From contig JAJTUQ010000003.1 in assembly GCA_021399445.1 (NCBI GenBank), forward strand, positions 2,480,001-2,544,000: a stretch of 64,000 nucleotides of DNA. Direction: 5' to 3'. Origin of the DNA: Xylogone sp. PMI_703. Taxonomy: Eukaryota > Ascomycota > Leotiomycetes. Below the pieces are notes generated by a model, which saw only the letters and a list, made by a program, of their open reading frames with translations, did not search any database and was not told the DNA's origin. The position numbers and the translations under genes are program-made. Shown here in pieces: positions 1 through 64,000 of this stretch. Position 1 is the stretch's first letter, and each line of letters opens with the position of its first letter.

Positions 1-1042
1 CATTGCTGGTAGTATGGATGCCGTTTGACTTGTTATTGGTGACCAAATAATTGTCCTCATCTTCCGAGTCAACCGAACCAGCATAGTGGATGTTCGTGAT
101 GGGAGTTCGTCCACCGGAGTCAAATGAAGTCGTAGAGGAACTTGCAATTTTCGAACCACCATTGTCCTTTCCTACTTTACGGCCACGGCCCTCGTCGTCG
201 TCATCGTCGTCCACATTCAGCCCAGGGATAAGTTCCGGCTCATCTCTGTAACGGCCCTCCTCAGCCTCTGATTCTGGTCCGTACGAGTCGAGAGGCGCCA
301 GGAGCACATGGTAACCCCAACTCCATCTCACCAACTGACCTAGCTGTTGGAAGATTAGCAAGTATAAGATACCTCGTGCAGCAACTTCATCGTCGTTATC
401 TCCCGGGATCTTATCCCAATGCAGTCCCTTGAGTGTTTGCGATAGCGAAATAACCAGCGAGATGGGCAGCGAGTTCGAGTTTCCAAAGACTCCCATAGCC
501 GTCACAAAGTTCGCCGGCCGTTTTCCAAACCCAAATGCTCTCGAGACGGCGATGGATACAACATAGGAAACGAATGTCTGGACGATGAAGATGACGGGAA
601 TGACGGCAAGCTCAGCGAGCTTGTCAGCCGTGAGCTGCGATGCCAATTTGGTGAAGACTGCACAGTCATAAGTCAGCATAAGGGTATTGTAGACATGTTA
701 GTTCAAACATAAGAGAGACTCTTCCTACGTACTCAGACATGGCGTGAAGAGAGCGACGTTCAGGTTCGCTACAAACTTCTGCTTATCCGCATCGAACATG
801 CCCTGCCGCGCAACAATGTAGCCCGGCAGACTCACGCAGACGACCTCCATGACGGCCTCGAAGACCAGCAGGATGAGGTGACCCAGCGCCGGATGGGAGT
901 CATGGTCGTTGGTGCGCCGAGTCAGGGCCCCGAAGGCGATATCTGAGAATGACGAGCGACTGGTGATTGACGCAATCGAGTCTCTACCTGCGACGGCGGC
1001 ATTGGCAAGGCGAAAGGAAGTGGGCGACGTGAAAATCGCCAT
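1..1042 (-). CDS. Auxin efflux carrier / PIN-like membrane transporter (3' part missing)
   Basis: A multi-pass membrane transporter of the fungal auxin-efflux-carrier family (yeast Ecm3/YNL095C type). Substrate is unknown; plasma or ER membrane is likely. Two exons are visible. Exon 1 (733-1042) holds the first hydrophobic helix, GHLILLVFEAVMEVVCVSLP, and ends NLNVALFTPC. Exon 2 runs from 657 to the window edge. The 75-nt intron 658-732 (GTACGT donor, GCAG acceptor) joins CL|IFTKLASQL. Exon 2 carries the family motif GVFGNSNSLPISLV and a loop beginning WSWGYHVLLAPLDSYGPE, followed by a D-rich, basic hydrophilic stretch typical of the long cytoplasmic loop. The C-terminal half lies beyond the window. 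The start is the first ATG in the open frame (1042). The frame stays open upstream only through a GTG, so the N-terminus is moderately certain. Confidence 0.8.
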
Positions 1043-4000
1043 TGAGGAGGAGAAGAGGAATGCGCGAGTATTATTTCCCTCGATCACGCGCGAGAGATTG
1101 AGGAAAATGATGGATAAAACACAGATGAAATGATTGTGGAAGGTACGGGAGAAGGTACGAGGAAGAGAGTTGTGTGGTTTATCGTAATCTACGATGATGT
1201 GACGCTAGGCAGCTTGGGCATTCTTTGATACGATATGGCCGCGCCAGCAACAAGGTTCTTTGCTTTTTCTTGCCTTACGTATTACGGCAGTGCGACGATG
1301 AAACATTGATAGAAACCGAACCAGTAACATATCATATTGTTGTTTCTCAACAGAGACATCAAAAATCAAAGAGAGGCGCAGGGCCTGGGCGCTGGATTGT
1401 AACAGTGGCAAAGCCTTACAGTAAGTACAGTACAGTAGTGCTGCGACTCGTTCGCAACAGAGCGGCAGGGCGGCTGCTGCAACATTTACGAACCCGCGAG
1501 ACTGAACGAAACACGTGCAGCCTCAAGAGACGTCGGCGGGTCACGCAGAGAGAAACCCCAAAAGGGAAAGGTTCGAGATGCATTTGTGAGGCCTTAGGAC
1601 GCAATGTTCGCGCCACTGATAAGGCTAGCGCATTCAGCCTATCGCAAGTGGTCCTGGTCAGAGCGACGTCATCCACCGTCCTTGGTCACTGAAGAGGGCA
1701 AATAGGGGCATTTGGCTCTTCTCCTACTTGCGTACGTTCTTTCTACTCTCTCGAGTCTCTCCACCATTCAATCCATCATTTGTTTATTTATCTTAACCAC
1801 GTCACGTCTGGTGATAACCCTATAGACCACCAGCCTGCTCTACGCACTCTTCTACGGCATGAACTCCACCAGAGGGCTTCACAAGTCCACACAATTTCAT
1901 CATCATCATGCGTGGACTGGAATCGACTCTTACGAATAGTGTCATAGTGTCGTGCTGATTTACATTTCCCATGGTAACAAACCCCTTAATCAGCAGATGC
2001 CATTTGGATAGCGCATGTGTTCCCCGCAAACGAGGCTCTCAAATCACACTCCAAGCACGCCGTCCTCTGCCCTCGAGTCTAGCTCGACGCCTTAATAGGA
2101 TCCGTCACACACGTTATCGTCGCCATCTACGGTACTTTCCCTAATGAGAAGTACCGGTGTTCTCTTAGTCTCGCGAGTCTCGTCTGCGGAAGATCCTCCA
2201 TGATAAGTCCGACTCAACATTACTTGGAGCAAGGAGTTAAGAGATAGGAGTATGGGTCGCTCAAGATGTGCGTAATTCGACGCGTTCCGCATAGTTGCAT
2301 AGCATGCTCCATTTTCGCAAACCAAGGCATACAGGTCGTCGCTTGCCTGCTTGTACCGTGCCGTAAGCTGTGTCTACCATACGTGGTGTTTCTTTCGGCA
2401 TCTCATGTCTCCTGGCTAAACCGTTGAGAAGTGTTGTGCAGATTGAATTCCCATCCTGTTGCGATTTCGCACAAGAATACGCGATTCCTCCTGCAGCCGC
2501 ATTTCTTACCTGCTGATAGCACCGGTATATATAGCTCGTTGGCGCACGTACATATAATCCTCTTCCTTGATTGCCATCAGCGCGAGTCGTATTGTTGGCA
2601 ATCCATCTTAAGGGATTCCAAGGTTTTTCCTATCTTCAAATGAGACATGCCACCCCTTTTATTCGCGCTTTGAGGCCTAATACTACACCCCCAAGAAATA
2701 CTGCCCATCTGACATGTATTTTTCATTTGCCCAAACCGTTGATTATTTCTGTTCTGGATACCATTGGCTGAAACGTGGCTTGGAATCTTAGGCGTTGCAA
2801 AAGTTCAGGGCAAATGTGCGTGAGGGGAAGTTAGAAAGTCGGCCACTTACAGTTGCTTGTGCGCTGCGGTATCGTGCTGGACCGATGTATTCTCCATTAT
2901 TATCGTGAGAAAGTTGGCCAGTCTTATGCTGAGTAATTTGTCGCAAGGGAAGGACAGCAACCCAATCCTACTCTGCAGGCGGTTCTGGTGAATCCGTGCA
3001 TACAAGGCTACTACTACCCCATAAGATTTCTCAAGCATATCTGCGTCATCGAGGCATTTATCTTGCAGGGACAGCGTATGTTCGTTCATTGTGCCATCTG
3101 TGGAGATGTACGGACCCGGACTCCTCACCATCGGCGCAATGGCTGTATTTACACCACGATACCTTTTTTTTGCTGCTTCTGTTCTTTGGGACCGATGGGC
3201 GGGGCTCGACATTAGCAGAGGATGACAAAGAGCTGAGATGGGACTGATCAAGCCATACTTCCGGAGTGACTATTGAGTACGGAACTTGCGGGTTCCTTCC
3301 AGCAGTACCGAACCGGTCATCCTGCGCAGGATGCGGTGCCGGTAAGCTAAGATGCTACCGCGCGCCCTGTATCCACAGTGATTTCCATAAGCATGAAGTT
3401 GAAGAGATGGTGGAGTAGCCTTCAGTGGAACAATCGAATAGGATTGATCCTCTCAGGGTCACGCAGGCCCGGAGCAGGTGGTCCGCGGTGAGAATTGCGG
3501 GTTTGACAGGCAAGAAGATCAGGGAGAGGGCAAGTACCGCGCGAGAAACCAGCAAAGACCAGCAAAGAACCAAGCTGTGGACGGGCAAGGCCGCACGACA
3601 GTCACAAGCCACAAGCTGAAGATCCGGCGCAAACAAACAAACAAGAGACGCGAATTCAGGGCTCCTGCCAAGCGTAGTGGAGGCTGCTGCAAAACGTCGA
3701 CTGTGGCTTGTCCAGGTCTCTAGGTTCAGCTGGAAGCTGCCCTGAATCCGGCTGTTCCTGCCCCTCCAGCGGTGGGCAACGGGGTCCCCTCCGAGTGCAA
3801 AACGGCGTCCTTTCTACGGTTCCTTATGTACAAGCGCTGTACCGGTATGTATGTATGGGGTGCTTCCTGATGCTTGCTGCGAGCAGGTTGCTTGGACGGT
3901 AGGCAGTGCTTCCGCGTGCTAGAGTAATAAAAAGAAACGGGCATCCTCCTCAAAGTTCTCAGAGTGGTGTTTTTTGTAATAATTCACTGTATACAGAACA

Positions 4001-4932
4001 TTGTGGCACTTGTATCAGTCGTGCTGGAGTTTTGTTGTGGTTGTAGTTGTTTGTTTGTTGTTTTGTCGTTGTGGTCGTCGGGTACTTGGACTCAGGGTCG
4101 TGGTCAATCCTCCACGCTCTGGTCGCTGGTCGCCCCTCAATTGCCAGGCCCCTCCATCGCTGCTCGCGATCGCCCGCTACGAAGACTGATATCGCATAAC
4201 GTCATCGGTCCCTCCGGCCATTGCAGAAAAGCTCGTGGCAGAGACCGAGGGAGACATCCTTCGCCGCCATCTGCAACGCTGCCCGCTGTGGATGATTTGA
4301 TGCGCTGGTAGAAATATTTGCCTCCTGGCTGCTTGCGGCTTCTTTTGTTCAGCTGCTCGAGTTCATATAACTTCCTTTCCGCCGGAATCTGTCCCCATTT
4401 GTTTCGTGCCATATCACGATCAGCGCTTGGTCACAGGTTGTTCGTGACCATTCAACCCCAAGACCCTTCGTACACACGGCTCTTCCGACCTGCACAGCCT
4501 CGCTCTCAGGTACCAGACCCAAGCTGCCGCTATTCTTGCATCCAATTGTGCGGAGCCGTGTCTGCAGAAACTCAACAGCTTCAGCGACCGAGTCTGAATT
4601 AAAATAGCGCACTGCCTCTTGTCTCCGATACCAGATTCGCCCGCCTGAGCATCTTGGTTTCAACCACCACCAACGTATGTGAAGTGCTTGCACTTTAGGA
4701 AGGGCAACTATACAAGGGAAGGGCCTGCGTCGCGAGGGTAACCAATTTTTTTTTTCTGTAAAAGTATGTTTGGAGATACCTCTTTTTACCATCCCGCCAT
4801 ATGATGTTAACTAGCAAAACTTTTGCTCACTAAGCAGACTGCGTATACCACAGCTCCTCAGTCTGCTTCAACTGACTCACATATCGCCCTCTTTTCCTGC
4901 TCATGCCATAGGCATCGACAGCTTGATTCAAG
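1043..4932. other. Gene-free stretch, 3.9 kb
   Basis: No protein-like ORF is convincing here. The ORFs of 60-155 codons overlap on both strands and have no domain-like composition. The stretch lies between two divergent genes and probably holds both promoters plus a long 5' leader for the MAPKK. A GTACAGTAC-type motif occurs near 1427-1437, and T-rich tracts lie just before the MAPKK. No tRNA or rRNA was seen. Confidence 0.5.
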
Positions 4933-6851
4933 ATGGCTTCTTCGCCAGAGGAGATGCCTACCACCCCGGTAGATTCGTCGAACGCTTCTGATGGCATTTC
5001 GAATGGCTCTGCAGAACAGAGCCCCGAGCCCTCCAGTGCCCCTCGACTACCTTCTCTTCGATCCACATCCGATCCGGTAAACAAGACCCCCATGACTTCT
5101 TCCTCGACTCCTCTCGGCATGTTAAATAATGCACGAAGACCCGGGCCCCCGTCTACAATTGCGAGCAGAGGTGGTGGCCTTCCACAGGACATGCAGGCCA
5201 AGATGAAAGCTTTCCAACTCTCGAGACAGGGTACACCACCAGCTCGACCGCAAATGCAACAGACCATGTCCGATCAAACGAGGCTTGGAGGTCCGGTGGT
5301 GGGTGGTCTGCCAGGCAATCTGCGAATGCCAAATATGCCAAACATGCGACCACAAGCACATAACTTTGTGTCCTCTCCTGTACTCCCAGGTGCTGGTGCC
5401 AAAGGTGGGCTGAGTGCTCGGCGAGGTTTAAAGTTGCCAGGAGGCTTGCCTGGTGCTCCCACACCTGGAACTGATGGTAACTCGGGTGCCAATGGAGCAC
5501 CTGCTGGTGGTCAGACCGGGTCCATGTTCAACCAGTTTTCAAACTATGTTGATACCAAGAATGGAACTCTGAGATTTGCTGGTAAAGCGGTTATCCACAG
5601 CCAGGGTATTGATTTCACAAGCGGCAATAACTTCAGCATCTCGTTGGACGAGGTAGACACTTTGGAGGAGTTAGGAAAAGGAAACTATGGCACAGTATAC
5701 AAGGTTCGACATGCACGGCCGCGGATACGGAGACCAGGAGCTGGTCTTGCTGGAAACAAGGCTCCATCATCTGCTTCGACAAATTCTCTAGAGGAAACGA
5801 ATTCGGCGGATACATCGCCAAAGGGAAATACTAGTGGAGTTGTAATGGCGATGAAGGAGATTCGGCTGGAACTGGACGAGGCCAAGTTCTCAGCTATCAT
5901 AATGGAGCTGGATATTCTACACCGATGTATCTCACCATATATTATCGATTTCTACGGTGCGTTCTTCCAGGAGGGTGCTGTCTACATCTGCATCGAGTTT
6001 ATGGATGGAGGCTCTATCGATAAGCTCTACGGTCAAGGTATCCCTGAAAATGTGTTACGAAAGATTACATATTCGACAGTCCAAGGTCTCAAGACTCTAA
6101 AAGACGAACACAATATCATCCATCGAGACGTTAAGCCGACAAATATCTTAGTGAACACAAAGGGCCAAGTAAAGATTTGCGACTTTGGAGTTAGCGGTAA
6201 TCTGGTTGCCAGTATAGCAAAGACAAATATTGGATGTCAGTCATACATGGCTCCAGAACGAATTTCAGGTGGCGGAGTAGCACAAGCCGGAGCAAACCCT
6301 GGCGGTGGAACTTACAGTGTGCAGTCTGATATTTGGAGCTTAGGATTGACTATTATTGAATGCGCTTTGGGACGGTATCCATATCCTCCCGAAACGTATG
6401 ACAATATATTTAGTCAGCTTAGTGTAAGACTCAGTCCTTTTATTTCCTTTTGCTCTTTCTAACTACCAAACAGGCAATTGTCGATGGTGATCCACCAGAT
6501 CTTCCATCAGATGGATATTCGACCTTGGCCCAAGATTTTGTCCGGGGATGTTTGAACAAGATCCCGAAGCTCCGGCCTACATACGCAATGCTGCTCCAAC
6601 ACGGTTGGCTTGCTCCTTTAAATAAGCCGGCCACTATCTCGGAAGATGACGAGGACGACGAAGATGAGAAGGATGGATCTGACATAAAGAACGTCCAAGT
6701 CGAGTCCAGCACGACTGAAGATCAGGAGGTCGCAGAATGGGTTATCGCCGCCCTTGAGAGGAGAAAGAATGGACAGGTGGGAGAAAGTAAGAAGCCTGCA
6801 CTACATGCAGCACCATTGGATAGTATCAGCCCAGTTGTCACTCCAGGATAA
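4933..6851 (+). CDS. PBS2: MAP kinase kinase of the HOG pathway (Pbs2/PbsB type)
   Basis: A dual-specificity MAPKK that activates the Hog1/SakA MAP kinase in osmotic and general stress signalling and in the response to phenylpyrrole/dicarboximide fungicides (known for the family). Two exons: 4933-6423 and 6474-6851, with a 50-nt intron (GTAAGA...ACAG). The product is 622 aa. The first 240 residues are Ser/Pro/Gly-rich and regulatory. The kinase domain starts about residue 243 with GKGNYGTVY. The beta3 lysine is K308 (AMKEI), separated from the glycine loop by a 45-residue basic insert that other Pezizomycotina Pbs2 proteins also have. HRDVKPTN lies at about 397, DFG at 417-419, and activation-loop SIAKT has phospho-acceptors S427 and T431, diagnostic of Pbs2 rather than Ste7 or Mkk1. 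NIGCQSYMAPERI follows. The C-terminus is acidic (EDDEDDEDEKD). Confidence 0.95.
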
Positions 6852-8284
6852 AATGGTGTGGTGTGTTCTCTATCCGGAGTGTAGGATGAGATGAGTTTTA
6901 TATGAATGCATGCAAGAAAAAATTATGCAAAAAGCAAACGCAAAAAAGAAAGCAAAGAGTATTTTGGGCCCACTGCCCGTCTTATCTTTTCCCGCCTTGA
7001 ATCAGATGTCAGAAAATCGACTCAATGAAGTTCACTACCGCGTCCTCCTTTTTGTCTTTACTTGTCGTCATGAATAAAGAAAGTTTTTTCGACCACATTG
7101 CACGGTGTTGAGGCATTTTGTTTTTATTTTTGAGCCCTGTTGCGCCCCCTTCTTGCAGTCTAACAGCGAAAAGTGTTCTGGCGAGCAGGTGGGAAAGGAA
7201 GGTGGCGGTGGGGTGTATTTCAAAAACCCCCTTTTGTCACTTCTGATCATTTTTACCTTTCTTTTGATATACAGCATTTTCATGGTTGGCTCCCTTTTTT
7301 TAAAGTTAGAAATATTTTAGGTTGCCCTCTTGAGTTATTTCTAAGCGGTGGTTGGCATCCATTAACTGCCTTTTTAATGCTCTCCTCCTAATGAGATGGC
7401 ATTTACTGTTCTAAAACTAAGCAACAATTTATTTCACGTTTGAGGTCAGGGGTTTGAGAATGAGAGGCCATTTCACATATTATGTGGGACAAGAAAGGAA
7501 ACGAGGGAGGTGTATTGTCTACCCTCCACGTCTTCTACCTTGTCCTTGTGGTATTCCTCGTTCGACTCATTCTCCTTTCTGAATTGTAATATCGCCTTTT
7601 TCACTTCATTGTTTCTTTTACTCAGAATTTGGGGTTTATGACTAAAGAATGAGAGCAATTATTCGGTGGGTGGAGGATAGGGGTTGATGTATGTGTACAC
7701 ATGAAATATGAAATATTTAACAGGAATTTTTCTGCGCCTCTTAGAACGTACACACTTTGGTCATCATAAGAGGTGTGATTATTGTCTTTCTAGAAGTTGT
7801 CTACACACCACTGTTTTCGCTCTAGGCAGTAGGCTGCTTGCTCAAAGATTGCTGTGAGAGTTGCTATCTAACTCTGGCCTCCAAAGAGGTAAACGATCTC
7901 TAGATAATGAGACTCAACCACTGCAGATGATGAGGCCTAAGAACTATAATACTTCAAAAATGTGTATAAAGTCAGAATTAAATAAATCTTCCAGTGGATC
8001 TTTTATCAGCTTGTATAGCTATAAACTCAGTGCTTCGATTGCCAAGAATAGATTGTTATAAGAGCACTAACACATGGATTTTGTGCGAAGCTCGTTTCAA
8101 ATAAAATCAACATATCTATCTATATAAAGTAGCTGAGCTTAATAGATCAATGATTCTGTGGTGATATATGGGCATCTAATAAAACTATAATAATACATGG
8201 TATCGTAGCTATCATCACCGCTAACTCGTGAGCAATTGAATGCTGAGCTATTCAGGGAGGGAAATGTCAGGTCCGCAAAACTTC
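6852..8284. other. Intergenic, AT-rich, no gene seen
   Basis: This holds the 3' UTR of the MAPKK (T-rich and A-rich tracts near 6915-6960) and the 3' side of the convergent kinase-like gene. Short ORFs (under 75 codons) look random. Confidence 0.5.
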
Positions 8285-9200
8285 TCATAACTTCCATGTG
8301 GACATGTCATCCAAGCTGGCCTTGCCGCGGGCCATTGCAAGGTTCCACCCTATGTAGTAGTCATCCCCCCAGGCATCACGCTCTGTGGGTGTTTTCCACA
8401 TCTCAAAGTCGATAATATAACTACTCAATAGTGTAAGTTAGTATATGTGGAGCCGCTCTTCAAACGACGTACCATTTTCTATTCTCCTTATCCCACAAGA
8501 CGTTTCGTAGCCCCTCATCAATGTTGATGACTCCACACTCCATACATTCTCTTAAAGGTCGTTAGAAGGAATCACATAGTATTGTTTGGAGAATAAAACA
8601 TACAGCCATGCTCTCTTGAGACATCTTCGCATCTCATCTCGCTCCTGCCGGTCCAGGCCAAAGAAATCATCCACGATGATCCCAGGAAGCTTCTCCATTA
8701 GAACGTAGACAAGATAACCACCCGGGACCCATGAATCCCAATCTTGTTTGTCTACTTTCCAGGCAAGAAGTTTAGGCGCAGAAGAACATTTCGCATTAGT
8801 AAGGGCCTCCAGAGCTTTGATCTCCATACGAGCTATTGGGGGTAAGCCATGTGTAGCTTGCTTTGCTCTACTAGTGGCGGTTCTGCCAAGAGTAGAAGTG
8901 TATGGTATTCTATTATAGAATCAGAAAGGGTTTCATTTCATAAAAGATAGAAAAAGAGGCAAATTACTGCATCCTAATCCTCATGATTGCTTCCTTGGAC
9001 CCGTCTCGGCTTTTACATATGAAGACGGCACGGGCCTCAGAGCAACCAGGGCTTGCAAACTCTTCCACCTCAAGGTCTTCATGCTCGATGATTTTTCGTT
9101 CAAGTTTCCAGCTAGATAGGTGTGGTTGCTGGAACGTTATTTCAGAGCCAATGAATCTTTCATCATCAAACCAGATAATTCCTGACTCGTAGCGACCCAT
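8285..9200 (-). CDS. Aminoglycoside-phosphotransferase / protein-kinase-like fold protein
   Basis: A small fungal protein of the APH/kinase-like superfamily, usually found in expanded, lineage-variable families of unknown substrate. Four exons give 250 aa: 8968-9200, 8604-8909, 8473-8550 and 8285-8420. The introns are 58, 53 and 52 nt. The last acceptor could also be three bases upstream, adding one Ser. Visible kinase-like pieces are a central APKLLAW plus GGYLVYVLMEKLPG (hinge-like), then VINIDEGLRNVLWD, which occupies the place of the HxDxxxxN catalytic loop, and YIIDFEMW in place of the metal-binding Asp motif. The usual catalytic His is replaced by Asn while Asp and Asn are kept. The C-terminus ends WNLAMARGKASLDDMSTWKL. 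The function cannot be assigned; a pseudokinase-like role is possible. Confidence 0.72.
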
Positions 9201-10003
9201 TTTATAGCAAGCTTAAATTTTGGAATGCATAGAGAAAGAGAAAGGTCTACTGCAACTTATATTTCAAATTTACTCTTTGTTACCAATCAGCTGAGTACTA
9301 CAGTAACAGCAACAACAACAGGATATAATAATAGCTAGATGGCCAGAGCGGCTGTAGACGCTAACCGAGGTACCACAAAGTGTTTAATTATTTGCGCTGT
9401 CGAGGGGGTGGTAGGGGGGCACCCAGGGCCAGTTATTAACGCCACCAACTAACATGTCAACCAAAATGCCATAGTATATTTTTATGAGCTGGATCAATAG
9501 AACACAAAATAATTGATGTGTCAAATGGTATAATCGTATTAGAGGTAAAATTTGCATCAAATCAAACAGATCTTTGTAAGTGAGTTTCGTACGTTATGGG
9601 CAACAGAAAAGCCGGTTGAGAAGTTCCACGCTGGATCAATATCTAAACCAACAACATTCATGTTGGTTATATGATAACTTGAAACGTGCCCTTGAATTAC
9701 TCCAACACGAATCTTTCATCTTTTCAATCTCATAGGCCCATGGCTTTATTTCCTTCAGTACAGCGTATCGCGGTTTATGTGAATGACTCGTCCCCGTCAC
9801 CTATCATTCGAAGACATCTTGTCTTAACCGCTCTACTGCCTGACTGTTGGTACTGGCGTGGGCTTCGTCGACCACTCCATAGTTAAGGAATTCCATCTAT
9901 AGGTATCCCCCTCTTGATCCTTCTAGTCGCAATGTCAAAGTTTCCTCAATAACACAATCTGATATAATCGTTTCTAAACTCCCATCCACTTTATACGACA
10001 GTC
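9201..10003. other. Intergenic, nothing recognised
   Basis: This is an AT-rich spacer between two divergent accessory genes and presumably holds both promoters. A short (CAA/CAG)n run lies near 9305. No ORF above 70 codons looks real. Confidence 0.5.
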
Positions 10004-11350
10004 ATGGCTCTTCAGCTAAATTGCAAAGACATTGTTCAAGACCATCTCCCAGCTCTAAAACTGCGTCCCAGAGGCACCACGCACGATTCAACTCATAAAA
10101 CAGTGTTCATAGGAACATTGGGGTTCTGGACAAAGTTCGAAAGCAAAGTTCGTCAAGCTTTCTAGCCACTGAGTGGAAGAGGGACATCTTAGCTTTCGCT
10201 CCACAATCAAAGAGTAATGTGAACCACACCTATCACGAACAACTCTTCTGTGGCGACGAACATAGTGTGGTGGCACGTTTTGGTCAGAATGTGGGCCACG
10301 TAATGACCTCGGTATACCAAACCATGCGGATCGACGCTCGTTTCGGAGATATCAAAACTATTGACTCTGCCTTGAATCCTGGAAACAAGAAGGGAGATAT
10401 TCCTGACATATGTATCCTTACTGAGCGTGGTGCTCTTCGAATAGTTGGGGAAGCAAAGACTCCCTGGATGCACGACGTGACTAGACAACTCCTGAGACTA
10501 CAACGGGACCAGTACGAATTCAGAAATTATATTGGTGGGTCATGCTCTCTTGGCAGCTAAGCTCAAGATATATTTTGCTAATCGCATGTAAACAGGTCAA
10601 ATAGCTAGGTATATGTATACCTTCAAGGTCAAGTACGGATTCTGGACAAATTACGATGAGACTGTATTCTTCAAACAAGAGCCACATCCGGAGAAGAAAG
10701 GCAAATATGTTTTGTGGCACTCTAATGTTATTTCCACTGAAACAAGCACCATACTACTGGAAGGTCGGTCTCAGGAGCCCCGAAGTTATCATGGCAAGGT
10801 ATCTCTTAGGGAATGCTTCCATTTCCTTGGACAGAAAATTAAATCAGGAGAATTCGGGGCTAGCTATCCAATGGATTATTTTAAAGAGTGGGTTAGTCCC
10901 AATCCTGACGACTACAGTCGTCCGTTCAGCTCCGATCTCTATATCACGGATGACCCAAAAGTGATATCTAGATCGACAGGAGGGCATACTGCGTCGCCGC
11001 GAGGTGTAGAAGCGTTGAGAGGAGGCGACAGAGATCGAATCAGTCCACGGCGCGATGACGCCAATAGACCAGCTACACGCTCTCAAAGTAGATTACAGGA
11101 GGAGCTGGTGGAGAGGACTGCTGGGCTAACCATCTCAGAGAGGTCGCGAAGTGCAACTCCAACAAGGCCGGTCATTGTACACCAAGATAGACGGGGATGG
11201 TATTATCAAGATCGAAATGGGCAGTCAGTCTACGTCGACCTGCAACCGGATAGTGAATCAGCAGATCGGAGATACTATTACATTGCCAGAGGGGTTCGGT
11301 ATGAGGCTCAGATATATGAAGAGCCGAGGGAGCATGGCAGAAGAAGGTAG
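10004..11350 (+). pseudogene. PD-(D/E)XK nuclease-like hypothetical protein with an apparent frameshift
   Basis: An unnamed fungal protein. Reading starts at ATG 10004 (MALQLNCKDIVQDHLPALKL) and hits TAG at 10163-10165. The obvious continuation (FLATEWKRDILAFAPQSKS...) is in another frame, open from before 10163 to an intron at 10535-10595 (61 nt, TGCTAATC branch-like site), then to 11350. The fault is consistent with one missing base or an unrecognised short intron near 10100-10163. The middle carries GDIPDICIL followed after about 12 residues by RIVGEAKTPW, matching the PD...(D/E)xK layout of restriction-endonuclease-like folds. The C-terminal third is Arg/Ser-rich, followed by a Tyr-rich GWYYQDRNGQSVYVDL segment. 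It is listed as a pseudogene because no clean GT-AG intron repairs the frame, but a sequencing error would give the same picture. Confidence 0.55.
10535..10595 (+). other. Intron of the PD-(D/E)XK-like ORF
   Basis: A 61-nt intron with a GTGGGT donor, TGCTAATC branch-like site and AACAG acceptor. It joins FRNYIG to QIARYMYTFKVKYGF in frame. Confidence 0.7.
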
Positions 11351-12118
11351 TGCTTTTAGCTAATTTTTTTCCTCTTTTGATTTAAGTTCTGCTATTTGTA
11401 CAGTATTGAGTGTGGTTAGTTAGCTTGTAGTTGAATCTTCGTATATCTCACAAGTTCCAGTTCCAGTTCCAGTTCACACTTCACACCTCACGCCACAATG
11501 CCGTGATTTCATAATTTATTTGAAGTCATGTACTAGAATATTGATTACTGGTGTATTACCATTTCTACGTCTACATCTAACTTATAGATCTCCCTTTCAC
11601 CAAGTAAAAATGATCGCTGGACACGAGAGTTTCAATTATTCGCGTCATATCCGGTCTTCTATAAATGTAGAGATATGCTACTTTCCCCTCAAGAATGGGA
11701 ACGTTAACTGGCAAATTGCTTCTCAGGTCCATTGATACGCAGTAGAGGATAGATAATCCAATCCAAATATTGCCTATAGTCCGGTCCCAAGCACTTTTCT
11801 GTTTAGTCACACTACTTACCTTGCATATCCTTAAACTACACCTTTCAAGTGATAATCTCACTTATTTTTTAACTTATATTTTGAAATATAAGCAGGTATG
11901 GCCGGTACTTCACTCTCCAACCTATAAGGTTCGCGATGTAAATTTCGCAATTGCAAAACACTTCTATTTTGTGAATTTGATTTATTGTATAAAGTAACAA
12001 GTAAATGAGTACATCTACCATTTGACATGGCAATGAACGGCGTCAGAACAGTATATGAACCAGCTTCCTAAGTTATGTCCGTTCATAAATGAAGTATTTC
12101 CAAATCCACCAATCAGAA
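11351..12118. other. Intergenic upstream of the tRNA gene
   Basis: A short hexanucleotide run (AGTTCC repeated about 3.5 times) lies at 11453-11475. The minus strand at 11577-11861 has a 94-codon ORF without a recognisable domain. Nothing else can be supported. Confidence 0.5.
11453..11475. repeat. AGTTCC hexanucleotide microsatellite
   Basis: The unit AGTTCC is repeated three times plus a partial copy, read directly. Confidence 0.8.
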
Positions 12119-12145
12119 GGTCGATTAGCTCAGCTGGTTAGAGCG

Positions 12146-12197
12146 GTAAGATTCATCTACAGCATCACATCAATCCACATACTAATTTCTCTATCAG
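12146..12197 (+). other. 52-nt spliceosomal-type intron inside the tRNA-Ile gene
   Basis: It sits exactly between tRNA position 26 and the first base of the anticodon stem. Donor is GTAAGA, branch-like site TACTAAT (12180-12186), a pyrimidine-rich tail, and acceptor CAG. Length and motifs match mRNA introns elsewhere in the window, for example the one at 42175-42225. It shows no bulge-helix-bulge or anticodon-adjacent position expected of an endonuclease-cut tRNA intron. Confidence 0.75.
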
Positions 12198-12208
12198 TGG
12201 TGCTAATA

Positions 12209-12219
12209 TCTGTACGATT
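12209..12219 (+). other. Canonical 11-nt tRNA anticodon-loop intron
   Basis: The sequence TCTGTACGATT lies one base 3' of the AAT anticodon, the normal site for cleavage by the eukaryotic tRNA splicing endonuclease. The exact cut could shift by a base. Confidence 0.85.
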
Positions 12220-12266
12220 ACGCCAAGGCCGTGGGTTCGATCCCCACATTGACCAGCAGATTGATA

Positions 12267-12284
12267 TTTTTTTGAATTTTTTTT
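12267..12284 (+). terminator. RNA polymerase III terminator T-runs after tRNA-Ile
   Basis: A run of seven T (12267-12273) is followed by a run of eight T (12277-12284), beginning 11 bases after the tRNA 3' end. This is the usual Pol III stop plus a backup. Confidence 0.85.
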
Positions 12285-12732
12285 GACTCTCTTTTCCCAA
12301 TTGCAATTGCGGCTTTGATGTGGTGGTTCCGTTCTACCCCACACCTTCGCATTTACTCCGTAGGATCTACGTCGGCAGTTTTCTAAAGCTCTTGATATTT
12401 TGATCCCACTCATGTGTGAGGTATTTCGGTTTCGATGCAATATACTACTTCCATATACCATTCTAGATTTTTATTTTATTTCTGCATCATTTGATGTCAA
12501 GCTCGCATTTTTAGGATTGGCTCGCCATTGGTCAGGCTACATGTACACTGACAGGCCGCTAATGTTAGGTAGCTGCATCTTCCCTACCGGGATCGACTCT
12601 AGGTGGAGCAGGGGAGCCCGCATCAAGCCACAGTACTTCAATACGGAAACGACACACCTTACCATAACTTAGAAAGCAATTCCATCCAAATCGCATACAA
12701 GCTCTGGACAAATCTCCAAAAAAGGAGGAAAT
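12285..12732. other. Intergenic, tRNA-Ile to SEC11-like gene
   Basis: No gene is seen. It presumably holds the promoter and 5' UTR of the SEC11-like gene. Confidence 0.5.
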
Positions 12733-13352
12733 ATGCTGTCGAGCCTCAAAAATCCGCGGCTGGCCGCTACCCAAGTATTAAACTTTGGGCTAATCTTGAG
12801 TACAGCATTCATGGAGTGCACCTTTAACTCAAGTCATCCAGCTATTTCTGACAGTTTGAGTTAGATGTGGAAAGGTCTATCTGTTATTACAGGGAGCAAA
12901 AGCCCTATTGTGGTTGTGCTGAGCGGTTCGATGGAGTCAGCCTTCCAGCGCGGTGATCTGCTTTTTCTCTGGAGCAATCCACCTCGTGTCAATGTTGGTG
13001 ATGTTGTCGTTTATGAGGTTAAGGATAAGTCGATTCCGATCGTTCATCATGTAGTTAGGAAATTTAGTAATGGGTAAAATCCCCTCGCTAGCAAAGTCTC
13101 ATTATCTCTCTGACGACCAGCACCTTCAGACCAAAAGCAAAACTTCTTACGAAAGGTGACAATAACGCTGCGGACGATACTGAACTGTATGCAAAGGGAC
13201 AGGATTACTTGGTTCCAGCCGATGTTATAGGGAGTGTGGTGGCTTACATCCCATTTGTCGGGTATGTTACCATTTTGCTCTCCGAACATCCTTGGTTAAA
13301 GACAGTCCTACTTGGAATGATGGGCCTTTTTATTGTTTTACAGCGAGAGTAG
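12733..13352 (+). CDS. SEC11: Signal peptidase complex catalytic subunit Sec11-like, anomalous first intron
   Basis: An ER-membrane serine endopeptidase subunit that removes signal peptides during translocation (family knowledge). Exons 12733-12813, 12865-13073 and 13130-13352 give 170 aa, the normal Sec11 length. The N-terminus is [19 protein letters not shown] with a hydrophobic anchor ending STAFM. Then come MWKGLSV, catalytic-serine box [30 protein letters not shown] (catalytic Asp region) and the C-terminal [15 protein letters not shown]...VLQRE. Three oddities stand out. Intron 1 (12814-12864) must start with GA, not GT, to keep frame. SGSMEP reads SGSMES. The VHR motif reads VHH. Using the nearby GT at 12816 gives an early stop. 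Translation from ATG 12865 would lose the membrane anchor. It may be a diverged or decaying paralogue, or the only copy with an unusual splice. Confidence 0.8.
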
Positions 13353-13544
13353 ATTGAGCGATGTAAGAATAAAGGTATATTAGGAATTTCCAATGCAGCT
13401 ACATCCCGAGAACTCACTCTTTCCTTTGGCGTTTCTATCTATATTAAAATATCCTTACCTTTCATGTTTACATTAACACATTCATCCTGGTACAGCTGTA
13501 CCCTCATTTCATTACTTCTTAGTTCACGAAAAAACGCAGGCAAA

Positions 13545-14585
13545 TCAGACAGCACCATACTTGACCAAACTATCTGCAGTGTCAACAAGTGTCTCCTCAA
13601 GTGGCCTAGGTTTCCAGTTCAAAACCGTTTTCGACTTAGTATTATCTGTCTTCCTGATGACTCCAAGACTGGGCAACATACTCTTGGCCATTGGGACGAA
13701 CATTGACACGACGCGGATTAGCCAGTCGGGTATTTCCCTGGTAGGGACCTTTTTGGCATGATCTGGCATCTTCTCCCTGAGAATATTCGCCATCTCGAGA
13801 AGTGAGACTGATCCCTCATCATTAACTGCGAGAAAACGCTCATTCTTAGCCGCTGGCTCCGTCATGGCGGAAATATATAAGTCTGGAAGATCGCGCACAT
13901 CGACGACCGGGTAAGATATTCTTGGAGCACCTGGGGTACTTCCATCCATCATCTTTTTCAGCATTCCCACTGATGATGGGATACTGGGGCTGAGAACTGG
14001 CCCCAGAATCCCGACGGGGTTGATGACTGCCATCTCAAGACTTCCACCCTCTTTCTCTATGAAATCCCATGCGGCCTTTTCGGCAAAATACTTGCTCTTT
14101 AGATATGCATTGAGGCCCGCATTCTCATCAGGAATCGTCCAGTCTTTCTCTGTGAATGGCTCCTCCCGCTGACCGTGGCCATATCCAATTGCTGCAAATG
14201 ACGATGTAAGAACTAAACGTTTGACTCCAGCATCTCGAGCAGCGCGCAGCACTCGTAGCGTTCCTTCCCGCGCAGGGATGATGACATCATTTTCATCTCG
14301 CGGTTGATTCACAGGAAGAGGTGATGCGACATGTTGCACATATGTACAGCCTTTGATAGCTTCGGCCCATCCATCGTCTTTGGTTAGATCTGCCTCGTGG
14401 AATGAGAGCCGGTCAATATTTTTAGCGCCGGCGCCAGAAAGTATTTTGCGGATACTGTCCTGTCGTGAGAGGCTGCGTATTGTGGAGCGTACAGTATAGC
14501 CGCGTTCCAGCAATCGTAAAGTCAGGTAGCTGGCAACAAAACCAGAACCTCCAGTCACAAGAACTCTCGTTGATGCTGCAGACAT
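13545..14585 (-). CDS. NAD(P)-dependent extended SDR (dihydroflavonol-reductase-like)
   Basis: An extended short-chain dehydrogenase/reductase of the dihydroflavonol-4-reductase / cinnamoyl-CoA-reductase-like group. In fungi it reduces diverse carbonyl substrates, in yeast Gre2-type methylglyoxal or isovaleraldehyde. The single-exon protein has 346 aa. The Rossmann signature TGGSGFVASYL is at residues 11-21, with basic residues after beta2 (TIRSLSR) suggesting NADPH. LTSSFAAIGYG at 126-136 contains the catalytic Ser region, and YLKSK at 161-165 is the YxxxK pair. INPVGILGPVLSP is the usual post-active-site strand. There is no signal peptide, so a cytosolic location is likely. The gene is convergent with the SEC11-like gene, 192 bases apart. 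The physiological substrate cannot be told. Confidence 0.9.
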   Translation of the reverse strand: MSAASTRVLVTGGSGFVASYLTLRLLERGYTVRSTIRSLSRQDSIRKILSGAGAKNIDRLSFHEADLTKDDGWAEAIKGCTYVQHVASPLPVNQPRDENDVIIPAREGTLRVLRAARDAGVKRLVLTSSFAAIGYGHGQREEPFTEKDWTIPDENAGLNAYLKSKYFAEKAAWDFIEKEGGSLEMAVINPVGILGPVLSPSIPSSVGMLKKMMDGSTPGAPRISYPVVDVRDLPDLYISAMTEPAAKNERFLAVNDEGSVSLLEMANILREKMPDHAKKVPTREIPDWLIRVVSMFVPMAKSMLPSLGVIRKTDNTKSKTVLNWKPRPLEETLVDTADSLVKYGAV

Positions 14586-15535
14586 AATTATTTTGGAGTG
14601 TTATGATGACGAGCCATTAATAGCTGGAATAGAGAATAGTTAGAAAGAAAGCGTACAACATTTCAGGGCTGCTTATGTGCATTTATGCCTCCAAAGGAGC
14701 AATGAGACGGGAGGATATGCCCACCATATGAATCAAGAATAGTATGTCATCCATCTGCACTAATATGTGCATCTGCTATGTGATTCTCATTCTGATTGGC
14801 TTGTGTGATGGGATCATGAATGGAAGAGTTGGTCAATGTTCTTGAAGCTTCGTCAATGATCCATGTATCAGGTACCTTGCACTGGATATATCGGAACCAT
14901 CCGAACCCGAACTCCGACTCTACCATGGTAGCGACCTTCCACGTCCATATCCCCTTTTCACACGATCCTATATAAACCCAAATAAGCATCCATCTTATAA
15001 TGGAGCAGCGAAAAGCGCCGTTATGGTCCAACGGTCAGGTCAATTGCTGTCTTCTGGGGGATAAGGACCAATCCTAATAGTGCTAGTCACTGAATATTAG
15101 GGGAGATGTAGGGCATACAGCACACGCCACAAGGCGATAGCTGTATGGCCCGAACTCTTTTGTCGTGATTATATTTTCTATTATTTTCTGGTCTACGAAG
15201 TTTATATCCTTTTTCTATCATTGACCTATTGAGTATTGTCGTCTTTGGTGTTGCTCCTTTTTTTGCTGTCCCAGGCTTCCACACGAATAAGGATTCAGTG
15301 GATGTAATACGTTGTAAGGCGCAGATGCTCCTTCTCTATTCTTATTTACTTTTCTTCGTTTCATTGATTCTTTGGAATTAGTTTATATTGGTATATGTAC
15401 AAGCTGAATCTATGGTATCAAATAAAACCCAAACCATTATCCCTTACTTATTAACAATAATACTACGCCATGTGTCATCACACCTAGATTGAGACATAAA
15501 GACAAAAGAGGAAAAATACCGAAACAGTAATCACA
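14586..15535. other. Intergenic with a dispersed repeat copy
   Basis: Between the SDR promoter side and the 3' end of the thaumatin-like gene. It contains the dispersed repeat at about 15034-15164; otherwise AT-rich with no gene seen. Confidence 0.5.
15034..15164 (+). repeat. Dispersed repeat, copy A (inverted partner near 31 kb)
   Basis: About 130 bases are closely similar to the reverse complement of 30930-31056. Shared words include GTCAGGTCAATT, CCAATCCTAATAGTG, ATTAGGGGAGATGTAGGGCA, CATACAGCACACGCCAC and GCTGTATGGCCCGAACTC. Weaker similarity (TATATAAACCCAAATAA) extends to about 14970. It could be a solo-LTR or MITE-type remnant; no coding capacity is seen. Confidence 0.8.
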
Positions 15536-16782
15536 CTATACCATCATAACCGCAATGGAAACAGCCGAAATAAATAAGAGGGCTCCAACTCCCGTCCTTC
15601 CAGCACCGCTCACACTCTCCAACAACGTAACATTTCCTGCCTGCATCCTCACGGCCTCAGTGACACCTGTACCTGACATCATCCCTATTACACCTCCTAA
15701 CCTCCTTAAAATATCTGTGCTCCTTCCTGCAGGGCAGAACACAACTTCCCATCCTCCACCCGCGGGAACACTAAATGTGCTTGTTGCATCGTCAAATGCA
15801 TAGCTGTATGCATCTGGACATACACTCTTTGCTTGGCTGGAGTAGTAGCTTTTGTGGCATTTCGATGCGTCATCATAGGAACCTGTGCAGCAGTATTCAG
15901 CACGTCCAGTGAGACTACAGGCTGAGACACAGGGATTGAAGGCTGGTCGAGGGACGTGGTCGACTGGGTAAGGGTATACACCGTCTCCAGGACGAGAAGG
16001 ATTAGGAATGAGTTGATTCTCCCATGGGCACCATTTTTCCACGGTGGAGTTTGATTGTGAAGGTTCGTATGGTAGAGGAAATGTGTTGTTCGTTGCCTGT
16101 GACGAGGGCACACCGAAAGGAGATTTTGCTGAAAGTAGTCCAGATGTGGCAATGCAGGATGGATTGATCAAGTTTGGCGGAATAGACCGAAGAAGAGAAT
16201 TATTGCCTGGAATAAAAATTATAGAAAGAGGGAGATTGTAGCCATCCACGAGCGAGATGTCATAGAAAGTTTGGTCGCGATTTGGGCCTCCTTCGAGGTT
16301 GAATTCCGCAAGAGTTACGGGAGTATTGCCCTGCGCATTGTCAGTAAAAGAGTATTATAATCCAAAACCTTCGTACTTACAGTAACGGTGCAATCCAGAA
16401 CCCTTGCACAATCGCCAGTCATACAAGCTGTACTTAAGCTAGCATTCTTGGGCCCCGTCCCATTCGCATTGAAGGTGCAATTTGTCCTTCCCCAGACTCT
16501 TCCCTGCCAATCCTGGCCGACGCTCAGGTTACGGGTCGCTTTGGGTTGGAGCTCGAATCCTCCAATATCTGGGCCCGTTCCAGCTTCAGAGGCAATGGCT
16601 GGCCAGATAGCCTCGCTGCAGTTGTTCGTTATCACGAGTGGAATGGAGCGGGCTGCTCTCCGGAAAGCTGAAAGAAATGATGCATCTGACTGCGACGCAG
16701 ATGCTGTGGCTGGAACACAGTTGCAAATAGTTAAAAGAAAAATCAAAGGCAGCAGAGGCTGCCCTGCTATTGTTGGAGGCAT
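15536..16782 (-). CDS. Secreted thaumatin-like (osmotin family) protein, probably surface-anchored
   Basis: A PR-5/thaumatin-like beta-sandwich protein; some family members bind or cleave beta-1,3-glucan. Two exons, 16381-16782 and 15536-16330, with a 50-nt intron (GTAAGT...GCAG) give 398 aa. MPPTIAGQPLLPLIFLLTIC begins a clear signal peptide. The mature part starts with SIPLVITNNCSEAIWPAI, the standard thaumatin N-terminal strand, then GFELQPKATRNLSVGQDWQG and GRVWGRTNCTF. The C-terminal half is Cys-rich (FNPCVSACSLTGRAEYCCTG) with CPDAYSYAFDDATSTF, the family signature. The tail is hydrophobic after a small-residue stretch (GAGRTGVGALLFISAVSIAVMMV), suggesting a GPI signal. An upstream in-frame ATG at 16884 would spoil the signal peptide, so 16782 is preferred. 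Confidence 0.88.
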
Positions 16783-17633
16783 TGATAAATATCGGAAAAC
16801 TATGCCTGTCAACCGAAAACGAGGTCGTAAAACGCAAAACAGATATATCAACTTGATATTGACGAAAGGACCAAGCTTTCTCAAGACATATAGAGCATAG
16901 AGAGATTATAGTCGCTGTAAAGAGAGGACTGAGATCTGGACGGAAAGAATGAGATATAGACGCCTGGGCCAGCCAAGTTCGGGTCGCACACAGCTGACAA
17001 AAGTACAGCCAAGACCCCTGTGGCTATGTAAAAACGAACGAAGTGGCTATTGATCAACAATAGCGGACAAATGAATGACTGGTTTTCCAGCAAATAACTC
17101 AGGGGAGGTGGTGGTTGTGATTGACTCTGCTCCGAATCAAGAACTGTTCTCCAAATGACGTCAAAGAGAGGATATAAACAATCCCTGTAGTTATCGCAGG
17201 AGATAACTACGGTGCGTGTATGAGGAAACTGAAGAGTGAAAAAAATACTTGCATGTAAAAACTGTATAGTAGAAAGGAGAGTACTCAAACAATAAATACC
17301 AAAACATTGTCCCATAATGTTCTTAAAAAAGATGTAGTTACCATTCCAACTCGTTTCACAACAATCCATGACCCCAAAATCAACAGGACCCCAGAGTCCC
17401 AACTCACCACCCAAGCGCTGAAAGTGCACGGTCCACAATCCCCGTCAAATAATCCCCAGCGAAAGAGAACTCAGCACGTGACTTACACAAAAGCCGCCGG
17501 CTCGGCTTCCCGCAAAAGGCCTAATAAGCGAAAGCGGAAGGAGGGTCGAGATTCCATTGGAAAACCCGAATGAGGATCTCCGCAAGAGCTTAGCGACGGG
17601 CGGGCAACGCCAATCAACGGACTAGGCACGGAC

Positions 17634-18789
17634 TTTTGTTGCACGTCGCAGCTGCGGCATGAGTGTTTTTTGTTGCATGTCTGGATTCTGCGGTGATGCT
17701 GTGGTGGTACCGTGGGCTTTGGGTCGTGTGTCTTTGTCCCTTCTGTCTTTGTCTTCTGTCCTGTGTTGGCTGCGAGGGTTGGAGGTGGGTTTTGGGGGGC
17801 TTATTATTGTACAGTACAGGAATTTTTTACTGCATGGAACTACAGTACTGGTGCTGTTTTTGTTGTGCGGTCTTGTGGGTCCCGAGGCATCATGTGGTTT
17901 TGTAGGATCTAAGGATCCTGAGGGAGGAGTGGTATTTCACAACGTTGGGCACGCTATTTATGGATCCGGGTTAATGCGCTTTTGCATGCTGCTCGTCTTT
18001 ACGTCTACGTCTGTACGGAGGTATGTTTCTGGAAATCAGAAGCTGGAATTATTGCGCTCTCACGCGAGGCAGACGAGTTACCTCGATAATAATGCCTATC
18101 CTGCTGTGCTCAAAATGATTCAGTAGGCCCAAAACTCCGGATGAAGTCTAATCGCTAGCCTTCGGTACACCAATAGCGTCCACTTTCCCGGATGGACCAA
18201 TAACGGCTCGTGGATATTGATGGCCGCATATTTTGTTGCACGTCATGGCCGAGTGGTTAAGGCGTTAGGCTTTGGTGCCAGGCTCACATGAGGATACATA
18301 CATAGAGTAGTATCTTTACAGTACAAAGGCCTCTTATCTGATTTGGCGGTATCCCAAATTGTTGTTTGCTTTCTCGCTCATACACAAACAGCGACAGCCA
18401 CACAACTTAACTGCATTCTCATGATACTACCGTAGTACGAACAACCTACCAACAACAAAAAGTAACTGCCCATCACGTTACTCGCCATCTCACTCTTCCA
18501 CAGCCCTTGGGATATCCCAATTTTTTGTTGCACGTCTGTTTCGTAGGCCAACCAACCACGCCGCATCCCCCATCCCCTCTACACTCACCCGGACTGAGAC
18601 ATTTTTAGGCTTTCCCATCCTTCCCTCTCATCCCCCCTTGTCCGAACTGCCGGACGTGCCCGTCTTGCCCAGTTCTGCATTAACCATCTTCCCCCCATGT
18701 GACACTGCGTTCCCTTCCTTCCCACGAGACTCCTTTCTCACTGGTTGATAGGTGGATGAGTTGACTTGATTTTTTTTGTTGCACATCTG
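17634..18789 (+). repeat. Five direct copies of a T(4-8)GTTGCAYRTC element
   Basis: Copies lie at 17634-17647, 17666-17683, 18231-18244, 18521-18538 and 18771-18789, all on the + strand, consensus TTTTTTGTTGCACGTCTG. A weaker relative (ATCCCAAATTGTTGTTTGC) lies near 18353, and the copy at 18521 is preceded by the matching ATATCCCAA. The spacing is irregular. The origin is unknown. Confidence 0.75.
18236..18285 (+). pseudogene. tRNA-Ser/Leu-like 5' half
   Basis: The stretch ATGGCCGAGTGGTTAAGGCG is a near-perfect class II tRNA D arm and box A, followed by TTAGGCT as in fungal tRNA-Ser. No T arm or box B (GGTTCGAATCC-like) and no acceptor complement are found in the next 200 bases. The putative anticodon arm does not pair well. 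It is interpreted as a tRNA-derived fragment fused to one of the GTTGCACGTC repeats. Confidence 0.5.
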
Positions 18790-19726
18790 AGTGCATTTAA
18801 CCACGATCTTGGGGTGTCCCGTGGATGTACGGATCCTTGTTGCTTGTGTCTTGCGTTCTGGGGTGACGGAGGCTCCGCCGTGGTGCTGAGAGCCATCTTG
18901 TCCCTCTATGCCCCGTGGGGTGGACGGAATATTGGAGCTAGACCTTGGGCGTCTGCAGGGGTGTTGATCAGAGACAAAATTTTATTGATTTTCTGCATGG
19001 CTTCTAATGACTGTGCTTGTTTTGGAACGATCTATGCTGTCAACTGAAGTTGGATGGTTTTAATGGATCGCTACCAAAGACAAGGTCTCATTAATCTAAG
19101 AGGTTATTGTACGTTTTTGGATTATTCTTCATCTGGAGCTCTAAGTGTGCCACTCTCTCAAACCACTACAGAACATCAGCTTTCATTACAGGCTGATCTT
19201 ATACAAAACTCTGTTCTCTCAAAAGACAATGTTATTCCCAAGGAATACTTAAAAAGAGAAAGAAGCAGAACAACAACTCGTGCTTGCTAACTTTGCGACA
19301 GAGCTTAAGAGCCTGACAAGAAACGTATACAAAGATGCAAAACAATAACCAAATATATAGACAAAGATGATATACCACCAAATTTCACTTGAAAACTCCC
19401 ACTCCACTTCCACGAGCATCCATGTATATGCCCAATTGTTTCATTCATGATAGAACTCCAACCCGACCGCCTTCCAGCCTTGTTCTCACCTACTTCCAGA
19501 TCAAGTTCCATTTTGCGCTCCTGTACATTCTCCCAGGGTTTCAGAGGCCAAAACAACTCAGATATCCATCTCCTCGCAAGTTGTCAACGCTGGCAAAAGG
19601 AAAGAAGATTGGAGGAAGATAATGAAATTCGTCAAAGACATCCCGTCACAACTCTTTATAACATATAAGGTAATTTTATATTATCTTTTAAAATCCAAGG
19701 TATTCTGGTATCTCAATTTTCAAAAA

Positions 19727-22151
19727 TCATCTAAACCTAGCTGTGCATCGTCCCATAACCTCACCTTGGCACACGAGTTCGGCATTGAATTCGGACCCAT
19801 CAAGCGTCAGGTAAATATCGAAATATACACGGTAGAAGGTGCCTTGTGGGGTGTCCATGCGCTCAAAGTCCTTCTCGAGATTCTTGCGTGAGAGATCCGA
19901 AGTGAGGGTGACAACCTCCTTGATGCCTATTAGGAAACGTGTTAGAAATGTAATCTAGAATTAGCTTGATGGAAAGGCGAAAGAAACTTACGAGGATCCT
20001 TAGTATATTCTGGGCAAACATCATCATCACATGCGTACAAGATATCCTCATACATAAGAGTAGCGCCTGGTGCAACTTGTCTGAAGAAAGATACCTTGAC
20101 GGGCTCACCAATCTTGACTCTCTGGCCCTTCTGAACGAAGATCTGTCGGGTGAATTTACACCTGTCCTTACCGTCCAAAGATGGCACACGGTAGGCTTCT
20201 GGATGATGACCCTCTTTGAACGGTTGTAAAGTAGCCATGAGGTAGTGGCGACGAGCGACACGAGAAGTAATGACACGCTCTGTGATACCAGCAGTAACAG
20301 CGCCCTTGACGATGGCAGCGACGGAATCCATAGGTCTGACGACTTTAGACTGGAATTGAGGTGGGACATGGAGCTTGATCTGTTGGAAAAGATACTCCGA
20401 GGCACCGAAACCACCGACGACCAAGACATTTTGGAGTGTTCGGTTCTGTGCTTGGATGGCAATGATCTGGTTGCGGACTAGTTCTAAGATACGGTTTACC
20501 ACGGGCTCGAAGCATTGTAAGATTTCTTCGTTGGTGAAAGTCATGTAACCTTCTTCGATGCCAGCTTCTGGGAATTCGGCTTCGATACCAACATCAACAG
20601 CCCATTTCTGATTGTTATTGCGGAAATCGGCCTTGATTCTGTTCTCGAAATCCATGATACACTTGGCGTACACTCTGCCAGCCGTCTTTGATCCATCTGG
20701 AAGCTTCATCTTTCGGATCTTCGTTCGAAGAATGTTGCTGAAATTTCGGTTGAGGGCTGTGGAACCACAAGAGTCGCCAGAACCAGCCGTACACTCTGCC
20801 ACGGTGAAGGGGTTTTCTTCTTCGACTTCATAAGCAATTAAATCAACAGTTCCACCTCCACAGTCAACAATGAGGACGGCATCGTGGATCTTGAGGTTTA
20901 GGAGTCCTGTTTTGGAACAGAATAATGCTGCAGCTTCAGGTTCCGTAATCAAAGTAAGTCGGTTATCATTCTCGTCGCGTAGAAATCCAGCTTGGATAGC
21001 AGCAGCTCTGGTGGCAGCCTTTCCAGCGTCATTCCAGATAGCAGGAACGGTAAGATAGTATCGAATATTTCGTTCTTCTCGGTTGAAGACCTCTCCAAGA
21101 GTCTTCTGGAGCTGATTTCTCATGGCCTGTCGAAGCTTGAAGAGGTAGTCGGCAGCCACGTCGATTTCTGACTTTCCGGGAGGTAGAGGGGGAAGGTTAA
21201 TAGGGTCTATATATGTGTTTCCAGACAGCATAAGTTGCAGCTTGAACCATTCTACTTTTTGTACACCTGGCTTTGGGTAACCAGTTGGTGCGAGGGCATC
21301 AGCGATATCGGGGCCCCAGCCCACAACTTTCTGATATTGATCGTAATATAGTACAGTAGGGATCTGTTTTTTCTCTGTTAGATATCATGGCTCCTTATGA
21401 GGCGTGGCTCAGTAATAGATAACACTTTCTTCTCACCTTTTGCTTCGTGTATGAACCTGCACCAGGCCATTCTGTGATAATATCTTCTTTCGCTTCCGAG
21501 TTTGTCGCAAAAGCAAAGGCAACACCTGAGAAGGTTGTTCCCTAGAAGCATATCTCTATTAGCTGATGATCCGGCTATACAATGGATGATGTGGAAGTGT
21601 TTTGTCAGCAACGAGGCGAGACTTACAAAATCGATACCGACGATAAGCTGGGCCTTGCTTCTACCAGCGCCTTCTACCTCGACAGCGTTGTTCCTGTTGG
21701 CATACTGCGCACCAGCAATGCTTCCTGGAGGAGGACCGCCGTACTGTGGTGGAACATATTGTGGTGGACCGCCAGGAACGGGAGGAGGTATCCCACCTTG
21801 CTGGGGAGGATATCCTCCGCCGGTGTTGATCGGTGGTGGGCCGTTCATCATCTGCGACGGTGGAGTTCGAGGGGTTCCTGTCTGCAGTGGGCTTGTGGTG
21901 CGACCAACAGCAGGGGGAGCAGGAGGATATCCGTTATTTGTATAACTGGGCGGTCTCCCACCAACGCCCTGATGATTCATGGGGAGACTCGCAGTCGAGG
22001 ACGAGGCTGTAGGAGTGCCCGTCCCAGCGGGAGGGAGTTGGGTGTTGGAGGTGGAGGCGGGGCTTGCCGCGGAGGAGGAATTAATGTTCGCGCTCGATCT
22101 GCGTTTGGAGCCGAACCCAAGGTTTTTGAAGCGGGAGTTCATAGAACTCAT
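19727..22151 (-). CDS. Hsp70-like ATPase (HSPA12-type, actin-like fold) with Pro-rich N-terminus
   Basis: An Hsp70-superfamily nucleotide-binding protein of the divergent fungal HSPA12-like class. It is probably cytosolic and its client role is unknown. Four exons give 733 aa: 21627-22151, 21437-21541, 19992-21363 and 19727-19926. Introns are 85, 73 and 65 nt, all GT-AG. Residues 1-160 are a Ser/Pro/Gly-rich linker with PPQYVPPQYGG-like repeats. The ATPase starts with VGIDFGTTFSGVAF, split at residue 175 by intron 1. LTVPAIWNDAGK, ITEPEAAALFC, VDCGGGTVDLIAYEV (phosphate 2) and VLVVGGFGASEYLFQQI (adenosine motif) follow in Hsp70 order. There is no canonical substrate-binding lid or EEVD tail. 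A long N-terminal extension is seen in several fungal members. Confidence 0.9.
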
Positions 22152-25100
22152 TAAATGGAAAAAAGGACCGGAGTCAGGTAGATGTAGAGTTTCGGGCTCT
22201 GTGGCTTCCTTCGGAGGGTGGAAGAATTAAATGATGGGGGGAGTATCTTAGAGGCCGACTGTCAGCACAACCTTGCCGCACTAGCGATCTGATGCCGCTG
22301 GGGCTGAGCGAAGGGCTGAGTTGGAGCAGAGAGAGCCGCTGGGCAGCACCACCACGAAAAAGCGATCGCGCTGACAGCAGATGCAAGGAACACACGAGCC
22401 TCTTCTCTTATATTCTGGTGGAGGCGTGAGATATACCGGTAGATCGAATGCTGGCGAAGAAAGAGCGCGGCAAGACCCTCGAAAGACAGTTCTGACGACT
22501 GGGCGGTAGTTTGTTGTTTGGGTAAGAAAGGGCAAGAGGCAAATACACCGCCAAGCCCAACGAGGACAAGGGCACGAGGAACGGTAATACGAAGCCCTGG
22601 AAAGCAGAGATGAGATAAGGGCTTCTCTTTGCCGCTTGACGCTGTACAGTACTGCAAAGATGTGATAAGTGGGGAAGTTCAGAAGAGTGCAGAGAGTGAA
22701 AAACGAGTGTGTGTGAGAAGATGGAGAAAGAGTAAGAAGAGGTGAGGTCAGAGAGCAGTGTTGCAGCAGCTGAACAAAGCCAACGTAACTCTCTCCCAGA
22801 ACTATTGCCCACACAGTCGTTTAGTGTATTATTGTGCAAGAAAGATGTACTGTGTATGGATTTGCTTGACCGTCTCCCGGCGACTTTTGGAATCTGACGG
22901 TACCAAAACGAGCACGCAGCCACGCTCCACACCGCAGTTAGAAGCAGTGATTACTGTAGCTGCTGGGAGCTGTTCTGACGGTGACAGGGTAGTTATGGTA
23001 TACTATGCTATGCTGTGCTGTGCTCTGCTCAACTTGCTGATCTCATCTCTCTTCTTCTTGTGTTCTGTCTTTCAGTTAATCAGGCAAAATCGAAGCAATC
23101 CACCTCATACCTTTAAATCACAGCTCACACGAAAGACCACACACAACAGCAAACCAGAGATCAAGACACCCAATAATGGCGGTCCTGTACTTGCCGTAGT
23201 CGCTTGCTCGACAGCAGTGCCCATCAACCGCAAAGCGCACAGCGCACCAGTTGAAGGCAGTCAAAGAGCGCCTCAATGCGGCGCGTCCAGGCGCATTCTG
23301 GCGATTCTGGCAGCACTGCTGTCTATTCTTGGGATAGAGGGGCAGTGTCGGTGGGGACTAGACCGTTTGTCTCTAAGGACCTCCTGCACTCCATCTTTGG
23401 TCCAATCACCGGCCCCCACTATGACCACAGCTTGTAGCCCTTCTTCTCAAAGTCTATTCCCGCACGTGATCCATTTGGAATCTTCCCACGGGTGTGCTAA
23501 CCAGTGGGAATGCACCTTGGTACCTCCAGTTACTTCCGACGTACGTGTTACTTCCCTTGCTTGCTTGTACAGACGCACGCTATAGTAGCTGCTTCTCCGT
23601 CTCGCCCATCTAGATTTCCTGCAGTGCTTTATAATGGTCCTATAAATTAGGATCTTTATTAATAATTTGCCGTCTCACACCGCCGTTCGTACGGTGTTTC
23701 CGTCGTCGTATGGTGGTACTCTGGTCTGGGTGTGTTCTTAAAATTTCGTTATTCACACTTTCACTGGATGCCTGTACTGTACAGTATCACCGCACGGATT
23801 CTTGGTTCGGACTAAGCTTTGCGGTATCTTGAGGGTGAAGGACTCCGCTGCGGCTCCTACTCCGTTGCCGTGTGCCGTCTCCAAATTTTTGGTCTAGTAT
23901 CAAACCTGGCAAGTCATTGCGAAGGCCATATCCGAGTCCAGCAATATTGTACGAAAGTCCTCATTCACGAGGAAGCTCCTCTTCAGGTGTATCATCACTT
24001 TGACAACTCATGAGAACTTGCTTGCAACTGAAACGTTCAATCGCGTGTAGGAGAATTTACGGCGCGTTAGTGTAAAGGCCAGAGCATTATCGACATGCTC
24101 GTATAATGTTGCCGTCTTCCTTTACTCCTGTCAGATCTGCTTCCATAAGCTTCACTCTCGGGTCCGCAGATGGATCCTACAGTGGCGAACCGAGCCGACC
24201 AGATGGATCCTACAGTGGCGAACCGAGCCGACCAGATGGACGTTCTCGAACGTTTCTGTACTTCGCTGTATGTTTGTTCATCCGTTGTCTATGATTTGCA
24301 TGGTATGCTATGCAGCTATCCGTCCTCCCTGCTAGAAATTCCCGCTCCTCTTCTAAAGCTTCATCCATTTCTCCTCATGCTCACGAAGACCACCAATACC
24401 AGTTCGCTGTTCGTATGGTTGTAGAGGACTGAGTATTGCTTGCGTATTGCCATTAGGATATTGTTGTTTATTGGATAAATTGTGAGGAGGTGAATTTTAC
24501 GCCTGCCATTTATGGTCTAGGCTGCATACCTCCGCAAAAGGGTCGTGGTTGTCAGATTGGGTTGCCACCTACGGCCACTTGATCCTATGTCTACCTGTCA
24601 AAAGCGCCAGGCTACTGAGTCGCCACAGCGAGCCTGAAGCAGAATTGCCATTGGCACTGCAGTGGCAAGAATCAAGGTAATTGGGGGCGGTGATGACTAC
24701 CGCATGTTATCAAGAGACTTCCTGCAAGAAATCTATGCTCATTTTCCGGGATAGTGATGTGGAGGGAGGTCATCTCTTCATAGACCAATCACTAAACTAT
24801 ATTGAACAAAGCACTCGGGAAGTTGTTGAAGTATAACGTAGAAACTATCAGGATCAAGATGTTAACATAGCAGGGATGGAGAATGATTGGTCGCAGAGTA
24901 ATTGCAGATACTGGAATCCGGCCACACTTAACTCTGGATCTAAAATTTACCTTATGAAGAGACCTTTCAATAGAAGAACACAATTGGGTCTGTTTGTGTA
25001 CAAGTAAGCCTTGTAGGGAACCTCCATTCTTTGCTAGGATATCTCTTTCCGAAGTAGATAACTTGTGACTTGAGTGAGGATGTATATTTCGACATCTCAG

Positions 25101-27308
25101 GTTGAAGTGAATGGAGGATTTCTCCATCATTATACTCTCTAACTCTCTACCGTAGCCTGCGGATGTATTGCTTCCGAACCACATGTTAAGTATGTAAGTT
25201 AGTAGCTGGCTTGTCACAGTCAATTTCTGGATGGGCTTCTGATGAGTATCGTATGCATCATCTCCTGCTTATGAAGAGGTGGCGTATATGGCGTGTTAAC
25301 AATGTTTTCTCTTTGTGTAAAATTGAAGATGTATCGTCAGGACACAATTATCATCTGTTTTTCAAAAGAGTTCAAATATCGTGACTCTGGACCTCATGAT
25401 CGAATGATCTACAGTAAAGCATGCCGATTCCTCGGCGCATAATGAGGGGATGATTTTTTTTCCTCTCTTCTCACCGAGATTTTTGTTATCGTGTTATCCG
25501 AGAAGGATACTCGTAGGGAGTAGGGAGCGAGTTCTCTTATCTCACAGACAGCAAATTTCCATATCATGATTTAATATCTTTCGGACATTATTTCGCTGCA
25601 CCATAATATCTTCAGCCTTGATTGAGCAGAACTGTCGTGCAATGGTGAGCATGCAAACGATTTTAATCTTCTCGAACGCATGGCCCCTCGAGCCCCTCTA
25701 GGTTACGTGCAGTCAGGATCCCTGGAAGGGTTGCTTTGAACTCCCCAGCCACTGGGTGGCCGAAGCCTAACCGCACCTAGCGCCAGCCCAACGAAACAGA
25801 GGGATATGCACTGAACAGGACTGCAATCTCGTCCAGATCCCCAACGAGAGAAGGGCCGGTTGCCCGTGAATAAATGCGACTTTATGGAGTACTTGCAGGC
25901 CAGGCAAGGATCGCATTCTCATGTACCACAGAGTTGGATACAGAGACACAGTACTTGAGCACACAGCAGCAATTTCTACGAAGAAAAAGCACAAACTTTA
26001 TTCTGTTTGAGTGGGCTTCGGGCCAACGAGCTCCCAGAGACGCTTGAGATTGGTGGCTGTCCTGCTACGTAGCAGTCTCCGGCCAGGCGTGAGAGGGGAA
26101 GGCTATGCCTCTTCAGTGAAAGGTCGCGCTTCTCACCGACTTTACTGTGCGAATTTAGACCTTTGGTTGTGAGCGCCGCAGGTACTTGTACAACTCATGT
26201 GCCCATTGTTGAACCCCTCACTCAATTCAAATACCGACGCCTCCTGTCTCGATCCCGTTCTCTTGTTCAGCTCTCAGACCCTCGTATGGTGACACTTATC
26301 CGTCCCTCCCTGCAGCGCAATTTCTAGGTGCTTTTTCCAAGGGGATATTTTTTTTCCCTCACCATATCTGGTCTCTTCTGGTTCAGCACACCCACAACGT
26401 CTCAGGATCCAGCATTCTATCTCACCAGTGGATTTTCTGCTTCGGCTTTCCGGCCCACGGGAGCGACATCATAGTGGAGCGTATCTGCTATTTCACCGAA
26501 GTATTGCAGAGCGACGCCGAGCTGCAGGCCCTTTGTGCGGCAGTTTTGGGAAGTGTGCCCTTCGAATTGGACCGTAGAGCTACCTCGATTGAGATTTAAC
26601 GGCGCAGACGCTCGAAGTAGAGGTACCGGCCTTCCGCACAGGAAGCTGATAGTTCGAGGAGTTTGAGGGAAAGCTGCTTGCTTGCTGCAGTGCAACTTCC
26701 ACTACCATTTGGCTGACGGGCTGCTGCAACCGCAATTGCAGACTGGGCTGGCCCTGCGCTGTCCCTTGCCTTCGTCCTGCATCCTGGACCTGACTTCTGT
26801 GCTGCACAAGCCGATAATATTGATATCGCTCTCTTTGAAACCTGGAATTTCGGAGCTGGCGGTACCCAATTGCACTGGATCCCTCGCGCAAGACCTGACG
26901 ACATCTCTCCAAGACGAACTCCACTGCAACCGGAGCTGCGAGATGAGCGCATGCACCGTCGTCACCAGCACCACAGCACGTTCCCAATAGTCGCCCCGCC
27001 GCCCTGGGCGCTGTGAAGCTACCCAGCAAGCGACTGCATCCCGTCGACACTTTCGTCCCGACTCGAGATCTCTCGGTGCATGCAGCAGCAAGCCCGCTGC
27101 GCGGTCATTTCGTTGCGTTCCATCAGCAACAGAGTAATCCGTTAATCATCGCAGCCGGTGCTTTTCGGTGCCCAGTGGTACGACGGGACTCACGCAAAAG
27201 GCGTGGCGCTCGGGCGAATTGGCAGTTAGGCTGGTGCCCCTCCATCCCCGCCAAGCTGTGGCTGGAGTCCCGCGCACCCCAGAACTGGTCTCGCCAGTCC
27301 AACCAGCA
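22152..27308. other. Gene-free stretch, 5.2 kb
   Basis: Divergent spacer between the Hsp70-like gene and glucokinase. ORFs up to 275 codons (22758-23585) overlap in all frames and are Ser/Arg/Leu-rich without domains. It contains the 33-base tandem repeat at 24167, several TACTGTACAGTA-like palindromes (22645, 23773) and a GC-richer segment at 26400-27300 that may be glucokinase 5' UTR. No RNA gene was recognised. Confidence 0.45.
24167..24240. repeat. 33-base tandem repeat, 2.2 perfect copies
   Basis: The unit begins CAGATGGATCCTACAGTGGC and is 33 bases long. Two identical copies (24167-24199, 24200-24232) are followed by eight bases of a third. It is also open in one frame (DPTVANRADQM), which is probably incidental. 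Confidence 0.9.
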
Positions 27309-29538
27309 ATGAGAAAGTCACCCACTAGAAGAAGGGCCCCGGGTCCCTCGAACCACCCTAGATCCTCTCGCTCGTCTCTCTCGTCATCGTCATATCCCTC
27401 AAGTACTTCTACCACAACTTCTTCTCCTTCCTCTTCCTCTTCTTCATCGTCCTCTACTAGCTCCACTTCACTCGCCTCTACCCGCGACGCACCAATTGAC
27501 GAGGCCAATCTTTACAAAGGCGTCCGAGTCTCCAAGCGGAATCCCATAAATCTTCTACATATTGTCTCCTTCGTCTTCTTAATCCTCGTGCTCGTAAGTT
27601 TCCCCCGGAATCTCTTTCTACTATACTCTAGAGATTTGTATTTACACATCTTCAGGCTGTCCAGTTCTTCTTCGCTGAAAATCATCGCCCTTCCTACACC
27701 TACTCTCGGCATCACCTCCCGTACACTAAGACGTCATACTCACCACCGGCGAGAGCTAACGACCAGGACACGTGTGAATCACCACATCCATTTCCTACAG
27801 AGGCTCCAGTTTCAAGGCCACACAAGATGGCGCTCTTAGCAGAAGCAAAGCGCATTGCCGCTGAATTCGAATACTCGGACGAGGATGTCCAGAAAGGCGT
27901 TATTGAGTTCATCCGAGAGATGAGTAGGTATCTGAAACATCTTGCGCGACCAGATATACTAACGATGGCGCCCCAGATGAGGGATTGCAGATTAATGATA
28001 CCCAACTAAGTCAGATTCCAACATATGTAACTGGTATACCCGACGGCACTGAAAAGGCAAGCCATTGAAGCCCACCACTACCGCACATAAAACGGGGACA
28101 CCTGCTAACAGCTAAATCAAAGGGTTTGTATCTTGCCGTAGACCTTGGTGGCACCAACTTCCGTGTGTGTTCCATCGAGTTAAACGGAGACACTACATTC
28201 AGCCTTACCCAATCTAAGGTGCCAATCCCACGATCACTAATGCAGGCAAAAAGTGCAAAGGACCTCTTTGCGTTCCTTGCCAAACAGATTGAATTATTCT
28301 TAAAGACACATCACGAAGATCACTTCGAGGCTCACATTAGACGGCGTCAAACTTTTGGTACCCCAGAGGGTTTTAGAGATATACATACCTTCAATCTAGG
28401 CTTTACATTTAGTTTCCCGGTGCATCAGGTGGGAATTAATCGAGGAACATTGATCAGATGGACGAAGGGATTTGATATTCCGGACGCGATTGGCCAGGAC
28501 GTTTGTGCCTTACTACAGAAAGAAATCGATATTTTGAAACTCCCAGTGAGGGTGGCTGCGTTGGTGAATGATACTGTCGGAACACTTATGGCCCGAGCAT
28601 ACACGTCTCCCGGAAAGACTAAGACTCTCCTGGGCGCAATTTTTGGAACAGGCACCAATGGTGCTTACGTAGAGAAGCTTAAGGCCGTCACCAAGCCTTT
28701 GGAAGGAGACTATAATAAATCTGCCACCGAAATGGTTGTCAATACAGAATGGGGTTCCTTCGACAACAAACTTAAAGTTTTGCCCAATACAATTTACGAT
28801 CAGATCCTCGATAAGGATAGCGTCAATCCAGGCATCCAGATGTTTGAGAAGCGCATTTCCGGCATGTTTCTGGGAGAAATCCTTCGAATTGTGCTTCTCC
28901 AGATGATTAAGGATCCGAACATTCCTCTCTTTAGTGACAAGGATTCCTCACACAACGACATCAGATCGACTACTACGATTGCTGAAAATTCGCCATTATA
29001 TACCCAATGGGCAGTGGACAGCAGCATTCTCTCCATTGCCGAAGCAGATCACACTGTAGGCCTACGAGCTCTGCGATTGGAGATCGAGAAGACGCTCGGC
29101 GTTTCAGCACCATCTATCGAGGATGCCCAAGCAGTAAAAGATATCGCACATGCCATCGCCAAGCGCGCAGCGAGACTTTCAGGTGTTGCGATTGCAGGTA
29201 TTGTGCTCCACACAGGCCGATTAAAGCCCTTAAAATCCGACAAGTTCGATGAGGATGACATGGTGGATATTGGTGTTGATGGTAGCTTGGTAGAGTTCTA
29301 CCCCGGTTTCGAAGACTACATGCGTGACGCTATTCGTATTACCGATGGTATTGGCGAAATCGGCGAAAAGAGAATCAGAATTGGTATTGCGAAGGACGGA
29401 TCTGGTGTTGGTGCGGCATTGATTGCCCTGGTGGCGGCAAAGATGGAGAGCGGTAATGATTATCTTGGTGATGTAAGGATGAAGCTTCACAACATCGCGG
29501 AGGAGCTTAAAGCGCAGGGAAATGACGATAGTGATTAA
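27309..29538 (+). CDS. GLK1: Glucokinase with in-frame N-terminal transmembrane extension
   Basis: ATP-dependent glucose phosphorylation, the first step of glycolysis. Exons 27309-27593, 27656-27923, 27977-28056 and 28123-29538 total 2049 nt, 682 aa. Introns are 62 nt (GTAAGT...TTCAG), 53 nt (branch TACTAAC) and 66 nt with a GC donor (GCAAGC, branch GCTAACA). The conserved enzyme begins at M153 (MALLAEAKRIAAEFEY). Phosphate motif DLGGTNFRV is at about 217-225, then NLGFTFSFPVHQ, RWTKGFDIPDA (sugar binding), the VNDTVGT catalytic Asp region near 360, and IFGTGTNGAYVE and NTEWGSF. Upstream of M153, 152 residues are open and in frame across a consensus intron: a Ser-rich leader, then a hydrophobic segment reading NLLHIVSFVFLILVL|AVQF across the splice. 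Either the protein is membrane-anchored or translation starts at 27827. Convergent with the cyclophilin gene. Confidence 0.92.
28057..28122 (+). other. GC-AG intron in the glucokinase gene
   Basis: AAG|GCAAGC...GCTAACA...CAAAG|GGT joins GTEK to GLYLAVDLGG. The donor is GC rather than GT, but otherwise strong (AAG|GCAAG is the usual GC-AG context). Confidence 0.85.
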
Positions 29539-29939
29539 GTTTCTTTTGGTTGGGGGAGGAAATGTCTCATATGAAGGGGAATGGTTTTGGTTTTAGGGAA
29601 AGGCTCTTTGTTGATTGCAATTAGGTCATGGTGACCTGGATAACAGTTTATGTAACGTTTTATCATACCAGGTAGCTTGGATATCAGCTACAGATACTCA
29701 TAGTTTTACGAATACAAAAAAGTATTGAAATCATATAAGCATCTTTCAAACCAGTCACCATTGGAACTTAATGATTATGCATAGGTCTTCTAACCCACCC
29801 AAGTTCTCCAATTCGTAAAACATAAAACGCCATTCAAATGCCAGTGGAAAACCATATACGCCAGGCACATACTCAACAGAATTGCTCCCTAAGCCATGAA
29901 ACTTCCACACTCAACATCCACGCACAGAATCCAACCAGT
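29539..29939. other. Convergent 3' spacer
   Basis: Holds the 3' UTRs of glucokinase and cyclophilin, with no further feature seen. Confidence 0.5.
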
Positions 29940-30554
29940 TCACTCCTCATCCCCCTCAACAACATAAGCCTTCAGAATCTTAACCTCCTCAAGGGGCCTA
30001 TCCCCCTCCCCAGTCTTAACCAACCCCATCCTCCTCACCGTCCCCAACCCGCTCTTCACCCTCCCAAAAATCGTGTGCTTCCCGTCCAACCACGGTGTCG
30101 GTGCGAGGGTAATGAAGAACTGGCTGCCATTGGTATTCGGCCCGCTGTTCGCCATACTCAGAATGCCTGCACCCGTGTGTTTTAGTCCGGGGTGGATCTC
30201 GTCCTCGAATTTCTCGCCGTAGATGGACGTCCCGCCGCGGCCGGTGCCGGTGGGGTCGCCGGTTTGGACCATGAAGTTGGGGATTATGCGGTGGAAGATT
30301 ATGTTGTTGTAGTATCCGCGGCGGCTGAGGGTTTCGAAGTTTTCGCAGGTCTGTCATGAGGTTAGTTTTGCGATGGGACTTTGGGATTGTGGGATGTTCT
30401 GTGGACAAGAGAGAGGGTACCTTTGGAGCATGGTCGGTGTAGAGCTCTACTACTATTTTACCCTGCGAATTGATTAGATTGAAGCTTGATTGGGGTGGAA
30501 TAAGAGCTTGGGGAGCTGTACCATTGTGGTCTCTAATGCTATGTTGGTTGTCAT
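29940..30554 (-). CDS. Peptidyl-prolyl cis-trans isomerase, PPIL1-type cyclophilin
   Basis: A small nuclear/cytosolic cyclophilin, orthologous in shape to human PPIL1 and fission yeast Cyp1, a spliceosome-associated prolyl isomerase. Exons 30522-30554, 30421-30462 and 29940-30350 give 161 aa; introns are 59 and 70 nt. It starts [19 protein letters not shown], typical of this subfamily, which lacks the N-terminal extension of cyclophilin A. Catalytic residues are in [22 protein letters not shown] (Arg, Phe, Met, Gln) and [23 protein letters not shown] (Phe, Trp, His). The C-terminus is acidic, EGDEE. Nothing is missing. Confidence 0.93.
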
Positions 30555-31616
30555 GGTGGGGGATGTGAGCCCCGGAGCTTGCTAGGTGCGGTTGTGTGAG
30601 TATTTACAATTCTATTTCTCGTAGCTCGATCGACTCTCTTATTATAGCCCTTATTATTCGTACTATCGCGCAATGCAATCCCGTATGTGTCTGAGCTGGT
30701 ATGGTTGATTGACCAAGGTGTCAGCTGCGAAATTTGGTTCCTGACAAGGCTGACCGATTTTGCGGCCGCTTGCATCATTGCCTCGCCTCGTCCGAGGATC
30801 CCTGCTCTAGACAGCTCTTACTACAAGAATCAATCCGAATCCAGAGTAGGGGAACAAAAGAAAGCTAAAAGCATTTTAATGCTCAAAAGAGAAGAGAGAA
30901 GCATAACGGAAAGTTACCACTGACAAAAGAGTTCGGGCCATACAGCTATCGCGTCGTGGCGTGTGCTGTATGCCCTACATCTCCCCTAATATATCAGTGT
31001 TAAGTTCACTATTAGGATTGGCCCCTTTATCCCACCTCCAGAACAGTAATTGACCTGACACTCTGCCATGAGAGGCGCTGCTTACTGTTCCTTGTATGGT
31101 TCCTCTTTATTTGGGAATATATATATAAATCCAGGTGTCCTCGGCAGAGATCGCTAACAGAGTTAAGGCTAGGTAGGCAAACAAATTTGACTAAGAGATA
31201 ATAGATGGTAGCTTTGGCTAATTATAATATATGGTAAAATTCTTGTATAACTGATATGTTGAGAAGAAATAAGTCATCATCTCTAGGTAATACAGTTATC
31301 ATTCTTCTCCCATGAACGAAAAGAGAGGATGCTATAGCCCTCTTACGGAACCCTATTCCATTTGCCGCCGCCGAGTGCTAAGGATGAATTTGTAAATCAA
31401 ACTATCTAATCTATTTGCAAAAGGGGCTATCTGTCCTGATGCATAAACCAATAACAGCAAGGCCTTAAAATATCAAGAACCGCAACCAAACTCATGGAAC
31501 CGCCAGAAACTGTTTTTAATGCCTGATTCGTTCCCCCCAAGTCATAAAAAGGAAGATAATTAAGGGTACATCATTACTTCCATCCAGTGAGGAAGACTAA
31601 ATTTGAGATCATTCTC
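30555..31616. other. Intergenic with dispersed repeat copy B
   Basis: Holds the promoter of the cyclophilin gene, the dispersed repeat at 30930-31056 and AT-rich sequence up to the 3' end of the ankyrin gene. No gene is seen. Confidence 0.5.
30930..31056 (-). repeat. Dispersed repeat, copy B (inverted relative to copy A)
   Basis: The reverse complement matches 15034-15164 over about 127 bases with scattered substitutions and small indels. See copy A for the shared words. Similarity fades beyond TATATATTCCCAAATAA near 31110-31130 and just after the CCGAACTCTTTTGTC end. Confidence 0.8.
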
Positions 31617-32549
31617 TCAAATGGCCGATCCGCCAGCCACCTCTGCCGCTTTCTGGGCCTTTAGCCTCTCCCTTTCACGTCTGAACTCCTCAATATCAAA
31701 ATCACTATCGCTAGCACTTCCTTCATAATCTGATCCCAGCTCCTCTGCTTCCTCCTCTTCCTCCTTGGCGGCTTCCTTCTCTAGGTCTCTCATCTCCGCT
31801 TCGTTCAGCTGCATTTCGAGGGCATCCTGTAAGACCTTGCGTAAAGTTTCATTCCGCGGATCGACAAGTTGTTCAGCAGTCAGTTTGGCTTTATTTCTGA
31901 TTCGTGGGTCGCTGCCCGCCTCGATCATCATATCAACGAGGTGGCGGCCGTACTCCCATTCTGACTCGGGCTGGTCGTTGATCCAGCGAACTACACTGTG
32001 TAACGGGGTATCGCCTTCTCGGACATTTATTGGGTCACATTCGAAGCCTTCTTGGTCTAGGAGCATGTCGATGATTTCAGCTACCATGAGAACAGTACGT
32101 TAGTCTAGGTCCGAACCATAGGTGCAGAGGTCAGGATGTCGAATAAACGATTGACAGAAGTACAGCTCTTTGACTTAGTACTTACCATGCCCTTTTAACG
32201 CCGCCTCATGATATAAGTAGTTTCCTAAAACAGTCTTCGTAGAGTTTAGCAACTCTGCGGCTTCCTCAGGACTCTTGCACCCATCAATGACTTCCTGCAG
32301 TAAATCCGTATTGTTCCGCCTGCATGCCTCGATCAGAAGCTCACTCGGTTTAGCTCCCTATAAGTTTATCCAAGTTTATGTTAGTCATTATCATTTCCAA
32401 CAGTATGTCTTTCCGGTATCGACCGCAACTCTGAGCAGAGTCAAAATGTTGCGGTGCGCACGAGACCTTGAACTTATTGGATAGATGTAGGTATAAGAAA
32501 AAACCAATTTATGTACCTCGATCTCTTCTTCATGGTTATGATCAGCCAT
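31617..32549 (-). CDS. YAR1: Yar1-like ankyrin-repeat protein (ribosome biogenesis chaperone)
   Basis: A small ankyrin protein resembling yeast Yar1, which chaperones ribosomal protein Rps3 to the pre-40S subunit. Exons 32517-32549, 32186-32357 and 31617-32080 total 222 aa; introns are 159 and 105 nt. MADHNHEEEIE is followed by ankyrin-like helices: PSELLIEACRRNNTDLLQEV, then NYLYHEAALKGH, then GDTPLHSVVRWIND with HLVDMMIEAGSDPRIRNKAKLTA. The C-terminus is highly acidic (EKEAAKEEEEEAEELGSD) with a basic coil (RRERERLKAQKAAE), as in Yar1. The first intron is long for this window, so a missed micro-exon is not excluded. Confidence 0.8.
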
Positions 32550-32981
32550 CTTAGTTTGTGAAATTATGGTGCTTTCAAAATGAGCACCCTCCCTTCCTAT
32601 TCCTCTGTTCCTGACTAGCCTTGCCTCGACGTATCCTTGACAGCTGTCGCGTCCAGTCCCAAGAAACTCCTATACCAGATAGGGATGTTTGTAGAGAGGT
32701 TATGTGTCGAAAAACTGCTGCCGTACTGATCTTAAAATGGAAATATGACTTTTCGAGGTATGCCGGAAGCGGTATATTATTTCAGGGACTCCCGGCTGCT
32801 TGAGTATGGTTTTGGAATCAAGGACCCCACCGGATGCGGTATGGAGGGTGCTACGCATGAAGTCTCGGAGCGGGCGTTTGTTTCGCCGGAGGGGCGGAAT
32901 TTTGGCGCTGGAGATTCTCGATGAGTAACTTATTTCGGAGCTCGTCAATCTTCAAGCTTTCAAGAATTGAAATCATTCAAG
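32550..32981. other. Divergent promoter region
   Basis: Spacer between the ankyrin gene and RPC11, with both promoters presumed inside. No feature recognised. Confidence 0.5.
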
Positions 32982-33460
32982 ATGTTGCTTTGTAAGTTTT
33001 CTTCCATTTAATAGAATGCAATCTACTTCCTCTGCTAACAAGCTGATTCTGCCTAGTCTGCCCCTCCTGTAGCAATATGCTTACAGTCTCGAGCACTCCA
33101 GCCTCCTCCTCCGACCCATCTACTGCCGGTGATAACAGATTGGAATGCTTAACATGTCCCTACCAATATGTTATAACCAAGCGCTACTATGAACGAAAAG
33201 TTTTTGCACGAAAAGAACGGGAGGACGTATTTGGTGGCCCCGGCGCATGGGACAACGCGCAAAAGTCCCAAGTGCAGTGTCCCAAGGAGGGCTGTGATGG
33301 AGAAGAGGCTGCTTATTTCCAGGTGCAGATTAGGAGTGCTGATGAGCCTATGACTTCTTTCTTCAAAGTAAGTGCCTCGAAAATGTGAAAAGGGAGCTGG
33401 GATACGGATCTAACGACACCACAGTGCATGACTTGCGGGCATAGATGGAGAGAGAATTAG
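32982..33460 (+). CDS. RPC11: RNA polymerase III subunit RPC11 (C11)
   Basis: A small zinc-ribbon Pol III subunit that stimulates transcript cleavage and is needed for termination and reinitiation at tRNA genes. Exons 32982-32991, 33057-33367 and 33425-33460 give 118 aa; introns are 65 and 57 nt, GT-AG. The N-terminal ribbon is MLLFCPSCSNML...RLECLTCPYQY. The C-terminal TFIIS-like ribbon has CPKEGCDGEEAAYFQVQIRS with the catalytic acidic RSADEP, then CMTCGHRWREN. Four plus four zinc ligands are all present. The first exon is only 10 nt. Confidence 0.95.
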
Positions 33461-33703
33461 ATTGCTCTTGACGACAAATTTTCATACAGGAGTCATTTAT
33501 CAATTGGCGCGGCGTTTAGTATATGGTGGTATTGCAAACCAAAAGGTCAAATGGCGTTCATAGCATTTCTCATAGATTTAGATTCTTCGAAAAGTTCAAC
33601 AATAATACGCCTCCAAACTCCTGGTATTTCCCAAATGCCAATCGATGTATATAAGAATGGTAGTTATCTACCAAATACTGCCTTCGTCATGCGAACCACT
33701 GCG
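33461..33703. other. Convergent 3' spacer, RPC11 / MED31
   Basis: Short spacer with no feature seen. Confidence 0.5.
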
Positions 33704-34178
33704 TCACCGTCCAGGATAAGTCATTCCAGCCTTGACTCCTTCTTCCACCAGCCTAGCCACAACGTCGGGACTTAAAATTTCTGCACGAAATCGCTCTTGT
33801 TGTAACAGCTCTAAATTCCGTAGTGTTGGCCCAGGATATGTTAAATATTTCGTATATGGAGGTTGAGCGAAGTATTGGAGGTATGCGAGGTACGCGATAA
33901 AAGGTGGTGACTCGAGGTATTTCTGCACAGCGAGATGATTTAGATAGAAGGGATTCGAGAGCGATTGGACAAACTAAAGTTGCGCAATGCAAATAGATTA
34001 GCTCTCTTAAACTTCTGAGGGTCTGCCGGAAGGGCCTAGTAGAGAGGAGCACATTGCTACTCACCTCGAGCTCGATTTCGAAGCGCGTAAAGCCTCCGAA
34101 CTTAGGCTCTGCTGGTATAGATGGAGGCTGTCTATCCCTCATCGTAATATCCTTCGCACCAGCATCATTCGAAGCCAT
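33704..34178 (-). CDS. MED31: Mediator complex subunit 31 (Soh1)
   Basis: The most conserved Mediator subunit, in the middle module, needed for Pol II activation. Exons 34065-34178 and 33704-33973 with a 91-nt intron give 127 aa. [27 protein letters not shown] joins across the splice exactly as in the family. [20 protein letters not shown] and [20 protein letters not shown] are the signature. The length is normal for fungal MED31. Confidence 0.96.
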
Positions 34179-34841
34179 TGTGGTTCGCGACGCAGAACTG
34201 GCTCTGTTGGAGAGGACTGCTTGATTGAGTTTCGCAAGGATAACGGAATGAACACTACCTAATCGCTCTTGCCTTGTGAATACCGGCTCGGTACCGTAGT
34301 GGGTTCCACAGGCACTAAAACGCGTAACTGAGTTCCTGGAACGATCTCCGAACTTTAAATCAACTCTGATCTCTTCCCTAACTTACCACCCTGAAACCGT
34401 CAGCTGCCAAAGAGTCTACTCGGCTCTTCAGCTTATTATCAATGTTTGCAGAATTCTGTAAGTTTTGATTACAGGAAACTGTCATACTTTCTTTTTCAGA
34501 ATCATTTGCAGTCGTGTAAATGAGATAGTACCAAAACAAGAGAGATCCTTCATTCCTCGCTGCTTATATCTTTTTCTATTATTCTGGCAGATGGGTGTTT
34601 ACATGCCTGAATACTCTATGCTATCTTCCGAATTTTTTTATAAAAAATAACCTCCAATGAGGGCAGGTTCGTTGGTCTAATAAAACAACTAATACAATTG
34701 GCTATAAGACCAATCCTTCACAGCTGCCAAGGATGTGAGGAACCAAACCACTTCAAGTCTTTGTCTTCAAATTTTCTTGCTTCCTTCACTCTTTCGTGGT
34801 TCCTAAAACCTACAGCCGGATTGAAAGGCTATCCTTCTATA
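34179..34841. other. Divergent spacer, MED31 / HET gene
   Basis: AT-rich; holds the MED31 promoter and the leader of the HET gene. An in-frame upstream extension of the HET ORF reaches 34698 but lacks family similarity. Confidence 0.5.
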
Positions 34842-36389
34842 ATGCGTCTCATAAATGTTGAGACATATGATCTCGTAGAGTTCGAGACTGATGTTTCTGG
34901 ATATGCAATTCTATCGCATACATGGGGTGATGAAGAAGTAACCTTTCAGGACATGCATCGAGGCCTTGATTTTGCTCGCAGAAAAAAAGGCTTCACCAAG
35001 ATCCAGGGAACATGCTCCCGAGCTAAAGCAGATGGGTTCTCCTATGCATGGGTCGATACTTGCTGCATAGACAAGAGCAGTAGCGCAGAATTATCGGAGG
35101 CTATCAACTCCATGTATCGATGGTATCAGAAAGCGGAGATATGCTACGCTTTCATTTCCGACGTACATATGGATGGAATCCCCTGGGAGTCCCAATTCAG
35201 GGACAGTAGGTGGTTTACCAGAGGGTGGACTCTTCAGGAGCTTCTGGCACCAGCTGAGCTGATATTTTACTCAGGAGATTGGGTTCGCATCGGCAGTAAG
35301 GCGGAGCTAAGTAAACTGATATCAAGTATCACTCAAATTGATGAGAACGCACTCGAAGGTACGAGATTAGACAGCTTCAGCATAGCTCATAGGCTGTCCT
35401 GGGCCTCAAGGAGGACTACAAAAAGACTAGAGGATATGGCATATTGCTTACTTGGAATATTTGATGTGAACATGGCATTGCTCTACGGCGAAGGGGAGCG
35501 TGCATTCACACGACTTCAAGAAGAGATTATTAAGACTTCTGACGACCATTCAATCTTTGCTTGGTTTACCAAAGGGGCAGATCCTAATGCTGAACGTGGG
35601 CTTCTGGCAACTTCGCCCAAAGAATTTGAATATTCTGGAGGAATAGTCCCCATCATGGAACCGACAACCTCCAGTATACCCTTTACAATGACCAACAAGG
35701 GACTGAGGATTGCACTAAACGTTTCCTTACCCAGTAGCCACAATGGTACTTATCGTGCAGTCATCAATTGTTCGCGGATGGATAGACCAGAGCTATTATT
35801 TCGAATCTCTCTTAAACAACTCACAGCTATTGGCGACCAGTATTGCAGGGTAGACACCCATATGCTTGTGCCTCATAATATGATTGATCCTGGATATCAT
35901 ATGGAAACTTTGTATGCCCCTCAGAGAATACCAAATAATCTTTTATGGGCAGCACTTAATGAGGGTGACTTCGACTATCGGTTGTTCATCAGCGCCGTAT
36001 ACCCGCTTCAGATAGAAGAGATTCTTTATCCTGATACGGAATCTACATATAAGCCTAACATGCATACCATGCCTCTGGAAATCAAAATATCGAAAAAGAC
36101 GGACAACTGGGGTGCAATAAAAGTATCGGGGACAGAGCACTTTGCATACGACTATAGTTTTTCAGTGTTATATAGATGGGTCCAACGGTATGGAGTTGTG
36201 ATACGTCTTTGTCCTTCGTTTAGTATGAAGGATGGAGTTATTGATGTAGATTTGAACGCGCCCAGTCTGCTCCAGGTAGAGGTGAAAGGCCACGGATGGA
36301 AAAAGAGGTTAATATCCGCTAGATCTACACAGGGAATAAAACAAGGTTGGGGAATGCATATGGTGCATCTTGATGTCATCGAGACATAG
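34842..36389 (+). CDS. HET-domain protein (heterokaryon incompatibility type)
   Basis: A member of the HET family, which in filamentous fungi triggers cell death on non-self fusion; most copies have unknown specificity. The single exon gives 515 aa from MRLINVETYDLVEFE, the standard HET start. The open frame extends to 34698 but the extra residues are unlike the family. HET motifs in order are YAILSHTWGDEEVTFQDM, KIQGTCSRAKADGFSYAWVD, TCCIDKSSSAELSEAINSM, YRWYQKAEICYAFISDV and DSRWFTRGWTLQELLAP. RRTTKRLEDMAYCLLGIFDV with LYGEGERAFTRLQEEI follows, as in HET-D/E-type N-terminal blocks. No NACHT, WD40 or ankyrin module follows. The C-terminal 200 residues are not assigned. There are no stops or frameshifts. 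Confidence 0.92.
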   Translation: MRLINVETYDLVEFETDVSGYAILSHTWGDEEVTFQDMHRGLDFARRKKGFTKIQGTCSRAKADGFSYAWVDTCCIDKSSSAELSEAINSMYRWYQKAEICYAFISDVHMDGIPWESQFRDSRWFTRGWTLQELLAPAELIFYSGDWVRIGSKAELSKLISSITQIDENALEGTRLDSFSIAHRLSWASRRTTKRLEDMAYCLLGIFDVNMALLYGEGERAFTRLQEEIIKTSDDHSIFAWFTKGADPNAERGLLATSPKEFEYSGGIVPIMEPTTSSIPFTMTNKGLRIALNVSLPSSHNGTYRAVINCSRMDRPELLFRISLKQLTAIGDQYCRVDTHMLVPHNMIDPGYHMETLYAPQRIPNNLLWAALNEGDFDYRLFISAVYPLQIEEILYPDTESTYKPNMHTMPLEIKISKKTDNWGAIKVSGTEHFAYDYSFSVLYRWVQRYGVVIRLCPSFSMKDGVIDVDLNAPSLLQVEVKGHGWKKRLISARSTQGIKQGWGMHMVHLDVIET

Positions 36390-39300
36390 AGTTTATTGGA
36401 TAGTAACAATTGACTGATATGAACGTGTGCCGTACCGTACATTATGCAGGATGATATCTAGGATACTATTTTTTTACTTGAGTTCTACCTACGAATAACA
36501 TAACAGTGGTCGCCCACAAATAGGAACTAGTCCAACCAAGTTCTTGAAGAATTTCCTCCCGTTGATATAATATAATATTCGCTGAACTCAAGATAACAGT
36601 TTCTGTTATATTCTTTAGCTCCTCAATCGGTAGAGAAAAGTTAGGACATGTCATACTAGTTTAAAATTATAGTTCCTCTGGAATTCCAATCTAGAGTAGG
36701 CCTTCTTTTAACAACCTCCCGTCGGCGTTGAGATTCACAATCGAGTCAGCCACTCGCAAAATTCATCATATATCAATTTTGTCTGGTAGAGTGGTTTTTG
36801 ACGGCTTTCTTTCACGTTATTCTTAAGGTTCTTAATCTAAAATCCGGTTGGTTGATCTGAGAGTCCAGCTGATTGATATCGAGTTTTGATAAACTGGGAC
36901 TACATCCCGGCGGAATGAATTAATGTTCTTGGTGAGTAGATCGACCTTCGTGCCAAATATATAGGAGGTCTCTGAGTTGATCGATCTCCTTGCTGATTGA
37001 ATCCAGGTGCTTATTCATGCTCTTCCTCAATGAATCGAGCTCCTCGAAGATCGAATTGAAAAGCTCGGAAGTGTCTCGCGAGACTTTTGGGTGTCGAGTT
37101 GAGCGTTAACGCTCTAGTTTCCTGACTTATATTCTCCATTTTTGACATCGCGGCCTGAGCGGTATAAGCTTGCGTTTGTCTGCTGTATCGAGATTGGAGT
37201 ATTTGACTCGTTGTGATACCGGGATAAACGTGCCTGTGTAGCTAGTCTGTATATGTATGTTTTTTCTTTTGTTTTTTTTTAAGAGATAGGTGAGAAGAGA
37301 GCGATGAGAACAAATGTATTGGGAAGGTGCGACCAGGGTGCAAGCAGTTTTTAAGGAAATGCCATTATGACGTCCAGCAGCCAGGCAGCCTAGAATAGTA
37401 GATGTCTAAAGCTAAAATAGAAGACTTCATAATGACATAATCTTCTTAGTTTGGATCCGAGCTAGAAAGCTGGTAACATACTGACAAGTGAAATTTATGC
37501 CCATTTAGGTGATAACCTAGGTTATGTTTCGAAGGCCTGAGTTTACTTATCCATACAACGTCTGTGATCTGACGAGACCAAAATGAATTTTGGCATTGGG
37601 TCATGCATATCGTAGATAATTTGCATGCTGCCAAGCCAATACATTATCTCTCTGAAACGATCATTTGGACAGTTTCTATTTGGCCAGACTGCCTCAGTAA
37701 AAAGCATTGCAGTCAATATTTAGCCTACTGACTCTTCTTATGGTATCTAAAGCGTAAAACTTTATATACCTTGTTCTAATGCTTATATATCAAGTAAAGG
37801 CGAATTGAGATCGACTTCAAGGAGGAAAGTACCTACGTTTACCAACAGTCCTTGCCAAGGAAAACTAAGGATGTATGTGGTGCGAAATGCATCCAGGAAA
37901 CCAGATTTACCTTTGCATCAATAATAACTAACTACAAAAGTTTCCACTAGAAAACTTTGACACAGTTGAACTATTTTTTTCATTACCATAAGGTACCAGA
38001 AGGAAAGAAAGACAGAGAAGATCCATCGTGACCACAAGGGAGATTTGTGATACACCTAGTACTGCACTGTAGAGAATCCTAATTTCAACATAACCGCCAT
38101 GGCTGCCGATCTTGGGGAAAGTAGTTTGATCGACATGATTGAAAAACGGCGAAACAAAACAAAACAAAATTGGGAGAAACGAAAAAAGTAGAGTAAAGAT
38201 GCAATTCGAAAATAGCAAAATAACTGGCTACGGGAGACCTAGGATGTTCCCTTTTGGTTGTCCATAGTATTAGACACTGCACAGTATTCAGCATCACCAC
38301 TGGAGCTCTACTTACTCCGTAGAGCATTGATGTCCCGCTCCTGCCCAACGAGGCAATTGAGTTCGGAGAAATAAAATTTTAGTGAGGCCATGGACCACCA
38401 GTAGAGTACGGGCGAATACGCGTACGGCAGACTGGTTTCTGATAGTTAAGCCAGAGCCTGAGAAAAGACAAATGAGGCCCAGAACGAGGCGTTCGTTCCC
38501 TGGCTAGCTTCGATGGCTAAGAAGCTTGTATTAATGAGATCTCGCTTTGTGCGGCAGTGGTCAGAAATACAAATGCCCTTTTGCTTTTATTATTCAATGG
38601 TTCGTAGAGATGAACACCTGGGTCTCGCATCTAGATGATCTGTTCTGGGTTTCCTAGGAGTTAATTTGTTCTTTTTGGAGATTGATATGAGAGCTCCTAG
38701 ATCGTTATCAGTGCCAGTAGTCATTAATTAGCATACAGTCATGGTGCAGTGCATAATCTAATCTAGCAGAGCTCGTGTTCCTGAACTGAGGATTTCTCAG
38801 CAGCCAAAAGCTCCAAGGTGGCGTTAGACGGTTCAGAAGAAGGGGAAGGTTGCAGTGCAGGGGAGATCGCTGCCCAGGACGGGCTAGGGGGAACTAGATG
38901 GGGGCGGCGCCCGCGCGTTGCCGATGGGAAAAACAGCAAAATAACCCGCCGCCAGTAATCTGCACCATGGGGTCTTCAGGAGGTGGGATTGTGCAGATTG
39001 GCGGAGAGAGCCTGTGGGCTTCTGGTGGAGCAGCTTTGGACCCTGGGGCTTTATGGTGCTCGAGGTGGATATTCTGCGCTGCGAGTTGAGAAATCCCACT
39101 TTGCGGTACTGTACGGTACCTTCGTACTATGTACAACTGTAAGTAATTACAGTACACTATCAGATGGGAAGGCAAACTTTGGCGCGCTTGTTCAGGTACC
39201 GGCACAGGCACAGGTACGGGGACACAGCATGGTACGCCATGGATTAGTGCTGTGGTTGTGCTTCTGTGCGCGCCGCCCAGGGGACTCTTTTTCAAGGGGC

Positions 39301-41057
39301 ATGCTGCACTCGCTGGACTGTTGCTTCCACAGCCCAAAAGAGTCTTTCTCATGCTCCAGGTATAACTTTGGGGGCTGCCATTTTCGGGGGTCCACTCATG
39401 ACACTGCACATGTTGGGCCTGGCCGTCGCGGTAAAAGCGTGCTGGCGATGCTGGGTGCAGAGTCGCACCGTCATGCTGGCCCTGACACCAAGTGAGACCG
39501 TGGATGGGGGGGAGAAAAAAGGACTCGTATCGAGAGCGCCATATGCGTGAGATGCCGTTGATGCATGATGATGGAAGATAGGCTTCGACGCCAGCTTACT
39601 CGTCGAGGCCCGGGGACGCACCAGAGACAAAACACCTGACAGATACGAGAAGCAGAACATACTTGGTGTTGAGGGACCGTCATCCTGCCGCGCAGAAAAA
39701 GCCTTATGACGACTTTACTGGACACTTCCATCTGCCATCGTCGTCAGCATCCTCCACCACTTTTTTCAGTTGTAGTATTTACCGTATGTGCGCACTCCAT
39801 CAACAGCGTCGCAACAGACGTCCACATCCACCTGCCCTCTTGCGCTCTTCCCCATAATCTGGCATCGTCGAGTCCTGCAATCCAGCCTAGTGCTGACCGG
39901 GGTTGGCAATCTCAGGGTCCTCTTCTGCTCTGTTAGAGTGTTAGCCCACCGTTTGCGCGCCCGTCCTGGTCGTTGTTGGCTGGCCGTGGTTGGCTTGCGC
40001 TGCTCTGGGCTGGCTTCACCTCGAAATTTAAAGTTACCCGTCCTGCCTGCGCCCAGCAGAAAAGGGTCCTTCCCGAAGGAAGAAAGCCACGCTGGGCCTC
40101 GCAATAATAAAGAGAACGACTCCATCCTAGACATCGTCTCCGACCCTCTCCATTTCATCACTGTTTCCTTTCTTCTTCTCGTCTCCATCTCCATATTCTC
40201 TCCTTCTCCTGCTGCTACTCTGCAGCGTCAACCAGCACCCGTCGCCAGCACGTGCTGTACTTGTCGATACACCGGACTCCTCCAGCCTGGTCCCTCCAAT
40301 CTGTCGGGGCCCCTCTTTCGCTGGTCGTACGGTGCCTGAGTCCCAGGAGACACCAGCCAGACGGCCCTCAGACGCCCTCACTCACTGACCGCCCCACAAA
40401 GGGGAAAGGGAGCGTGCAACCCGCCAGAAACATCCCAGGAGCAACGTGCAGCAGAAGAGAGCAACAGAGAGAAACAGAGTCGCCATCGCCAAACAACCCT
40501 CTTTCTGACCTTTTCTTGTGACGCCACCAGCAGCAAGAGGCAATCCAGTACGTACCTGGTATTGTACCTTCGTACCTTCTTGCGTGCCCCTTGGACCTGC
40601 ATCGAAGTTGTGTTGCGAAATCCGGATTGCGGGTTCTGGCAGACAAGTCGCCCTTTGCCCTTTGCCACCCGCAGCGCATCTGTTCTGCAGCACCTCCTCA
40701 CTTGGTCTCCCCCGGCGGCGAATGGGGGCGCTCGGCCTCGCTAATCCCCTTTCCCTCGACCGACGTGACCTTTCGTGACTTCAGCTTTAACGAATTGGTG
40801 CGGCCGTCCCTTTGCGCGCTCCACCCTCAACCGACCTCCCCTTCTCCTCCGGTCTTCCCTTCGCAAATAGATCGTGAACTTCTCCTCCTTCTGAGTTTTC
40901 TCTCCAAAAGAAAACACCCGTCTATCGTTCTCACCTCCTTCCCCATCGAAACCCAGCTCCTGCAATCGCAGAAACCAGCATCTTCTGCTCCCGCGACCGG
41001 GCCCTCCTAAACACCAGCTAAGGTCTCAGCATCCCAGGAGCCGAGGTGGTCGCTGCA
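36390..41057. other. Gene-poor stretch, 4.7 kb
   Basis: AT-rich to about 38.8 kb, then GC-richer. It contains a degraded coiled-coil ORF (36920-37240, -). The segment from about 39.9 kb is pyrimidine-rich and presumably the promoter and long 5' leader of Pal1. ORFs of 100-180 codons in 38.9-41.0 kb overlap in many frames and are not convincing. A CAGGCACAGGTAC-type short repeat lies at 39195-39220. Confidence 0.45.
36920..37240 (-). pseudogene. Degraded coiled-coil ORF remnant
   Basis: On the minus strand one frame reads LHRHVYPGITTSQILQSRYS then QTQAYTAQAAMSKMENISQE. After a frame change near 37100 another reads SELFNSIFEELDSLRKSMNK then HLDSISKEIDQLRDLLYIW, ending at TAA 36920-36922. Both pieces are amphipathic, heptad-rich and collinear, as expected of a broken coiled-coil gene. 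No start codon or splice sites were found, so this is an inference. Confidence 0.35.
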
Positions 41058-43025
41058 ATGTCGCTCCTCCAACCAGGAAACTCAGGTCAGTCTCCCCTTA
41101 TCCACTCCTATCAACGATATGCGACCCCTTGCCCACTTATTCCACCACCTCGAGGCGTATCAAGTTTTTTGGTCTCTTCTCTCTCCCCGTTTCACGCAAG
41201 CTGCAAATGCTGGCGGTTCCTTGTGCCATGGTTGTTGCATGAAATCAAGGACTGGACTGACCTTCGCTCGTGTGATTTGCTACAGATCCCCAGCGATCCG
41301 CTGGTCTCACAATCAACCTGGCTTCCAACAATCCCTTTCGCAATCGGGCCATCTCGCCCAACGGCTCTGATAAATCCGTCTCTCCTCGAGAACCGCCGCC
41401 TCGCCCAGTTTCTCGCAATCCCTTCCTCGACCCGGCGACGAACGATTACTTCAAAGACTCCTTCAACATGTCCCAGCCGAAGGGAAGCCAACCATCTACC
41501 CCCTTGACCGGCCACGCTGCCGAATTATTTGTAAGTTTGAGTTTGTCTTTTGCTCTCGCCTGGGGTTGAGGTACACAATAAGGTCTGCCATGTCAGCAAT
41601 TCCTTCTGTGTAGTCTGTAATAATGAGGGGATCCCCCCAGTCATATCAATTTGATGGTTTTAATCCACCAAATTCATCCATTGATTACAAGCACGCCGAA
41701 TAGCATGTTAACCAACTACGTAATTACAGGATAATCTCACACTTGGCGATGAAAAACCTAAAGTTACAACAGAGAGACGACCTAGTCTAAACACAGAATC
41801 AACTTCTCGACCTAGAGGCCCTCCACCCCCCCGACCAGCCGCACACAAACCATCTCGATCGCAAGAAGAAGATCCCCGTGCTCGCAAACCCAGCTCAGGC
41901 AACCGACCACGTCCTGCAAAGGAAGATGTGTTAGACATCTTCGCTGATCCAGACGAGAAGCCGAAGAAGCACGAAGCGCGAAGACCACGCAGGAACTCAG
42001 AGTCGTCCGTGATGGAACGCAAGCCCCTAGATACGGAGGAAGAGAGGAAGCGCCATGAGAGAAAACGACGAGAACGGAAAGAGCGGGAGATGCGCGAGAA
42101 AGGACCAAAGAAGCCAAATCGCAAATTGGATGTCATTGATAAATTGGACCTGTCCAGTATCTATGGAACAGGATGTGAGTTCAGTCGGTACTGGCAGCTT
42201 TTCACTATCATACTAATTACAATAGTATTCCATCATGATGGCCCATTTGATGCATGCAATCCTCACCGAAACCGCCAAGGCAGCAAGCGCGCCCCGATGC
42301 AAGCCTTCCCGGAAGGTTCCCTGAACAATTCCCTGAGTGGAGGTCCAATCGAAAAGAGGGCAGATCACTCTACCTTCATGGGACGTGCTGACGACGAGGC
42401 TTACAATGATTATGGTGTCGCCATTGATAAGTCACGCACTGGAAAGGAGCCCACTGTTATCAACTCGACATCACGTGTAGAGCCTATTCACGGAGACGAA
42501 TCCCTTGGTCTTGGAACATCCACATTCTTGGAAGGAGCGCCAGCTTCAAGAACTGCCATAAAGCAACTTGAGAGCGAACGACAAGAGCAACTTGCTAATG
42601 GAGGCGGACTGTCACGCAAGAAGTCGTTGGCACAGAAGATTCGAGGTGTCGGTCCAAGACGAGGAGAGTATGGAGGCAGGATGAACGGTCATGAAGGCGC
42701 GTACAGTCCTACTTCGCCACCGCTTCCCACAAACTCATCCTCCAGATCCAACGGCGACAATCCCTTCGATTTTGATTTCGGCAATGAAGGAAGAGACAGG
42801 AAGTTCGGAAGCGTTTCCAATGAATCAGGTCGTCCCAAGGGCGCAGACGTTCGTGAAAGACTAGAGAGACGGGCTACGGATGACGTTCTGTCGTACGGCG
42901 ATAAAGAGAACGGCTCCAGGCCTGCTCCACCCCCGCCTCCTGGAGGGGGCTTCCTATCGCGGGTCAAGAGTTTGAAGGGAGGTCCACGAAAGCCGAGCCG
43001 ATCAATTCCACAGCCAGAGTCCTAG
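41058..43025 (+). CDS. PAL1: Pal1 family cell-morphology / endocytic protein
   Basis: Pal1-domain protein. In fission yeast Pal1 maintains cylindrical growth, and in budding yeast it is an early endocytic coat factor. Exons 41058-41085, 41286-41530, 41730-42174 and 42226-43025 give 505 aa. Introns are 200, 199 and 51 nt with clean GT-AG ends. NPF motifs (SNNPFRNR, SRNPFLDP), typical EH-domain ligands, lie in the first 70 residues. The Pal1 core is KLDVIDKLDLSSIYGTG joined to LFHHDGPFDACNPHRNRQGS across the third intron. A basic coil RKRHERKRRERKEREMREK precedes it. A GDNPFDFDFG motif and proline run follow. The 51-nt intron is a multiple of three without a stop, so its retention would be frame-neutral. 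Confidence 0.93.
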
Positions 43026-43894
43026 AAATCCTAGAGAGTGATGAACTTCCATACTCTGTTTTGCTCTATTTATTGGGGGATTGTTACTATGGAGCCTGTA
43101 GAAATAAAGGCTAGCTGTTACTCTTTAATGGAGGGGGGAAGGAGATGGGGCGGTGTTCTAGGGGGAATTTGGAATTTATGTTCAACTATCGAACCACACA
43201 CAAAGAGACAAGGATTCAGTGTATTCTACTGGAGATTGGGCGTTTTTTAGCTCCCTTTTTATAATGATTTCTATTTTAATAAAAGCTTTGGTGCTTAGAG
43301 CTGTGTTGTCATACCTTATCAATATGTATATTTACAATATTGAGATAAGGGATATACAAGAAGGCTGCCATATTTACCGGTAATAAACTGTCAATTGGTT
43401 ACTCCCAACCAACTTCTTGTAATTCATCACTTACTTTAATGGTTCTCAAGACACATCGCAATGAATAAATGCATAGTGACAAGACTGATTTTGAATCCTC
43501 CCGGTAGTTTTTGAGCCCACCAGTTATCACCTAAGTCTTAGTATACTGATTTACCCTGTCCTCTCCTTTTTAGCCAAGGTGATCCGGAAAAGGATTTTAG
43601 TATTGTCCCTTGCATTGTAGTTCTCTCTTTCCTTGTTCTATCTTACTACGGTATCCATACGTACGGTATTGTGGAATTGTGGTACTTGCAATAATATTTC
43701 ACAACGACAGTGTACCTCGCATCGCCTCGCTAGTTCCCTTCTACCTCATCCAAACATCCCCAAGACATACCTCCCTTCTCAACCTACCATGACTACACAA
43801 TATTATACTTAATCATCTTATCTCTCCAAATCTCTACTCTTCTTCCACCCCCTCCACTTCTCACTCCTTCAACGTCACATGCTCCTCCCTATCC
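43026..43894. other. Intergenic, Pal1 to RecA-like gene
   Basis: Holds the Pal1 3' UTR and the promoter of the next gene. Pyrimidine-rich before the ATG at 43895. Nothing else seen. Confidence 0.5.
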
Positions 43895-45827
43895 ATGGCA
43901 CCAGCCACCGACCTGGAACCAATCCTCGCCTCACATCTACTGGAGTTAGAAACTCGGAACAGAGCCAAGTTCACCGGGGACGGAAGGGTGGTGAGGTTGA
44001 GGACTGGGTGTGAGGGCATTGATGAGTATGTTCTTGGCGGCGGTGGTGTTGAGAGGGGGGTTGTGATGGGGGTTAGTGCTGGAGGGGAGGAGGGGTGTGG
44101 AGATGTTGGGAGGGTGGTGAGTTTATTTTTGTTCTTATTGTTCTGTTTTTGCTTGTTAACTTTTTTTATTTCTGTTTTTTATTTGATTGGAGTTCTTCTT
44201 TTTGAGACTCGTGGTGTATTGCTTGTTTCTTTATTGTTGTGGGGTGGAGTGGAGAGGAAGTTGTGGATTGTGGATCGTGACTGAGGATGTTGCAATCATG
44301 ATTCTAGTTTTGTTTCAAGCTATGCTTACGCCTTGTGAGCGAGCTTCTGTGTTTTATATTCTGATTCATTCTGTTTATATATCTGAGATTAGTTTTCAGA
44401 GGTCTTAGTTGACCTTGGATTGTTGTGTGCCGTGTAGGAAGTAGACCCTAAGATACTAACACTGACAGGTATCACTTCATCTTCTGGCCTCTGTGCTTCT
44501 TTCACAACTAGAGCCCACAGAATCCATAAAACCCGCTAGTAAAGCTATAGTTATTGATACGACTGGTTCCTTTCCCGTATCATCACTGGCCAAAGTCTTG
44601 AGAAGCCGTATCCTTGCCACAAGGGAGAGAGAAAGACGGATACAAGCCAGTAACGAGAATCACTCCAAGAATGCAGAACAAACCGGTGGCACAAATAATG
44701 ATGTGGTCACAGAAGTACAGAAATGCCTTGAAATGGTGTCAATCAGCCGAGTCTTTGACTTTGAAGGCATGTGGGAAGTTCTGGGCGAAGTTAGGAGCGG
44801 GACTGCTGAAAAGGGGCATCTTGACACAGATATCGGCGAGCAACAAGATGATGGCGAAATTATGGAGGGTCAAGAGAATCACGGTATTATAATAGATGCC
44901 AATAAGGAAATGGACCCTACTCCAGAGATATTAGACAGTGAAGAAGATGAAAGTGTCAGCTCCGACAGATCACCTATGGATCGGAAAACTATCGAGTTAC
45001 GGGAAAATGAGACGCGAGAACGGAACACTTCATATGTTGAGTCTACTAATAAAGATAACCAGAACGAAGGAATCGAGATAGTAATATTAGATAACATGAC
45101 AAACATAATCAATGAGCTCTTTGCCAGAAAGGAGAAGGTAGAGGGTGAGCCCATACAACTCACATCTTGCTATAAGATTGCCCCGGCTTACTGACTCATT
45201 ATAGCACATACATTGATGTCACTTTTCTCCCAGACTCTCTACAATATATCACGCACAGAAAACATCCTGACGATCCTCCACAACACAGCTTCCCAAACTT
45301 CTACAACCGTCCCCACCGCGGCTTCTGATCGTATCGCTCGTCGCTCTAACACGTCCAAACCGACACCTGCATCTCAAACCCAGCTTCAACACCAACTATC
45401 AATCTTTAGCTCCTCACCAAAGCCCTCTCTTGGAAAGCTCTTTTCTTCCCTTACAGATATCCACGTTCTTATATCCTCTCATCAAAAAAAGCGCTCTGAT
45501 ATCCCTCTTGAGGATCCGGCAGATCTGGAACGAATACAGGATAGAAATATCTATGGAGAGCGTGCCTATCTATTTGAAGTCCTAAAAGATGAATGTCCTC
45601 ATCTTCCTGCAAGTATCAAGGATAGTAGAAGCCGGGACGCAGAAGTGAGCTCGAAGGGAAGACTAGGGTATAGAGAGCAGAGATGGACCCCGTTTGAAGT
45701 AGCTAATGACGGAATTACATTGAAAGATTATGAGTCAAAGCACGTTGTGAGCAACGAAACGAAGAGCCTGAGAGATTTGAAGGCTAGTGTACTACCTATG
45801 GGCGGTTTTGCAGGAAGAAGAGTATGA
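43895..45827 (+). CDS. RecA/Rad51-like fold protein lacking a Walker A motif
   Basis: Resembles fungal Rad51-paralogue-like proteins. The role is probably in recombinational repair but is not established. Exons 43895-44116, 44469-45144 and 45205-45827 give 506 aa. RLRTGCEGIDEYVLGGGGVERG matches the RecA-family lead-in (TGxxxLDxxLGGGI...G). The following GVSAGGEEGCGDVGR occupies the Walker A site but lacks the GK[ST] core. Helix SLHLLASVLLSQLEP and strand SKAIVIDTTGSF follow. A Walker-B-like IEIVILDNMTNIINELF comes after an acidic insert of about 100 residues. The C-terminal part resumes HTLMSLFSQTLYNISRTENI and DRNIYGERAYLFEVLKDECP. Intron 1 (352 nt) is much longer than others here; intron 2 is 60 nt. 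Orthology to a specific paralogue is not claimed. Confidence 0.72.
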
Positions 45828-46117
45828 GTTTTCACCCTGCTTATGCTTTTTGAAGCAGTAGAGTGTACCCTGGACGTGAAAATAATTACCATGTCTATCC
45901 ACTGAATGCTTAAATCTTGTATATATATCTTTCAACATGCTTGCCCGCTTGTTACCCATTATAATGCGTCATGATGCAGCCGCTTTACCATGCTTTGCCC
46001 AACCGTATCCGGATCGTACTCCTCCCAAACTCCACCTAGTCCTCTTTCCATGCCTTATGCAATATGCAGATCTTACAACATAAATAAACAATTAACCCCC
46101 AGCTCCGTATGCGTGTA
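45828..46117. other. Convergent 3' spacer
   Basis: Holds the 3' UTRs of the RecA-like and Naa50-like genes, with no other feature. Confidence 0.5.
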
Positions 46118-47164
46118 TCATCTCCCAGAATCACCAAAGGCTGCTGCTGGATATTGCCTCTTCTTCTTCCCCTGCCGGCTTTTTGAACTACTCCTGGAAC
46201 TAGCTTCACTAACTGCCCCAGACTGAGGATTCAATAAGTTAGGAGGCGCCATCTCATCAGGTAGATCGTTCCATTCTCTATCTGGACGGCGATCTTGATA
46301 AGAAGCTACCTGCGGTATTGTTGGGCGCAGATTTGGTGATGGTGCGTTGGAACTGGCCACTCCACTATCTGAAGGCTGGTCTTGTGTCGGGACTCCAGAA
46401 GATATACCGTTGATTTTTGCGTGCTGCAGATGATCACTAGGAACTAATCGTCGTCGGAGAACCCACGCAGTATCCGGCTTCAATTTGCGGTAATAGCCCT
46501 GTAAGGCATATTTATCCCTTGTGAAACCCCGCGCCGCGTACCATTTTAACCCATCTTCGTTCTCGGTCCACACATGAGCATAAAGGGAGGTAACATTGAC
46601 GGTCGTTAGTCCGGTAGCTGCTGCTACAATGCTTTCTAGCAGAGCAGTAGCTAGGCCTTTGGATCGAAACGGCGATAATAAGGCTAGAGATTGGATATAT
46701 AACTCGCAATCCCTAGGATTTGCCTCAGAGGGCTCCAGTCGGCAGACTATACCTCCTATTACCTTGGGCTCAGCAGAAGGGGAGTCAGCCCAGAGTGCTA
46801 CTCGCGACAGACTAGTTCGAGTACTCGGGTCGATAATTGTGCGATAGAAGCTATCTGGATACGCAATCTGAAGGAGCAGCGAGTTTATTCGTCGCAGAGG
46901 CTGGACTTGATTCTCGGATATAGGAGATATGCTAGCTTGCTTGGGGAGGACAACTGAGAAAGTGTGCGCGGGAAGACTATGCAGTTCTGGGGGAACTGGA
47001 GCTGGTATTGAAGCTGATTCTGCACCTGAACTTGGTTCTGGTTGAGAAGTTGGAGCGGACGGTGGAGCAGTGTAGTTTGGAGCTCGGGGTTGAAAGAAGG
47101 ACCTTATGGACGATTGAGTGCCTGATGCTACTTTGACTGAGTGTGAAGTCCCATTCGTATCCAT
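46118..47164 (-). CDS. GNAT N-acetyltransferase, Naa50/San-like, with an N-terminal PIP-box-like motif
   Basis: A GNAT-fold acetyltransferase resembling N-alpha-acetyltransferase 50 (NatE). In animals Naa50/San acetylates N-termini and supports sister-chromatid cohesion. The single exon gives 348 aa from the first ATG (MDTNGTSHS). Residues 17-24 read QSSIRSFF, a perfect QxxIxxFF PCNA-interaction box followed by QPR. A Pro/Ser linker runs to about 70. The GNAT domain covers about 75-235: PLRRINSLLLQIAYPDSFYR, KVIGGIVCRLEP, ELYIQSLALLSPFRSKGLAT (acetyl-CoA R/QxxGxG/A loop), VTSLYAHVWTENEDGLKWY and ARGFTRDKYALQGYYRKLKP. These are typical Naa50 elements. The C-terminus is a basic tail (SKSRQGKKKRQYP), possibly nuclear. 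Function on chromatin is inferred from the motif alone. Confidence 0.85.
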   Translation of the reverse strand: MDTNGTSHSVKVASGTQSSIRSFFQPRAPNYTAPPSAPTSQPEPSSGAESASIPAPVPPELHSLPAHTFSVVLPKQASISPISENQVQPLRRINSLLLQIAYPDSFYRTIIDPSTRTSLSRVALWADSPSAEPKVIGGIVCRLEPSEANPRDCELYIQSLALLSPFRSKGLATALLESIVAAATGLTTVNVTSLYAHVWTENEDGLKWYAARGFTRDKYALQGYYRKLKPDTAWVLRRRLVPSDHLQHAKINGISSGVPTQDQPSDSGVASSNAPSPNLRPTIPQVASYQDRRPDREWNDLPDEMAPPNLLNPQSGAVSEASSRSSSKSRQGKKKRQYPAAAFGDSGR

Positions 47165-47634
47165 GTCCAATCTGTGAAGGGAAAACTCGCAGGAAAAAAC
47201 CGCTGATTCAAACGAAAAATACTCAACACAACAAAAGTCTATAAATCTTAATATATTTTTAAGAGTTCGAGAATAGCCTGTGGTCCTCCTGCGCCTCTAG
47301 TGTGGATATTGTTAGGCCAAATTGGTATCCTAGGCGGTGGGACTACCTCCAAACCTTAATTTTTTAGCGCGGCAGAATGCAGTATTTGGAAGCTACCGGT
47401 TTCATGCACAATTGTCGTGTGTGGGCAGTTCCAGAGGTCACACTTGGGGCATTACTCAGGAACATTTGTCAATACCCTCATTAATCCCTTGTTCTCTATT
47501 AATATGGGAGCGTGAAAATGTAATTTCGCCCCATTGCACGGATTTATCATCTCCCCGGCCCTTTCTGTTCAACGCAAGCCAGTAAGCCACTAGTTTTCCC
47601 CTGCCTCCACAGAGCCTCATGCACTGAGGGCAGG
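47165..47634. other. Divergent promoter region
   Basis: Spacer between the Naa50-like and SGF11-like genes, with both promoters presumed inside. No specific site recognised. Confidence 0.5.
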
Positions 47635-49101
47635 ATGGCGGACGACCCCAGCTTTCCACAATCAGGCATTATCGTCCCTGGCGATAATGACCTCAATGAT
47701 AACATGGATGAATTGGTAATACATTCAACTCCTGCAAGTTTCGCCGGTGGTGGCAAAGGCAAATTCGTTAACCTCCATACTCAGGCCCACGCTATACTGG
47801 ACGATATTGTATACAACATAATCCACGACATAGTGCTGAAAACTCATCGGGATGAGAAGATAGCACGAGCGTCGTCTGCGGCAATACGTGTTGAACAGCT
47901 AGCGGCAGAAGCAGATCCCGCCGCTGTGGACGGGCTGGCTGATGGTTCGAAATCGGGAAAGGTGGAGACAGATGCTGCAATATGGAAGGGCGGAGAGGTA
48001 TATCTGAAAGGGAACCCACTGAAAACTACAAAGGAGATACTCTGTAGTAAATGTGGCCTTCCACGGCTGTTCTATCCCACTGATGGCAAGGGAGCTCGAA
48101 AACCCGAACCCGGAGTGGAGTACTGCAAACGGCGGCCTTTCATTGAGAAACCTTATCACGATATCTACGGTCAGACATTCGTCCCTGAGGGGCCTGGCAG
48201 AGGAAAGAAGAAGAAGGATATGATAAATCCCTTGAAGCAACAGCAAACGGTGGACGGAGATACTCCTGGAGGCAGCCAGGAGTCGGGTACTTCAACCCCA
48301 GCAGAAGGCAAACCCATAGCGTTTCCACATGCTAAGTGCCATAACTGCAACACATTCCTTCCTATAAAGCGCATGAATAATCATATGGTAAAGTGTATTG
48401 GCGGTGGTGGTCGTGATTCATCTAGAACAGCTCTACTGAAGATACAGAACGGAAATGGTAGTGGCAGCCAGAACGGAGGTACCCCTCCAGGAAGCAGACA
48501 TGGCACGCCATTACCTGGAGGAACAGCTTCACAGCACAGCACCAAGAAAAGCAGTCCGACCAAGCGGGAAGCAGATGATGAACTTGAATCTGACGGTACT
48601 CCTCAAAAGAAAAAGAAGATCATCATGAAGAAGGCGCCAAGCAACCTAAAAGATCTTAAAGTAAACAAATTAAAAGCACCCAAGATGACGAAAACAGGCT
48701 CACAGCAATCCACATCGAACTTAAGCTTCGAGTATAAAGCATCCAATAGTGACGATGATGAGGATGACGTCCCTGAGGACGAGAACGACGGCGAGTACGG
48801 CGGTACGGTTGTCGTAGAGCCCAAGAAGAAGCAGAAAATCAAACTCGCCACGGCCGTCAAGGAAAAGGAGGCCGCAAAGAAGAAGTGGCTTTTGGGTAAG
48901 GGTGGTGTGAAGCTTGATCCACAGAAAATCACACCCGTCTTACCACCAGGTGTCATGGCCAAGAAGCTCGCCAGTGGTGGTGGTGAGAATGGCCATGGAC
49001 ATGGAGCAACTGCTACTCCTACCAATGTTAAGGGCGGCAATAAAGTTGCGAATGGAGACATGGAGTCTGAGTCAAGCCAGACCTTGTCTTCTCCTAGCTA
49101 A
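47635..49101 (+). CDS. SGF11-like SAGA deubiquitinase-module subunit, expanded
   Basis: In yeast, Sgf11 anchors Ubp8 in the SAGA histone H2B deubiquitinase module. The single exon gives 488 aa, against 99 aa for yeast Sgf11. Two Sgf11 hallmarks are seen. A helix AHAILDDIVYNIIHDIVLKT (residues 51-70) has the pattern of the Sgf11 N-terminal helix. A zinc finger with ligands C235, C238, H250 and C254 (KCHNCNTFLPIKRMNNHMVK, then C) has the spacing C-x2-C-x11-H-x3-C of the Sgf11 finger. Between them is a second possible zinc site, CSKCGLPRLFYP...EYCKRRPF, not found in yeast Sgf11. The C-terminal half is lysine- and acid-rich low complexity (TPQKKKKIIMKKAP, DDDEDDVPEDEND). Assignment rests on motif spacing, so moderate confidence. 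Confidence 0.7.
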   Translation: MADDPSFPQSGIIVPGDNDLNDNMDELVIHSTPASFAGGGKGKFVNLHTQAHAILDDIVYNIIHDIVLKTHRDEKIARASSAAIRVEQLAAEADPAAVDGLADGSKSGKVETDAAIWKGGEVYLKGNPLKTTKEILCSKCGLPRLFYPTDGKGARKPEPGVEYCKRRPFIEKPYHDIYGQTFVPEGPGRGKKKKDMINPLKQQQTVDGDTPGGSQESGTSTPAEGKPIAFPHAKCHNCNTFLPIKRMNNHMVKCIGGGGRDSSRTALLKIQNGNGSGSQNGGTPPGSRHGTPLPGGTASQHSTKKSSPTKREADDELESDGTPQKKKKIIMKKAPSNLKDLKVNKLKAPKMTKTGSQQSTSNLSFEYKASNSDDDEDDVPEDENDGEYGGTVVVEPKKKQKIKLATAVKEKEAAKKKWLLGKGGVKLDPQKITPVLPPGVMAKKLASGGGENGHGHGATATPTNVKGGNKVANGDMESESSQTLSSPS

Positions 49102-49668
49102 AGCTAGGACACGATGAAAAATAATGCTTTCAATGATGGTTCAATAAAGGATAGTGGTATAGGGAAGAGCAAGGGCGATGGGGAGATGATTCAAAGTATA
49201 TCTTTTGGCACAACTTACTGAACATATCATGTAACGGCGTACTCTCCTATTCTTTTGTTTCTGAGTTTGATTTCTTCTCAACTTTTATCTTGCCTTGGTT
49301 TGAACGATTATGGACCGATCTTGAGGCATTGCAAGGGTTTCAAGGCATTAAGCAAGGGCGTTTCCTCATAACTCTAATTTATCAGGTATTTCTTTAGCAA
49401 ATGAGACCTGATCTTCAATGTACACTGTTTCAGAGAGCTTCTTGTCCGGTGATTTAAAGTATATTTGTAATTCTCTCCCAATTTCTAGGCCATGATGTAA
49501 CCAAATGGCCGTTGTTATGCTAAATCCTTTATCAATGCAGTAGTTCCCTCAATCCTGATGAAATTCTATCCGACTTTCTGTACGCCACAAAACAAAGATC
49601 CAGCCCATGCGCGCCAAAAACGAAAGCTAGCTATGATACAGCAAATAATAGCAATTAGATATTACAAT
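49102..49668. other. Convergent 3' spacer
   Basis: Holds the 3' ends of the SGF11-like and NT-C2 genes, with no other feature seen. Confidence 0.5.
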
Positions 49669-50949
49669 TCAAACATGTACTGCGCTCGGTAACTCCCAGG
49701 CTACTAAATCCGACCTGACATCAAACTCGCTCACTTCGGGCATATTTCTGAGATAGCCCTTCCTCCCTCGTTCATAGGAATCAGAAGGGATTCCGGGCCC
49801 GGCAACAGGTTCGTATCTATTCCGAGCATGCCTGTATCGTAAATCAGGGCTACTGCTCTTGCCTGCAAGAGTCGATTTGGAGTCTGTACTCTTGTCGGAT
49901 CCCATGCGATGATGGTGTGGACGGGCCCCTTTCTGTCGAGATATGTCTTCTGTACTACCATTGGAGCCGTCTTCCAATCCACCGCCGGTGGTGGTCGTAG
50001 CTGCGTCAGAATCGTGTTTCCAGCCGTCTCCGCCGGCGAAGATATCTTCTACACACTCATCCGGAGGGAGTTCTCCTTGCTGGATAGCCCATGAGGCAGC
50101 TAGAGCTCTTCGGTACATATCTTGTAGCTCGCTGGCATCGCGAGACTTGGTGATAGAGGGTGTATCTTATGGTCTGTTAATTTAACACTTCAAACGAGTT
50201 CGGACAACACTCACAACCCAAGTCGCCTTCTTCTCCTTCACCAGCCATAATACCAGCAATACCTCCAAAAACAGCAGCAGTCTTCAATGGTGGTGCAATA
50301 AAATTCCTCTCTCCATCGATTTGCTTCATGAATATAGTGAGTTTGAGTGTACTGTTGACCTTACTGTCCTGCATTAAATATCTCCTCGTGATGCCCTCCT
50401 CCCCCTCAACCAACGCCTCGCTCTCCTCGACATACTCAGCCAGGTTCAGGGTAATATGCCCCAGAGTGATCTTCTCGCCTTTGACGCCACTGCCACTGTA
50501 GTCTTGGATGATCTCAAAATAAATCAAACACTCGGCGAGCTGGTTATTCTTGTCGATCGTGAGGCGCACGGGAATGATGTGTGTGGAATCCCAGACTACC
50601 TTATGCTCCCTTATAGGGGCTTTGGGAGTGCGGCCGCGGTGCTCAGCCGCGATTGAGGAGGGAAGGTGCCATTTCACATAGGAGACGCCGCTGACAAGAG
50701 GGACATTGTTGAGATCTACTATCTGTTATTGTGGCTTAGACGTTAGTGACTGGGTGTGGTGGTTTCTATGTGGTTTGGGTACAGTAATCCACAAAATTCT
50801 GGGAAGTGGCGACGGGGACAACTAACTGTCAGGTGTGCCTCGAACCTGGGCTGGGAGAGCTGTTAGAGAGCGCCGTGGAAGATAAGAACACATAGATGAG
50901 AAGAACGCACCTTGCGGGCTTTAGGGACTAGAACGGGAAGAGGTCGCAT
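49669..50949 (-). CDS. NT-C2 domain protein (EEIG1/EHBP1 N-terminal C2 type)
   Basis: A membrane- or cytoskeleton-linked adaptor with an N-terminal C2-like domain of the EEIG1/EHBP1 family; the fungal role is poorly known. Exons 50911-50949, 50828-50851, 50215-50722 and 49669-50165 give 355 aa; introns are 59, 105 and 49 nt. The domain covers about residues 14-165: PRFEAHLTIVDLNNVPLVSG, VSYVKWHLP, HKVVWDSTHIIPVRLTID, ECLIYFEIIQDY, LGHITLNLAEYVE and NSTLKLTIFMKQID, in NT-C2 order. The rest is a short helix DMYRRALAASWAIQQGELPP and a Ser/Gly/Asp-rich tail. The 24-nt second exon is small but supported by reading frame and domain continuity. Confidence 0.85.
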
Positions 50950-51268
50950 TGTTAGCTAGCGAATATCATGTTCGAGAAGAGGAGGAAGTTGACGATGAGG
51001 ATTTTGGAAGTAGAGAGGAAGGAGATAAGGCACATGGACTTACTCAACGGGTTCATCCTCGACAGGTCCTAGACACAGGTCCCGCTGCATCGGGAGGGGT
51101 AACAAGGAACGGGCAGGTGATTGGTAAGACTGAGGATTTCGGCCGTACGAGGCGGAATATATGACGTCTCGCTTCAGGCTGCAAGGCACCAAAAGCTTGA
51201 TTCTCATCACGAGGAAAAAATATTATCTCTCAGCCTTCTCTCATAAATTAGCATTTATCCGCCACGTG
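50950..51268. other. Divergent promoter region
   Basis: Spacer between the NT-C2 and Tad1 genes. Nothing specific recognised. Confidence 0.5.
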
Positions 51269-52732
51269 ATGGATATCTCTGGAGATGCAATTGCTCAGGT
51301 AGTGCTGGAACAGTTCGATAAGCTCCCAGCAAAGAGAAAACCTCAGGTAAGAGGCGACGGGGTGAGAGAATGGGTCCCATTGAGCGGCATCGTCGCCCAA
51401 GGTAGGAGCCGAGGAGAAGGCTGCGCAAGGCTGGACTGACCCCCGCCTCATTATAGGAACCAACAGTCTGACATGTCTATCCGTAGCGTGAGACAAAACC
51501 TGTATATATAAATATGCTTTTGCTAATATCCACATAGGACTGGCATGAAATGCCTTCCACAATCTAAAATTCCTCAAGCTCAGGGCATCGTCTTACATGA
51601 CTGGCATGCCGAGGTTCTAGCCATTAGATCTTTTAACAGATTTCTATTAGAGGAATGTCATGCTCTGGTAACGTCACAAAAGCAAGTATCAGACTACATT
51701 CGTTACCGCACCCAAGAGGAAAGAACGGATGAGTTATTTCAGCCTTTCGCCCTGATCGAGGGCATTAAGTTGCATATGTATTGCTCTGAAGCACCATGTA
51801 GGTTCTAGTGATTCTTCAACAGGTCTAATCATGGCTGATGATTGATTATCATAGGTGGTGATGCCAGCATGGAACTAACGATGGCTGCTCAAGAAGATGC
51901 TACTCCCTGGGCCATACCACCATCTATGTCTGCTTCTACAGATACGACCTCTGCACCCCCGTATCTTGACACAATCCCTTCTCAAACTCCCACTCCAAGT
52001 CTCCCAGGACGCTCCTACTTCTCCGCCTTAGGTATCGTCCGCCGCAAACCATCTCGCCCAGATGCGCCTCCTACTCTCTCAAAATCCTGCTCAGACAAAC
52101 TCTCCCTCGTTCAGTGTACTTCCCTTCTCAACTCTCTAACATCAACCCTAGTATCACCTGCAAATGTCTACATCCACAAGTTAGTCCTCCATGAATCACA
52201 ATACTGCAAAATAGCATGTGATAGGGCGTTTGGATGCAGCGAGGCGGGAAGAATGGGCAAATTAACTGGAATGACCTGGAGAGGTGGCTATATGTTCACA
52301 CCATTCGAAGTATGTACGACGAAGTTGGAGTTCAAGTACAGTCGTCGCTGCAAAGAGGCGGACCATGGGGTGAAACTTGTTGCTGGTAATGCTGCCGCGT
52401 CTTGGACCGCGAATGGAAAGGAGGAGACACTTGTCGGCGGAGTGTTACAAGGGAGAAAGCAGTTTGATATCAAAGGAGCAAGTAGGATGAGCAAAAGGCA
52501 AATATGGAGACTTGCGTTAGAGACTGCAGGTCTGGTACGCCTTTCTACTATCGAGAGCATGTTGAGTGAGAAGTATTATAAAGATATCAAGGATGGGGCT
52601 CTGTTGAGGGATAGAAGAAGAGTCAAAGAGGATGCGAGACAGCTAGGCTTGAAAGGATGGGTTAGAAATAGAGGTGACGAGTTCAATGTCGGGGATGTTG
52701 AGAGTTATGAGGAGCGTAGTCTTACAAAGTGA
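51269..52732 (+). CDS. TAD1: tRNA-specific adenosine deaminase 1 (Tad1/ADAT1)
   Basis: Deaminates A37 of tRNA-Ala to inosine, later methylated to m1I. Exons 51269-51401, 51457-51487, 51538-51797 and 51855-52732 give 433 aa; introns are 55, 50 and 57 nt. The 31-nt second exon completes the motif GTNSLTCLSVATGMKCLP. The zinc/proton-shuttle motif HAE is at about 78-80 (HDWHAEVLAIRSFNRFL), with SEAPCGDASM giving the first zinc Cys near 142 and SKSCSDKLSL the second near 220. TLVSPANVYIHKLVL and YMFTPFEVCTT belong to the ADAT1 C-terminal adenosine-deaminase/editase domain. All catalytic positions are present. A longer N-terminus from 51161 is open but unlike the family. Confidence 0.94.
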
Positions 52733-53090
52733 ATGAGTTACTATCTGAAAACTGACTAGCAATTTTAGTAAGTAAAGTTTGAAAACCACATTGAATAGTT
52801 ATTTGCGATTAACCATCATTCCCTCCTAAAAAGTCCCAACCCCCCAGATGGTTCCGGAATAACCGATTGCCCCTATATGAGAGTCCGTAGGAAGGGATCT
52901 TTTATAGAGCCAAAGGGATAGGCAAGGAAAAGGAAAAATAGAGAAACAGTCTAGACAGTGGTAATTCCGCTGTATTCCTTCAGCTATCCCTTGTGCTAAC
53001 CTGTTCTGCGCTGGTAGTGGTTATGAAGCCTTGTTTGACTTTATTATCCCACGACACATGGCGGCATGCGAGAAGTTGCACGATGCTAGA
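52733..53090. other. Convergent 3' spacer
   Basis: Spacer between Tad1 and the RRM gene with no feature seen. Confidence 0.5.
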
Positions 53091-56000
53091 TCATTTTATC
53101 TTCTGCTTTGTACGGATGTTAGGAGATCCCGAGTATTTTGTGCCAGATGAGTTAGCAACCCGTTTACGATTTGTAGCGCCTTTGTCGGCTGCTTTAGTTG
53201 ACTGTAGAGCCGGCCACTGTGATTCATCTGCGAAAGCAAGATCCATATGATGAGCCTGGTTGTCGTTTCCGGAGTTGTGCTTTAGGGGCTGTGGAGATGG
53301 ATCCCGTCCTGGTGCCGGTATTGTAGAGCCGTTGTTGGGATCTCCTGACGTCGGAGCGCTCACATTAATCTCGTTTGGGTTCCTATGTTTCTCTTTACTC
53401 ATACGGCCTCTTGACAGCTTGCCCTTCAAGTTGGCTTTCAGATTTTCAGGTTTGTCTTCTGAAACTATTTCGTTAGGACACTTACCGCCGGTATTGGTGC
53501 CATTGAATTCTCCACCAGTGCCTTTTTTTGCAGGACTTGGAGAGAAATCAGGAAGGGATTTTGTTTGCTGATGTTTTAATTCCGCTTTCAAGGCATGGCT
53601 AGTAGAAAAGCTTGTTTCCGACATTGTTCTCTGAGTCATAGGAATGTTTTCCTTCTTATCCATGACGTTGATATTGTTATCATATTGACTCTGACTGAGA
53701 TGTTCCTTTTGAGGTAAGGCCTCGCGGGAAGCTATCTTTTTATTCGAATTTCCCGGATTTTGATGCAATGCTGTTGCTACCTCTTGGACGGCATGATCTC
53801 CCGAGCTTTGTTGTTTCTGTTTCCGTTTATTCTTTTGCTTCTGCTTCTGTGGTTCGACTTGAATTATCTGTAGACTGCTAATCTGAGTTTCATCTTTAAA
53901 TGACTTCGTATCAACTACGCAGTCATCAACTAACAATGGTAGACCAACTTCTGAACAGCCAACGGTGTTTTTGTCAACTGTACCATTACCTGGATTGCGG
54001 TTGTTGCTATTGGTATTTTGTCTTTGTATTTTAACAATAGATCCCTTTATCAGGTCACTTTCGCCGGTCTGCTGCTTACTAGCTGGTATGATGGCGGTTG
54101 AGTTAGGTGTCGGAGCTCTAGCAGGCAACTGAGCCTCTGATTTCTGTTGATTGCGTAGCCCACTTTGAGGTGACGGTACTCCCTTCTTCTTGGGTCCTTC
54201 CTTAGTGTTATCACCGTTAGAGCCACTTGGATGTCGGTCAGCGCTACAGAACTCGTCAGGAAATATATCTGACAGTGGCTTCCTCGAACTACGCTGACAT
54301 TAGTTATCAAAAATGGCAAATGAGAGGGCTAAAATTTCTTACTTGTTATTTTTATATTTCTTGCTTCCCTTATTTCGACTTCTCGACCCTACAAAACTAC
54401 TCGAAAAGGACTCACTTGCTGGATCATGCAAAGGGCTAAACATGAATTTAGTATGAAGAATGGATATGCTACGGCAACTTACCCCTGATTCTCCCCAAAG
54501 CTCCTTTTGCTAAATGAAGATCTAAAAGAGTTTGAGTGAGATACTGCACTCTTTGTATTTGTGATCTCGTGTGCGTTTCGACAATGTTCTTCCTGTAGTC
54601 TCTGACTATCTAGCCTATCGAAAGCAGATTTATAGCGTAAAACGTCAGAGAGTGTAGATGTCAAGAGGGATGTATTTATTTGCATAGGGCCAACTCGTGG
54701 CAGCTGTGGTGTGGCTGGCGTTTTCTCGACAACTTCTAGTGCATATGAAGGAGGAATTTCCGTCTCTTCATTTGTGGAAATGGGAGATCTAGATGACTGG
54801 GCTGTCTTTCGTGGAAATTTGTGCTCATCAATCTGTTGGAGGGAGAAAGGAGGTTTGCTGCCAGGCCGATGTTTGGGAATGGAAAACTTTTCTTTTCCCT
54901 TCGAGGTGGGAGAATTGGTACGAGAGTCAGGATTGTAACTTTCTGATCGGCGTCTCTGTCTAACAAAATCAACCCTTATATATCTCTTTTCACCGGATAT
55001 CATTTTATAGAAGTCGTATCTAGTGATTGCATGAGATACTGCATCGTTTTCTTTGAATCTAGGAGACTATTAGAGTTCTGTCTAAGAAATAAAATATCCA
55101 TATTCAGAAATGGGAAAAGATCTCACTGACGTTACAAATGCTGACCCAGGAGTACCTCCATATGGAAGTAAATATTTCACTTTTTCCACTGTGCCGCAAT
55201 TTGACATCAAATTCTTGATCTCGTGAGAAGTAAAAGCTACTTCCTCAACGCCACCAACATAAGCAGTCCGCAGCTTTTCGGTAGAATCAGGTAGTCTGGG
55301 CTCTCTGTAGAAATATGTCACAGTGTGGCCCTGTCTTTCTGACTCCTTGAAATTGTCTAGGATTCGCTGGAATGCTTCTTCGTCCGAGTATGGCGATCTT
55401 CTGTAGTATAAAGCTGAATTGGATCTATCCCTGAACTGCCTCGGCCCACAGTTGCTCCATTGTGTGCCATTCATTGGGTTATGCTTATATGAAGGTGATG
55501 TATGAGGAGTTGTTCTACGGGGAGGAGATATCTGCTGTGCATTGTACGTATATATAGGCTCTCTTGTGATATTACCCACAAATTGCAGAGCGCCGTTGCT
55601 TGGGCTGGCCTGAGGTGCGCTGGAGTGTCTCCGCTGCACAGAATGATTGCGAGATTGTGATTGTATAATAGCCGGTTTAGGTTCAGGAAAATAAGCTCTG
55701 GCATCTTGAGGAGGTACATGTCCTCTGTGATTATTCTTCTTCATATCATCATTCCATTGAAAGATGCTCTCTGTTCTGGAATTGTTTTGATTCTGCGAAG
55801 CATATTGCAAAGGTTCCTTCTTTGGAACTTGCACGGAGTATCTCCTTAGATCAGAGGGTGGTTGAATATTGCCAACGATACTATTAGCTTACCACGCCTT
55901 CATTAGGTATGGAACAGACTTACTGGGAAAGCTAACTCGTTGCACGTGAGCCTGCTGCACTTCAGGCACTGGCTGAGGCTGATGCAGAAAATTGGATAAA

Positions 56001-56569
56001 GATCCGGAGTGACGAATTAATTCTAGATGCTCATTCCGGAGAGCAATTGTCAATGAAGCATATTGTGCACTTGTCAATCCTTGAAGATCTTCGAGCTCCT
56101 CTTGACTGAAGAATTCGAGCAAGTTGTGGTTGAGTGGGACTGTCAGAAGGAGTTCTCGATTGGCTGCAACCCATTCAGCTGCCCATGTTTTTATCTCCTG
56201 TTCACATTCATGAAAATTTTCAAATTCCCTCTGTTGGTTGTAGTTGCTGATAGTATTTAGAAGATAGAATAGGAAGTCAGGGCCATGAGTCCATAGATCA
56301 ACCGCATCAAAGTAATGATACAGATCACACCAATTTTGTGGAGTCTTGACATGACAGATCAGGTCAGGAAATGTGGTCCAGTAATAGTGTATCTGGAGAG
56401 CAAGGTCGGCATCTATGGATGATCGCGCAATACGTAATGGAGGTGGCTCTTGTAGTCGTCGTTTTGGAATGGTGCCACGAAGGGTAGAGAACAAGGCTGG
56501 TGCAGATTCTGGGACCTCGTAGAACTCTCGTGGCATTGTAGTTGATGAGTATAAATTATAGCATTCCAT
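53091..56569 (-). CDS. RRM-domain RNA-binding protein, large, mostly disordered
   Basis: Unnamed fungal RNA-binding protein. Five exons give 1085 aa: 55893-56569, 55131-55844, 54483-55058, 54343-54435 and 53091-54288. Introns are 48, 72, 47 and 54 nt. The first splice has an alternative (a 36-nt intron starting GTAAGT) that also keeps frame, so that junction is uncertain. Residues 1-226 are helical and acidic (LQIHYYWTTFPDLICHVKTP, QELEDLQ-like). An RRM lies near 415-490: LRTAYVGGVEEVAFTSHEIK, NCGTVEKVKYLL, TPGSAFVT|FKENDAVSHAI and EKRYIRVDFV, with degenerate RNP1/RNP2. The remainder is Ser/Asn/Lys/Gln-rich, including KQKQKNKRKQKQQ. It has no obvious yeast counterpart; a role in mRNP biology is inferred from the RRM only. 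The start could also be the internal MPREFYEVP. Confidence 0.75.
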
Positions 56570-57259
56570 TGTGAAGCTTAGCTTTTGCAGGCAATATTCT
56601 GATATGATATTAGAGACCGTGAAAACTTGTATAGGTCGCCTGATGGAAATATACTTACTGTATCAACTGATTTCATGAAATTGTGCACTCTAAGGGTTGC
56701 AGATCTTGTAGAAAAGAGCAGATACGGTAAGCGCAGAATGCAAAGAAGTTGCAATTTAAGGGAGTTCGATGTTGGAAAGAGTAAACTGAAAGCTAATGTG
56801 TTAAAGGAAGGTGAAGTCTAGAGAGTAAAGATAGCAAGACCGCAGATGCTTTACCGGGGAGCGCCAATAACCTGTCCTACAAAAGCTCCACACCACCTTT
56901 TTCTAATTTTGAATGAGCTTATACACTGTATTTAGGTAATTTTATCTCATGAGACACCTTGCAGAAGTAACTGAATGAATGAGATCCCTCATAAAAAATT
57001 ACCCTTCTAGATAAGCTAAGGCATGGTATCAACAAAGTCACTTGACAAATGGATGGTGCTATTAAGATCCCCATCAAATTAGCTGTTGCTTGGCACAGCA
57101 TAATGCCATATAGATAATTAATAGATCTAAAGTTTTTCTGCACATTGTGTCATGCTTCTATTTTTCATAATCACTCACCAGTTGAGTCTATGAAGGTCCG
57201 CGTCGGATAGACGCTTTATTAATTTTCATGGCATTTAAAGTTCGTAGAATACACTCAAT
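56570..57259. other. Intergenic, promoter of the RRM gene
   Basis: AT-rich with no gene seen. Confidence 0.5.
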
Positions 57260-57797
57260 TTATTCCTTTGGGATGGCTTGAACCATCTTCAGTATTTCAG
57301 ACGTGTTCTCTCCTGCGACCGCCCTGCCATTATTCCAGTCCACCGTCTGTTATAAGTAAGCTCTCCATCTTGCTGGACCGGGATTTGCATGACACATACC
57401 ACAGGCCTTACAAAGTTGTCACCATTTTCCTTTAGCTTCTTCAGAGCATCTGCCTCGCTTTTAGCTCCACTGACAACTTTGCTAGCACTATTAGGACCAA
57501 GATATTCAAGAATATTCTTCAATTGGTCTGGCGTTGGAGGATCTTCAGTGATGTTCAGTTCAAACTCCTCTCTATTAGGCTTTAGTTGAGCTGAAGCGTT
57601 GCTAGCTTGGTCTTCAGTAGCATGTGCACTAATGTTCGCAGAGGCCTGCTTTAGGAGTGTTTGAACCCGCACAGAAGCTGGTACACTCGCCTTGTGGAAT
57701 AGTGTGATTACATCAAGAGTTTTATGCTATTTTATTGGCAGGAATTAGTTTCTTTCCAATTGAGTTACGGGCAACGGCATCATACAAAGCGAAACAT
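57260..57797 (-). CDS. Fmp46-like (DUF1687) mitochondrial redox-type protein
   Basis: A small thioredoxin-fold protein of the fungal Fmp46/DUF1687 family, thought mitochondrial; the enzymatic role is unproven. Exons 57786-57797, 57400-57726 and 57260-57346 give 141 aa; introns are 59 and 53 nt. The first exon encodes only MFRF, then HKTLDVITLFHKASVPASVR and VQTLLKQASANI, the family N-terminus. FELNITEDPPTPDQLKNILE follows, and NFVRPVV|TVDWNNGRAVAGEN joins across the second splice. It ends MVQAIPKE. The tiny first exon explains why simple ORF reading misses the start. Confidence 0.88.
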
Positions 57798-58139
57798 ATT
57801 TGTGTAGTAATTATCGGCAATTGATACAACAAAAGATATAAAGCCGGTGGATGTGAGGTTGAGGGATCCAAGCAAGGTTGTAGAGCTCCTGCCTTAAATA
57901 TGTGGGATGACGTCCTGGCAGCGGACGACCCACCGCCAATGGGCCATTGAATATGGTTAAGCTCCCGCCGCTAGTTGTTACCCCCTGCACCAGCTAAATT
58001 CGTTTGTTGCTAGAGAGACCGTGTGCAAGCGCGTTATGGAAGCGCTGAGGTCAAAATTTCCAAGAATACTGAATTCTTTGGATAGTCACAGGCTTTGAGA
58101 TATAAAGTCACCACAATCGAAACACAATTCTTCATCAAG
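57798..58139. other. Divergent promoter region
   Basis: Spacer between the Fmp46-like and Nup53/35 genes. No specific site recognised. Confidence 0.5.
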
Positions 58140-59502
58140 ATGCCGCCTCTAATATTGCACAATGTTCCAGATGAAGAATTGTACGTGGGCGAAGACGGAA
58201 TTCGGAGGCCTTATGCGATGGTCTTTCCAAGGTATGAACTGTATTTCCATATAACCGATCCAAGCTGACACCAGAAGCGCCGACGGAAATCCCAATGTAT
58301 CAAGAGCCCGACGAGCGGTGCCGGAAACGGGGTCATTTGGAAAGTCTACTAGGCGTTCGCGATCGAGAACTGGAACACCTGCGGTTGCGAAGCGCGAGGA
58401 TCCGACAATAGCAGCAGCCGACGCAATCTTCTCTAGTTATCTGTCTAGACCTGCTACGCCATCTGAAGCGCCACAGCGAAGGGCATCGGTCTCCTCCGTC
58501 GCACAGCCAAACATTTCTACAAGTGGGCCTGTAGTTCCTACCGAAAACTCCGTGGGATCAAATTCACGATATGTCCACAAGGAGCCCACTGAGGTCATTC
58601 TTAGCGGATTCAAATCTTCCTACCAGTATGCAGCTATAAAGCAGTATGAGCAGATTGCCGGTCGAATATGTGAAGATTATCCAAGGGATCCTCCAGTGGA
58701 ACAGCGACGATATAAGGCTGATCTCCGAGACCCAGCAGCACTGAGAAGGAGGGCACTGACACCAGAGGAGAGATCCAAAGCTCTAAGATTTGCAGGTGGC
58801 GAACACTGGATCAAAATCACATTCGAATCAGCCGAAGCCGCGGAGGCAGCAATATTCGCATCGCCGCAAATGATATTAGGTTATTTGGTATCTGCAGAGC
58901 TTTACCGTGGAGTACCGCCAGCATCAGATGTAGCTGTACCTGCGAATAGCAAAGACGCTACTACAGCCAGAGGTCTCTCTATAGCTCAAACTGTTGGACC
59001 ATCATCGTCTGGTCAATCGTTAGCTGACAGGCGCCCCACCCCAACTTTTCCACGATCTTTTGGAACCCCTGCGATGAGCCAAATTGGGCGCGGACAGACC
59101 TCTATGTCTCCACCCGAATCCAATATTTCGTCACGCACATTCGATACAGCTACTTTATCTACAACAAGTACTTCATCTGGAACTGTCCTTGGAAATCAGC
59201 CCCAGCCTGTACACGAGGAAGAGCCGCCAAGCCTATACTGTCGGAAAATCCCAACTGCCAAGAGGATACAGCTTTTACCTGCGGAGCAAGCTCTGCTTCC
59301 TCAACAATCATATACGAGGAGGCTAATAAGCAATATTCCTCTGATAAACTGGTTTAGCGCTGATATGATCGGAGATCAAGTTCCTAGAACTGAAACGGGA
59401 GAATTCGATCGATCCAGAGCTAGTCTTTATTGGCGTATTATGTGGTGGATTGATTCATATCTTGGTATTCTTGGTATATACGGCGATGATAAGGATGACT
59501 AG
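58140..59502 (+). CDS. NUP53: Nucleoporin Nup53/Nup35 type (MPPN RRM domain)
   Basis: A nuclear pore inner-ring component that links Nup170/155 and Nup192 to the pore membrane. Exons 58140-58231 and 58275-59502 with a short 43-nt intron give 439 aa. [20 protein letters not shown] is the conserved fungal N-terminus. A basic Ser-rich region (RRSRSRTGT) follows. The Nup35-type RRM covers about 115-225: [54 protein letters not shown] and [15 protein letters not shown]. The C-terminus has [11 protein letters not shown] and an amphipathic end, [20 protein letters not shown], matching the membrane-binding helix of the family. The intron is short but in frame and required. Confidence 0.92.
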
Positions 59503-59655
59503 GATCTATAGGATGTGGAGTTCACTAGTGTGGAGGGGCTATGTATATTTTTGCGGCGTTCTAAAGGGAGGGGTTTTCAAAAGAGGTTATATTTCGGTAT
59601 CATCGTACAGATACGCTATAAATGCTATGATAATCACATGAAAATATAAAACATG

Positions 59656-61146
59656 CTATTCGGACGACGATGAATCATCTGTGTTCATGCTCCATCTCCT
59701 TGTTCTAACAACTCCACTACCATCGGCGGTAAAAGTGTCGAGTGGAGTCCCAGAAGACCCTTCCTCGTGGACTTCAGAAGACTCTTCCCCTTGGACTTCA
59801 GAAGGCTCTTCCTCTTGGGTCGCCAAAGACTCTTCTGCGGGTGTCATAGGCGGCTCATCTACTGGCAGCATAGCAGGACCTTCTACTGGCGTCTCGGACA
59901 ACTCGGCGAATGGTGCCACAAAGGGGTCTTCAATGGGAGTATCAACCTTGATGACTGTTTTGGAAGATCGGTGGTCTTCCTCTTCGCTAGTGCTCTTTGG
60001 AATATCCAACTCTTTTGGTCTGCTCATGGGTGGTGGTGAGAAAGGTCTCACGCCTCGAGACCTATTTAAAATGCTCTCCTCAGAAAAAATACTACCGGAG
60101 TCTCCAACATCGCCTACAGAGACTGCGCTTGCAAGACTATGATATCTCTCTCCCTCAACAAAAGAACTGGCTCCTTGCCTTTGGCCGCTAAGACTAGACC
60201 TATCGTGGCCTGGATCTGATAGAATGCTGTTTTTAGGTAGTATCGTGAAGATCTTCGAATTATCCTGATGTTGTTCCCTCTCGATGTCGTTTGAAAAAAG
60301 ATCCTGTCCCTTTTCCAAAAGCTCGTCTAGACCGCCACCGTTCCATCCTTTTCTAGCCAACGCTTCGAAAATATCAACTTCGGCCCTAACTAGAGAGCCA
60401 CTAGCCTCAACGATCTTTGCGCTCGTCTCTTGACTGTCTCTCAGTAGAGAGCTTGAGTGACTCGCATGAAGAGATGTTAATCCATCGACCTTCGACGTCA
60501 TATCAACTAGATAGTTCCGAAACTTTCCAACATCACTCTTCCACCGACGGTGCAGCTTCATGCCTTCCTTTTCCATTCTCTGGATTTCCCTGCTAAGAGC
60601 CTTCGCTTCCTTCTGATATGTTTCTTCTTCCTCTTCTATGTGTCGTTTCCACTGGTCAAAGTCATGTAATAGCGGCACCTCGAAACACCTATACACCGTC
60701 TCACTAAGAATCTGCTGGTGGTTTGCTATTAGATGGTGCACACCACTGGCAGCAAGTAAGTTATCCGCCGTGCACGCTCCTTTTGTTGCAAAAGAAGTCG
60801 ACATTGCTCCTCCATGTCCAAACAAGGCCTCCGATCTTGCTTCTTTCAATCGAGCACATGTTTCAAGGGCACTACCAAAAGCACTTGCTGCTGTCGATAG
60901 AGCTGCAAGAGCGATGCGGTAATTTTTTGCAGAAGAAAGAAGTTCGGCATATCCTGCTTGAGACTGTTCAAGGTCGGACTTGGTCAGAACGGCATGTGGC
61001 TGCCGAGGTGCAGGCGGGAGAGGTAGGTTGAAAGTTGAAGGTATAGGACGTGAAGTAGAAGCATGTGAGTATGTTGGAGATCCTGGGATAGGAGGTAGTC
61101 TGCTGGGACTTGGTGACCGCTCTCTGCTCGCTGCTGTGGCAGACAT
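59656..61146 (-). CDS. IVY1: Ivy1-like I-BAR phospholipid-binding protein
   Basis: Vacuolar/endosomal inverse-BAR protein. Yeast Ivy1 binds phospholipids, Ypt7 and Vps33 and influences vacuole fusion and TORC1. The single exon gives 496 aa. A Pro/Ser-rich leader covers residues 1-50. The helical I-BAR region runs about 55-300: LTKSDLEQSQAGYAELLSSA, FGSALETCARLKEAR, VYRCFEVPLLHDFDQWKRHI and EEETYQKEAKALSREIQRME. These match the Ivy1 core. The tail is acidic and carries degenerate repeats of a roughly 7-10 residue P/E/S unit (TPVEGP, LPVDEP, TPAEES, EEEPSEVQGEESSEVHEEGS). It ends RRWSMNTDDSSSSE, resembling phosphorylation sites. It is transcribed divergently from acyl-protein thioesterase. Confidence 0.88.
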   Translation of the reverse strand: MSATAASRERSPSPSRLPPIPGSPTYSHASTSRPIPSTFNLPLPPAPRQPHAVLTKSDLEQSQAGYAELLSSAKNYRIALAALSTAASAFGSALETCARLKEARSEALFGHGGAMSTSFATKGACTADNLLAASGVHHLIANHQQILSETVYRCFEVPLLHDFDQWKRHIEEEEETYQKEAKALSREIQRMEKEGMKLHRRWKSDVGKFRNYLVDMTSKVDGLTSLHASHSSSLLRDSQETSAKIVEASGSLVRAEVDIFEALARKGWNGGGLDELLEKGQDLFSNDIEREQHQDNSKIFTILPKNSILSDPGHDRSSLSGQRQGASSFVEGERYHSLASAVSVGDVGDSGSIFSEESILNRSRGVRPFSPPPMSRPKELDIPKSTSEEEDHRSSKTVIKVDTPIEDPFVAPFAELSETPVEGPAMLPVDEPPMTPAEESLATQEEEPSEVQGEESSEVHEEGSSGTPLDTFTADGSGVVRTRRWSMNTDDSSSSE

Positions 61147-61576
61147 AATTTCTGTTGACGTATTTGGATCCAGTGCGGTGTACGGTGGAAGCGTACAATT
61201 GAGGTAAAAAAAAATCTAACAAATAAATAGCCAAACCCAACTGAGGGTTTTGGAATAGTAAGGGAAGAAAAAGATGGGTCACAGGGCGGGCTGCCAACAA
61301 AATCCGCGTGATGCCAGCACTGTAGAGGATCGTCTGGTGATGGACTAATGAGATAGCCTTTCGTGTTTCCGATAAGAAATAAACACGCTAGCGATAAGGC
61401 TGAAACTTGGGGATCTATCTCGTCATTTATTCGCACGCATCCAATATTATCCGACCCGACTCCGCTCCTAAAGATTCTATAGATGCGGTAGATTTGCTTT
61501 CCAAATTTCTTTCGAATACAGCCAGACTTGTTCAGTCGCTACATACAATACTTGTTCTCCTTGGCTGCTACAGAAG
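61147..61576. other. Divergent promoter region
   Basis: Spacer between the Ivy1-like and thioesterase genes. Nothing specific recognised. Confidence 0.5.
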
Positions 61577-62475
61577 ATGTCCTCGGCTAACGCGTTAGTT
61601 GTCCCTGCCGTTAAGAGGCATACAGCCACGGTCATAATGGCCCATGGCCTTGGTGACAGTGGTGCGGGGTGGATATCCCTAGCAGAGAACTGGAGGAGGA
61701 GACAGAAGTTTGAAGAAGTTAAATTCATATTCCCAAATGCACCGACTATGCCTATCACAATTGTATTGATATCTTTAACCCAAGTGTAGAATCTAGCTAA
61801 CTGGCTTCTTCAGAACTATGGCATGCGCATGCCTGCTTGGTATGATGTGGTAAGGATGCAGCACAACTCCTCCAATACCAGACTTTTCGTTGGTTGAGCC
61901 TCCCGGGCAGCTAATTAACTCTTGCATTCCACCAGGTGCAATTCGGAAATATACAGGGTCCCCAAGATGAAGCTGGCATCTTACGATCTCGGCAGTATTT
62001 TCACAATCTCATTAAGACTGAGATCGAAAATGGCATCCCTTCAAACCGCATAATCATAGGTGGCTTTTCCCAAGGTGGTGCAATGGCACTATTTTCCGGT
62101 ATCACAAATCCCACAAAGCTTGGTGGTATCTTTGGGCTTTCATGTTACCTTTTACTACACACAAAATTTAAAGAGTCCGTCCCCGAGGATAATCCAAACA
62201 AAGATACTCCAATTTTCATGGGCCATGGAGACAGCGATCCTCTTGTTAGGCCAGATTGGGGTAGGACAAGTTACGAGGCTCTCAAAGCTAGCGGATATAA
62301 CATAAAGATCAAATTCTACCCGTAAGTACTATAACTATATGCGAGCGCAAGTCTTGTTCTAACTGTCCCGTATTCCAGAGGCCTAGAACACTCAGCAGAT
62401 CCAGAGGAGATCGATGACGTTGAAACATTCTTGAACGAAAATATTCCACCTCTAGGCGATAAGCAGACACTGTGA
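61577..62475 (+). CDS. Acyl-protein thioesterase 1
   Basis: An alpha/beta hydrolase that depalmitoylates proteins such as Ras and G-alpha subunits in the cytosol. Exons 61577-61762, 61814-61849, 61936-62321 and 62379-62475 give 234 aa; introns are 51, 86 and 57 nt. VIMAHGLGDSGAGW is the oxyanion-hole HG motif. The 36-nt second exon NYGMRMPAWYDV supplies the RMPAWYD motif. Nucleophile S119 is in IIGGFSQGGAMAL. GHGDSDPLVRPDWG has the catalytic Asp and PGLEHSADPEE the catalytic His. The triad is complete. Length matches the family. Confidence 0.94.
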
Positions 62476-62879
62476 CTACAAGGACTAGAAGCCGGGGATG
62501 ACATAAATCGAAACGTCGTCCTCATCTTAACTTTAATAATTGCATTTTTGGCAGGGTGGCACTATTTACGCTCCCGAACAAGAGCCGAGGCACGTAATAA
62601 TTGAAAGCTCCAAATAGATTCATAAGCGTTTTATATTTATGATATGCGAAAATAGTCCTACTCCGTAAGAAAGACTTAGTCTGACAGCAATGATATTCTA
62701 TTTTATCACGTTTGTCAGGATTACGCCTTGTTCGCAATTGTTCAAGCTCTCAGTACGTTACTAATCCACCACGGAAGTATTTCCGTCCGCTAGATAATAT
62801 ATCCGCCAGCCTTATCTGGTAGAATAAAAAGCAACAAATACAGCCACTCAAAGGCCTTGGATTTTTCATAATACAATCC
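62476..62879. other. Intergenic, thioesterase to dioxygenase
   Basis: Holds the 3' UTR and the promoter of the next gene. No feature recognised. Confidence 0.5.
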
Positions 62880-64000
62880 ATGAATCGACAATCAGCCTCG
62901 CGTTTAATTTCAACATTTGTTGCAGTTACAGTTCTTATACTCGCCATCACACTGGCACCAACTAGATTCCTCGCCTTAGCACCTGAGTTCATTCAACGCC
63001 AATTTGCAAGACAACCAGTGGTAACAAGTACCATATCCAATAAAGCCATGTCTACTAGAACGCCTGTATATTTTCTCAGCCATGGAGGTGTATGTTGACT
63101 CTAAAACGCATGTCTCAGCACACCGCTTACTTACAAGCTGCCACTAGCCAAATATATTGTTTGACAAAGAACATCCTGCATACAAGACTCTCGAAGACAT
63201 AGGGAGAGAAATTACTCAAAAAGTGAACCCAAAGGCTATTGTAGCATTCTCAGCACACTGGCAATCGGAGTCCAACATGATTGAGGTAAATACTGCGGAA
63301 GACACGAATCTAATTTACGAGTAAGTTTTGGTACCTCTTGAATTCTCCTTAAAGTGAAAAGTGGGTAATAAATATATAGCTTCTATGGCTTCCCGTCTGA
63401 ATATTATAAAGCGAAATACCCAAATAAGGGGAGCAAGGAAATTGCCGAGAAAGTCCTAAAGTCCCTTTCAAATGCAGGAATAATGGCAAAGCCCACTAAA
63501 CGCGGCCTGGACCATGGTATTTGGGTATGCTTTAGGATTGGTAAGTTCACCTACGCTGCATCATATTCGGGGCCGAACACTGAATTCGTAACGTGCCCAG
63601 CTTTTGACCCAGAAAAGAACCCTTTAAACGTCCCTATTGTCCAAGTTTCCCTTTTCGGTTCAGAAGATCCCTATAGCCATTATGCTCTTGGCCGAGCAAT
63701 AGAATCTCTCCGTGAGGAGAATATCGCAATTATTGTCTCCGGTATGGCTGTACATAACTTACGGGACTTACGATTCGCTATGATGGAAGGCTCAGGTCCC
63801 TTCCCTTATGTGAAACCATTCGATGAGGCGTTACGAGAAGCTGCCGAAGCTCCGGTTGAAGCCAGAGAAAAGAAGATGGCTGATCTACTCACGACTAAAC
63901 TTGCTAGGCAGGCACATCCTTCGTTTGAGCATGTTTTGCCTTTGCATATTGGCGCTGGTGCAGCAGGTAGCGATTTGGGCAAACGTTTATGGACATTACC
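62880..64000 (+). CDS. LigB-type extradiol dioxygenase (4,5-DOPA dioxygenase-like), 3' end cut by the window
   Basis: A non-heme Fe(II) ring-cleaving dioxygenase of the LigB/DODA family; fungal substrates include catechols. Exons 62880-63089, 63148-63320, 63380-63540 and 63601 to the edge; introns are 58, 59 and 60 nt, all GT-AG. The enzyme begins TPVYFLSHGG|PNILFD (first metal His). KAIVAFSAHWQSE carries the second His, and KRGLDHGIWVCFRI the third (HG[AI]W). PIVQVSLFGSEDPYSHYALG and IIVSGMAVHNLRDLRF are conserved downstream. The reading starts at MNRQSASRLISTFVAVTVLI, which adds a hydrophobic N-terminal anchor. The usual start in the family would be the internal MSTRTPVYFL at 63048. Which is used cannot be told from sequence. 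The last residues in the window are GSDLGKRLWTL. Confidence 0.9.

Follow-up and report, generated by a model that had tools for sequence, protein, structure and literature searches.

Candidate spliceosomal-type introns outside the anticodon loop in tRNA-Ile(AAU) and tRNA-Arg(UCU) genes of the fungus Xylogone sp. PMI_703

In textbooks, the splicing of tRNA by an endonuclease and a ligase is kept apart from the splicing of mRNA by the spliceosome, and the transcripts of RNA polymerase III (Pol III) are usually not spliced by the spliceosome. A tRNA-Ile(AAU) gene in the genome of Xylogone sp. PMI_703, a fungus placed in Leotiomycetes incertae sedis, raises the question of whether an intron of the mRNA type can reside in a tRNA gene that works. 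The gene lies in a stretch of 64,000 nucleotides that was analysed as a whole and is called the window below (positions 2480001-2544000 of contig C19, in an assembly of 50.1 Mb and 25 contigs). The original prediction, made from the sequence alone, placed there a tRNA interrupted both by a canonical tRNA intron and by a spliceosomal-type intron in the D-arm. Its letters and coordinates are correct for the exons, for the 52-nt and 11-nt inserts and for the T-runs downstream (Table 1). The joined tRNA comprises 74 nt including the discriminator A, the comparisons described below being mostly made on the 73 nt without it; its stems are all paired, as predicted, and no non-standard pair is present in this copy. 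Box A and box B are uninterrupted here, as had also been claimed, and in two sister genes box B is split. The Rfam tRNA model covers 12119-12255 with 40 bits (gathering 29). ARAGORN called no tRNA anywhere in the window; when introns of up to 300 nt were allowed, it miscalled the gene as tRNA-Tyr with a single 59-nt intron. The window also contains an exon of a HET-domain (heterokaryon incompatibility) protein, PF06985, at 34644-36386.

Table 1. Features of the window tRNA-Ile(AAU) gene (window positions) and locations of the tRNA-Arg genes and their decayed relatives (contig positions)
Feature	Position	Strand	Basis
tRNA-Ile(AAU) exon 1, nt 1-26 (acceptor 5' strand, D-arm)	12119..12145	+	Rfam RF00005; cloverleaf pairs standard
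Box A, TAGCTCAGCTGG	12126..12137	+	Box A consensus
D-arm intron of spliceosomal type, 52 nt, between nt 26/27	12146..12197	+	Signals; exact empty site in the C12 copy
5' splice site GTAAGA of the D-arm insert	12146..12151	+	
Branch-point motif TACTAAT; branch A presumed to be 12185, at 12 nt from the intron 3' end	12180..12186	+	
3' splice site CAG of the D-arm insert (insert end CTATCAG)	12195..12197	+	
Exon 2, nt 27-37, anticodon AAU	12198..12208	+	
Canonical 37/38 tRNA intron, 11 nt, presumed endonuclease type	12209..12219	+	
Exon 3, nt 38 to discriminator	12220..12255	+	
Box B, GGTTCGATCCC, uninterrupted in the window copy	12234..12244	+	
Two T-runs (12267-12273, 12277-12284), Pol III terminator-like	12267..12284	+	
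L087, tRNA-Arg(UCU), D-arm insert of 55 nt	C20:1776664-1776790		
L127, tRNA-Arg(UCU), D-arm insert of 57 nt	C19:6932707-6932835		
L129, decayed tRNA-Arg relative, intron-free	C21:5038121-5038179		
L130, decayed tRNA-Arg relative, intron-free	C12:89379-89437		

Sister loci were collected by a DNA search of the genome, which gave L002, L003 and L004, and by an insert-free query, which added L036. A D-arm pattern returned eight exact matches, five of them being the Ile loci, and 66 rows with one mismatch allowed; 30 of these 66 rows were fetched and run through ARAGORN. Five Ile(AAU) loci were found, and all but one have the D-arm insert between nt 26 and 27; the four are the window gene, L002, L003 and L004, and the insert length is 52, 57, 53 or 54 nt. 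L003 and L004 carry an extra insert in the T-loop, between nt 57 and 58, of 51 and 53 nt (GTATG...TTCTAAC...CAG). In L036 (C12:7328440-7328530), both ectopic sites are exactly empty. The canonical 37/38 intron, 11-17 nt long, was found in all five loci. The search for further Ile(AAU) copies, which had been recommended with the prediction, revealed an insert at the same site in most of them. The existence of many intact intron-free copies had been named as a finding that would speak against the claim. One such copy exists, namely L036, and the window locus alone could be dispensable because of it.

The exons of L002, L003, L004 and L036 are identical over 73 nt once the inserts are removed, and these four loci are dispersed in the genome, one each being on C12 and C20 and the other two being separated by about 0.95 Mb on C19. 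The window copy differs from them at 10 sites, with no broken pair in either form. Six of these differences combine into three compensatory changes that affect both sides of a pair (A-T/C-G at 6:67, T-A/C-G at 50:64 and G-C/A-T at 52:62); the remainder comprise one C/T change within a pair, which stays G-C or G-T, and three changes at unpaired positions. After insert removal, the cloverleaf is complete and contains only standard pairs in the window copy, in the other Ile copies and in the Arg genes described below. The exon pattern of the window copy, with three compensatory pairs and no broken pair in either form, is the one expected from selection for a working tRNA.

The splice signals were tested with the rule GT[AGT][AGT]G ... 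CTRAY ... YAG. The window insert follows it, and none of 200,000 shuffles of this insert does. All six ectopic inserts of the Ile genes agree with the rule, with 0 to 2 of 200,000 shuffles passing per insert, and in all six the branch A lies 11-12 nt from the insert end. Since no shuffle passes and one Ile locus has an exactly empty site where the other four found have an insert, the window insert is not a product of chance. When the Arg genes are included, all eight ectopic inserts start with GT and end with AG; the 5' sites are GTAAGA in the D inserts of the window, L002 and L003, GTTAGT in that of L004, GTATGT and GTATGC in the T-loop and GTAAGT in both Arg inserts. The CTRAY branch motif is present in six of the eight, the Arg pair (GGTAAC and TTTAAC) standing outside the rule.

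The signals are conserved between copies to a greater extent than the rest of the inserts. Identity over 16 signal positions amounts to 75-100% for the D inserts, 94% for the T insert and 81% for the Arg insert; the interiors are 55-70%, 67% and 57% identical, respectively, and shuffled interiors average 52-59%. In comparison with their own shuffles, the T pair and two of the six D pairs exceed the 95% mark and one further D pair falls on it, which indicates that some common ancestry among the inserts remains. The interiors of the Arg pair are at shuffle level.

The original prediction had also stated that the insert shares its grammar with the mRNA introns of the window. Five such introns were delimited by exact spliced alignment of window DNA to two annotated proteins, one of them Pal1; they measure 51, 65, 73, 85 and 199 nt and start with GTAAGT, GTGAGT or GTGAGA. 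The Pal1 ORF itself shares 96% identity with an NCBI protein of Xylogone sp. PMI_703, and a second ORF agrees with another protein of this fungus at 100% over 96% of its length. The statement stands for four of the five, which follow the rule, but not for the 199-nt intron, which has no CTRAY. The ectopic inserts, at 51-57 nt, lie inside the 51-199 nt span of these introns.

A similar structure was found in tRNA-Arg(UCU) genes. In the parses made by ARAGORN and the Rfam model, L087 is an Arg(UCU) gene whose canonical intron is long and whose anticodon stem is poor. Reparsed with a 55-nt insert GTAAGT...CTTCTTAG between nt 25 and 26, the gene forms the anticodon stem CAAGA/TCTTG, and all 21 pairs of the insert-free form are standard. 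L127, which the automated search had reported as a truncated 33-bit match, has exons identical to those of L087 and an unrelated 57-nt insert, GTAAGT...CGTAG. The branch motifs of both inserts are the weaker GGTAAC and TTTAAC mentioned above, located near the 3' end. Two decayed relatives, L129 and L130, score below the Rfam cut-off with the anticodon arm still intact and contain the insert-free junctions ...GCAGCGC/GCAAGAC... and ...GCAGCGC/ACAAGAC.... The boundary of the Arg insert is therefore set by homologous empty sites and not by the parse alone. An origin of L129 as a retro-copy was considered and dropped; in an alignment inspected by eye, L087, L127 and L129 appear to have homologous flanks, which fits DNA duplication. 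The joined-Arg query matched L087, L127, L129 and L130. Among the matches listed for it, of which four candidates were scored so that the counts are lower bounds, no intact intron-free Arg(UCU) gene was present, though a divergent one may exist. AGA codons occur 11 and 10 times in two genes of the window.

Diverged interiors beside conserved signals, the empty sites, the T-loop site and the Arg(UCU) inserts all favour the predicted nature of the insert. On the evidence of these comparisons, the window insert is real, not due to chance and, with high probability, spliceosomal in type.

How widespread such inserts are was examined on a sample of tRNA genes rather than a full census, 63 of 1824 candidates having been scored and the window gene being absent from that listing. 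A cloverleaf scorer applied to 58 distinct sampled genes preferred a GT-AG ectopic insert in six of them, namely four Ile and two Arg loci, and 52 were better read without one; for L003 and L004 the scorer removed one insert only, and a separate comparison removed both. Canonical 37/38 introns are common in this genome; of the 52 genes read with no ectopic insert, 33 are parsed with such an intron (9 to 51 nt), and five Lys(CUU) genes have canonical introns of 9-12 nt. Genome-wide patterns were compared with controls. A strict T-loop intron pattern produced six matches against seven in the reversed control, only one of them a tRNA (L041, which is the L003 gene), and missed L004. Its relaxed form produced 16 against 22 in the reversed control, with a 5/5 T stem in just two of the 16, L003 and L004. 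An AGTGG-type D-arm pattern yielded one match against two, the match being no tRNA on reading. An AGTTGG-type pattern yielded four against five, three of the four being known Ile loci and the fourth having been read at the matched letters only. The T-loop and D-arm patterns are far from complete, as neither the window gene nor the Arg genes were recovered by them. The full Ile D-arm insert pattern had no match in collections of viral, bacterial and archaeal sequences, a result that does not bear on fungal relatives; 15 viral stretches with an exon-plus-GT pattern turned out on reading to be phage-type tRNAs without such an intron. The reading of Ala(AGC/UGC/CGC) genes as Pro genes with odd introns was rejected, L079-L092 showing plain canonical introns in Ala genes, as assigned by their identity elements. 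The single U6 gene above the Rfam cut-off, which is accompanied by three weaker U6 matches, has no intron, so that U6 does not add another case of a Pol III RNA that is spliced here. One exact LSU primer site is present in the assembly (L094 700-2400, C21:3181478 region); the ITS/LSU of L094 looks degenerate by eye and is perhaps a mutated rDNA copy.

The promoter elements are relevant to whether the genes can be transcribed. Box A, assigned by the usual consensus, is TAGCTCAGYTGG in all five Ile genes and TGGCGCAATGG in both Arg genes. Box B GGTTCGANNCC was scored in 57 genes and has at most two mismatches in 55 of them, the exceptions being only L003 and L004; in four initiator-Met genes among those scored the best match falls in the anticodon arm, so that box B is not really judged there. 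Both boxes are present in the window copy, L002 and L036, and in L003 and L004 box B is split by the T-loop intron, which should weaken the binding of TFIIIC. In yeast, the U6 gene has an extragenic box B. A match to TTCGAAAC within 80 nt downstream was found in L003 (GGTTCGAAACT, one mismatch) and L004 (CCTTCGAAACT, three mismatches) and in none of the 55 others, and TTCGAAACT directly follows the T-run in these same two genes with split box B. It is possible that the downstream TTCGAAACT is a candidate extragenic box B. L003 and L004 share a 22-nt downstream patch, with no other mutual match within 1 kb flanks, and are not fully independent for this reason. A tRNA-His gene, L090, has a perfect GGTTCGATCCC downstream (+33) despite its own box B. 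In Schizosaccharomyces, the U6 introns contain a B-box match, according to the title of a study cited in PMC10484740, and in Cyanidioschyzon merolae the tRNA introns interrupt the A and B boxes, transcription being thought TFIIIC-independent in the excerpted text of PMC3978253.

An ectopic intron in a eukaryotic tRNA gene need not be spliceosomal. Introns in the D- and T-arm have been described for nucleomorphs and for C. merolae (PMC4090602 and PMC9602550, as excerpted), and the gene layout described here has a near-identical precedent in the tRNA-Ile(UAU) of C. merolae, as depicted in excerpts of the latter. The inserts of Xylogone could accordingly be removed by the tRNA splicing endonuclease, with their GT/AG ends arising by coincidence or drift. 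In passages of PMC3978253, the tRNA introns of C. merolae are up to 69 bp long and a defined bulge-helix-bulge (BHB) is missing from many ectopic introns of nucleomorphs, so that insert length and a missing BHB do not by themselves exclude the endonuclease; the review PMC4090602, in the part consulted, states that clear local motifs are lacking in eukaryotic introns, and both sources weaken the BHB argument. The D inserts of the Ile genes form 3, 3, 3 and 4 of 4 central-helix pairs (2 and 2 of 4 for the T inserts in this simpler count), and the BHB score of the L004 D insert is reached by only 88 of 2000 shuffles. For the other seven of the eight inserts, however, 752-1772 of 2000 shuffled introns score as well on a 10-position BHB score; such scoring is weak in any case, as the canonical 37/38 introns of the same genes reach just 1-2 of 4 central pairs. 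A stronger argument against the endonuclease than the BHB score is the identity of the letters conserved between copies, which are those of the 5' site, the branch and the 3' site and are unneeded by that enzyme. The inserts also measure 51-57 nt, compared with 11-17 nt for the canonical introns at 37/38 in these Ile genes. Removal by the endonuclease is unlikely. Several observations do count against a spliceosomal reading: besides the BHB score of the L004 D insert, these are the weaker branch motifs of the Arg inserts, the split box B and the intron-free U6 gene.

It might also be supposed that the insert-bearing copies are silent pseudogenes and that the tRNA is supplied by intron-free ones. 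D- and T-arm insertions in eukaryotic tRNA genes mostly concern one of many synonymous genes and are supposed to mark pseudogenes, according to the consulted portion of PMC4090602; an intron-free Ile(AAU) copy exists here, and two copies have a split box B. Of the genes found in Xylogone, however, four out of five for Ile(AAU) and both intact ones for Arg(UCU) have inserts, which is not one gene of many. Three insert-bearing Ile loci are letter-identical in their exons to the intron-free copy, the window copy has preserved its pairing through three compensatory changes, and the loci that do show genuine decay, L129 and L130, are themselves intron-free. The 11 and 10 AGA codons of the two window genes point in the same direction, and silent pseudogenes appear very improbable. 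The recurrence of the insertion sites and the emptiness of some copies might suggest small mobile or duplicated pieces of DNA sitting in tRNA genes, or assembly errors. The interiors are only weakly alike among the Ile copies and at shuffle level in the Arg pair, and an identical error would be needed at six loci on two contigs (C19 and C20), which makes this origin extremely improbable.

It is thus quite probable, taking all parts together, that introns of the U2 type were gained at least three times in functional tRNA genes of this fungus, that the precursor, presumably made by Pol III, loses them as lariats through U1 and U2, and that the 37/38 intron is left to the endonuclease. At least three gains are needed because the inserts occupy three sites, namely Ile 26/27, Ile 57/58 and Arg 25/26. 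Loss of the introns in L036 would be a fair alternative to repeated gain, since the most diverged copy, that of the window, has the intron and L036, whose exons equal those of the other three, is without it. The structure of the genes, the conserved signals, the empty sites and the compensatory changes are read from the DNA directly; transcription, spliceosomal splicing, the order of the steps and the mode of gain we infer. The nuclear precursor would be bound by the U1 and U2 snRNPs through GTAAG and CTAAY, and the ectopic intron would depart as a lariat. The tRNA would fold next, and the tRNA splicing endonuclease would then remove the Ile 37/38 intron separately.

A more far-reaching proposal is put forward tentatively. 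The spliceosome may have become an obligatory tRNA-processing enzyme in this fungus: every intact Arg(UCU) gene found being intron-bearing, AGA codons, presumably including those in the mRNAs of splicing factors, might be unreadable without it. The Ile(AAU) tRNA would need two splicing systems in turn, and where box B is cut, a box B beyond the terminator (GGTTCGAAACT in L003; TTCGAAACT also in L004) could keep transcription going.

If the spliceosomal reading is true, the spliceosome is able to act on a tRNA precursor despite the tRNA fold, and a single tRNA may combine an intron of either type, or an endonuclease intron with two spliceosomal ones. Such genes would offer a clean system for studying how, where and in what order a Pol III RNA is spliced. 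They would also be useful for testing the origin of introns, as paralogues that gained introns without coding for protein and for which empty sites exist. The tRNA finders used here forced the introns into the anticodon loop, shortened the gene or missed it, so that more fungal cases may be unseen. The search of tRNAscan-SE 2.0 for non-canonical introns is directed at archaeal tRNAs, as stated in the part of PMC8450103 consulted, and this scope may be a reason why fungal cases stay unseen.

In the open-licence literature searched, no description of nuclear tRNA genes with spliceosomal introns was found. The structure combines two known things, ectopic tRNA introns and mRNA-type introns in Pol III genes, which were not found described together in that literature. 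The nearest relative of the second kind is the U6 snRNA gene of Schizosaccharomyces, a Pol III gene with an mRNA-type intron thought to be derived from reverse splicing (Tani and Ohshima 1989, as cited in the excerpt of PMC10484740). U6 is a component of the spliceosome and tRNA is not, and the Xylogone introns split the cloverleaf at three sites. The Schizosaccharomyces U6 intron has a B-box match, whereas the Xylogone T-loop intron splits box B and has, by eye, no B box inside. Fungal U3 snoRNA genes contain spliceosomal introns in a non-coding RNA gene that is not a tRNA gene (PMC5832005, in part), and nuclear rRNA genes with spliceosomal introns are a further case of mRNA-type introns in fungal non-coding RNA, the product being one of Pol I (title cited in PMC11782384). 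Among ectopic tRNA introns, those of C. merolae tRNA-Ile(UAU) are the most similar in arrangement, with three introns in the D-, anticodon- and T-arm of an isoleucine tRNA. As far as the excerpts of PMC9602550 extend, they differ in position (12/13 and 53/54, compared with 26/27 and 57/58 in Xylogone) and in their hBHBh' motifs, while the Xylogone inserts have GT-branch-AG signals and little BHB support. Guillardia theta also has D- and T-arm introns in eukaryotic tRNA genes, three in some, but these are 3-24 nt long and the Xylogone inserts are 51-57 nt long with splice signals. Canonical eukaryotic 37/38 introns reside in all five Ile loci found and in many other tRNA genes of this genome, and the ectopic inserts differ from them in position, in length and in the possession of splice signals.
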